NCBI RefSeq assembly: GCF_000272405.2
Contig: NZ_AJZM02000419.1
Location: 1-39,094 of the forward strand
Source of the DNA: Vibrio tasmaniensis 1F-187
GTDB taxonomy: Bacteria; Pseudomonadota; Gammaproteobacteria; Enterobacterales; Vibrionaceae
DNA length: 39,094 nt
Direction of reading: 5' to 3'
Of the stretch, positions 1-39,094 are shown one piece after another. The notes below the pieces were generated by a model, which did no database searches, was not told the DNA's origin, and saw only the letters and a program-made list of their open reading frames with translations. The stretch's first letter is position 1. Every line of letters begins with the position of its first letter. The translations under genes and the position numbers were made by a program.

Positions 1-922
1 CACTAGATTGGAACCCAAGTGGGGTTCACCTGATGTTCAAGGGATGTCTCTTCACTGAACATCTTAAGAAGCCTCAACTAGACGTCTGTGTCAGAAATGA
101 CGGGGCTTTTTTACATATCTCGTTTCAGTAATCCTCAATTTTGAATGCTGGGACTTCAACCGCTTCGACATCTTGCCTGATGTCACCTCCGTAAATCTCC
201 CCCTCCATATAACAAGGCAGGCTCTTACCCTTTATCTTCATTATGGTGCTTATACGGAGCGATTTGCTTTATCAAATGTGCAGATCGATATCTAATTTTA
301 TATAAAACTAACCACCAATCATTCGACAAATTAATAGGTTTGGTCTAAGGATTTTTATGAAAAGTGAAATTTGACGTTAAATATGTTCTCTAAGGCCTGT
401 ATTTGACAGATTTCTTCGAATCTTGTTGTTTAAAAAATCCTTTGATTTATTGAGTCTTTCGTTTTTCTTGTTTGTATTTATCAAAATAATTCATATGGTT
501 GAATGTGTGGTTAGGTTGGTCTTGTCTGGTTGTTTTGTTTGCTTAAATTGGTAAAGTTAGCGTTTGTTTCTATAGTGTTAATTTTTTTTTGGAATAATTA
601 TTTGATCTTGGTGACTGGTGGGGATATGTGCTTTGAATGATATGTTTAACTCTACAAGTACGCAGTAGTAAGGGGTTTGTGAGTATTTATTATTGGAAAT
701 ATAATGCTGAATTTCATTACTATATGCTCTTCGAGTGAATACTTATGTGGCATTTTTACTTGCTAAGCGTTTAATGTCGACTTTTTATCCTATTTTTGTT
801 GCTTTTCTGTGAATTATTTGCCAAATTGTCAACCGTATAAAATATCAGAACAATATTCTGGTAAGAATGGATTCAATTTTGCAGACAGGGCAGAAAGCTG
901 CCAAAGCAGTAGAGGTCTGGTA
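1..922. other. Non-coding region upstream of the ABC importer operon
   Basis: No credible gene is visible in these 0.9 kb. Two hairpins and a terminator occupy the first 112 bases, probably the 3' end of something lying left of the window. The first hairpin is GAACCC/GGGTTC at 11-27 and the second is GATGTTC/GAACATC at 32-63. The rest, especially 280-800, is very AT-rich with stop codons in all frames. It presumably holds the promoter of the ABC importer, but I could not choose a convincing -35/-10 pair. An open frame extends upstream of the ATPase to 809, but its first 38 codons do not resemble an ATPase N terminus. Confidence 0.6.
69..112 (+). terminator. Rho-independent terminator at left edge
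   Basis: The arms AAGCCTC (69-75) and GGGGCTT (102-108) pair over 7 bp with one G-U, followed by a run of T to 112. The 26-base loop contains the palindrome AGACGTCT (80-87). It would end a plus-strand transcript that enters the window from the left. Confidence 0.55.
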
Positions 923-2650
923 ATGTCACTTTTAGAAGTAAAAAATCTTCGTATCGAATACCCATCTCGTCATGGAGTTCACGCCGCAGTGAAATCACTT
1001 TCGTTCAACATTGAACGTGGTGAAATTGTTGGCGTTGTAGGCGAGTCTGGTGCAGGCAAATCAACAGTAGGTAATGCTGTGATCGATTTGCTGAGCCCTC
1101 CTGGTCGCATTGCTAGCGGCGAGGTATTTCTGGACGGTGAAAAAGTTTCAGGCTTATCTCCTGAACAGATGCGTTCTGTTCGCGGCTCAAAGATTGGTTT
1201 TATCTTCCAAGATCCAATGACTTCTCTTAACCCTCTATTCACAGTAGAACAGCAGTTAAAAGAGACGATTCATGCCAACATGAAGGTTTCGGATCAAGAA
1301 GCCTACCAGCGCTCATTAGATTTGATGAACCAAGTTGGTATTCCGCAACCAGAAAACCGTTTAAAGCAGTACCCACACCAATTCTCTGGCGGTATGCGTC
1401 AGCGTGTTGTTATCGCGATCGCACTGGCAGGTGAACCTGACCTAATCATCGCCGATGAACCAACAACCGCACTGGATGTTTCTATTCAAGATCAGATCTT
1501 GGGTTTGATTCGCGACCTATGTATTAAGAAGAATGTAGGTTGTATGTTGGTAACACACGATATGGGTGTGGTATCTAATGTTACCGATCGCGTAGCCGTT
1601 ATGTATCGTGGTGATTTGGTTGAGTTTGGTCCGACGGCGAAAGTCCTTGGTACTCCTGAACACCCTTACACGCACAGTCTTATCTCCGCGGTTCCGCGTT
1701 CAGATCGTAAACTTGATCGTTTCCCTCTTGTGAGCTACATCGAAGAAGCACATGAGATGGAACCACTTGATGTGAAAAACCATTGGTTGGGTCAAAGCCA
1801 AGATCACCGTGATTACACTGGTCCACTGTTGAATGTTGAAAATGTAAACTTACGCTTTACTACCAAGGATTCTTTCTTTGAGAGTCGTCGTGAGTACGTT
1901 CAGGCGTCAAATAACGTGAGCTTTGAAGTACATGAAGGTGAAACTTTTGGTCTTGTTGGTGAATCTGGTTCGGGTAAATCAACGATTGCTCGTGTGATTG
2001 CTGGTTTGTACGCACCTAACTCAGGCAAGGTAACGTTTGAAGGCGTTGATCTTACGGGACTTAAATCTGAAAAAGAACGTCGCCCAATGCGTCGTCAAAT
2101 GCAGATGGTTTTCCAAAACCCTTATACATCAATGAACCCTCGAATGAAGATATTCGACATCATTGCTGAGCCGATCCGATTCCATAAACTTACGCGTAAC
2201 GAGAATGAAACTCGTCAGATCGTTAACGACCTGCTAGAGCACGTTGGTTTAGGCAAGATGGCTGGGGTTAAATACCCACACGAATTCTCAGGTGGCCAAC
2301 GTCAGCGTATTTCTATCGCTCGCGCCTTGGCAACTCGTCCACGTCTTTTGATTTGTGATGAACCTACCTCGGCGCTGGATGTATCGGTTCAGGCTCAGAT
2401 CCTTAACCTATTAAAAGATTTACAAGACGAGCTCAACCTAACCATGCTGTTCATCAGTCACGATTTACCGGTTATTCGCCAAATGTGTGATCGTGTTGGT
2501 GTGATGCAAATGGGAGAACTATTGGAAGTAGCGCCAACTGAGCAGCTATTCCAATCGCCTCAGCATGAATACAGCAAACACCTAATTTCTTTAATGCCTG
2601 AATTTACAGGTTTAAGAGAAGAAAAAGCAGTGGCACAAGCCGCGGTATAA
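923..2650 (+). CDS. Peptide-type ABC importer, fused double ATPase subunit
   Basis: Cytoplasmic energy subunit with two complete ATPase domains in one 575-residue chain, as in GsiA and YejF and unlike the separate OppD/OppF or DppD/DppF pairs. The first half has a Walker A GESGAGKST, signature FSGGMRQR and Walker B LIIADEPTTALD. The second half repeats these as GESGSGKST, FSGGQRQR and LLICDEPTSALD. Each half carries the peptide-importer extension with a HPYTHSL or HEYSKHL motif. I start at the ATG at 923, which has AGAGG seven bases upstream and begins MSLLEVKNLRIEYPS; the in-frame ATG at 809 adds 38 unrelated residues. The binding protein and two permeases follow, so the importer is complete. 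The substrate is probably a di- or oligopeptide, or glutathione by GsiA analogy, and cannot be fixed from sequence. Confidence 0.9.
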   Translation: MSLLEVKNLRIEYPSRHGVHAAVKSLSFNIERGEIVGVVGESGAGKSTVGNAVIDLLSPPGRIASGEVFLDGEKVSGLSPEQMRSVRGSKIGFIFQDPMTSLNPLFTVEQQLKETIHANMKVSDQEAYQRSLDLMNQVGIPQPENRLKQYPHQFSGGMRQRVVIAIALAGEPDLIIADEPTTALDVSIQDQILGLIRDLCIKKNVGCMLVTHDMGVVSNVTDRVAVMYRGDLVEFGPTAKVLGTPEHPYTHSLISAVPRSDRKLDRFPLVSYIEEAHEMEPLDVKNHWLGQSQDHRDYTGPLLNVENVNLRFTTKDSFFESRREYVQASNNVSFEVHEGETFGLVGESGSGKSTIARVIAGLYAPNSGKVTFEGVDLTGLKSEKERRPMRRQMQMVFQNPYTSMNPRMKIFDIIAEPIRFHKLTRNENETRQIVNDLLEHVGLGKMAGVKYPHEFSGGQRQRISIARALATRPRLLICDEPTSALDVSVQAQILNLLKDLQDELNLTMLFISHDLPVIRQMCDRVGVMQMGELLEVAPTEQLFQSPQHEYSKHLISLMPEFTGLREEKAVAQAAV

Positions 2651-2744
2651 AAATCAGCAGGCTGGAGTTTAGCTTGCTAAAAACAATAAACAGACGCAAA
2701 TACAACAACTAGGGATCTGGATTCCCGCATGAAGGAGTTATGCA

Positions 2745-4298
2745 ATGAAAACCATGAAAAGCAAATTAGCAGTAGCTTTAATGGCAGCTGGCCTAAGCTT
2801 TAGTGCAGCAGCAGCAGATATTACCGTTGGCTACGCAGCTGACCCGGTATCACTTGACCCGCACGAGCAGCTGTCTGGTGGCACACTGCAAATGTCTCAC
2901 ATGGTGTTTGACCCTCTAGTACGTTTCACTCAAGAGATGGATTTTGAAGGCCGCCTAGCATCTAGCTGGGAGCGTGTTGATGAAACGACTTTCCGCTTTA
3001 ACTTACGTAAAGGCGTGAAATTCCACTCTGGTAACGAACTGACTGCTGATGATGTTGTGTGGACTTTTGAACGTCTACAAGCTTCTCCAGACTTTAAGTC
3101 TATCTTCACGCCATACGAAAAAATGGTAAAAGTGGATGACTACACAGTTGAGCTAGTATCAAAAGCGGCTTACCCACTAGTACTACAAACAGCAACCTAC
3201 ATCTTCCCAATGGACAGCAAGTTCTACTCTGGTCAAACAGCGGAAGGTAATGACAAATCTGAGCTAGTTAAGCACGGTAACTCGTTTGCTTCGACTAACG
3301 TTTCTGGTACTGGTCCATTTATCGTAACGCAGCGTGAGCAAGGCGTTAAAGTAACGTTCGAGCGTTTCAACGATTACTGGGACACAGAAACTGAAGGTAA
3401 CGTAGACAAGTTAACACTTGTGCCAATCAAAGAAGATGCAACGCGTGTAGCAGCACTTCTTTCTGGCGACGTTGATATGATTCACCCTGTTGCGCCAAAC
3501 GATCACAAGCGTGTTAAAAAAGCTAAGAACATCGATCTAGTAACGCTACCTGGTACTCGTATCATTACGTTCCAAATGAACCAAAACAGCAACGAAGCAC
3601 TGAAAGATGTGCGCGTTCGTCAAGCGATCGTTCATGCGATTAACAATGAAGGTATTGTTAAGAAAATCATGAAAGGTTTCGCGACAGCTGCTGGTCAGCA
3701 GAGCCCAACAGGCTACGCGGGTCACAACGAAGATCTAGTTCCTCGTTACGATCTGAAAAAAGCGAAAGAGCTGATGAAAGAAGCGGGCTACGAAGACGGC
3801 TTTACACTAACTATGGCAGCGCCTAACAACCGTTACGTGAACGATGCGAAAGTTGCGCAAGCGTCTGCGGCAATGCTGTCTAAGATTGGTATCAAAGTTG
3901 ATCTTAAGACAATGCCTAAAGCACAGTACTGGCCAGAATTTGATCTATGTTCAGCAGACATGATGATGATCGGCTGGCACTCAGATACTGAAGATTCAGC
4001 TAACTTCAACGAGTTCCTAACAATGACTCGTAACGAAGAGACTGGCCGTGGTCAATACAACTGTTCTGGCTACTCAAACCCAGAAATGGATGCGATTGTA
4101 GAAGCTTCTAATACTGAAACTGACCCAGTTAAGCGTTCTAAGATGCTGAAAGGCGTTGAAGCAACACTTTACAACGATGCAGTCTTCGTTCCTCTACACT
4201 GGCAGAGTGAAGCGTGGGGCGCGAAATCTAACGTAGGTGCAGCAGACGTAGTAAACCCAATGGTTATGCCTTACTTCGGCGACCTAGTTGTAAAATAA
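2745..4298 (+). CDS. Periplasmic peptide-binding protein of ABC importer (SBP family 5)
   Basis: Secreted solute receptor of 517 residues, the usual size for DppA/OppA-type proteins. The N terminus is a classic signal peptide: Met-Lys-rich start, a hydrophobic stretch, then SAAAA just before ADITVGYAADPVSLDPHE. There is no lipobox, so it should be free in the periplasm. Family 5 features include FNLRKGVKFHSGNELTADDV, VSGTGPFIV, FNDYWD and DVRVRQAIVHAIN. The ATG has a strong GGAG seven bases upstream. The 94-base gap after the ATPase gene and the stable hairpin after its own stop suggest that it is made in excess over the membrane subunits. This is common for binding proteins. Ligand unknown. 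Confidence 0.9.
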   Translation: MKTMKSKLAVALMAAGLSFSAAAADITVGYAADPVSLDPHEQLSGGTLQMSHMVFDPLVRFTQEMDFEGRLASSWERVDETTFRFNLRKGVKFHSGNELTADDVVWTFERLQASPDFKSIFTPYEKMVKVDDYTVELVSKAAYPLVLQTATYIFPMDSKFYSGQTAEGNDKSELVKHGNSFASTNVSGTGPFIVTQREQGVKVTFERFNDYWDTETEGNVDKLTLVPIKEDATRVAALLSGDVDMIHPVAPNDHKRVKKAKNIDLVTLPGTRIITFQMNQNSNEALKDVRVRQAIVHAINNEGIVKKIMKGFATAAGQQSPTGYAGHNEDLVPRYDLKKAKELMKEAGYEDGFTLTMAAPNNRYVNDAKVAQASAAMLSKIGIKVDLKTMPKAQYWPEFDLCSADMMMIGWHSDTEDSANFNEFLTMTRNEETGRGQYNCSGYSNPEMDAIVEASNTETDPVKRSKMLKGVEATLYNDAVFVPLHWQSEAWGAKSNVGAADVVNPMVMPYFGDLVVK

Positions 4299-4315
4299 TC
4301 TAGCTTGCTAGAATC

Positions 4316-4340
4316 GAGAGCCTGAAGCTTTCAGGCTCTC
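4316..4340 (+). other. Strong intercistronic hairpin between binding protein and permease
   Basis: A perfect 11-bp stem (GAGAGCCTGAA/TTCAGGCTCTC) with a 3-base loop lies 18 bases after the binding-protein stop. It has no proper T run, so it is more likely an mRNA-stabilising or partly attenuating stem than a full terminator. Such a stem would keep binding-protein levels above permease levels. Confidence 0.6.
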
Positions 4341-4478
4341 AATATTATTAAGAGATAGATTTAAGTTTCGGTATTTGGTCTTCCTTCAGTCTGGCTAAAT
4401 ACCTTTTTTAAGACTGAATTTTTTGTTGTCTAGTCGCGGATTTCGATTAGATAGTCATGGATAGATAAGGGGCAAGGA

Positions 4479-5456
4479 ATGGTTACGTTTCTGGTCAAGC
4501 GCCTGTTTCAGGCACTGATAGTGATGTTTGTGATCAGTTTGGTGGCGTTTGCCATTCAGGATAACCTGGGCGACCCGTTACGTGAGTTAGTCGGTCAATC
4601 TGTTTCAGAGGCGGAGCGTCAAGCGCTACGCGATGAACTCGGCTTAAATGATCCCTTCGTTACAAAATACTCTCGCTTTGTAGGCGCAGCTCTACAGGGT
4701 GATCTTGGTACATCATACTTCTTTAAGCGACCTGCAGTTGATGTGATTCTAGATAAACTAGTGGCAACTCTGGAGCTGGTATTTGGTGCTTCTTTAATTA
4801 TTGTTTGTATGTCGATCCCACTCGGCGTTTACTCTGCGATTCACCCAAAAAGCTTTTTTACCAAATTGATTATGGCAGGCAGTAGTGTCGGTATCTCGGT
4901 TCCTGTTTTCTTAACTGCAATCATGCTGATGTATGTGTTCTCTATCGAGCTCGGTTGGCTGCCGTCATTTGGACGTGGTGATACGGCCAACTGGTTTGGT
5001 TGGGAGTCTGGCTTCTTAACGCTAGATGGCCTTGCACACTTAGTACTTCCGAGTATTGCTCTGGCATCTATCATGCTGCCGCTGTTTATTCGTCTAGTTC
5101 GTTCTGAAATGTTAGAAGTTCTAAGTTCTGAATACATTAAGTTTGGTAAAGCGAAAGGCCTAGCGCTAAACAAAATCTATTACCAACATGCATTGAAAAA
5201 CACCATGCTACCGGTACTTACCGTTGGTGGTGTTCAGATTGGTACGATGGTGGCTTACACCATTCTTACGGAAACTGTTTTCCAGTGGCCAGGTACAGGC
5301 TTCTTATTCTTAGAAGCAATCAACCGTGTAGATACACCACTGATTACTGCATACGTTATTTTTGTTGGTCTTATTTTCGTCGTGACTAACACGATTGTTG
5401 ATTTGCTTTACGGTGTTATCAACCCAACCGTTAACATCACAGGGAAAGGAGCATAA
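4479..5456 (+). CDS. Peptide ABC importer permease, DppB/GsiC-like
   Basis: Inner-membrane permease of 325 residues, normal for the DppB/OppB family. It starts MVTFLVKRLFQALIVMFVISLVAF, the typical first membrane helix. It has about six hydrophobic segments and the cytoplasmic EAA loop that contacts the ATPase (EYIKFGKAKGLALNKIYYQHALKN split around Gly-Leu). The extracytoplasmic region after helix 1 has the family pattern LRDELGLNDPF...YSRFVGAALQGDLGTSY. It follows the binding-protein gene after 180 bases. It is followed, after only two bases, by the second permease, with whose product it should form a heterodimer. Confidence 0.9.
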   Translation: MVTFLVKRLFQALIVMFVISLVAFAIQDNLGDPLRELVGQSVSEAERQALRDELGLNDPFVTKYSRFVGAALQGDLGTSYFFKRPAVDVILDKLVATLELVFGASLIIVCMSIPLGVYSAIHPKSFFTKLIMAGSSVGISVPVFLTAIMLMYVFSIELGWLPSFGRGDTANWFGWESGFLTLDGLAHLVLPSIALASIMLPLFIRLVRSEMLEVLSSEYIKFGKAKGLALNKIYYQHALKNTMLPVLTVGGVQIGTMVAYTILTETVFQWPGTGFLFLEAINRVDTPLITAYVIFVGLIFVVTNTIVDLLYGVINPTVNITGKGA

Positions 5457-5458
5457 TC

Positions 5459-6397
5459 ATGGAACAGACATCGACAGTGCCGTCTCGCTGGGAACGTTTT
5501 AAGCAATCTGACATTGTGTATTACTTCTTACGCGACAAAGTGGCAATGGTGAGCTTCGCCATTTTCTCAATCTTCTTGGTGATGGCTCTAGCTGCACCTA
5601 TCCTAGCGCCAACAGACCCGTACGACGTGACATCGATTGATATCATGGACTCAGAACTTCCACCATCATGGATGGAAGACGGCGAAGAACGCTTCTTGCT
5701 AGGAACGGATGAGCAAGGCCGTGATATTTTATCGACTATGCTTTACGGTTCTCGTTTATCACTGACCATTGGTTTCTTAGCGGTAGGTCTACAACTGACG
5801 CTTGGTATCATCATTGGCTTGTCTGCAGGTTACTTCGGTGGCCGTATTGATAGCTTCTTGATGCGCTTCGCAGATGTTCAGCTTTCGTTCTCAACCATGA
5901 TGGTTGCGATCATTGTCTCGGCCATCTTTAAGGCAAGTTTCGGTAGTGATTTTTATGCACAATACGCTGTGGTGATGCTGGTGGTGATCATTGGTATCGC
6001 AGAATGGCCGCAGTATGCGCGTACTATTCGTGCATCAGTATTAGCAGAGAAGAAGAAAGAGTACGTAGAGGCGGCACGTGTGATGGGCTTTAGAGCACCT
6101 CGTATCATGTTCCGTCATATTCTGCCTAACTGTTTATCACCGATTTTGGTTATCTCTACAGTACAGGTGGCAAATGCCATCATGTCAGAAGCGGCACTTT
6201 CTTTCCTAGGTTTAGGCCTTCCGGTAGACCAACCGTCACTCGGTGCCCTGATCAGTACTGGTTTTAACTACATCTTCTCAGGAGCATGGTGGATCACTGC
6301 ATTCCCAGGTGTGCTTTTGGTGACATTGGTTCTAGTTATCAACCTACTAGGCGACTGGTTACGTGACGTGTTTAACCCGAAAATCTATAAAGGGTGA
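5459..6397 (+). CDS. Peptide ABC importer permease, DppC/GsiD-like
   Basis: Second inner-membrane permease, 312 residues, matching the DppC/OppC family in length and layout. An N-terminal helix (MVSFAIFSIFLVMALAAPIL) is followed by the family motif LLGTDEQGRDILSTMLYGSR and then five more hydrophobic segments. The EAA loop is seen as EYVEAARVMGFRAPRIMFRH. The family C-terminal motif SFLGLGLP...PSLGALIS is intact. The start has AAAGGAG upstream and lies two bases after the preceding permease stop, so translation is probably coupled. This is the last gene of the importer operon; a good terminator follows about 40 bases later. Confidence 0.9.
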   Translation: MEQTSTVPSRWERFKQSDIVYYFLRDKVAMVSFAIFSIFLVMALAAPILAPTDPYDVTSIDIMDSELPPSWMEDGEERFLLGTDEQGRDILSTMLYGSRLSLTIGFLAVGLQLTLGIIIGLSAGYFGGRIDSFLMRFADVQLSFSTMMVAIIVSAIFKASFGSDFYAQYAVVMLVVIIGIAEWPQYARTIRASVLAEKKKEYVEAARVMGFRAPRIMFRHILPNCLSPILVISTVQVANAIMSEAALSFLGLGLPVDQPSLGALISTGFNYIFSGAWWITAFPGVLLVTLVLVINLLGDWLRDVFNPKIYKG

Positions 6398-6437
6398 TAG
6401 TTCAGTTTGATTTTTAGTAAAAAAAATCACTAAACTA

Positions 6438-6467
6438 AGAGTCGTAAGCAATTACGGCTCTTTTTTT
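6438..6467 (+). terminator. Terminator of the ABC importer operon
   Basis: AGAGTCGTAA (6438-6447) pairs with TTACGGCTCT (6452-6461) over 10 bp with one G-U around a 4-base loop, followed by seven T. Confidence 0.85.
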
Positions 6468-6576
6468 GCTTAATGAATTTGGAACTTAGTACCATTGATA
6501 GAGTCAATAGTACTTAAAATGGAATTCATGTTTTATCGACATTTGTTCGGTAATAATTAACCCCTAGAGGGTTTAA

Positions 6577-7572
6577 GTGGTGGTTATGAAGTTGACAATG
6601 AATGTTGTATGTCGTGCTGTGGTTAGAAATTATCGTATGGGGCTTATTGCTGCATCCCTGTTGGTATCAAGCCAAGTTAATGCCGAATCGGTTCTATGCG
6701 ATGCGACTCAGGCAAGCACCAATCAGTTACCACAGCTAGAACAATCATGTCCGATTGGTAAAGGCGTTTGGGGCAATAAAGCGCCTAAACATCATTCAGA
6801 TAATGAGCTGTTTTGGGTTCAATGTGGTTTGTTGAATAAGCCTTTGTCACTGAGCAAAGCAAAGCCATTGTATGAGAAGATTTCAACTAACGTATGGATG
6901 AAGCCCGAAGGTGGAGACTATCGCTGCCTAATTGGTCCTTATTCTACTTTCTCTGATGCGAGAAAAGACTTAGCTCAGGTACGTAAGGTTTCTGGCTATG
7001 GCGAAGCCTTTATTCGTATGGTTGATAAATCGAAGACCTCTTCTTCACAACCGGTCGTGACCAAAGCAATGAAGTCAAAAACGGCAGAGCCAAAAACGGT
7101 TAAGCATCAAGCCCCAGTTAAGGCTAAAGTAGCAGCGAAACCAGCGCCGAAGCCGATAGCAGCTGCTCAAAAAGCTGCAGTCGCGAGTGCTGCTGCCATT
7201 CAAGCTTTCCCTAGTCATGGTGCAAATTCAGACAATGATCTGAACATTGAAATACGCATGACAGCGAGTGTTGCGGGTAGTAAATATGCGATTCCTTATC
7301 TTTTAGGTGATGAACAACAGTTTTATATGGAGCAAGGTAAACCTTGGAGCCGACTCGATTACGACAGTGCCGAATTAGTATGTGATAAGATTAATATGAC
7401 GCTGTTGACTGAAAAGCAGTGGCAAAGTCTCTTAGGGTCGAAGGTCATGGAAAATCAGAACTGGCCAATGCATCTTCCTTATTGGGGAGCAGATAAAAAA
7501 GGCCTGTTTACTAACGGTAACGTAAACCAGCTTAAAGGCTCCTCACTACTTAATGTGATGTGTGTGAAATAA
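6577..7572 (+). CDS. Exported SPOR-domain protein
   Basis: A 331-residue envelope protein of no specific known function. The N terminus has a hydrophobic export segment ending near SQVNAES. Residues about 75-145 look like a SPOR domain (WVQCGLLNKPLSLSKAKPLY...YRCLIGPYSTFSDARKDL), a fold that binds denuded septal peptidoglycan. A Lys/Ala/Pro-rich linker (about 150-205) leads to a C-terminal region of about 110 residues, which holds two of the protein's cysteines and which I do not recognise. The start is uncertain: a GTG at 6577 has AGAGGG six bases upstream, while an ATG at 6586 gives a slightly shorter signal peptide. The gene stands alone between two terminators. A role at the division site or in cell-wall remodelling is inferred only from the SPOR domain. 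Confidence 0.75.
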   Translation: MVVMKLTMNVVCRAVVRNYRMGLIAASLLVSSQVNAESVLCDATQASTNQLPQLEQSCPIGKGVWGNKAPKHHSDNELFWVQCGLLNKPLSLSKAKPLYEKISTNVWMKPEGGDYRCLIGPYSTFSDARKDLAQVRKVSGYGEAFIRMVDKSKTSSSQPVVTKAMKSKTAEPKTVKHQAPVKAKVAAKPAPKPIAAAQKAAVASAAAIQAFPSHGANSDNDLNIEIRMTASVAGSKYAIPYLLGDEQQFYMEQGKPWSRLDYDSAELVCDKINMTLLTEKQWQSLLGSKVMENQNWPMHLPYWGADKKGLFTNGNVNQLKGSSLLNVMCVK

Positions 7573-7595
7573 CGAAGACGTGCGTAAGACCAGAT

Positions 7596-7625
7596 AAGCC
7601 TCAGCCATTGCTGGGGCTTTGTTGT
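7596..7625 (+). terminator. Terminator of SPOR-domain gene
   Basis: AAGCCTCAGC (7596-7605) and GCTGGGGCTT (7610-7619) form a 10-bp stem with one G-U and a CATT loop, followed by a T-rich tail. Confidence 0.75.
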
Positions 7626-7770
7626 TTATACGCCTTTCTTTTCAATATCAGGTCGATTTCCGGATACTCGGATTTTCAATACAAATTTGATTAAAAATAG
7701 CTAAAAATTGTTCAAATAGAGCAGTTGGTGCGTAGAAAACCATAACTCAAGCAATAAGGTGATTGAGATT

Positions 7771-9012
7771 ATGAGTTTGAAGAAACGATTAGAAGACGTA
7801 GCCCCGCGTTTTGAAGCCGGAGGTAAATACGAAAAGCTTTACCCTGTCTATGAGGCGTTTGCCACCATCTTTTATACGCCCGGCAACGTAAACCGAGGCT
7901 TGACCCATGTTCGAGATAGTATCGATCTCAAGCGTATTATGATTTTGGTGTGGCTGGCGACTTTCCCTGCCATGTTCTGGGGCATGTATAACGTCGGGCA
8001 CCAGAGTGTCTCGGCACTTACATCCAGTTATCAACTTAACGAACTTACCTCGGTTATTGAGAGTAGCTGGCGCTTGTCGTGGGCATTTGCTGATGCACAG
8101 TCATTGATAGTAAGTAGCTGGGGAAGTCAAATGCTGCTCGGGGCTCTCTACTTCTTACCCGTTTACGCGACAGTTTTCGTCGTCGGTGGTTTCTGGGAGG
8201 TGCTGTTTGCCGTTGTACGTAAGCATGAGGTCAACGAAGGATTTTTTGTTAGCTCGGTTCTCTTTGCCTTAATTCTTCCACCGACTATCCAGTTATGGCA
8301 AGCAGCGCTAGGTATCACCTTTGGTATCGTTGTCGCGAAAGAGCTGTTTGGTGGCACAGGGCGAAATTTCCTTAATCCAGCGCTTGCTGGTCGAGCCTTT
8401 CTCTACTTTGCCTATCCTGCCAACATGTCGGGAGGTTTAGTATGGGTGGCAGCCGATGGTTATTCTGGTGCAACACCTTTAAGCCAATGGTATGAAGGTG
8501 GTAGCGCGTCACTCATCAATAACATGACTGGCGAGGCGATCACTTGGATGGACGCCTTTATCGGTAATATTCCGGGTTCGATGGGCGAGGTTTCTTCATT
8601 GCTCATCATGTTGACAGGTCTGATTTTGATCGTCATGAAGATAGCGTCTTGGCGCATTGTGGCTGGTGTGATTGTTGGGCTTGTGGCAACGTCGAGTTTA
8701 CTGAACTGGATTGGCTCTGATACCAACTCGATGTTCTCGATGCCGTTCTACTGGCACTTTGTATTGGGCGGTGTTGCCTTTGGCACTTTCTTTATGGCAA
8801 CCGACCCAGTTTCTGCCGCGTTTACTAATCAGAGTAAGTGGGCTTACGGGATTCTGATCGGTGTGATGACGGTCGGTATTCGAGTGCTCAACCCTGCTTA
8901 TCCAGAGGGCATCATGTTGGCGATCTTGTTTGCTAACCTGTTTGCTCCGCTGTTCGACTTTGTAGTGAAAGAGCAAAACATCAAACGTAGACAGAAACGA
9001 ACATTGCGCTGA
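7771..9012 (+). CDS. NqrB-like membrane flavoprotein, stand-alone paralogue
   Basis: Polytopic membrane protein of 413 residues, the length of NqrB (subunit B of the Na+-pumping NADH:quinone reductase) and longer than RnfD. The N terminus matches NqrB closely ([19 protein letters not shown], then [24 protein letters not shown]). The covalent-flavin motif is intact: SGATPL, with Thr235 as the residue expected to carry FMN through ApbE. Further family motifs include [20 protein letters not shown] and [12 protein letters not shown] start at the ATG at 7771, which gives the NqrB-like N terminus; a GTG at 7759 would add four residues. It is flanked by terminators and has no nqrA, C, D, E or F beside it, so it is an orphan paralogue. 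The main nqr operon presumably lies elsewhere. Whether it exchanges with NqrB in the complex or has another role is unknown. Confidence 0.85.
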
Positions 9013-9045
9013 TTTCAGTGCAGATAGGGAAAGCGATTCCCATAA

Positions 9046-9078
9046 GAAAGGCTTGCATCGCTGCAAGCCTTTCAATTT
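9046..9078. terminator. Bidirectional terminator between nqrB-like gene and the minus-strand small gene
   Basis: A 12-bp perfect stem (GAAAGGCTTGCA/TGCAAGCCTTTC, 9046-9073) with a TCGC loop. A T-rich tail follows on the plus strand. It can serve the nqrB-like gene and the convergent small gene. Confidence 0.8.
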
Positions 9079-9103
9079 TTATTGCGATTGATTTGAAGTT
9101 GAT

Positions 9104-9355
9104 TTAACTCCACTTCAAATCAATTTCGAACGGTTGGGTGTTACCACAATGCTCACCGCACATCTCGTCGTATGCACTGTTGTGTATCAGCATTGCTGAC
9201 GATACGCCTTGATCACTGAAGTGGTCGCGGGCTTGGTTAACACTCAAAAACTTCATTGGGTGCTGGTGGTCGTCTTTGATTAACTGCTTTTGCTCGCCAA
9301 TGATTTGGTAAGCCAAGTAGATCCCGCCTTCAAATGATTCAATGAGTAGATTCAT
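9104..9355 (-). CDS. Small conserved hypothetical protein, possibly DUF6482-like
   Basis: An 83-residue soluble protein starting MNLLIESFEGGIYLAYQIIG and ending FEIDLKWS. The pattern of a short beta-hairpin start followed by HPMKFLSVNQARDHF resembles, from memory, the DUF6482 group of small marine gammaproteobacterial proteins of unknown function. That assignment is tentative. I chose the ATG at 9355 because GGAG lies six bases upstream of it; the in-frame ATG at 9367 would place that ribosome site inside the gene. There are two nearby cysteines (Cys-Gly-Glu-His-Cys) near the C terminus. It is convergent with the nqrB-like gene. No function can be inferred. Confidence 0.65.
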   Translation of the reverse strand: MNLLIESFEGGIYLAYQIIGEQKQLIKDDHQHPMKFLSVNQARDHFSDQGVSSAMLIHNSAYDEMCGEHCGNTQPFEIDLKWS

Positions 9356-9436
9356 AACAAACTCCATGTTGTTCTCGATAGTTCTTTGTTTCTGTATCTA
9401 CGTTGATGGTTGTTTGAAGGTTCATGTGTGTTAAAA

Positions 9437-9467
9437 ATGAAAAAACCAGAAGCTCAGCTTCTGGTTT
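9437..9467 (-). terminator. Terminator of the lipoprotein gene
   Basis: AAACCAGAAGC (9443-9453) pairs perfectly with GCTTCTGGTTT (9457-9467) around a 3-base loop. On the minus strand it is followed by a run of T and lies 29 bases after the lipoprotein stop. Confidence 0.85.
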
Positions 9468-9496
9468 ATTAATAAGTCATCAAATTAACTCAAAGG

Positions 9497-11194
9497 TTAG
9501 TTGATTTTTTGCATGATGCTCACACGGCCTGTTGTTGATCCGTCTGGAGTCATTTTACGGCGAGTTAGCAATCCTTCGTCCCAGTTAGTACCAGCAGGTT
9601 GGTATTCCCATTTAATGATGTATTCTTGGTTATTACCATTTGCATCAACAGGACATTTATCTCCTGAACCAGGAATATAACCATTGTCAGTATCATCACA
9701 GAAGCGCACAACTGAGTTTAGATCTGTCAGTGTTGCTTTTGATTCACGTCCTGAAATGTTAAACCACCAATAGTCAATTGCAGCAAGCTCTTCATAGGTA
9801 TACTTCTTGCCTGAGTCTTCAAGATCTGCCGGTGAGTTTGCATTGCACTCTTTCCCTGATACGGTAGCGCCCTCAGAATCAAATACCATTCTCATGACAG
9901 CATTTTGTCCATCAGCGCAAATCTGAGTGGTATCCCAAGAGCCAGTAAAGTCTACGTACCTTTCGTCGCTAGGTGTTTCTACGTGATAGTAGAAATTCAA
10001 ACTTTCTTCGATGCGATTCTTTCCACTAGATTCGTTTGATGGGTCGTTTAACTCAGTTTTTGAACGAATTTGTGTGTATATTTTTGTAATTGGGTCATAG
10101 CTACCAGAAAGGGTTTCATATTGGTATGAAGGGTCTGCATCGCCTTCATCTCGATCATCTTCCAGTTTATTTGGCGTGTAGTGGTTGAGGATTTGTTGAT
10201 TCCCTTCAATGAAAGGTACCTCATCGTAACGTCCTGGCTTAGGTGTGGTATTTTCTTTGCTTTTATCAAGCAGAAGGTAAGAAAACGGAGCGTTTAGAGT
10301 GAAGTCTGGGTGAGCTGTTTGATTGCAGCCTGCAGAACTTCCTGTCAATACACAGTTGATATACTCTTCAGCGTCTGCGTATGACAATAAAGAGTCGCTG
10401 TCACTTACAGCAATAAGACCATTGGCTGAATCTTGATAAGTGAAGTAAGGCGTGCCACGTGTATGTTCAAACACAGCTTTAGGGAGCATTTTGTCAGCGT
10501 GAACTAACATTGTTTTGTCGTTAGGGCGGTTGTTTGGATCGTTAATATCATACTGTCTCACCATGATTGAGCGAATAAATTGCCCATTTTTCGCTACAAA
10601 TGGATTGGCATCAGCGCTGCCGCGAACAGTCCCTGATTTTTCTCCGAATGCTTTCTCCATATGAGCCAATGCTTCAGATTCACTAGTAATTGAAGTGACT
10701 CCCATCGCTGTCAGGAAGTCTGTAACAGAATCACGGTCATCTAGACTTAGGCTTTTCATCTTCGCTAACGTCGCAGCATCAGGTTCGCGCAGCGCATCTG
10801 GAATTGTCAGTACGTCATCAGAAGCGCTACCAGATTGGTTATCTAAAGACTGAAGTAGAATTGCTAAATTTAGAGCTCGGTCGTATTTGCCCGCTGCTTC
10901 AAATGGTGTCAGTACATCACGGTTTGATGCTGCCCCTACTTTCAAGCCATTTTCACCACCAATGAAGAAGGTCACCGTGTCGTCAGACTTAGCGGTAAAT
11001 TCGCCTTCGCTGTTTGTGATGCCCTTTGAACCAGAGCTAGTGCTGTAGTAGATACCTTCAACAGCGGCATCGATAAACTTGTTGGTTGTTGTGGATGGCC
11101 CTGTCGGTGTTGTGACACCTGAATTAGAACTGTCGCTACCACAACCTGTTAAAGCCACTGCAATCGCTGCTGCGAGAATACTCACTTTTTTCAT
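9497..11194 (-). CDS. Large predicted lipoprotein of unknown function
   Basis: A 565-residue envelope lipoprotein. The N terminus is a lipoprotein signal peptide: MKKVSILAAAIAVALTGCGSD, with lipobox LTGC and Cys18 as the lipidated residue. The +2 residue is Gly and +3 Ser, so outer-membrane sorting is likely. A Ser/Thr/Pro linker follows, then a segment (FIDAAVEGIYYST...GITNSEGEF) that looks like the short beta-rich repeat at the front of many marine gammaproteobacterial lipoproteins. The rest, rich in Asp, Asn and Gly with several cysteines, is not recognised. I start at 11194 because this gives a canonical signal peptide with AAGGA upstream; an in-frame ATG at 11212 would put that ribosome site inside the gene. 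In the uninterrupted chromosome this gene would lie just downstream of gor and its terminator. Confidence 0.8.
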   Translation of the reverse strand: MKKVSILAAAIAVALTGCGSDSSNSGVTTPTGPSTTTNKFIDAAVEGIYYSTSSGSKGITNSEGEFTAKSDDTVTFFIGGENGLKVGAASNRDVLTPFEAAGKYDRALNLAILLQSLDNQSGSASDDVLTIPDALREPDAATLAKMKSLSLDDRDSVTDFLTAMGVTSITSESEALAHMEKAFGEKSGTVRGSADANPFVAKNGQFIRSIMVRQYDINDPNNRPNDKTMLVHADKMLPKAVFEHTRGTPYFTYQDSANGLIAVSDSDSLLSYADAEEYINCVLTGSSAGCNQTAHPDFTLNAPFSYLLLDKSKENTTPKPGRYDEVPFIEGNQQILNHYTPNKLEDDRDEGDADPSYQYETLSGSYDPITKIYTQIRSKTELNDPSNESSGKNRIEESLNFYYHVETPSDERYVDFTGSWDTTQICADGQNAVMRMVFDSEGATVSGKECNANSPADLEDSGKKYTYEELAAIDYWWFNISGRESKATLTDLNSVVRFCDDTDNGYIPGSGDKCPVDANGNNQEYIIKWEYQPAGTNWDEGLLTRRKMTPDGSTTGRVSIMQKIN

Positions 11195-11343
11195 TACTCG
11201 TACATCCTTCATGTATTAGAGCTAATTGTTTTTTTATGCGTGTAATTTTATAGCGCGCGATTGTAGTTTGATCTTGATTCCAAGTTAAGTATGTAAAATG
11301 CTGTTCGGTTAATAAGCATCCCAACCATACGGTAAAAAACAAA

Positions 11344-11367
11344 AAAAGCCGACATAGGTCGGCTTTT
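11344..11367. terminator. Terminator that originally belonged to gor, now downstream of element cargo
   Basis: AAAAGCCGAC (11344-11353) and GTCGGCTTTT (11358-11367) form a perfect 10-bp stem with an ATAG loop. A T run follows on the minus strand. It lies 29 bases beyond the displaced gor stop codon (11396-11398), so it is best read as gor's native terminator. It now stands downstream of the element's minus-strand cargo operon. Confidence 0.7.
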
Positions 11368-11395
11368 GTATAATATTTCTTTGACTTACAGTGGT

Positions 11396-11410
11396 TTATC
11401 GCATGGTAAC
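11396..11410 (-). pseudogene. gor: Displaced native 3' end of gor (Val-Thr-Met-Arg-stop)
   Basis: Read on the minus strand, these 15 bases are GTT ACC ATG CGA TAA, which encodes Val-Thr-Met-Arg-stop. This is the exact C terminus that E. coli glutathione reductase has (EEFVTMR). The first three codons are identical to those in the intact gor at 24327-24335. It is the remnant left when the element inserted into the gor 3' end, and it lies next to gor's apparent terminator. Confidence 0.8.
11402..11410. repeat. Attachment-site core, cargo end
   Basis: CATGGTAAC, identical to 24327-24335. It is flanked by GTGGTTT (11391-11397, host) and AAACTAC (11411-11417, element). These form an imperfect inverted repeat, 6 of 7 bases, around a 13-bp centre, the usual shape of a tyrosine-recombinase core site. 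A further GGTGGTTT follows at 11425-11432. Confidence 0.7.
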
Positions 11411-11793
11411 AAACTACCAACACAGGTGGTTTCAGCAGTAAATCTGGAAAGGGTTGTATGATAAGGCTTGCTAGCCTTTTCCAGAAAAACAACATGCTTA
11501 TGTTATTTTTCCTAAAACTTGAGCTTTGATGGTATCGGTTTCCTGAAAACTAGTTTTATCTAAGCTCTCTTTTACTAAAGCTAAATAGACGTAGCTAACG
11601 CGAAATAGTTCGATAGTCAGTTGTAGCGTATCATCATTACTCAAGCTTACATGCTCGTCATTTATGAGCTACCATCGACACTTAATGTTTGGTTCAAATC
11701 CTAAATCTCTTGAAAGATCTATAAGAGAAGTTAAACCTCGTCATACTGTTTGTATCAGTTAGTGTGCAAAGGTGTTACTAATTTACTTCCAGC

Positions 11794-13629
11794 TTAAAAA
11801 GTTTTTTCTAGCATCGAAGGTGACTCTAAGCTCTTATCATTATGTGGGAGTAGTGACTCAAGGAGCTTGGATAATATCAATGTTAGCTTGTCTTTAGGTG
11901 TATCTGATAGTTCTAATCCCAAACATTGTAAAGACGGAGTTATAGGGTTCAAACTCAAAAGATCGTGCTCTTTGACATGAAAGCTATTAAACGGAGAAGA
12001 TTGTTCTGGAAATAAGATCGTCATAGAGTCGACCACTGTCTTTCCAGTTTCTCTTTGGTGAATACCGTGCACGTATTTCATAGTACATTCAGGAAGTCTT
12101 TTCTCTGATGCAATTAGCTCGGTTGTATATTTAGCATCAAGCACTGCTAACTTGAACTCTCCATTAGGTTGCTTGACCTCAATGACTATATCAGGACACC
12201 TATGTGAGTATTTATGCGTATGTGATCTGGCTCTTACCTCTGTTCTAGTAACAGTTAAACCTTCTGAGTTAATGAATCGACTATCCGAAACATTTCTATT
12301 GAAAGGCATCCAATAAACTGGTTCTCTAAGAAGCGAGATCTCATTGCCATATTTATCTTGCCAGTAACTATTTACTCTATCATTCGTAAGAAGAATACTG
12401 TTGAGCGTTTCTGCGACTCGATAATAACAATAAGATTCAAACAAAATAGGGATACTTTTTATCGCAAATAAATTCTCATATATAGACCAATCTGGCTTGC
12501 TTTTCTCATACCAGTTAATAAATTCTATAAAAATAGTTCGATAAGAGAGGTCTGATGCCGCTTTAGATGTCAACATCGGCCTTTGTGTTAATGCATGACT
12601 TACGCTTAAATGAGTATCTAAGTGAAACTTAAGGTTAGTTGCTGAATTTAAAAGGTTTTCACATCTGGTTACTTGTTCGCTCAAAAGGCGTTTTTTGAAT
12701 TTTTTTACTTGTTCAAAAAACGACACATACCCTTTGGGGGGAGAAGTAACAGCTGTTTGACCTTCATCTATGCTTTCATATGAGTTTAATTGATTGGAAA
12801 TTTCAACTATCAATAAATTCACAAAACCATGAATAACTCTATTTTCATAAACATCAGCACTTTCTTTGAGCTCTGAAATTTGAAGAGCACCCGCTCTATA
12901 CATTCGATTTTCAAAGCGTAAATGTGACTGATGGATATCATCACACTCATCTAAAACAGATAGATTAGACATCAACCAACCTAATGACTCATCATTAAAA
13001 TCATGATTATCATTAGGCTGAATAACCTTTTGCTCTGGAAGGAGCTTGGATATTGGTTTTCTTAATACGTTCGGAATTAATGAGACTAGTAATTTAAAGC
13101 TATACTCCAATCGTTCCAAATTACTGATCGGGGAGCTACTACCCTCCTTAAATCCTGCATTGTACTTTGTGGTTTGAAACAAAGAATGTAACTCGTCATC
13201 ACCCAAACTAGCCAAGTATGACAACATTAACTCTACATTTTTTGCATTCGCTTTCGATGCTAAAACTTCAATTGGCTGAAAATTAACATAGTGCTGGCTA
13301 CCATCTTGATTTAGTAGCTTTATTGTAAGTTCAGCCACCCCAAAATAATTGAAGAAAAGACAATCCTGTTTTCCTCCCCACTTTTTTTGGGGTAACCACT
13401 TAAAACAACAGTTGCTCTCACCATCATCATGTGTGATTGAACTGACATCAATTTTATGGTCATAAAGAATAAGTTCTGCGTCGGTATAATGGTTGGGTAC
13501 AGAAAACGACAACTCAATCACTTCATTTTCTTTCACCCATTGCTCTGGTGCTGAAGATGAAGTAATTGCAGATAAAGAGAACTGATGGCCGTACCTTTCT
13601 CCACTTTGAATTTTGATATCAAGCTTCAT
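11794..13629 (-). CDS. DUF2357/McrC-like PD-(D/E)XK nuclease
   Basis: A 611-residue protein that looks like the nuclease partner of a McrBC-type restriction pair. The first 200 residues or so form a beta-rich N-terminal part. The middle resembles DUF2357, and the C-terminal third carries a restriction-endonuclease fold. The catalytic pattern is visible as Pro-Asp480 in CPDIVIEV, then LAVLDAKY with Asp498 and Lys500, the D...(D/E)XK signature. It is the last cargo gene and starts 13 bases after the coiled-coil AAA+ ATPase stop, with a weak ribosome site, so translation is probably coupled to it. By analogy with McrB/McrC, the ATPase would load or translocate on a nucleic acid and activate this nuclease. 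The target (modified DNA, RNA or other) cannot be read from sequence. Confidence 0.75.
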   Translation of the reverse strand: MKLDIKIQSGERYGHQFSLSAITSSSAPEQWVKENEVIELSFSVPNHYTDAELILYDHKIDVSSITHDDGESNCCFKWLPQKKWGGKQDCLFFNYFGVAELTIKLLNQDGSQHYVNFQPIEVLASKANAKNVELMLSYLASLGDDELHSLFQTTKYNAGFKEGSSSPISNLERLEYSFKLLVSLIPNVLRKPISKLLPEQKVIQPNDNHDFNDESLGWLMSNLSVLDECDDIHQSHLRFENRMYRAGALQISELKESADVYENRVIHGFVNLLIVEISNQLNSYESIDEGQTAVTSPPKGYVSFFEQVKKFKKRLLSEQVTRCENLLNSATNLKFHLDTHLSVSHALTQRPMLTSKAASDLSYRTIFIEFINWYEKSKPDWSIYENLFAIKSIPILFESYCYYRVAETLNSILLTNDRVNSYWQDKYGNEISLLREPVYWMPFNRNVSDSRFINSEGLTVTRTEVRARSHTHKYSHRCPDIVIEVKQPNGEFKLAVLDAKYTTELIASEKRLPECTMKYVHGIHQRETGKTVVDSMTILFPEQSSPFNSFHVKEHDLLSLNPITPSLQCLGLELSDTPKDKLTLILSKLLESLLPHNDKSLESPSMLEKTF

Positions 13630-13642
13630 TTGCTGTTACCAA

Positions 13643-16120
13643 TTAAAAATAAGAGAAGGAGCTTGTAAATTCATTTCCACTAGCCAGAATTCGCTCTATT
13701 TGAGCTGTAGATCTAGGGTATGAGCGTCCAAGGATGGTCTGAAGGTTACCTAAACGCTTTTTGAAACCTAACCCGTAGCCTTCAATGTGTGGAAGTATAT
13801 GTTGTTCTATAGCAAAATCTAAAGCAACTTCAGAATCTAGTATTGAACCAACAACTGCACAGTAATTTGTAATGGCATTTACTTTACGTTTACTTATATG
13901 TACTGGGTTTCCTAGTTTTGAATCTCGTACGGACAATTGCTCAATAACTTGTTTCAATACCAAAGAGTTTGCTTTAGATAACTCAGCTTCATCAGGGATA
14001 AAGAGCTTTTTCATCAAACTTGAGTGAACTGCACCATCAAGCTTCTTCCCTACAATATTATGTGCAATTTCACTAGACAGATCTAAATTGATAATTGGAG
14101 CTCTATCAATTAAACGAGGTGACAAACGTTCCGTTGTTGCATCATTGTTTATTGTTGCGATGAATCTGACAGACTCATCCAACTTAAGAAACCTTAGGTC
14201 TTCTTTAGGAATGCCTGTATCTATAGGTCTTGAACCATAATCACTGTCACAATGACCTATAAAGTCAGACCAATAATGTTCCATTGAAGAGAGGTTCGCT
14301 TCATCAAGCAGAATGAGCTTGTTTGCTTGATTACCATCTCGCTGTAGGAAATTATAAAGTCCCGTCCTTGATTCTTGATATACACCTTTTAGTGAGTTGT
14401 AAAAACCTAACGTATCTCGGCTTGACACCCAACCTCGGCCAACTGGAACAAATAAAAAATTCTTATCACCTTGAGAGCTGCCTAGGTGTAACGCTTCTGC
14501 TAAACGCGTTGCAGTTGATGTCTTCCCCGTTCCTGGAGGGCCACTCAACACAGTTAAGAAAGACTGATTTACCGAAACTAATAAGTTTGTCATTTCTTCT
14601 TGAGAAAAAGCTCTTCCGCCATCTTCTGAAAATTCATGACATAAGCTATCAATTAGGTCCTCGGCATTTTCTGGCTGGCTTTTGGCAAATACAATAGGTT
14701 TAGCTTCTAAAGAGGTAGTCTCAAGATATGATTGTCCACTTAAAACTTTATTAATGGCCTCCATCTCCCCAATTTTTTTAGCTAAATCTTGGTTACTTGT
14801 AGTTTGTAAAGTATTAACAAAGCCATTCGCTGCAGACTCAAGCATTTTATTATGCTCTTCTAGATACGACTTTCTTTTATTCAGCTGAACTGTTTCGTTG
14901 AAGATACCTAATTCTTTAGATTGATTCTCTATATCATTCACAATGTTAGAAAGATCTAACTTGGCAGATTCTATTTCCTTAGAAAGCTCATGTTGTTGTT
15001 CTTCAAGGCGTTTTTTTATGGTCTCTTCTTTTTCAGCTTCTATTTTTGCTATATCTTCTTCTACTTCTTTCTTTTTTAACTCAATCTTCAATTCGAAATC
15101 ATGTAATTGAGTCTCTTTTTGCAAAAATGTATCTGATAGTTTTTGAAGTTTCAGTTTTATCTCTTGTTCTTTTTCATCAGCTTCTTCTTTAACCTTCTCT
15201 AAATGCTCTTGTAGCAAAGATAACTTGTTCTCTTCTACGTAAGTTTGCAGAAAGCGCTGGCCTGCCGACGAGCCAAGGTACTCTTTTATCAGAGAGTAAC
15301 CAAAATCAGCTTCCACCAAGTATTTATCTAATAACTTTTTTAAACGTTCAACACGTTCATCTTGTTTTATTATTTGATTTTCTTTCTCACTGTCAGCAAT
15401 AAACTGCTGTAACCTTTCAGCTTCTTTCTTGGCTAGAACTTTTGATTTTTTCCCAAAGCCTTGAGCATTAACAACGCGAATAAGTTGGTCATCAGACAAG
15501 TAGTCAATGCCTGAGTTGCCTGGTTTATACTTAGATATAGCCTTAAAGGAGGTAATGAATTTTTTCTCAACGCCATTAACAAAAACATCAACAACAGTAT
15601 CTAGAACCTCTGAGTAGTTGAACTTTCCTAGGTACCCTTTACCAAAGCTTAATAATGGATGAACAAACGGTTCAACCATGTATCGCTTATCATCAGTTTG
15701 AGTGCTAGATAAAGGGCCGTACATGCATTGATTATCTAAGATAAAAAATGGTTGCGACGGTGGAACAACATCTAGAGGCAATAGCCCAGCTTGTTTGTCG
15801 GGAAGCTCTGTAATTAAAACTGGTAAGAATGTATTTTGAGGGAGCTTCTCCACATCATTGAAGTATGCTCGGTACTTTAAACCTTCTTTAGTTTCGTCCA
15901 GATAGTGATTCGATAGCACAAAGAGCTCACCGGCTTCATACTGCTCAGTAATCGCAGGAAAACCTTTTGTAATCAAGATATCACTAGGGTATTCATCACG
16001 GCTTAAGCGACGATAAGAACCATCTTCTTGTTCGGCTAAAACTGGGATTACAAACCCTTGGTTTTCGTTAAGAGCTGATGATTTAACTACAATTAACTTC
16101 TCAGTTATTACTTGCTGCAT
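13643..16120 (-). CDS. Coiled-coil McrB-like AAA+ ATPase
   Basis: An 825-residue protein in three parts. Residues 1 to about 225 are an unrecognised N-terminal domain. Residues about 225-450 are strongly charged (Glu/Lys/Gln-rich heptads such as KEEADEKEQEIKLKLQKLSD), a long predicted coiled coil. The C-terminal half is an AAA+ domain of McrB type, with Walker A GPPGTGKT (527-534), Walker B LILLDEAN (Asp606-Glu607), a sensor-like ATINND and an arginine-bearing SPRLIDRA. McrB's GTP-specific MNTADRS motif is not conserved here, so nucleotide preference is open. ATP is more likely. The start has GAGGA upstream. With the adjacent DUF2357 nuclease this forms a McrBC-like pair with a large inserted coiled coil, as in the computationally described CoCoNuT class. 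The match is by architecture only. Confidence 0.75.
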   Translation of the reverse strand: MQQVITEKLIVVKSSALNENQGFVIPVLAEQEDGSYRRLSRDEYPSDILITKGFPAITEQYEAGELFVLSNHYLDETKEGLKYRAYFNDVEKLPQNTFLPVLITELPDKQAGLLPLDVVPPSQPFFILDNQCMYGPLSSTQTDDKRYMVEPFVHPLLSFGKGYLGKFNYSEVLDTVVDVFVNGVEKKFITSFKAISKYKPGNSGIDYLSDDQLIRVVNAQGFGKKSKVLAKKEAERLQQFIADSEKENQIIKQDERVERLKKLLDKYLVEADFGYSLIKEYLGSSAGQRFLQTYVEENKLSLLQEHLEKVKEEADEKEQEIKLKLQKLSDTFLQKETQLHDFELKIELKKKEVEEDIAKIEAEKEETIKKRLEEQQHELSKEIESAKLDLSNIVNDIENQSKELGIFNETVQLNKRKSYLEEHNKMLESAANGFVNTLQTTSNQDLAKKIGEMEAINKVLSGQSYLETTSLEAKPIVFAKSQPENAEDLIDSLCHEFSEDGGRAFSQEEMTNLLVSVNQSFLTVLSGPPGTGKTSTATRLAEALHLGSSQGDKNFLFVPVGRGWVSSRDTLGFYNSLKGVYQESRTGLYNFLQRDGNQANKLILLDEANLSSMEHYWSDFIGHCDSDYGSRPIDTGIPKEDLRFLKLDESVRFIATINNDATTERLSPRLIDRAPIINLDLSSEIAHNIVGKKLDGAVHSSLMKKLFIPDEAELSKANSLVLKQVIEQLSVRDSKLGNPVHISKRKVNAITNYCAVVGSILDSEVALDFAIEQHILPHIEGYGLGFKKRLGNLQTILGRSYPRSTAQIERILASGNEFTSSFSYF

Positions 16121-16313
16121 TTTCTGTCCTCATCAAATCTCGAAGCACTACACGTACACTTCTAGCATTTGTATGAAATAAATTAAGAACTATAGATTGC
16201 AGATAATATTACACTAAAGAGGCCTCATAATAATTGATTTTATGCGTGTAAGTGTAGTGCATCACTATAATTGTTTAGCTCTAGGTAGCTTACTCACGTT
16301 CAGTTTTATATTT
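16121..16313 (-). promoter_or_regulatory. Intergenic promoter region before the ATPase gene, framed by an inverted repeat
   Basis: The 193 bases between the helicase and ATPase genes contain two near-identical inverted arms. GCACTACACGTACAC (16145-16159) matches the reverse complement of 16246-16260 at 14 of 15 positions. Between them on the minus strand is a possible promoter, TTAGTG-17 bp-TATAGT. This region may therefore give the ATPase/nuclease pair its own regulated transcript, with the arms as operators or as the base of a long stem. Confidence 0.45.
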
Positions 16314-17693
16314 TTATAAAAAGGCTGAAATTACGCGTTGTTTAAAAGCCCCTAATCGAAGTTCATCTTGTGTGCTAAGACCATCGACTGGGCTCGAACT
16401 GCCATTCATTATTGAGGTCCAGTTCAACTTGCTTTCAGGTGTTGATGCGCTGTCGAATAATTCATTTCGACCATTATTGAAGGGATTTCCTAAGTCGTAT
16501 TCAAGTTCACCTGCCATTTTGGCAAACATACATAACTCAGGAATGTCTTGTTCAACCCGCTCTGCAAACTCTATTAGGCTTTGCTCTGCAAAAGTGAATA
16601 ACCACGCTTGCTGGTTCATAGAATCATTAACCCGAAGAATCCGTCCGAGTACCTGCCTAAAGTACAGCTCTGTTTTAACTGAACTCATGTGGCAACAAAC
16701 TTGAAGGCGAGGAATATCAGTACCTTCACTGATCATTCCGACACTAACAATCCATTGAGTGTTGCCTCGACGGTAACGTTCAATTTTATCCAAAGGCTCT
16801 TCATGTCGGTAAGTCACGATTGAGACGGTTTGTGAGAACTTTTCACAGAGTATCTTTTTAATGGTTTGAGCGTGGTAAACAGACGAAGCAACAACTAATC
16901 CACCGGCACTAGGAGAGTGATTACGTATCTCTGCGAGCTTTTTACAAGCAAGGTCAATCAAGTACTCCATTGCATCTCGGTTGTTAATGACCGTTTGGTA
17001 CGAGGTTTTAGTCTGCTTAATCATCTCAAGTATCGAGGAGAATGATTCAACTTTCTCATCGCTAGTCACCGACAAATGTTCATTATCAACCAATACGATT
17101 TTCGGGTTTCGACAGACATTATCAGCGATTGCCTGCTTTAATGTGTACTGGTAGTCAACCAACAGCTGCCCGTCAGGAGTGTTATATTCGGCCATCACGA
17201 TAGGTAAAGAGTCCGAACGCCAAGGAGTGCCTGACATCGCCAAAGTATAGGTAGCTAACTCTTGAACTTTGGTTAACACTTGCTGGCCCCAAACATTCGC
17301 ATTTTCAATATCTGAGCCTGAACAATGGTGTATCTCATCAAAGACGACGAACACTCGGTGATTACGAAGTGTCTTCCAAAATTCATCATTGAGAAATTGA
17401 ATTGATTGGTATGTGAGTGACTGTCCAATAGAGCCTAGCCCACCATTAAAAGTACAATTTAGGGTCTGAGAAAAGGTTCTTTTTATACCATCAGAAACTG
17501 TTAATGATGGAGAAAAACATAATACAAGGTCGACCAAACCGTCTTTTAGCAACTTTGATGCGACAGTGGCGGCAAGTACGGTTTTTCCAGCCCCAGGGGT
17601 TGCTTGGCAGAAAAAGTGTTTTTGGTTTTTTCTATATTTCTGTAAGGCTTTTTCCGAGCACTCTAGTTGCCAATGTCTTAACACGGTTGGCAA
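16314..17693 (-). CDS. SF2 DEAD/DEAH-family helicase
   Basis: A 459-residue superfamily 2 helicase with both RecA-like lobes. Motif I is ATPGAGKT (31-38), motif II DEIH (119-122) and motif III SGTPWR (154-159). The second-lobe motifs are VSVGMISEGTDIPRL and, for motif VI, RQVLGRILR with Gln347, Gly350, Arg351 and Arg354. LRHWQ near the N terminus looks like the Q motif. It resembles the helicases of type III restriction enzymes and other defence systems more than RNA helicases. It begins at a TTG at 17693 (a GTG at 17684 is possible), overlapping the upstream gene by 16 bases, so the two are translationally coupled. There is no accessory nuclease domain. It probably supplies translocation or remodelling for the McrBC-like pair downstream. 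Confidence 0.8.
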   Translation of the reverse strand: MPTVLRHWQLECSEKALQKYRKNQKHFFCQATPGAGKTVLAATVASKLLKDGLVDLVLCFSPSLTVSDGIKRTFSQTLNCTFNGGLGSIGQSLTYQSIQFLNDEFWKTLRNHRVFVVFDEIHHCSGSDIENANVWGQQVLTKVQELATYTLAMSGTPWRSDSLPIVMAEYNTPDGQLLVDYQYTLKQAIADNVCRNPKIVLVDNEHLSVTSDEKVESFSSILEMIKQTKTSYQTVINNRDAMEYLIDLACKKLAEIRNHSPSAGGLVVASSVYHAQTIKKILCEKFSQTVSIVTYRHEEPLDKIERYRRGNTQWIVSVGMISEGTDIPRLQVCCHMSSVKTELYFRQVLGRILRVNDSMNQQAWLFTFAEQSLIEFAERVEQDIPELCMFAKMAGELEYDLGNPFNNGRNELFDSASTPESKLNWTSIMNGSSSPVDGLSTQDELRLGAFKQRVISAFL

Positions 17694-18208
17694 TCTTCTG
17701 AGAGGGTTTTAAGAACATTCGTCAATCCATTCACCTTTCCAAGTAGGTGTGCTGAACGCTCTTTTGCTTGCTGTAACAGTGGGGTTAACTTGCACTCAAG
17801 CTCAGGGAAGCGATACCTTAATGACTGGTATTCTTCAATTTCACCAAGCACGATCTCCAATTCACCTTTGTATTCATTACTCTCTCGAAATAACACGGAA
17901 TAATCCGTTGTGCACTCTTTTATCGAAGTTGTATATGTGGCTTTTTTTCGAGGCGTAACTTGTAGCTCTCTAAATTGTTCGGTTTGAAAGTACTTTTTGT
18001 GTCTTCCTTCCCCTTCACTTCGCAACCACCCCTTTTGTTGATATTGCCATATTTGGCGATAAATCTTCTTCCGAGCTTCATCAAGGTTTTGTGTACCTTT
18101 TTCAACATTTAATGAAGCGTCCCTCGCTTCCACAACTGAAAAACCATCCATTCTCTTTTCAATCAACAACTTGTGCATTTCTGCACTGATTTTCGTAGAA
18201 CGTTTCAT
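17678..18208 (-). CDS. Winged-helix-like small protein at head of cargo operon
   Basis: A 176-residue basic protein that I do not recognise by family. Residues about 5-75 look like a winged-helix DNA-binding domain (KISAEMHKLLIEKRMDGFSV...KKIYRQIWQYQQKGWL, then the wing-like SEGEGRHKKYF). Residues about 110-175 are a likely helical coiled coil. It is the first gene of the operon and lies beside two palindromic operators and the divergent XRE gene. It overlaps the helicase by 16 bases, so the two products are probably made together in similar amounts. It could be a local regulator or a DNA-recognition subunit of the complex; the sequence does not decide between these. The ribosome site is weak. 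Confidence 0.6.
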   Translation of the reverse strand: MKRSTKISAEMHKLLIEKRMDGFSVVEARDASLNVEKGTQNLDEARKKIYRQIWQYQQKGWLRSEGEGRHKKYFQTEQFRELQVTPRKKATYTTSIKECTTDYSVLFRESNEYKGELEIVLGEIEEYQSLRYRFPELECKLTPLLQQAKERSAHLLGKVNGLTNVLKTLSEDCQPC

Positions 18209-18228
18209 GTATTGCTTACATCACTCAA

Positions 18229-18249
18229 ATACTAAGGATTGCTTAGTAT
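18229..18249. promoter_or_regulatory. Palindromic operator 1 of the cargo/XRE divergent region
   Basis: ATACTAAG (18229-18236), spacer GATTG, CTTAGTAT (18242-18249): a perfect 8-bp inverted repeat. It contains the minus-strand -10-like TATACT (18245-18250) of the cargo promoter, so a protein bound here would block transcription of the cargo. Its inner sequence ACTAAG-N5-CTTAGT is repeated at 18264-18282. Confidence 0.7.
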
Positions 18250-18263
18250 ACAGAAATCAGTAA

Positions 18264-18282
18264 AACTAAGAAAATCTTAGTT
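18264..18282. promoter_or_regulatory. Palindromic operator 2 of the cargo/XRE divergent region
   Basis: AACTAAG (18264-18270), spacer AAAAT, CTTAGTT (18276-18282): a perfect 7-bp inverted repeat sharing the ACTAAG-N5-CTTAGT core with operator 1. The two centres are 34 bp apart, about three helical turns, which suits two repressor dimers on one face. It touches the -10-like TATATA (18282-18287) of the XRE gene and the -35 zone of the cargo promoter. Confidence 0.7.
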
Positions 18283-18310
18283 ATATAGAGCTTAGAGATA
18301 TGAAGCATCA

Positions 18311-18631
18311 GTGTCGTTCAATAATCCGTTACCAATACGCCTCAAAGAAGCGCGTAAAAAAGCAAACCTCTCTCAGAAGGCTTTGGGAGTTCGTATAGGT
18401 ATGGATGAAGGTTCTGCTAGTCCAAGAATGAATCAGTATGAGAAAGGGAAGCATACACCGGATGCTCAAACCTTGAAGTTAATTGCTGGTGAGCTTGGAG
18501 TGCCATTGAGCTACTTTTTTTGTGAGGATGTTGATTCTGCAGAGCTTGTTTGCTTGATAGATAAGTTGAATGAGGCCGATAAGAAAAACCTTATCGACCA
18601 TATTAAGAAAAAGCTTGATGGTATTGAGTAA
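18311..18631 (+). CDS. XRE-family transcriptional regulator
   Basis: A 106-residue regulator, the size of restriction-modification controller and phage repressor-like proteins. A helix-turn-helix domain fills residues about 7-70 (IRLKEARKKANLSQKALGVRIGM...MNQYEKGKHTPDAQTLKLIAGELGV), followed by a short helical tail. The start is GTG with a weak ribosome site. It is divergent from the helicase/McrBC-like cargo and convergent with the recombinase operon. Two copies of ACTAAG-N5-CTTAGT lie in the 102-base divergent region, so it most likely binds them, represses the cargo and regulates itself. This is an inference from position and symmetry. Confidence 0.85.
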   Translation: MSFNNPLPIRLKEARKKANLSQKALGVRIGMDEGSASPRMNQYEKGKHTPDAQTLKLIAGELGVPLSYFFCEDVDSAELVCLIDKLNEADKKNLIDHIKKKLDGIE

Positions 18632-18656
18632 GCTTTAGTATTCCTCAACTCAACGA

Positions 18657-19115
18657 TTACTTAATCGAAACAACCTTGCTTCGCTTTAGTTGAACTAACT
18701 CTTCACGTAATTGGGAGTTTTTAAACTCCAAATCTTCTATATGAGCCAACGCTTGAACCAGCTTGTCGTTAAGGTGGTGCTGCGCAGCTGCAAACAGGGC
18801 TAACTTCTCTCGCTCCGCCTCGTACTTAGTTTTGTAGTTGTCCTTAATGCGCTTTTGTTCTTTGAGCTTGGTGCGAACAGTCTGGATCTCTGGTTGGACT
18901 ATTTCACCTTTTCCTGCCGCAATCTCTGCTTTAGTTTGCTTCACTTTCTCAACAAACTCAGGGTAGTAATAGCCGCTGCCATTACCTAGGTTAGCTTCTT
19001 CCTCAACCGCTCTCACACTGAGCTTACGATGAGTAGGGATACGCTTAGGCTTGCCTTGTTTAATTCTTTCTAGGGCAGCCTCTAATGCTAGTCGTGTATT
19101 TTCGCTCTTACTCAT
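18657..19115 (-). CDS. Small coiled-coil protein of the recombinase operon
   Basis: A 152-residue, highly charged, mostly helical protein. The N-terminal third is basic (ALERIKQGKPKRIPTHRKLSV) and includes a helix-turn-helix-like stretch up to GSGYYYPEFVEKV. The rest is a coiled coil (EQKRIKDNYKTKYEAEREK through LVQLKRSKV). It overlaps the preceding recombinase gene by 4 bases (ATGA), so it is made with it. In place and form it corresponds to Tn554 TnpC, a small helper that biases integration versus excision. It also recalls the small accessory gene linked to Gamma-Mobile-Trio recombinases. Function is inferred from this position only; it has no catalytic motif. Confidence 0.7.
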   Translation of the reverse strand: MSKSENTRLALEAALERIKQGKPKRIPTHRKLSVRAVEEEANLGNGSGYYYPEFVEKVKQTKAEIAAGKGEIVQPEIQTVRTKLKEQKRIKDNYKTKYEAEREKLALFAAAQHHLNDKLVQALAHIEDLEFKNSQLREELVQLKRSKVVSIK

Positions 19116-21157
19116 AAATTCGCTACCTTCAAATCAGGTTCAAAAGGCGTGAAGGGCATATCAAAGTCAGCCATGACTTTCTCTGCGGCTCTTACTTGAG
19201 TGACATAGTGACTATGTTCACTTACTGAAATATCTTCGCCAGATTCCATGTAAGCAACTAGACTACGGTGCTTTTTTCGCCACCATTTAGCCTGTTGTTC
19301 GTCAATGATGCTACTACCAGAGCCACAGTCCACGCAGAATTGTGGGGTGACCACACCGTCCATATCGCAGTCATAACCAGATTTGCAATAGCTATGCATT
19401 GAACCATGCAGTGTCAACTTACCATCCTTTACGGCTTTATATATAACATCCCATGAGCTATAAATGGTCGGCACATCCCCTCGCATTTTCATGATCGCTT
19501 TGCCATAAGTGCCCGATAGTTTTTCATCTGAGTACCATTGTTTAAAGATTTTATTTGCGGTGGGTTCTGCATTGATTTCATCGAGTGCCTTTTGCACTTG
19601 CTCATCTACTTTCAGATCCCGTAGGCTCGCCAGCTTCCCACCATTGGTGTACCACTCGGTCATCGCGAGGTATAAGTGCTTGAACTGTTGTTTTAGCGCT
19701 ACTAATGTCCCTAGGCGGTTCTTAATGCAGTAAAAGGCCAAGGTGCGCCTGAACTGATGAGTTGTCATGTGCCATGGATTTCCAACAGTTACATCTTTTT
19801 TTACGCGGTTAAATGAGCGAGGGTTTGACTCAAGGCATTCTGCGAAATCCTTTTCAGTTACAATGAAATTGAATTGATTGCAAAAGCGCTGTAATCGGTG
19901 ATTCCATCCTGTAATCAATGTAGGGGGCTTGGAGCGGTATGATTTATTTACCCAAATCGAGTCTTTGTATTTTTTATCTGGGTAAGTGATTTCTTTGCGC
20001 CATTCTTCAGTTAATGTGGTCATTAACTCTATTGCAGCTTTGGAAGATGAAGCTGTGACCCATGTTTCTCGCTTATTGCCTAACTTAAAAGTGTGAGATT
20101 GGAGCATGTGGAAATCACGTCCTTCAAAGGTATCCTTGTAATAGCTTCTAGGCGTTAATTTATCGATTTCGGAATCTCGCATACCGCTAAAACCACCACA
20201 TACGATATAGCAAGCATTAGTTAGTTGACCCCAATAGCGTTTAAAATCTGTTCCATTGTTTAGTCTAAGACTTGGTACTTTAGCGGCTAATGGTTCGACA
20301 AGCTCTTTAACTTTGCATGGTTGTAACTCTTGAGCTGTGGAAATGTATTTTCGCTTATCGAAGCTACCATCCTCACCCATGAAGGAATAACGGCTCCCTT
20401 GCTTTATTTTTTCTTCAAGATTGCGCACCCCCTCGTCATAGTTATGCTGTAGAGACTTCTCAATATCTAATATTAATTGTCTATGTGGGTGAGCATCATT
20501 GACCAGTTCTATAGCTTTTCCATAAATGGCATTACATAAACGTTCAGGTATAACAAGAGTTTGCTGCGCTTCATTGAAACTTATCCGTCTTGCTTCTGTT
20601 TTTGACTTTATTGGATTGAGTCCAAGCTCAAGCTTGTGCCATGACTCATCATTTATAGCGGCATTTAATGCAACAAAAGTTGACTCGATAGTCCCTTGGG
20701 CATAGTTACCCTCTTGTAAAAAGTGCTCAAAATCACTCCAAACCATAGATAAAGAAAGACATTTTAGTGACTTATGGTTGTTCCTTTGTAAGAAACGATA
20801 AACCACTTTTATATTGTCAAATCGAGTTCGTACACTAGAAAACTTGAGTGCTTTTTTCTGCTTTGGACTTTTGTTAAATAGCCAGCCATAACTTAGCAGT
20901 TTTAGTTCCTGTTGTAGCTCAGGGATATTGTCAAACTCTTCTGTGTTTAGGTTGTTCCTGCTCTTTTTTCGCGAGAAAGGCAGGCAATCCCAATTGTTCT
21001 GGCCAAAGTTGGCGGTAACGTTTCCGTCTTTATCCTTGCAGATGATGATGGTATCTAGCTCTTCATATCTTTTCTCATGGTAGAGCGTTACTACATCAAC
21101 ATCCGTGACCTTATTTTGCTGTGGAAAGTCGGGTAAATAGAGTTTAGATGTATCCAT
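19112..21157 (-). CDS. Large tyrosine recombinase with complete catalytic set
   Basis: A 681-residue site-specific recombinase, much longer than phage integrases. Catalytic residues are all visible: Arg327 (GGFSGMRDSEI), Lys358 region (HTFKLG), His467 and Arg470 (HQFR), His494 (FKHL) and nucleophile Tyr503 (TEWY). The C-terminal part has four cysteines (Cys591, Cys597, Cys608, Cys611) that may bind zinc. I start at the ATG at 21157, which overlaps the preceding stop by one base (TAATG) and has AGG upstream; an in-frame start at 21217 would extend 20 residues into the neighbour. It appears to be the large integrase of a Gamma-Mobile-Trio-type set (possibly what is called GmtZ). The name is from memory and should be checked. 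It is followed directly by the small coiled-coil gene. Confidence 0.8.
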   Translation of the reverse strand: MDTSKLYLPDFPQQNKVTDVDVVTLYHEKRYEELDTIIICKDKDGNVTANFGQNNWDCLPFSRKKSRNNLNTEEFDNIPELQQELKLLSYGWLFNKSPKQKKALKFSSVRTRFDNIKVVYRFLQRNNHKSLKCLSLSMVWSDFEHFLQEGNYAQGTIESTFVALNAAINDESWHKLELGLNPIKSKTEARRISFNEAQQTLVIPERLCNAIYGKAIELVNDAHPHRQLILDIEKSLQHNYDEGVRNLEEKIKQGSRYSFMGEDGSFDKRKYISTAQELQPCKVKELVEPLAAKVPSLRLNNGTDFKRYWGQLTNACYIVCGGFSGMRDSEIDKLTPRSYYKDTFEGRDFHMLQSHTFKLGNKRETWVTASSSKAAIELMTTLTEEWRKEITYPDKKYKDSIWVNKSYRSKPPTLITGWNHRLQRFCNQFNFIVTEKDFAECLESNPRSFNRVKKDVTVGNPWHMTTHQFRRTLAFYCIKNRLGTLVALKQQFKHLYLAMTEWYTNGGKLASLRDLKVDEQVQKALDEINAEPTANKIFKQWYSDEKLSGTYGKAIMKMRGDVPTIYSSWDVIYKAVKDGKLTLHGSMHSYCKSGYDCDMDGVVTPQFCVDCGSGSSIIDEQQAKWWRKKHRSLVAYMESGEDISVSEHSHYVTQVRAAEKVMADFDMPFTPFEPDLKVANL

Positions 21158-22902
21158 TATCCTACCTCGACTGGTGATTTTGAAATTAAGCTTAAAACTG
21201 ATTCGTTGTCGCTCCATGCAGGGTGCAAACCATCATCATCAAGTTTGGCTTCTGCCTTTCTCAATATCTGCTGATTTATGCTTGGTAGTATTTTTTGCTC
21301 GATAAACTTTACAATGTTTTCAAAGTTTTTTTTATAATGGCTGGCATCCAAGTGAAGGAACAGTGATTCTTCAATACAGGCTCTGAATGAGAGCAGGCAC
21401 CAGACATCTGATACCGACTGAACAATCACTTGGTCTGGGCAACCAAAGCACCCTAGTAGGTCTGCACAGGCTAATCGCTCTCCCTCCTTTGCAAGCCCTT
21501 GTGCTTGAGCTTTCTTGGTGTACTTTTGGGACTTTTCACCGAATGGGGCAGCGCAGCTACCGCCATTAGAAGTTCGGCTTAAATTGGGAAGGTTAATCTT
21601 GTTTTCTTCCTCGATAACCAGTACCTCAATACTGAGGTTTTTCTGAGCCTGCTGTGTGTTGACCCTGCTCTTGACCTGCTCCTCCCGAATTGACATCGTA
21701 TCTTGCATCATGCCGTTATTTGCCAGCTTATTTCCCTCGCTATAGTGACGCTTACGGATGTTGGGTGTGTTGTTAAGCATGAGGTTATTAACCATTTCAC
21801 CTTGATGATATGACGTTAGTTGAGAGCCTGTTTCACGAAAGCGGCTTATGCTAGGGCGTAAGCGTCTTCCCATTTGATCTGTAAATGTGAAGTTTTTTTC
21901 GACCCAGAGTTTGAGAAATGCCTGTAGAGTTCTGCTCTTTAATGGTTGTATCTTTTTGGATGCAATCGTCTGAAGAAGAGTTGCTTGCTCGCTGGTACTT
22001 AATATTCGTGAAGCTTTCAGTAATTTGTCGAAAAAAGTCATGGCATACTTGGGGATCTCTAATTCATGCTCACCAATTTCAATTTGAATGGTTTTAAATG
22101 CGCGACGTTTGAAAGCTGGCATTGTGTACCAGACTTCACCAGTAAATATCGAAGCATTGTTTGGCTGTCTTAGTTGTAATAGAGTGCTTGTGTTGGCATA
22201 GGTGTAATAAGACAATAAGTAGGCGGCAGTACACATCATCTTAGATATACCTCCACAAAGTTGATATTTTTCACCTAGCCATTCAAAGGTCATAGTCGGT
22301 GTAACCTTTGACGCATGAATGTGCTTATCAGGGGCTTCAATAAACTGTGAATAGGTTTGATTGAAAAGACGCCTTAAGAAAGGGAGCAATTGATTTAAAT
22401 CGCTACGTGTATAGCTCTCAAACGGTTCTCGATCGCTGTTGTCCATGATAATCACGTTATTAAAATAATAGTGTGGTAAATCAAGGTATCTAGTGAATAG
22501 GGAGACCATATTTGCTCGTCTAATTTTATATGAACTACGTTTTATTTCCCCCAACATGACACGAACTTGTATGTGCTCCATGTAGCCTTCTAATGAGTGT
22601 TGGCTAAAAGCTGCATAATTTTCTTTATCGCACCATCGAAGGTACTGTGATAATTCACTAAAAATCCCATATAGAGATTTATGGCTAGAACCTTCATCCA
22701 TTTTTTCACTAAATCTGTCTTTTAATCTAAGAGCAAACTCTCTACGGTTAGCATTCTCGAATTGATGGCTCTGCTGTAGTTTGTGAGTTGGAGGAAAGCC
22801 TTTAAATAAAAGGCGGTTAAAGTCAGCTAAAGCGTTGTTGTACGCATTAAGATTAAAGCAAAGTTCTGGTTTCCAGTCAGAAAGGTAGGTAGGTTCAGTC
22901 AT
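21157..22902 (-). CDS. Degenerate tyrosine-recombinase-like protein, probable accessory subunit
   Basis: A 581-residue protein with the tyrosine-recombinase plan but worn catalytic sites. The box I position of the usual Arg is Asn237 in LLSYYTYANTSTLLQLR. The HxLR motif reads Ser353-Arg-Phe-Arg356, and the next His is Asn378. Only Arg356 and Tyr387 (RKRHY) remain. Four cysteines in the C-terminal part (Cys450, Cys479, Cys485, Cys488) could bind zinc. The ATG at 22902 has AGGTGG five bases upstream and overlaps the previous stop by 8 bases; a GTG at 22911 is possible. The gene lies between two intact recombinases, so it may shape the synaptic complex without cutting DNA. It would be the third member of the trio. 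Confidence 0.7.
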   Translation of the reverse strand: MTEPTYLSDWKPELCFNLNAYNNALADFNRLLFKGFPPTHKLQQSHQFENANRREFALRLKDRFSEKMDEGSSHKSLYGIFSELSQYLRWCDKENYAAFSQHSLEGYMEHIQVRVMLGEIKRSSYKIRRANMVSLFTRYLDLPHYYFNNVIIMDNSDREPFESYTRSDLNQLLPFLRRLFNQTYSQFIEAPDKHIHASKVTPTMTFEWLGEKYQLCGGISKMMCTAAYLLSYYTYANTSTLLQLRQPNNASIFTGEVWYTMPAFKRRAFKTIQIEIGEHELEIPKYAMTFFDKLLKASRILSTSEQATLLQTIASKKIQPLKSRTLQAFLKLWVEKNFTFTDQMGRRLRPSISRFRETGSQLTSYHQGEMVNNLMLNNTPNIRKRHYSEGNKLANNGMMQDTMSIREEQVKSRVNTQQAQKNLSIEVLVIEEENKINLPNLSRTSNGGSCAAPFGEKSQKYTKKAQAQGLAKEGERLACADLLGCFGCPDQVIVQSVSDVWCLLSFRACIEESLFLHLDASHYKKNFENIVKFIEQKILPSINQQILRKAEAKLDDDGLHPAWSDNESVLSLISKSPVEVG

Positions 22903-24220
22903 CGTTACCACCTAACGCATCGTGCATAATCGCATCAAGGATGCCATACTTCACTTTGAAAGCCTCTTTGCGTTTTAGAAAGCGTAAATACTTCCAAGTC
23001 GTACTTTCACCTTTATGCCCCATCCAACCCATCAGAAGCTCCATACAGTCGACAACGGGCAATTTAGCCTCTAGCAAAACATTGAGACGATAGGTGGCAT
23101 AGGTGGCGCGTAAATCATGGAAGCGATGGGAAAATGATGGCTCTACCTGTTTTATTTCTGCCCTGAACTCAATCCATCGAGCTTCAATGGATTTACCCGT
23201 AGCAGGGTTGCCTTGTTGGCTAACAAAAAGTGGTTCGTGACGATCACAACGCTCTAGTGTTTCAATGGTCTTCTGGGTGAAGCTGACAGCATCACTGTGT
23301 AATTGTTCTATTTTCTCGTTAAGCCTAGTAACACGCTTAAGGCGTCGCTCTGAAATTCGATACTCATTCAACGACTGGATCAAATCCGATGAAATCTCGA
23401 CAGTCCGTGTTTTCAAGAATTTGGTTTGTACGCCAGTAGAGCGGGGGCATAAAAGAATTTCAAAGCGATGTTGGCTTTCAGCAAGTGGCGTTGCAGTGTC
23501 CAGCGCATCTAACGTTAGGGTTGCTACTTCTTCAACCCGCATACCTGTATCAATTGCAAGCAAGGCCTGCAAGCGCAACTCTTCAGACGTTAGTGGAAGG
23601 TGTTGAGTTAAAATACTAAGCGTATCACGGCTTAGTGGAGATAGTGGCCTGATGTTTTTACTATCTGCATCCCTGGGCACTTTTATGCGTAAATCACTGG
23701 TTTCAACAATGAAAGTTGAAGATATGTGGGCAAGCATTCCACTGTTCTGAACAGAGACAAATTCCATTTTGAATGGGGCTTCTTTCTCATTTTTTACGCA
23801 TAGATAACCATCATGCATTAGCCACTTATAGTAATTGACGATTTGGTTCATACGAACACTGGCAGTGCTGTGTGCAAGCGTGCCTTGTTTTATTTGCTTC
23901 AGCAGGTGTGAGCGGAACAGGTAAGTTGGTTTGAGCCGTTTGACTGGCGGGAATTTATCCCAACTCCCCCCTTTGTCCTCAAGAAATTGGTAGTAGGCAC
24001 GCAAAGCCTGCGCGCAAGGGGATAAGTCCTCTGCTTTCTTTACGACCTTGAGATAAAACAGGTAGCTGTTGGCTTCGTGATTGAATACACCATCTTTCGA
24101 AAAGAGGGTTGGCAGCGAACCGATATTGTTATTGGAAGGGAGGCAATGGAATGTACCATTATCCAGTTTTTGTAGCTCAGTCTCTTTGAAAACATCGCTG
24201 GAGTGCACAAGGTATGTCAT
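22895..24220 (-). CDS. Tyrosine recombinase, first gene of the mobility operon (GmtY-like)
   Basis: A 441-residue site-specific recombinase. The N-terminal SAM-like core-binding region (about 50-150) precedes a catalytic domain with every expected residue: Arg228 (DTGMRVEEV), Lys270 region (KFLKTRT), His368 and Arg371 (HDLR), His402 (GWMGH) and nucleophile Tyr411 (WKYL). It is the first gene inside the gor end of the element, with a 12-bp-arm palindrome just upstream and AGGA before the ATG. It reads in the same direction as gor with no clear terminator between, so gor read-through could feed it. It resembles Tn554 TnpA and the GmtY recombinase of Gamma-Mobile-Trio islands; the latter name is given from memory. 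It is the best candidate for the enzyme acting at the 9-bp core. Confidence 0.85.
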   Translation of the reverse strand: MTYLVHSSDVFKETELQKLDNGTFHCLPSNNNIGSLPTLFSKDGVFNHEANSYLFYLKVVKKAEDLSPCAQALRAYYQFLEDKGGSWDKFPPVKRLKPTYLFRSHLLKQIKQGTLAHSTASVRMNQIVNYYKWLMHDGYLCVKNEKEAPFKMEFVSVQNSGMLAHISSTFIVETSDLRIKVPRDADSKNIRPLSPLSRDTLSILTQHLPLTSEELRLQALLAIDTGMRVEEVATLTLDALDTATPLAESQHRFEILLCPRSTGVQTKFLKTRTVEISSDLIQSLNEYRISERRLKRVTRLNEKIEQLHSDAVSFTQKTIETLERCDRHEPLFVSQQGNPATGKSIEARWIEFRAEIKQVEPSFSHRFHDLRATYATYRLNVLLEAKLPVVDCMELLMGWMGHKGESTTWKYLRFLKRKEAFKVKYGILDAIMHDALGGNDD

Positions 24221-24237
24221 AAATCATCCTGAAAAAT

Positions 24238-24270
24238 ATCACTGTCCATGTATACAGTATGGACAGTGAT
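24238..24270. repeat. Large palindrome upstream of the first recombinase gene
   Basis: ATCACTGTCCAT (24238-24249) and ATGGACAGTGAT (24259-24270) are perfect 12-bp inverted arms around a 9-base centre that includes GTATAC. It lies 17 bases upstream of the recombinase start and 57 bases inside the att core. It has no T run, so it is not a terminator. It could be a recombinase arm site or an autoregulatory operator. Confidence 0.7.
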
Positions 24271-24317
24271 TAACTATTTTCCAGATTTATTTACGTGTGT
24301 AAGATGCTTTTCCTACA

Positions 24318-25676
24318 CTAACCCCTCATGGTAACGAATTCTTCGCTGCCCGTTGGGTGAATCGCCACAACAGAGTCGAAATCTGCTTTGGTTGCGCCCA
24401 TTTTCATTGCAACGCCGAAGCCTTGAATCATTTCATCAACAGTAAAACCGATGCCGTGTAGGCCGACTACAGTCTCTTCTTCGCCAGCACACACTAGCTT
24501 CATCTTACAAGGTTGACGGTGCTGAGTGACAGCAGTGTACATTGCAGTAAAACCAGACGTGTATACCTTGATGTTGTCTTTGCCGTATTGCTCTTCAGCT
24601 TCTTGAGTCGTTAGACCAATAGTGCCGATAGGTGGGTGGCTGAATACAACAGTAGGAACGAGCGTGTAGTCCATCTTCGCGTTTGTTTGGCCGTTGAATA
24701 GGCGCTCAGAAAGCTGACGACCGGCTTTAACAGCAACAGGTGTTAGCTCGATGCCACCTTCCATGATGTCGCCAACACAGTAGATGCCAGGAACGTTGGT
24801 TGCTTGGAACTCGTCGACTTTGATGTAGCCACGGTCGTTGGTTGCAACGCCAGTTGATGCTAGGTTGATAGCGTCAGTGGCTGGGTGGCGACCGATAGCC
24901 CAAATTAGGTGGTCAACGTTTTGAGTGTTGCCGTTCTCAAGGTGCAGAGTCAGTGTGCCATCTGCTTCTTTCACTACTTCTTTAGGAACAGAGTGCGTGT
25001 GAAGTGTTGGGCCTTCCGCTTCCATTACTTCAACCAGTGTTTCAACAATCATTGGGTCGAAGCTGCGAAGTGGTGACTCTTTACGACAGAACAAGTGTGT
25101 CTCTGTGCCAAGTGCACTTAGTACGCCTGCGATTTCTACTGCGATGTAGCCTGCGCCGATTACAGCAACACGTTTAGGTTGCTCCATCAGATCGAAGAAA
25201 CCGTTTGAGTCGATACCGTGCTCTGCGCCAGGGATGTTTGGAATGGTTGGACGACCACCCACTGCGATCAGGATGTGATCCGCTGTGTAGTGTTCACCGT
25301 TAACTTCAACGGTTTTTTCATCTACAAACTTAGCAAAGCCTTTGATTACGTTTATTTTGTTATTACCAAGAACGCGATCGTAAGATTGGTGGATACGACC
25401 AATGTACGCTTGACGGTTTTCAACCAGTTTGCCCCAGTTGAAGCCTTTTACGTCAACGTCGAAGCCGTAGTCTTTTGAATATAGGTTGATTGCTTCAGCA
25501 ACTTGAGCACCGTGCCACATAACCTTTTTAGGAACACAACCAACGTTTACACAAGTACCACCAAGGTCTTGAGCTTCGATAAGTGCAACTTTTGCACCGT
25601 GCATTGCTGCGCGGTTAGCTGATGCGATGCCGCCTGAACCGCCGCCGATACAGATGTAATCAAAATGAGTCGCCAT
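24318..25676 (-). CDS. gor: Glutathione reductase, with C terminus replaced by element insertion
   Basis: Cytosolic FAD enzyme that reduces glutathione disulphide with NADPH. The 452-residue protein has the FAD motif GGGSGG (11-16), the redox pair Cys42/Cys47 in [13 protein letters not shown], and the NADPH fold GAGYIAVE with the arginines of CRKESPLR. The C-terminal catalytic His440-Glu445 lies in HPTGSEEF. I start at the ATG at 25676, which has GGAG upstream; an in-frame ATG at 25688 adds four residues. The last codons are Val-Thr-Met-Arg-Gly-stop, where relatives end at Val-Thr-Met-Arg. The final two sense codons and stop come from the inserted element. No terminator follows the new stop, so transcripts may run into the recombinase gene. 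Activity should be unaffected, because the His-Glu pair is intact. Confidence 0.95.
24327..24335. repeat. Attachment-site core, gor end
   Basis: CATGGTAAC, which encodes the Val-Thr-Met codons of gor on the minus strand and is identical to 11402-11410. Bases to the left (24318-24326, Arg-Gly-stop) are element-derived. Bases to the right are native gor. Confidence 0.75.
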
Positions 25677-25864
25677 TACTTTCTCCATTTATTGAAGGCT
25701 GTGGGTACAGTGAGCGCACTGAACACCTACGTCCTATAGATTCTTAAATTGTCTAATTATTATATTGAGGGCAGATCGGTTGAACTCAATCTCCCTGTTT
25801 AAAATTTATTCGTGTACGTCACAGTCTGCTGAGTATTCGTCGGAGCATGACGTTAAGTTCGAGA

Positions 25865-26704
25865 TTACTCGGGTACGATCCACTCTACTTTGAAGTGACC
25901 GGTTGCCGGCGCAATTGCTTCCTTCAAGAATGGAAGAATTTCGTTCATTTGGCTTTCTAGCTTCCAAGGTGGGTTGATAACAATCATGCCTGATGCTGTC
26001 ATGCCACGCTCGTTGGTGTCTGGTGATACGCCAAGTTCGATTTGTAGAATCTTGTTGATGCCTAAGCCTTCAAGGCCTTCGATCATGTCTTCGATATCAC
26101 AGCGATTTACCACTGGGTACCAAATTGCGTAGATACCGGTTGCCCAGCGCTTATGGCTTTGAGCAATCGCAGTCACAACATCACGATACTCTTTTGCCAA
26201 CTCGTAAGGTGGGTCGATAAGTACCAAACCACGACGTTCTTTAGGTGGCAGGCTGCCTTTTAGGCGTTGGAAGCCATCTTCTTTGTAGATAGATACCTGA
26301 CGATCGCGGTGGAACTCTTGCTCAAGCAGCGGGTGATCGGCTGGGTGAAGTTCGGTCAGTACCATGCGGTCTTGGTCACGCAGGTGCGCATGTGCTACAC
26401 GTGGTGAACCTGGATAGAAACGCAGTTTTTCGCCATTGTTGAGTGCTGAGATAGACTCAAGGTAGCTTTGAATGTCTTCAGGAAGTTCTGTTTGTGCCCA
26501 GACGCGGGCAATACCTTGTTTGTATTCGCCCGTTTTTTCAGACCATTCATGCGTTAAGTCGTAACGACCTACACCAGAGTGAGTGTCATGGTAAACAAAA
26601 GGCTTATCCTTCTGTTTCAAAGAATTAAGAATAAGGCTCTGTACGATATGCTTTACTACGTCGGCATGGTTGCCCGCGTGGAAGCTGTGGCGATAACTTA
26701 ACAA
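25865..26704 (-). CDS. rlmJ: 23S rRNA (adenine(2030)-N6)-methyltransferase RlmJ
   Basis: S-adenosylmethionine-dependent enzyme that methylates A2030 of 23S rRNA. The 279-residue product matches E. coli RlmJ from its first residues (LSYRHSFHAGNHADVVKH). It carries the catalytic IDPPYE motif and the C-terminal INPPW seen in the family. The start appears to be TTG at 26704, with GAGAG six bases upstream. This gives the expected N terminus and length; a GTG at 26722 would add six residues that relatives lack. It is upstream of gor on the same strand but separated by 188 bases, so it is probably a separate transcript. It is divergent from prlC. Confidence 0.93.
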   Translation of the reverse strand: MLSYRHSFHAGNHADVVKHIVQSLILNSLKQKDKPFVYHDTHSGVGRYDLTHEWSEKTGEYKQGIARVWAQTELPEDIQSYLESISALNNGEKLRFYPGSPRVAHAHLRDQDRMVLTELHPADHPLLEQEFHRDRQVSIYKEDGFQRLKGSLPPKERRGLVLIDPPYELAKEYRDVVTAIAQSHKRWATGIYAIWYPVVNRCDIEDMIEGLEGLGINKILQIELGVSPDTNERGMTASGMIVINPPWKLESQMNEILPFLKEAIAPATGHFKVEWIVPE

Positions 26705-26849
26705 ATTAAACTCTCGTAACACTCTCGAATTAGAGTGTGGTTAGTGTAGGTGGGGTTAATTTGACTATTATAACCCCCAATGGACCATAAATTCTCGAAC
26801 AATTCAGGAACAGCTGTTCGCAATATGCAGTTAGTTATTGGTTCTACTA

Positions 26850-26878
26850 TTGAAATTTGCCTTCATGGGCACTATTTA
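26850..26878 (+). promoter_or_regulatory. Candidate sigma-70 promoter of prlC
   Basis: TTGAAA (26850-26855), 17-bp spacer, TATTTA (26873-26878), about 105 bases before the prlC start. Both hexamers match four of six consensus bases or better. I did not see a clear heat-shock promoter. Confidence 0.4.
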
Positions 26879-26983
26879 ATAACTATTCGCAGGTGATTTT
26901 TTAGGGCGATCCTTAGCCTGATGACTGTAAGACGACCTCATTACAAAAAAGACGAAAGTCTCTAAAGCCAAAGGAATGTTTAT

Positions 26984-29026
26984 ATGTCTAATCCGCTATT
27001 AACCTTCACGGACTTACCTCCGTTTTCACAGATCAAACCTGAGCACGTTAAGCCAGCGGTTGAGCAAGTGATTGAAGAGTGTCGCAACAAGATAGAACAA
27101 GTACTTGAAGGTAATACTTCACCAAGTTGGGACAACCTCGTTGCTCCAATTGATGAAGTGGATGATCGTTTAGGCCGCATTTGGTCACCTGTAAGCCATA
27201 TGAATTCTGTGATGAACAGCGACGAACTGCGTGACGCTTATGAGAGCTGCCTGCCTGTACTTTCTGAGTACGGCACGTGGGTCGGCCAACACAAAGGTTT
27301 GTTCGAAGCGTATAAAGCGATCAAGGCGAGCGAAGCATTCTCGGCATTAAACCAAGCTCAACAAAAAACCATCACTGACGCACTGCGTGATTTTGAATTA
27401 TCAGGCATTGGCTTACCAGCGGACGAACAGCATCGCTACGGTGAGATCAGTAAGCGCCAGTCTGAGCTAGGTTCTCAATTCTCAAATAACGTGCTTGATG
27501 CAACCATGGGTTGGAGCAAGCAGATCACAGACGTCGCTGAACTGGCCGGTATGCCTGAGTCGGCACTGGCGGCAGCACAAGCCGCGGCACAAGCTAAAGA
27601 GCAAGAAGGTTACCTACTGACTCTGGATATCCCATCATACCTACCTGTGATGACCTACTGTGATAACCAAGATCTACGCAAAGAGCTTTACGAAGCTTAC
27701 GTAACGCGTGCTTCAGATCGCGGTCCAAATGCTGGCAAGTGGGACAACACTGAGATCATCACTGAGCAACTTAAGCTGCGTCATGAGATCGCACGCATGC
27801 TTGGCTTTAGCACTTACAGCGAAAAATCTCTGTCGACTAAGATGGCAGAAACGCCAGACCAAGTACTTGGTTTCCTTAACGACCTAGCAGTAAAAGCCAA
27901 ACCACAAGGTGAGCGCGAAGTAGAAGAGCTACGTCAGTTTGCTGAGAAAGAGTTTGGTGTCTCTGAGCTAAACCTGTGGGACATCGCTTACTACAGCGAG
28001 AAACAAAAACAGAACTTGTTCGAGATCTCTGATGAAGAGCTTCGTCCATACTTCCCTGAGTCGAACGCAGTGTCTGGTTTGTTCGAAGTACTAAACCGTG
28101 TGTTTGGTATGTCTGTGACTGAGCGTGAAGGTGTGGATACATGGCATGATTCAGTGCGTTTCTTCGACATCTTCGATGCGACAGGCACATTGCGCGGTAG
28201 CTTCTACCTAGATCTATACGCACGTGAACACAAACGTGGTGGCGCTTGGATGGATGACTGTCGCGGTCGTCGCATTACTCAATCTGGTGAACTACAGACG
28301 CCTGTTGCTTACCTAACGTGTAACTTCAACAAACCAGTCGGTGACAAACCAGCACTGTTTACTCACGATGAAGTGGTCACGTTATTCCACGAATTTGGCC
28401 ACGGTATCCACCACATGTTAACGCAAGTTGAAGCGGGCGCAGTCGCGGGTATCAACGGTGTGCCTTGGGATGCCGTTGAGCTACCAAGTCAGTTCCTAGA
28501 AAACTGGTGTTGGGAAGAGGAAGCGCTGTCGTTCATTTCTGGTCACTTCGAAACAGGTGAAGCGCTACCAAAAGAGATGCTAGAGAAAATGCTAGCGGCG
28601 AAGAACTTCCAATCTGCGATGTTTATCCTGCGTCAGCTAGAGCTTGGCCTGTTCGATTTCACACTGCACACAGAGTACGATCCTGAAGTCGGTGCGCGCG
28701 TACTAGAAACGCTAGCCGACGTGAAGTCTAAGGTTTCTGTATTGCCAAGCCTTGATTGGAACCGCTTCTCGCACAGCTTTGGGCATATCTTTGCTGGTGG
28801 CTACAGCGCGGGTTACTACAGCTACCTATGGGCAGAAGTATTGTCTGCAGATGCGTTCTCTGCATTTGAAGAAGAGGGTATCTTCAACACTGAAACCGGT
28901 AATCGCTTCCTGAACAACATCCTTGAAATGGGTGGTAGTGAAGAGCCAATGGAGCTGTTCAAACGCTTCCGTGGTCGTGAGCCTCAAATAGACGCGATGC
29001 TGCGTCATGCGGGTATCAGCGCTTAA
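26984..29026 (+). CDS. prlC: Oligopeptidase A (M3 zinc metallopeptidase)
   Basis: Cytosolic zinc endopeptidase that degrades free peptides, including cleaved signal peptides. The 680-residue protein is the length of E. coli PrlC. The zinc motif is HEFGH (His469, Glu470, His473), followed by the third ligand in the downstream helix near LENWCWEEE. The M3-family substrate-binding stretch GHIFAGGYSAGYYSYLWAEV is intact near the C terminus. The start ATG has AAGGA eight bases upstream. It is divergent from rlmJ. A strong bidirectional terminator separates it from asnC. Confidence 0.95.
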   Translation: MSNPLLTFTDLPPFSQIKPEHVKPAVEQVIEECRNKIEQVLEGNTSPSWDNLVAPIDEVDDRLGRIWSPVSHMNSVMNSDELRDAYESCLPVLSEYGTWVGQHKGLFEAYKAIKASEAFSALNQAQQKTITDALRDFELSGIGLPADEQHRYGEISKRQSELGSQFSNNVLDATMGWSKQITDVAELAGMPESALAAAQAAAQAKEQEGYLLTLDIPSYLPVMTYCDNQDLRKELYEAYVTRASDRGPNAGKWDNTEIITEQLKLRHEIARMLGFSTYSEKSLSTKMAETPDQVLGFLNDLAVKAKPQGEREVEELRQFAEKEFGVSELNLWDIAYYSEKQKQNLFEISDEELRPYFPESNAVSGLFEVLNRVFGMSVTEREGVDTWHDSVRFFDIFDATGTLRGSFYLDLYAREHKRGGAWMDDCRGRRITQSGELQTPVAYLTCNFNKPVGDKPALFTHDEVVTLFHEFGHGIHHMLTQVEAGAVAGINGVPWDAVELPSQFLENWCWEEEALSFISGHFETGEALPKEMLEKMLAAKNFQSAMFILRQLELGLFDFTLHTEYDPEVGARVLETLADVKSKVSVLPSLDWNRFSHSFGHIFAGGYSAGYYSYLWAEVLSADAFSAFEEEGIFNTETGNRFLNNILEMGGSEEPMELFKRFRGREPQIDAMLRHAGISA

Positions 29027-29047
29027 TATTGTGCTAGTCAGAATGTG

Positions 29048-29075
29048 AAAAGAGCCTCCTTGTGAGGCTCTTTTT
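29048..29075. terminator. Bidirectional terminator between prlC and asnC
   Basis: AAAAGAGCCTC (29048-29058) and GAGGCTCTTTT (29064-29074) form an 11-bp stem with a 5-base loop. A T run lies on the plus side and an A run on the other, so it can end both convergent genes. Confidence 0.85.
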
Positions 29076-29094
29076 GTATCGATTTATCAAACGA

Positions 29095-29559
29095 TTATGG
29101 ATTTACATTGCGGTTGATAGGGTTCTGCAATGAAATCAGTGTCTCAGTCGATTGAACCTCGTCAATCGCCTGCAATTTATCGATCAGTACGAACTGCAAC
29201 TCTTCGATCGATTTACACATCAGCTTTACGAAAATGTTGTAGGCGCCAGTGGTGTAGTAAGCCTCAACAACTTCATCTAAGGCATTCAGTTTTGCAATGG
29301 CTGAGTGGTAGTCGCGAGCTGCGTTAAGGTTGATACCAATAAAACAACACACGTCGTAACCAAGCTTCTTGGTGTTTACCACAACCTCGGTTCGCTCAAT
29401 AATGTCGGCCGATCTCATCTTTTCGATACGAACGTGAATCGTCGCGGGGCTGACATCGAATTTCTTTGCCATTTCAGCATAAGGCGTGCGCGCATCTTCC
29501 ATTAAGGTTTTGAGAATGGCACGGTCTAGATCATCCAGACGAGCTGTAGTTGTGGACAT
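29095..29559 (-). CDS. asnC: Lrp/AsnC-family regulator AsnC
   Basis: Asparagine-responsive transcription regulator of 154 residues. It follows E. coli AsnC almost block for block: LDDLDRAILKTLMEDARTPYAEMAKKF and SPATIHVRIEKM form the N-terminal helix-turn-helix. LGYDVCCFIGI, LDEVVEAYYTTGAYNIFVK and STETLISLQNPI form the ligand-sensing RAM domain. AAGGA lies seven bases before the ATG. In E. coli AsnC activates the neighbouring asnA; here no asparagine synthetase is adjacent, so the target must be elsewhere. It is divergent from the GGDEF-EAL gene with a 99-base spacer. Confidence 0.92.
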   Translation of the reverse strand: MSTTTARLDDLDRAILKTLMEDARTPYAEMAKKFDVSPATIHVRIEKMRSADIIERTEVVVNTKKLGYDVCCFIGINLNAARDYHSAIAKLNALDEVVEAYYTTGAYNIFVKLMCKSIEELQFVLIDKLQAIDEVQSTETLISLQNPINRNVNP

Positions 29560-29658
29560 GCATAATCCTTAGGGTGAATAAAAAACATACCGACTTTAGT
29601 ACACATCATAGCCAAGGGTGATAATATTAGCAGCAACTATAGTGTTAGGGTGAATTCA

Positions 29659-32600
29659 GTGCGATTTTCGTTGTTTTTGATTGTTATGTGTTGGAGTGCT
29701 TTTGTTTCAGCTCAAACAAAAGATGTGTTGGTTATTCACTCTTATCATCAGGGTTTTTTCTGGACTGATGATTTCCACAAAGGATTATCAGAAGAACTGG
29801 ACCGTGATCGACTATCGTATCGAGTTGTTTATTTGGATAGTAAACGAACTCAAAACCCAGAATACTTAGAGCGCGTTTATCAGCTTTATCACACCAAGTT
29901 GATGCATGAAGAATTTGCTGCGGTTGTGGTCAGTGACAATAACGCCCTTAATTTAATGAAGCGCCTTGCGCCCGATCTCAAAGATACGCCAGTAATCTTT
30001 GGTGGCATCAACAATTTCTCCCCTGAAATGATTGAAGGTTTGAACGCGACGGGCATTACTGAAGATATTGATTTATTGGGTAATATTGAGCTAATTAAGC
30101 GCCTTCAAACAAACGTAAAGAAGATATACATTGTTACTGACCATTCAGTAACAGGTGAGGCTATCCGCTCACAAATCGATCGTTCTATTGAGGCTCACCC
30201 CAACTTTTCCGATTTGCTGGAGCACTATGTGCCTGACTCTTACCAAGAGTTAATTGCGTTTTCTCAGCGAACCGATCTAGATCAGAGCTTACTCTTTTGG
30301 GCATATTATCGCGATGCTAAAGGCAACGTGAGTAGCGTTGAAGACTGGCGACAATTGAACATTAAAACCCAAATGCCACTGTATATGGTGCACGATTTGG
30401 GGTTGGGTTTTGGGGCGATAGGCGGTGTTATTCAAAGTGGTGAAACGCAAGGTCGAGATACGGGACGTGTTTTACTAAAGGTATTAGCAAACCCAAATGA
30501 ACCTCTGCCTTTAGTCGCACCTGGCGCATCGGAAATTAAACTCGACTACCAACAGATGTCACGCTGGGGGCTGGGAACTGAGAATGAGGCTTCAATTACT
30601 TTTCTCAATAAGCCTCAGTCATTCTTGGTGCGTTATCACGATGAAATTCGAACAATAGGTTTGCTGTTTCTGGTTATGTCGTGTGTTATTGCGACCTTGG
30701 TTTACTACCTCAACCGCCTCAAGAAAAGTGAGCGTGCTAGCCGACAAAGCCAGCTGTTACTAGAGTCGATATTCGATCAAAGTCTACAGTACATGGGTAT
30801 TCTTGATAAAGGCGGTGTACTGCTGTCGAGCAACAGTAAGCTGCATGAGCTTCTTTATAATCAAGGTTATAAATTAGGAACACCTCTCCAAGAATATTGG
30901 GAGGGTGCCGCTGGCGAAGTGCTGAAGGAGTATTTTGCTGAAAGGGATGATTATCCAACCCTACGATTTGAGGCGGAGGTATGGTGCCGTGATCGTGGTG
31001 GAATGGTGCTAGATATCTCTTTAAAGCCGATGCCGAACAGTGAAGAGGACACCATTCAGTTCTTATTTGAAGCTCGTGATGTTACCTCGCGAAAGCTTGC
31101 TGAGAACAAGTTGTTCCAACGTGAAGCGAATCTCAAACTGTATTACGACAAGCAACCGGTGATGATGATTACACTGGATGTCAATAATCGCATTCAGCAA
31201 GTGAACCAGTTTGCTGAAGAATTACTAGGTTATCCACTTGATCTGCTTTTGGGGCATCGCCCTAGAGAATTTTATGTGGATGAGAACGCGATGATTCCTC
31301 GTCATATCTTGTTGCAACCACAGCACAAAATTCGCGGCGTGTGGCGTCGTGATATCGAGTATCGTCATGCGGACGGTAGAACGATCTGGATTCGTGAAAA
31401 TATTCGTCCATTGGTCGACTCGGGTCAGCTGTTGATTGTGGGAGAGGATATTACTGAAACCCGCGAACTTTCTGAAAAGTTAGAATACCAAGCGCGTTAT
31501 GACCTGCTTACAGACACTTTCAACCGCAACCACTTTGAGCAAGAGCTACAAAAGGCGCTGAAAGAGGTCGAGAGTCATATGAGAACTCATGCGATGTTGT
31601 TCTTAGATTTGGACCAATTGAAAGTATTGAACGATACTGCTGGGCATGAAGCGGGTGATGCCGCGATCTTATTTAGCGCTAATCTGATAGAAGATGTGCT
31701 TCCTTACAATGCTGTGTTAGCTCGGATGGGGGGAGATGAGTTTGCGGTATTAATCAAAGACTGTACTGAGCGAGATGCTGTCAATGTCTGTCACAGTATT
31801 ATATCGATGATGAGTGAGAATCCATTCTTATGGGGTGATATTCACCTCAATCTTACTTGTTCTATCGGAATTCGATTGATTGACCATACTGCCGCTTCAT
31901 CACAAATGGTGCATGCACAGGCGGATGCCGCTTGCCATGCCGCTAAAGAGGAAGGGCGAAATCGTTATCACCTTTATCATCTAGATGATGAAGATCTGCG
32001 CCGTCGCCATTTAGAAATGGAATGCGTTAACTTGGTACACGAAGCCTTAGCCAATGATCGCTTGGAGTTATTTGCCCAACGTATTCTTGGTCTAGAGGAA
32101 AATAGCAACAAAATGCACTTTGAGATACTGGTGCGGATCAAGAACGTCCAAGGTGAGTACATTTCACCGGGGATCTTCATGCCAGCCTCCGAGCGCTATA
32201 ACATCGCGCATTTGATTGATCGCCAAGTCGTCAGTCAGACGTTGAATTGGTTGGAGCAACGCCCACATCTCGTTGATGATTTGGGGATGTGTTCGATAAA
32301 CCTTTCTGGTCACTCGATGGGTAACCGAGAGTTTGTTGAATTCTTGATTGAAAGTTTGGCGAACTCATCAGTGCCTTGCCATAAGGTTTGTTTAGAGATC
32401 ACTGAAACGGCCGCCATGAGTAATATGAAGCAGGCAATCAACTTCTTTACTCGAATTAAAGAGCTCGGCTGTTTGATTGCTCTGGATGATTTTGGTTCAG
32501 GCTTGTCGTCATTCGGATATCTGAAGGCATTGCCCGTTGATATTGTGAAAATTGATGGCCTGTTTGTGCGTGATATTGATGTTAACGAGATGGACTATGT

Positions 32601-32793
32601 GATGGTTCGTTCGATCAATGATTTAGCGAAGCAGATGGGCAAGCACACGGTGGCTGAGTTTGTTGAAAATACTCAGGTTCTCGATAAGTTGATTGAACTC
32701 GGTGTTAACTATGCTCAGGGCTATGTTATTGGTCGCCCGAAGCCACTGGCTGAGCTTGTTGAAGAATTAAGGCAAGAACGAGAGATCGAGTAA
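29659..32793 (+). CDS. Membrane sensor with periplasmic ABC-binding-like domain, two PAS, GGDEF and EAL
   Basis: A 1044-residue cyclic-di-GMP enzyme. A signal peptide (MRFSLFLIVMCWSAFVSAQ) is followed by a periplasmic domain of about 300 residues (DVLVIHSYHQGFFWTDDFHKG), which resembles the ABC substrate-binding-like sensors of PF04392. One membrane helix (about 331-352), two PAS domains (about 365-600), GGDEF (motif 691-695, intact) and EAL follow. The EAL motif is Glu822-Ile-Leu, with Asn, Asp-Asp, Lys and Glu-containing motifs (SINLSG, ALDDFGSG, VKIDG, AEFVE) in place, so phosphodiesterase activity is likely. The diguanylate cyclase inhibitory RxxD site is absent. I start at the GTG at 29659, eight bases after AGGG, because a GTG at 29650 has no room for a ribosome site. 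Ligand unknown; probably a biofilm or motility switch. Confidence 0.88.
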   Translation: MRFSLFLIVMCWSAFVSAQTKDVLVIHSYHQGFFWTDDFHKGLSEELDRDRLSYRVVYLDSKRTQNPEYLERVYQLYHTKLMHEEFAAVVVSDNNALNLMKRLAPDLKDTPVIFGGINNFSPEMIEGLNATGITEDIDLLGNIELIKRLQTNVKKIYIVTDHSVTGEAIRSQIDRSIEAHPNFSDLLEHYVPDSYQELIAFSQRTDLDQSLLFWAYYRDAKGNVSSVEDWRQLNIKTQMPLYMVHDLGLGFGAIGGVIQSGETQGRDTGRVLLKVLANPNEPLPLVAPGASEIKLDYQQMSRWGLGTENEASITFLNKPQSFLVRYHDEIRTIGLLFLVMSCVIATLVYYLNRLKKSERASRQSQLLLESIFDQSLQYMGILDKGGVLLSSNSKLHELLYNQGYKLGTPLQEYWEGAAGEVLKEYFAERDDYPTLRFEAEVWCRDRGGMVLDISLKPMPNSEEDTIQFLFEARDVTSRKLAENKLFQREANLKLYYDKQPVMMITLDVNNRIQQVNQFAEELLGYPLDLLLGHRPREFYVDENAMIPRHILLQPQHKIRGVWRRDIEYRHADGRTIWIRENIRPLVDSGQLLIVGEDITETRELSEKLEYQARYDLLTDTFNRNHFEQELQKALKEVESHMRTHAMLFLDLDQLKVLNDTAGHEAGDAAILFSANLIEDVLPYNAVLARMGGDEFAVLIKDCTERDAVNVCHSIISMMSENPFLWGDIHLNLTCSIGIRLIDHTAASSQMVHAQADAACHAAKEEGRNRYHLYHLDDEDLRRRHLEMECVNLVHEALANDRLELFAQRILGLEENSNKMHFEILVRIKNVQGEYISPGIFMPASERYNIAHLIDRQVVSQTLNWLEQRPHLVDDLGMCSINLSGHSMGNREFVEFLIESLANSSVPCHKVCLEITETAAMSNMKQAINFFTRIKELGCLIALDDFGSGLSSFGYLKALPVDIVKIDGLFVRDIDVNEMDYVMVRSINDLAKQMGKHTVAEFVENTQVLDKLIELGVNYAQGYVIGRPKPLAELVEELRQEREIE

Positions 32794-32850
32794 TTGTTTT
32801 AAGTAAGCCGACCGAGCTGTGAATACTTTTCACCGCTAATATGTATTGTT

Positions 32851-32883
32851 GAGGCAATCAGGTAAACTGGTTGCCTCTTTTAT
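32851..32883 (+). terminator. Terminator of the GGDEF-EAL gene
   Basis: GAGGCAATCAG (32851-32861) and CTGGTTGCCTC (32867-32877) pair over 11 bp with one G-U, followed by TTTTATTTT. It ends just 31 bases before the rsmJ start. Confidence 0.8.
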
Positions 32884-32913
32884 TTTGAATACGACTGTCT
32901 GTTGGAGACGACC

Positions 32914-33693
32914 TTGCAATTACAACTGATTTGCGAAGATGCTACCCAAATCGATCATTTAAATGACTTAGCGACCCGTTGGAATTTATCTCATGATGAA
33001 AGTAGCGAGTTTGCCTTGGTACTGACTCGCGAGCGACTTGAGCTACGTAAAGTCGATGAACCTAAGCTTGGCGCTATTTTTGTTGATTTAGTCGGAGGCG
33101 CAGTCGGCCACAGACGTAAGTTTGGTGGTGGTAAAGGTCAGGCAATTGCTAAGGCGGCAGGTCTAAACAAAGGCGCAACGCCAACTATTCTTGATGGTAC
33201 AGCAGGCTTAGGGCGTGACGCATTTGTATTGGCTTCGTTGGGCTGTAAAGTGCAGATGGTAGAGCGACATCCAGTTGTGGCTGCATTATTGGATGACGGC
33301 CTGCAGAGAGCAAAAAAAGACCCAGATATCGGCGGTTGGGTTAGCGAACGTATGAAGTTGATTCACGCTTCAAGTCACGATGCGCTGGATAAACTTAGCA
33401 ACGACCCTAACTTCGAACAGCCTGATGTGGTGTACCTCGATCCTATGTACCCACACCCAGAGAACAAGAAGAAGTCGGCTTTGGTTAAGAAAGAGATGCG
33501 AGTATTCCAATCTTTGGTTGGCGCCGACCTGGATGCCGATGGCTTGTTTGAGCCTGCGATGAAGCTGGCAACTAAGCGCGTTGTGGTCAAAAGACCGGAT
33601 TACGCAGCATGGTTAGACGAGCAAAAACCGAGCATGGCAATCGAAACTAAAAAGAACCGCTTTGATGTGTATGTGAAAGCATCAATGACTTAG
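32914..33693 (+). CDS. rsmJ: 16S rRNA (guanine(1516)-N2)-methyltransferase RsmJ
   Basis: S-adenosylmethionine-dependent enzyme that makes m2G1516 in 16S rRNA. The 259-residue product keeps the family blocks [66 protein letters not shown] and YLDPMYP. The start is a TTG at 32914, six bases after GGAG. This gives an N terminus like the known proteins; an in-frame TTG at 32902 would include the ribosome site in the gene. It appears to be a single-gene unit. Confidence 0.93.
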
Positions 33694-33778
33694 AGACACA
33701 CTAAGAAAATTTTCCGTCATAAATACGATAAATCACCATTTAACACTTGCGATAGTCGCGTTACGGATGTATATCTAA

Positions 33779-33801
33779 CTAAGAATCATTATTATTCTTA
33801 G
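33779..33801. promoter_or_regulatory. Palindrome, possible Fur box, before the Cys/Lys-rich gene
   Basis: CTAAGAAT (33779-33786), spacer CATTATT, ATTCTTAG (33794-33801): a perfect 8-bp inverted repeat ending 13 bases before the ATG. Its centre (AAGAATCATTATT) matches the Fur consensus GATAATCATTATC at 10 of 13 positions, so iron control is possible. The site could instead bind another regulator. Confidence 0.4.
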
Positions 33802-33814
33802 CTGGAGTTGTAGC

Positions 33815-34405
33815 ATGGCTAAACGCTTTTGTAAGTTAAACCGTCGAGATATCACTGAACACCTAGGAGAGATCCACAGCTTGGTTACTGAACCTAAGTT
33901 TGTGTGTCGTTCTTGTGCGCGTTCTTCGGCGGATCAAGCTAACCTATGCAAACCAACCGCAATTCCACCTCTTGGTTGTCAAAATAAACCCGTTGAAGAA
34001 AAAGCCGCATGCGGCCTGTTAGCGGAAACATTACCTGTACCCGAGCTATCACTTGCTGAAATCAACGAGACTCTTGAACCTGTTGTTCAAATGTTCGATC
34101 CAGCCGTTGCTGATATTGCCGCTGATGTTGTAGATAAAAAAGCACCACAGAAAAAAGCCAAACTGAAAAAACGAATCGCTAATGCGAGTGGTGATGAAAA
34201 AGCCGACCTCAAGCGAGCGAAGAAAGCGGCCAAAAAACAAGAGAAGTACAACAAAAAACTCGCGAAGATGATTAAGAAGCAGCAAAAGCTGTTTAAGAAA
34301 AGTCAAAAACTGGAAAGTAACCTTGAACGTATCAACCTACAACTTGATGACGTCGCTTTCACTGAAACCAAGACTCAGGTAGTGAGCCATAGTCACATTC
34401 ACTGA
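33815..34405 (+). CDS. Cys-rich, Lys-rich conserved protein of unknown function
   Basis: A 196-residue soluble protein not assigned to any family. The N-terminal 70 residues contain six cysteines (VCRSCARS, LCKPT, LGCQ, AACGLL and one near the start), which could bind a metal. The middle is acidic. Residues about 110-175 are extremely basic (KKAPQKKAKLKKR, KADLKRAKKAAKKQEKY and more), a probable coiled coil, followed by a His-rich tail (SHSHIH). It has no signal peptide or membrane segment. A palindrome resembling a Fur box lies just upstream and ferritin is encoded 2 kb away, which hints at metal handling but proves nothing. A strong terminator follows. Confidence 0.65.
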   Translation: MAKRFCKLNRRDITEHLGEIHSLVTEPKFVCRSCARSSADQANLCKPTAIPPLGCQNKPVEEKAACGLLAETLPVPELSLAEINETLEPVVQMFDPAVADIAADVVDKKAPQKKAKLKKRIANASGDEKADLKRAKKAAKKQEKYNKKLAKMIKKQQKLFKKSQKLESNLERINLQLDDVAFTETKTQVVSHSHIH

Positions 34406-34443
34406 AACTGGTACGGATAACTTATTGCTACAACGATGATTTA

Positions 34444-34470
34444 AAAAGAGCGACCTTAGGTCGCTCTTTT
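34444..34470. terminator. Terminator after the Cys/Lys-rich gene
   Basis: AAAAGAGCGACC (34444-34455) and GGTCGCTCTTTT (34459-34470) form a perfect 12-bp stem with a 3-base loop and T-rich flank. It also faces the minus-strand transporter gene, but that gene first meets the 14-bp repeats. Confidence 0.85.
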
Positions 34471-34515
34471 GCTTTTTTGGGTTATCAGAGCTAACTCATT
34501 TAGCTCTGTTCACTT

Positions 34516-34557
34516 AGCTTAGTTTAGTTAGCTTAGTTTAGTTAGCTTAGTTTAGTT
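34516..34557. repeat. Three perfect tandem copies of a 14-bp unit
   Basis: The unit AGCTTAGTTTAGTT is repeated three times without a mismatch, with degenerate partial copies on both sides (for example CACTTAGCTCAG). It lies between the terminator and the transporter stop codon (34579), in non-coding DNA. It looks like a slippage-type minisatellite. Confidence 0.85.
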
Positions 34558-34578
34558 CACTTAGCTCAGTGAAAGCGG

Positions 34579-35457
34579 TTAGGCGTTGCTTGTGGATCTC
34601 GCAACACGCTTTTTCACCCATGTCTCGTTGACGAACAGAGAGAACAAGATAACCGCGCCGCCAATGGCCAATCGAACCAAGTCGACGTCTCTGTTCCAAA
34701 TCAGAATGTTCACTACAAGGCCGGCTGGAACTAAGGCGTTGTTCATTACAGCCAGTGCACCAGCATTCACCATGCATGCACCTTTATTCCACATAAAGTA
34801 ACCTAGCCCCGAAGCAATCAAGCCAAGATAAATCAGGATGCCCCATTGAAGCGTGGTTGTTGGCAGCTTCTCAGGGTTACCTAAGAGTATGAAAGCAACC
34901 GAAGCGACGCATAACGCACCCAAATAGAAGTAACCAAATACTGTGCGCTGAGGTAACTCTGTCGATTCCTTCTCCATCACTACTTTGTAAGCAACTTGGC
35001 CGATAGCAAAGCACAGGTTTGCACCTTGGACTACGAGGAAACCGACTAAAAAGTTTTCGTTGATACCCGCGAATTTAATGAATACAGCGCCCAATACAGC
35101 AATCGCCGCTGTCACTAAATACCACGGAGAGAATTGTCCTTTGAGGAAGTCATAAATAAGCGTGACGTAAATTGGGGTAAAAACGGTAAACAGAAGGACT
35201 TCAGGAACGGATAGCAGCAAGAAAGATTGGTAATAGAAGCAGTACATCAGCCCAAGCTGGATACCACCAATCGTCATCAACTTAGCTATCAGCTTACGCG
35301 AGATACCTCGAAACTTCAGGAAAGGAAGAAATACAATGCCAGCAAGGGCAACACGCATTAATACAGAGAACCAAGAATCAACCTGACCAGCAAGGTAAAC
35401 GCCGATCAGGCTAAAAGAGAAGGCCCATAAGAGGGTAACACTAGCTAAATAGCTCAT
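34579..35457 (-). CDS. EamA/DMT-superfamily membrane transporter
   Basis: Inner-membrane protein of 292 residues with about ten hydrophobic segments in two homologous halves, the layout of EamA (drug/metabolite) transporters. Family features include the first-helix motif SVTLLWAFSFSLIGVY and the second-half repeat ILIYLGLIASGLGYFMWNKGACMVNAGALAVMNNALVPAGLVV. Members export amino acids or other metabolites; the substrate here is not predictable. It starts at an ATG with a weak GAAG site upstream. It is on the same strand as uspA, 52 bases after that gene, so co-transcription is possible though no terminator was looked for beyond this gap. Confidence 0.8.
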   Translation of the reverse strand: MSYLASVTLLWAFSFSLIGVYLAGQVDSWFSVLMRVALAGIVFLPFLKFRGISRKLIAKLMTIGGIQLGLMYCFYYQSFLLLSVPEVLLFTVFTPIYVTLIYDFLKGQFSPWYLVTAAIAVLGAVFIKFAGINENFLVGFLVVQGANLCFAIGQVAYKVVMEKESTELPQRTVFGYFYLGALCVASVAFILLGNPEKLPTTTLQWGILIYLGLIASGLGYFMWNKGACMVNAGALAVMNNALVPAGLVVNILIWNRDVDLVRLAIGGAVILFSLFVNETWVKKRVARSTSNA

Positions 35458-35509
35458 ATAAAAACTTCGTTAATAAGATATGAGCTGTATGTTACCTAAC
35501 CTTAATTCA

Positions 35510-35944
35510 TTAGTCTTCTGAATCTCTTAGAGGCACGACCAGCATATCAACCGGCGAGGCATTGATCAGTTGTCGTGTTGAAGAGAGCAATTTGCTCCAG
35601 AAGTCTTGATGGTGCCCACAAACCACTAAATCAACATTGAATTCATTGATGGTGTCACACAGTTCATGACTCAGGTCGCCGCTGCCCACTAAGGTGTGGG
35701 TAATCGGGTATTGAGCGTGTTCTGCAAAATTTTGTAGCTGAACTCGAGATGCTTCCATCGCGTTGTGCTGGGTTTCTGCCATGTTGATATCAATAAGGCC
35801 GGTATAGAGCTCTGCATAATTAATATCGATATGGATAAAAGAGACTTTGGCTTCCAATGGCTTAGCCAATGCTACCGCTTTATCCACAAGTAATTTGCTG
35901 TCATCTGATAAATCGACTGCGACCAAAATATGTTTGTAACTCAT
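35510..35944 (-). CDS. uspA: Universal stress protein A
   Basis: Cytosolic stress protein of 144 residues, the exact length of E. coli UspA. Shared blocks include [54 protein letters not shown] and DMLVVPLRD. UspA is induced on growth arrest and in many stresses; its biochemical activity is poorly defined. The ATG at 35944 has AGAGG seven bases upstream; an in-frame ATG at 35965 lies too far up. It is divergent from ftnA. uspB is nearby, as in enterobacteria. Confidence 0.93.
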
Positions 35945-36133
35945 ATCGCTACCTCTTCTATTCATTGCCTAACTAAAGACTAGCACTATGCAATCCCTTT
36001 TTTTGCTGAAGTGATCTCATATCCACTGTCTTGCGTAATGTTTGCTCGAAATATTGGTTAACTAATGGCCTGCGAGATATTCATAAAATAGTGATATAGT
36101 AGAGAAAACTGAAGATGTAATTAGGAGTCTTAA

Positions 36134-36661
36134 ATGCTATCAAAAACTATGGTAGAGCAACTGAACGATCAAATTAATCTAGAATTTTTCTCATCCAACC
36201 TATACTTACAAATGAGTGCTTGGTGTGAAGACAAAGGATTTGAAGGTGCAGCAGAGTTTCTGCGTGTTCATGCAGTAGAAGAAATGGAACACATGCAGCG
36301 TCTTTTTACTTACGTAAGTGAGACAGGTGCAATGCCAATTTTAGGTGCGATTGAAGCGCCAAAACATGAATTTGATAGCCTTGGGGCTGTGTTCCGTGAA
36401 ACTTACGAACATGAGCAAATGATTACTCAAAAGATCAACAAACTGGCTCACGTTGCTTTCAGCACACAAGATTACTCAACCTTTAACTTCCTGCAATGGT
36501 ACGTTGCAGAGCAACACGAAGAAGAGAAGTTGTTTAAAGGTGTATTGGATAAGCTAGAGCTTGTTGGTGAAGACGGTAAAGCATTGTTCTTTATTGATAA
36601 AGACCTAGCGCAATTGGCAAAAGATGGTTCATCTTCAATTATGGAAGCTCCTGCCGTTTAG
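36134..36661 (+). CDS. ftnA: Non-heme ferritin
   Basis: Iron-storage protein that oxidises Fe(II) and deposits it in a 24-subunit shell. The 175-residue product has the FtnA ferroxidase residues Glu17, Glu50 and His53 (VEEMEHM), plus the second-helix-pair glutamates in [11 protein letters not shown] and [10 protein letters not shown]. It starts [21 protein letters not shown], as FtnA does, with AGGAG upstream. It is slightly longer than E. coli FtnA (165) at the C terminus. It lies between uspA and uspB. Confidence 0.94.
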
Positions 36662-36729
36662 GTAGTACGAGAAAGACACTGATTATCTTTTTCTTTTGAG
36701 TTTTCTTATGAAGATGTAAGGAGGAAAGG

Positions 36730-37053
36730 ATGATCAGCGGCGACACTATTCTATTTGCACTAATGGTTGTGACTTGTGTGAACTGGGCGCGTTATTTTAC
36801 TGCGCTAAGAACACTCATTTATATTATGCGAGAAGCACACCCTCTACTATATCAACAAGTAGATGGAGGCGGTTTTTTCACAACCCATGGCAATATGACC
36901 AAACAGGTTCGTCTGTTTAGTTACATCAAAAGCAAAGAGTATCACCACCATCACGACGAAGTTTTTACGTCGAAGTGCGATCGTGTAAGGCAGTTATTCA
37001 TACTCTCTTCTGCTCTGTTAGGTGTAACGTTGCTGTCTTCTTTCATCGTCTAA
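36730..37053 (+). CDS. uspB: Universal stress protein B
   Basis: Small inner-membrane protein of 107 residues with a hydrophobic segment at each end ([16 protein letters not shown] and [19 protein letters not shown]). The central motif [24 protein letters not shown] is diagnostic of UspB. In E. coli UspB is a sigma-S-dependent stationary-phase protein needed for ethanol resistance. AAGGAGG precedes the ATG. It is 68 bases after ftnA; separate or shared transcription is not clear. Confidence 0.93.
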
Positions 37054-37168
37054 GCCATTTACTACGATTGAAGTAGAGCTTAGATTTTTGGTGTAAAGCT
37101 TCGGTTGTTGGTTCGCCAAGCCAAACAGTGGCTTGCTGCTGTCTGCAAATCGTACAATTGAACATCAA

Positions 37169-37196
37169 TTGCAAAGTTTAAAATTGCCGCTAAAAT
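37169..37196 (+). promoter_or_regulatory. Candidate sigma-70 promoter before the yhiN-like gene
   Basis: TTGCAA (37169-37174), 16-bp spacer, TAAAAT (37191-37196). A terminator-like hairpin begins about 10 bases after the predicted start of transcription, so output may be attenuated. Confidence 0.35.
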
Positions 37197-37210
37197 AGCG
37201 AGCAATTAGT

Positions 37211-37241
37211 AAGGATGTGCTGTTTATGCACATCCTTTTTT
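37211..37241 (+). terminator. Terminator between uspB and the yhiN-like gene
   Basis: AAGGATGTGC (37211-37220) and GCACATCCTT (37228-37237) form a perfect 10-bp stem with a 7-base loop, followed by a T run. It is 158 bases after uspB and 63 before the next start. Confidence 0.8.
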
Positions 37242-37303
37242 ATTGATGGCATTTCGAGAACAGGGCGTACTCGGGCTGCACAAGTGAAGAAAAGCAGAAC
37301 CAC

Positions 37304-38497
37304 ATGAGTGAAAAATTTGATGTAATCGTAATTGGTGCGGGCGCCGCGGGCTTAATGTGCGCTGCGGAAGCGGGCAAACGCGGCCGACGAGTGCTGGTGG
37401 TTGATCATGCAAAGAAACCGGGCAGAAAAATTTTAATCTCAGGTGGCGGTCGTTGTAACTTTACTAACTATGATGTTTCAGCCAACAATTTCCTGTGTAA
37501 CAACCCTCACTTCGTGAAGTCAGCTTTATCTCAATACACCAACTGGGATTTTATCTCGATGGTGAGCAAGTACGGCATTGAGTTCGAAGAGCGCGATCAC
37601 GGTCAGTTGTTCTGTGTGAATGACCACACAGCAAAAGACATCGTGAGCATGCTGCTTGACGAGTGTAAGCAAGCGAAAGTCGAACAACGCTACCGTTGTG
37701 ATGTTCACTCCATCGAAAAAACAGACGCTGGCTTCAAGGTGCACCTCAATACCGACGAAGTTGAGTGTGACTCACTCGTTGTAGCGACAGGCGGTTTGTC
37801 TATGCCTAAGCTAGGCGCAACGCCATTTGGCTATAAGATTGCAGAGCAGTTTGGTTTGTCTGTAATGCCAACTATTGCAGGTTTAGTGCCATTCACTCTG
37901 CATAAAGAAGACAAAGAAGCTTTCGCTGAGCTTTCTGGTATCGCAATTCCTGCTGAGATCACAGCGCAAGACGGCACTTTATTTAAAGAAGCGTTGCTGT
38001 TTACGCACCGCGGCTTATCTGGTCCTTCGGTACTGCAAATCTCTTCATTCTGGAAAGCGGGTCAGTCGGTTTCTATCAACCTAGTACCTGAAGTGGACGT
38101 TGCTGAACTGCTTGAAAATTCTCGCGAGAAACACCCAAATCAGAGCCTGAAAAATACCTTGGCGAAAGCACTACCAAAGCGTTTTGTGGAAGTGCTGATT
38201 GATCGTAAAGAGCTTGAAGACAAGCCGCTTAAACAGTTCAACGAAAAGCAGCTTAGTGGCATCGTTGAGCACCTAGAGAACTGGAAAATTGCACCCAATG
38301 GCACGGAAGGTTATCGAACTGCCGAAGTGACTCTAGGCGGAGTGGATACTGATCACCTATCTTCGAAAACCATGGAGTGTAAGAGTGTGTCTGGCCTCTA
38401 CTTTATCGGTGAAGTAATGGACGTAACGGGTTGGTTAGGGGGCTATAACTTCCAATGGACGTGGTCGTCTGGTTGGGTTGCAGGCCAAAACGTATAG
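37304..38497 (+). CDS. YhiN/HI0933-family FAD-dependent oxidoreductase
   Basis: A cytosolic flavoprotein of 397 residues. The N terminus has the dinucleotide fold VIVIGAGAAGLMCAAEAG, followed by the family motif GRKILISGGGRCNFTN. Later blocks include VVATGGLSMPKLGATPFGY, FTHRGLSGPSVLQIS and the FAD-binding end GEVMDVTGWLGGYNFQWTWSSG. The family is HI0933/BaiN-like and is known as YhiN in E. coli, where it also lies next to uspB and uspA. That synteny supports orthology. Its substrate is not established. Confidence 0.88.
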   Translation: MSEKFDVIVIGAGAAGLMCAAEAGKRGRRVLVVDHAKKPGRKILISGGGRCNFTNYDVSANNFLCNNPHFVKSALSQYTNWDFISMVSKYGIEFEERDHGQLFCVNDHTAKDIVSMLLDECKQAKVEQRYRCDVHSIEKTDAGFKVHLNTDEVECDSLVVATGGLSMPKLGATPFGYKIAEQFGLSVMPTIAGLVPFTLHKEDKEAFAELSGIAIPAEITAQDGTLFKEALLFTHRGLSGPSVLQISSFWKAGQSVSINLVPEVDVAELLENSREKHPNQSLKNTLAKALPKRFVEVLIDRKELEDKPLKQFNEKQLSGIVEHLENWKIAPNGTEGYRTAEVTLGGVDTDHLSSKTMECKSVSGLYFIGEVMDVTGWLGGYNFQWTWSSGWVAGQNV

Positions 38498-38621
38498 CAC
38501 AGTGGCACTGGCTAAGCTTATTCATTTAGAACATTTTCAGTCAGTAGAAAGAATGACTTCGTCACAAATGATAAAGATTATAAGTGATTGATGTTTTAAT
38601 TATTTAAATGAGGGGTTTGCA

Positions 38622-39029
38622 ATGAATCAGACAAAAGTAAAAAGCATTCTATTGGCAGCAGGAGCGATGAATGTTGGTGCTGTTTTACTGTTTTCACGCT
38701 TTTTTACGAATAGTGCCATTAACGAAGCCGATCCCGTAGTAATGTCCAACTTTGGACTGATTATGATCGTCGTTTGGGGTCTAGCGTACCTTGGGGCTGC
38801 AACAATCAATGCGAACATCAAATATCTTGCTGGTGCTTTCTTTATTGAAAAGTTGGTTTATGTGGTTGTTTGGGTGAATTGGCTTTCCAATAATACGCTA
38901 TCACCAGTATATGAAGCGGATACGATGGCTGGCGTGTTTTACACAATTTATGGCGTAAATGATTTTATATTTATGATCTTGTTTTTCATGATATTTAAGT
39001 CCAAATTTGATATGAAAAACAACGGTTGA
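38622..39029 (+). CDS. Small four-helix membrane protein of unknown function
   Basis: A 135-residue integral membrane protein with four hydrophobic segments: SILLAAGAMNVGAVLLFSRF, FGLIMIVVWGLAYLGAATI, LAGAFFIEKLVYVVVWVNWL and FYTIYGVNDFIFMILFFMIF. No family is recognised. An AGGGG site precedes the ATG. It is a single gene after yhiN with a 124-base gap, and it ends 65 bases before the window edge. Confidence 0.65.
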   Translation: MNQTKVKSILLAAGAMNVGAVLLFSRFFTNSAINEADPVVMSNFGLIMIVVWGLAYLGAATINANIKYLAGAFFIEKLVYVVVWVNWLSNNTLSPVYEADTMAGVFYTIYGVNDFIFMILFFMIFKSKFDMKNNG

Positions 39030-39094
39030 ATATCGAACATTGAGACTTACAACTTAATGTTATCTTACAGAAAAATGGCGAGTCATATGACTCG

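Follow-up and report, generated by a model that had tools for sequence, protein, structure and literature searches.

Do four neighbouring genes on one strand of a genomic island form a single defence system? The question is raised by a locus of Vibrio tasmaniensis 1F-187, at positions 11794-18631 of a 39,094-nucleotide stretch (the window), for which an earlier note had proposed one module that restricts invading nucleic acid, with a helicase and a winged-helix protein belonging to a nuclease system. Open reading frames for all four proteins are present on the minus strand: A (17678-18208, 176 aa), B (16314-17693, 459 aa), C (13643-16120, 825 aa) and D (11794-13629, 611 aa). A and B overlap by 16 nt, C and D lie 13 nt apart and B and C are spaced by 193 nt, so that the coordinates bear out the tight coupling described at two of the three junctions, and the domain calls made for the four proteins (winged-helix-like, SF2 helicase, AAA+ and PD-(D/E)XK) hold in Pfam searches and models. 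The span to 18631 takes in a fifth gene, an HTH gene on the plus strand, which the note left unmentioned.

C and D together have the make-up of McrBC-type (type IV) restriction, with a McrB-like AAA+ ATPase beside a DUF2357–PD-(D/E)XK protein. D is McrC-like: its DUF2357 (E 5.7e-8) and PDDEXK_7 (E 8e-5) matches are both over the Pfam cut-off, PD479...DAK498-500 is invariant, and P-D-D-A-K is kept throughout two alignments, of 4 and 5 sequences, that overlap, so the nuclease fold assigned to the 611-aa protein stands. No PADLOC model matched D. In C, AAA and AAA_5 are over the Pfam cut-off, the motifs GPPGTGKT527, DEAN606 and TINND656 are present, and PADLOC PDC-M26A matches at 1.9e-19 over residues 231-622 only. 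N658 and D660 of the NxD motif are invariant in alignments of 5 and 6 sequences. The dN/dS ratio is 0.045 for C and 0.08 for D, the latter against the Aliivibrio finisterrensis locus L106. The predicted structure of C contains a long, coiled-coil-like helical region, a single 105-residue helix at 299-403 modelled at low confidence (pLDDT about 57-75). Foldseek placed McrB (6hz4_E, 8.2e-6) at rank 19, after dynein and NorQ, for this model of pLDDT 57.9, and a search of solved structures with the sequence profile of C gave McrB chains no better than E 0.034, after Lon and others.

The NxD form of the GTPase motif, which C carries, belongs to the CoCoNuT definition as given in the available text of PMC11090510. 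With the two-gene CoCoNuTs (NxD-branch McrBC, Type I-A/I-C) the pair has in common this motif, the DUF2357 and PD-(D/E)XK partner, the two-gene operon and, by prediction for C, a long helical region ahead of the ATPase. The Type I-A trait is a helical insert; in C, 46 residues separate Walker B from NxD and the model has no long insert there. Comparison thus shows C–D, on sequence grounds, to be a module of its own, a McrBC-type gene pair of the NxD (CoCoNuT-like) branch, to which we assign no subtype. The module is plausibly defensive: given NxD, DUF2357 and an intact PD...DAK, the restriction of invading nucleic acid proposed earlier is reasonable for C–D. It does not extend to A and B, which belong with the divergent HTH gene.

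That A and B are dedicated subunits, sensing or unwinding nucleic acid for the C–D nuclease, is now very improbable. The order A-B-C-D does recur in A. finisterrensis L106 with a similar B–C gap, and Type II and III CoCoNuTs are described as having a helicase and a wHTH-bearing effector; their helicase CnuH, however, is SF1 UPF1-like (PMC11090510, in the part available) and was not matched in the operon, where B is SF2. Rare co-occurrence, which the earlier note itself named as a refutation, also tells against the reading. Only 1 of 72 non-duplicate loci carrying A also has C–D, and among 10 other C loci D adjoins C in 8 and A or B is found in a single one, which has both. In the sole shared arrangement, moreover, A–B and C–D differ in synonymous divergence by a factor of about two or more: distances to A. 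finisterrensis are 1.48/1.19/1.5 for HTH/A/B and 0.62/0.54 for C/D. Identity to the same locus is 75.9% in B, 68.4% in the junction and 88.9% in C. Similarity to the V. tetraodonis locus L103 ends at 16318, at the stop codon of B, and the B–C junction (16121-16313, minus strand) is accordingly marked by this break as a recombination boundary. Against V. tetraodonis the synonymous distances are 0.99 (ginD) and 0.19/0.39/0.34 (HTH/A/B). Since divergence shifts abruptly at both the ginD/controller and the B/C junctions, each of the three blocks was exchanged on its own. This separate exchange and the rarity of co-occurrence defeat the four-gene reading; judged from sequence, the locus is two modules within a GInt island and not one defence system.

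The HTH gene (18311-18631, plus strand), divergent from A, turns out to be central to understanding the locus. Its product matches the Csp231I C protein (PDB 3lfp) at E 2e-22 over residues 9-101, and PADLOC Control_protein at 5.6e-28. The 102-bp gap between this controller and A holds two predicted operators, at 18231-18247 and 18265-18281, with CTAAG-N5-CTTAG cores at 18232-18246 and 18266-18280 and a spacing of 19 bp; the pattern matches twice in the window against 0.02 expected. The C.Csp231I operator is reported as CTAAG-N5-CTTAG occurring twice, 18 bp apart (PMC4321490, PMC4824078, available text). When any base pair was permitted at the third position, 66 of the 67 related loci showed twin operators and the last one a single operator, and the spacing was 19 bp in 66/66. 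The operator variant follows the controller residue after RMN: the T-variant goes with His (11/11) and other variants with Gln (56/56), in loci that are not independent. Family and operator match together indicate that the controller and its operators form a putative switch of the C.Csp231I class. In a class-wide sample of 369 genomes the exact twin operator occurred in 6, and in none in the reversed control; five of the six have a controller homologue and lack A and B. The switch is thus not confined to A–B. The same operator stands at the start of the tniQ-like gene in all 7 loci whose stretch shows that gene. In the window no operator copy precedes C or the gin genes, and any effect on cargo must therefore act through A or read-through.

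What the putative switch governs here is A and B. The model of A has a winged-helix-like N-terminus followed by a C-terminal helical hairpin, and its fold matches PadR/VanR weakly (best PadR E 0.014, TM about 0.3). No family match rose above cut-off in Pfam and further profile searches, and nothing in PADLOC was better than E 0.019; the VspR likeness of A rests on the annotation of a relative with 61% identity. Within the genus, 108 of 227 genomes have A. B is an SF2 (RadD/SSL2-like) helicase with Pfam ResIII (2e-14) and Helicase_C domains, the motifs DEIH119, SGT154 and QVLGRILR347, and XPB/RAD25 as nearest solved chains; its RadD-like match, at 7e-16, lies far under that model's cut-off. PADLOC returned generic helicase matches only, the best being a partial one to PbeA (2.3e-14). 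Purifying selection acts on B (dN/dS 0.09 and 0.15), which retains its full length and all three catalytic motifs in 61 of the 72 A loci.

Across these 72 loci the controller is found in 67, B in 67 and both in 62; five lack B and five lack the controller. Three of the latter (L095, L096, L099) have a different 68-aa gene in the controller's place, and a search for the operator found none in them. Where A is kept without B, CBASS comes next in L063 and other genes in the V. parahaemolyticus plasmid locus L135, a pattern more in keeping with a regulator than with a subunit. Comparison of the loci thus shows controller-A-B to be one portable cassette, which apparently serves island cargo as a reusable control unit not described before.

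The island that carries the cassette in the window is of the GInt type and lies at the 3' end of gor (24318-25688, minus strand; glutathione-disulfide reductase, 1.8e-227). The span 18657-24220 is taken up by three genes resembling tyrosine recombinases and a small fourth one, all on the minus strand, in the order ginABCD with cargo beyond ginD: ginA-like (22895-24220, 441 aa; Phage_integrase 1.2e-9), ginB-like (21157-22911, 584 aa; weak Pfam signal, E 0.01), ginC-like (19112-21217, 701 aa; likewise weak, E 0.03) and ginD-like (18657-19115; named from position and gene order as in GInts, with homologues found). ginB and ginC were recognised mainly from size and order, and the GInt assignment was made by published description. 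The end repeat, CATGGTAAC, has two copies in the window, the right one at 11402-11410 and the left one at 24327-24335, within the last gor codons; its complement occurs exactly twice in L103, at both island ends. A repeat of 9 bp is by its length at chance level (7 to 10 in shuffles), and the GInt description gives 10-11 nt imperfect flanking repeats; two islands here have an exact 9-bp repeat at both ends. The island thus resembles GInts in the integrase-like genes and small fourth gene at one end, the short end repeats and the cargo after ginD, but its cargo opens with a conserved control cassette and its target is the 3' end of gor.

Elsewhere the cassette is found in other GInts, in gamma-mobile-trio elements (GMTs), in I-F3 CRISPR transposons and also in IncHI plasmid islands; 23 of the 72 loci have none of the five counted mobile-element markers within the stretch examined per locus. 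The cargo beyond it varies (type I RM, CBASS, IetAS, Gabija, Sir2-HerA, RT and others). Among 30 hand-picked downstream proteins, 16 matched PADLOC at 1e-8 or better, representing at least ten kinds, a raw count with no background control. In three genomes (L072-L074) the first 520 bp of A are identical and genes farther downstream differ. The 250 bp after B yielded no convincing common motif, the top 7-mer being present in 20 of 62 non-independent loci against 11 to 17 in 20 random draws. Sequence comparison thus shows the same cassette recurring in several types of mobile element, in front of cargo that is interchangeable and often a defence system.

We regard the locus as probably a composite GInt cargo, in which a portable controller-A-B cassette that would time entry stands beside a separate McrBC-type C–D nuclease module. 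We infer the role of entry switch as follows. A cell lacking controller protein would express A and B in a burst; the controller would then build up, sustain itself and turn A–B off. During that period A, as a VspR-like DNA-binding repressor, may hold the adjoining cargo down, and B, as a RadD/SSL2-like DNA helicase, may act on the incoming or recombining element. C would assemble McrB-like rings and be stimulated by D, through the DUF2357 part; D would cut foreign nucleic acid. In favour of a timer, the published text available describes zygotic induction for I-F3 CASTs, which employ Xre regulators (PMC11406308), and self-activation of a V. parahaemolyticus Xre regulator that also represses the neighbour divergent from it (PMC12150760); the operator at tniQ-like genes counts on this side too. 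Against it, the nuclease of a characterised R-M system with a linked controller is reported to be expressed even when that controller is absent (PMC4824078). The wider proposal, held more tentatively and at somewhat under even chances, is that a C.Csp231I-type switch fires a regulator-helicase pulse at entry and silences interchangeable defence cargo until establishment, and that unrelated GInts, GMTs, RNA-guided transposons and plasmid islands have adopted this general entry-control cassette.

Two other readings of controller-A-B carry less weight. The cassette might itself be a small defence or superinfection-exclusion system, a helicase with a DNA-binding partner, silenced by the controller and parked among others. 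Many neighbours are defence systems, 14 of the 30 tested downstream proteins have no PADLOC match, and the intact motifs and purifying selection of B fit this; the lack of a PADLOC match better than E 0.019 for A, the generic matches of B and the loci that keep A without B speak against it, and we hold it to be unlikely, at about one chance in four. Slightly less likely still is that the cassette works for the mobile element itself rather than for the cargo, in excision, in replication or repair of a circular form, or in controlling transposition. It adjoins recombination genes in GInts, GMTs and Tn7-like elements, and RadD-type helicases act in recombination; the operator at tniQ-like genes points the same way. 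Yet the recombination machineries differ wholly from element to element while A–B is unchanged, no operator lies at the gin genes of the window, and all four gin genes are reported, in the available text, as essential for excision and integration (PMC5385486).

Should the entry-control reading be true, newly arrived defence islands would share a solution to a question that to our knowledge is largely open, how to avoid harming the host: one conserved cassette whose switch is an exact twin operator. The operator together with A also serves in practice to flag island cargo missing from current databases; the operator alone is insufficient, because of the five genomes that have it without A and B. 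For annotation, the locus warns that adjacent cargo genes should not be read as a single system.

The cassette can be set beside several known regulators. The C.Csp231I/C.EcoO109I class is alike in protein family and twin CTAAG-N5-CTTAG operators, spaced 19 bp here against 18 bp; it differs in that the present controller diverges from a regulator-helicase pair and does not front R-M genes of its own, and in the His/T variant of 11 loci. VspR of the Vibrio seventh pandemic island I (VSP-I) is likewise a regulator beside a small HTH gene, before CBASS, which it is reported to repress, although one study found CBASS-dependent drug sensitivity unchanged on vspR loss (both PMC10653837, available part). 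L063, with the order controller-A-CapV-cyclase-E1/E2, resembles VSP-I as described, and the window's arrangement does not; most A genes lead into the helicase and non-CBASS cargo. The Xre regulators of I-F3 transposons (RtaC/RtbC; VpxR of VpaI-7) also have a divergent neighbour, the I-F3b type is described in the text available as carrying a C.Csp231I-like Xre protein, and in the CAST loci found here the operator stands at a transposition gene. The likeness to RtbC/VPA1392 is by published description; with VspR-like A and helicase B, the present cassette reaches beyond CASTs to GInts, GMTs and IncHI plasmid islands. WYL-domain regulators, which occur with many defence systems (BrxR, CapW), are alike, as far as the accessible descriptions go, in that one regulator is reused beside unrelated defence systems. 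They are of a different protein family from A, and A differs in having a helicase partner.

The four minus-strand genes that the earlier note had proposed as one candidate defence system are present in the window as described. In order of transcription they encode A, a VspR-like winged-helix protein (17678-18208, 176 aa, no family above cut-off), B, with an SF2 helicase domain (16314-17693, 459 aa), C, a McrB-like protein with an AAA+ domain (13643-16120, 825 aa), and D, with DUF2357 and PDDEXK_7 domains (11794-13629, 611 aa). The coordinates stated for the four also take in a fifth gene, the controller HTH (18311-18631, plus strand, 106 aa), which is divergent from A across a gap of 102 bp.

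A was matched in 108 of the 227 genomes of the genus (E 1e-3), frequently in multiple copies. Two sets of loci were compiled: 60 stretches around A, hand-chosen from the genus match list with the closest first, in one of which (L097) tblastn found no A; and all 30 named loci from a profile of A, in Vibrio, Aliivibrio, Photobacterium, Alginatibacterium and a Thalassolituus bin. Once 17 rows sharing an identical stretch of A had been taken out, 72 loci were left, the window not among them. HTH was present in 67 of these, B in 67 and both in 62; B measured at least 440 aa in 62 and showed three helicase motifs in 61. In the first set the overlap of A with B was usually 7 nt, and 83 to 105 bp separated HTH from A. 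In three genomes (L072, L073 and L074, a case that includes two rows dropped as duplicates) the first 520 bp of A are identical and the genes further downstream differ. C-D was found in a single one of the 72 A loci, that of Aliivibrio finisterrensis (L106), with C counted above 27% identity only, which excluded an AAA+ match of 23% in L088. This was also the only one of the 10 other C loci to contain A or B. A decaying cassette was seen in V. ostreicida (L051, the same locus as L108), where the controller gene is not called, both operators are kept before A, B is shortened to 352 aa, and matches to IetA and IetS lie behind B.

Next to the cassette, four genes of 441, 584, 701 and 152 aa (18657-24220) follow the order expected for the ginABCD genes of GInt islands, with a strong integrase signal in the 441-aa gene only. 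GInts are described, in the part of the source available, as carrying variable cargo behind ginD and short imperfect repeats at their ends (PMC5385486). The source genome of the window comprises 5.33 Mb in 435 contigs. The window contains CATGGTAAC, a repeat of 9 bp, twice: once within the final codons of gor (24327) and once at 11402. Its complement is present in two copies, likewise at both ends, in V. tetraodonis (L103); therefore, the island probably spans about 11.4 to 24.3 kb, with HTH-A-B plus C-D as its cargo. Synonymous distance to V. tetraodonis was 0.99 for ginD, compared to 0.19 for HTH, 0.39 for A and 0.34 for B, and similarity stops at 16318, the stop of B, resuming only at the island end. 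The A-B-C-D order recurs in A. finisterrensis, at synonymous distances of 1.48 (HTH), 1.19 (A) and 1.5 (B) versus 0.62 (C) and 0.54 (D); nucleotide identity is 76 to 77% over A/B, 66 to 68% in the junction region and 89% over C/D. Purifying selection acts on every gene compared (dN/dS 0.045 to 0.15). These shifts in divergence thus indicate, at the sequence level, that gin, HTH-A-B and C-D are exchanged as separate blocks. A single four-gene system was rejected on this exchange and on the two co-occurrence counts, which show no conserved association of all four genes across the loci examined. The defence role proposed for the four genes is reasonable for C-D.

D adjoins C in 8 of the 10 other C loci (L137 and L138 being near-identical); in L139 the available sequence ends at C, and in L143, with a shortened C frame, no D was found within 1.5 kb. 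C is rare: at 1e-40 it was found in 2 of 369 genomes of the class, and at 1e-3 in 9 of 100 relatives, where the matches mostly cover the ATPase part alone (the window's own genome counted in both); among plasmids 244 records match, 3 of them across at least 80%. C carries the motifs GPPGTGKT, DEAN and TINND; the N and D of TINND are invariant in 5 and 6 sequences. TINND has the NxD form that marks a branch including the CoCoNuTs, which comprise two-gene systems in Types I-A and I-C according to the sections seen of PMC11090510. The same source states that CoCoNuT McrC proteins often lack the nuclease site or have it inactivated; D differs from these, since PD...DAK is kept in all sequences compared. 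The model of C, whose mean confidence is only 57.9, has one single helix spanning 299-403 and an AAA+ fold that matches those of dynein, NorQ and McrB; the sequence profile of C reaches McrB only at E 0.034. The action of C-D is most likely McrBC-like restriction, of DNA or RNA.

Two inverted repeats lie in the HTH-A gap, each built on a 15-bp core that reads CTAAG-N5-CTTAG or carries a paired substitution at its third position; the whole window holds exactly two operator matches against 0.02 expected. Both operators were found in 66 of the 67 non-duplicate HTH-bearing loci and a single one in the other; the core-to-core distance was 19 bp in 66/66. The variant CTTAG-N5-CTAAG is present in 11 loci, where the controller invariably reads RMNH, compared to RMNQ in 56/56 others, counts that come from non-independent loci. 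L095, L096 and L099, without HTH, have a different 68-aa gene in its place and no operator was found there; L066, in which HTH was not called, keeps both. Between the controller and the Csp231I C protein (3lfp) the match reaches E 2e-22. The published C.Csp231I operator is a pair of CTAAG-N5-CTTAG sites at a distance of 18 bp; two dimers bind it, and the length of the spacer is critical (PMC4321490, PMC4824078, both seen in part). The twin sites are the same and the spacing, 19 bp here, is near-identical; controller and operators thus belong, on sequence grounds, to a known class of restriction-modification switch. An exact twin site was found in 6 of 369 genomes of the class, the window's own included, and a reversed-control twin site in none of the 369. 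In the five others (L145 to L149, other families) the adjoining HTH is 47 to 53% identical and A and B are absent; so the switch is also found alone. Two of these five, L146 and L147, carry a lipoprotein-like gene on the far side.

The component parts are already known, and PMC12452197 (consulted in part) lists hipB and ssl2 as enriched cargo of Shewanella transposons; the new point is the controller-A-B cassette as a unit, no description of which was found in the literature searched. Gin-like genes accompany A in 19 of the 72 loci (BLASTP 1e-4, which includes distant ones), TnsB/TnsC-like genes in 9, and GmtZ, a 930-aa gene and a further tyrosine recombinase in 7 each; within the stretch examined per locus, 49 have at least one of these five markers and 23 have none. 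The 930-aa protein (cluster c10) has no match in Pfam or NCBIfam. In L077 to L079 and other c10 loci it is followed by a 174-aa protein and occupies the recombinase position of other elements; it is possibly an unrecognised recombinase.

Four loci contain the Cas8f/5f genes of I-F3 CRISPR-associated transposons. In 7/7 loci whose stretch shows a tniQ-like gene, all Tn7-like/I-F3 (L085, L086, L087, L090, L091, L094 and L098), a third copy of the controller's operator, CTTAG-N5-CTAAG, sits roughly 7 to 17 bp ahead of the start of that gene; in L087 it falls just within the called start. The gene, a cluster of 7 without NCBIfam match, was named tniQ because it precedes cas8f/5f and encodes cysteine motifs. 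Neither gene nor operator was found in L088 and L089, the remaining TnsB/TnsC loci, or in L099. The third operator would tie the cassette's controller to transposition. Beyond Vibrionaceae, IncHI-type plasmids from Citrobacter, E. coli and Klebsiella have HTH-A-B with twin operators within gin islands, two with CBASS. Among Vibrio plasmids, two have HTH-A with gin genes, one without B; these plasmid observations rest on 5 of the 12 plasmid records containing A. The IncHI-type islands of L134, L136 and L133 carry HTH-A-B with CBASS or a multiubiquitin/ThiF operon, and the L134 plasmid bears the name of blaNDM-6.

Of 50 loci, 37 have the first gene behind B in the same orientation as B, and 34 have it within 300 bp. 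In 13/59 first-set loci (e.g. L042:13235-13522, minus strand) the start of a small basic protein of 95 aa (cluster c6) lies about 104 bp beyond B. PADLOC was searched with 30 downstream proteins from 29 loci, hand-picked from the first three genes of at least 150 aa listed per locus; 16 matched at 1e-8 or better, a raw count uncorrected for background, and 14 did not match. Matches comprised a type I methyltransferase and nuclease, a type II methyltransferase, CBASS E1-E2, IetS, two kinds of GajA, a GajB-like helicase, HerA, a reverse transcriptase, PDC-S28, PDC-S06, PDC-S73, Dsr1, Ppl/LmuB (weak) and Cas85f (L098), the last being transposon machinery, not defence. Nine partner genes checked later all matched (9/9).

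In the model of A (mean pLDDT 81.6) a long helical hairpin comes after a winged helix; the best fold matches are PadR and VanR regulators, with weak scores, and a relative 61% identical to A is annotated as VspR. VspR resides in VSP-I, in which an HTH protein is the product of VC0176. VspR binds to DNA of the CBASS locus and reduces CBASS transcripts; its loss, however, left CBASS-dependent drug sensitivity unaltered (PMC10653837, PMC12409362, in excerpt). The CBASS locus L063 reads HTH, A, phospholipase, cyclase, E1-E2, with B absent. B has similarity to RadD and to helicases of the XPB type. In I-F3 transposons the regulators are Xre proteins and zygotic induction is seen (PMC11406308), and VpxR, an Xre protein of V. 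parahaemolyticus, is an activator of its own expression and a repressor of the divergent neighbour (PMC12150760), as given in the portions of both papers seen; the switch is likened to them on the basis of their published descriptions. From these precedents we infer that the switch may act as an entry timer, under which A and B would be expressed as a burst in a naive cell and then shut off. A might in turn restrain the cargo, the weakest step, because no A-site was found behind B and no controller site near C in the window. In a machine-learning ranking of clinical versus environmental V. parahaemolyticus (PMC13234855, seen in part), vspR is the top-ranked gene (79% vs 17%) and csy3 the fourth; this ranking may just reflect the VpaI-7 transposon with such a cassette.
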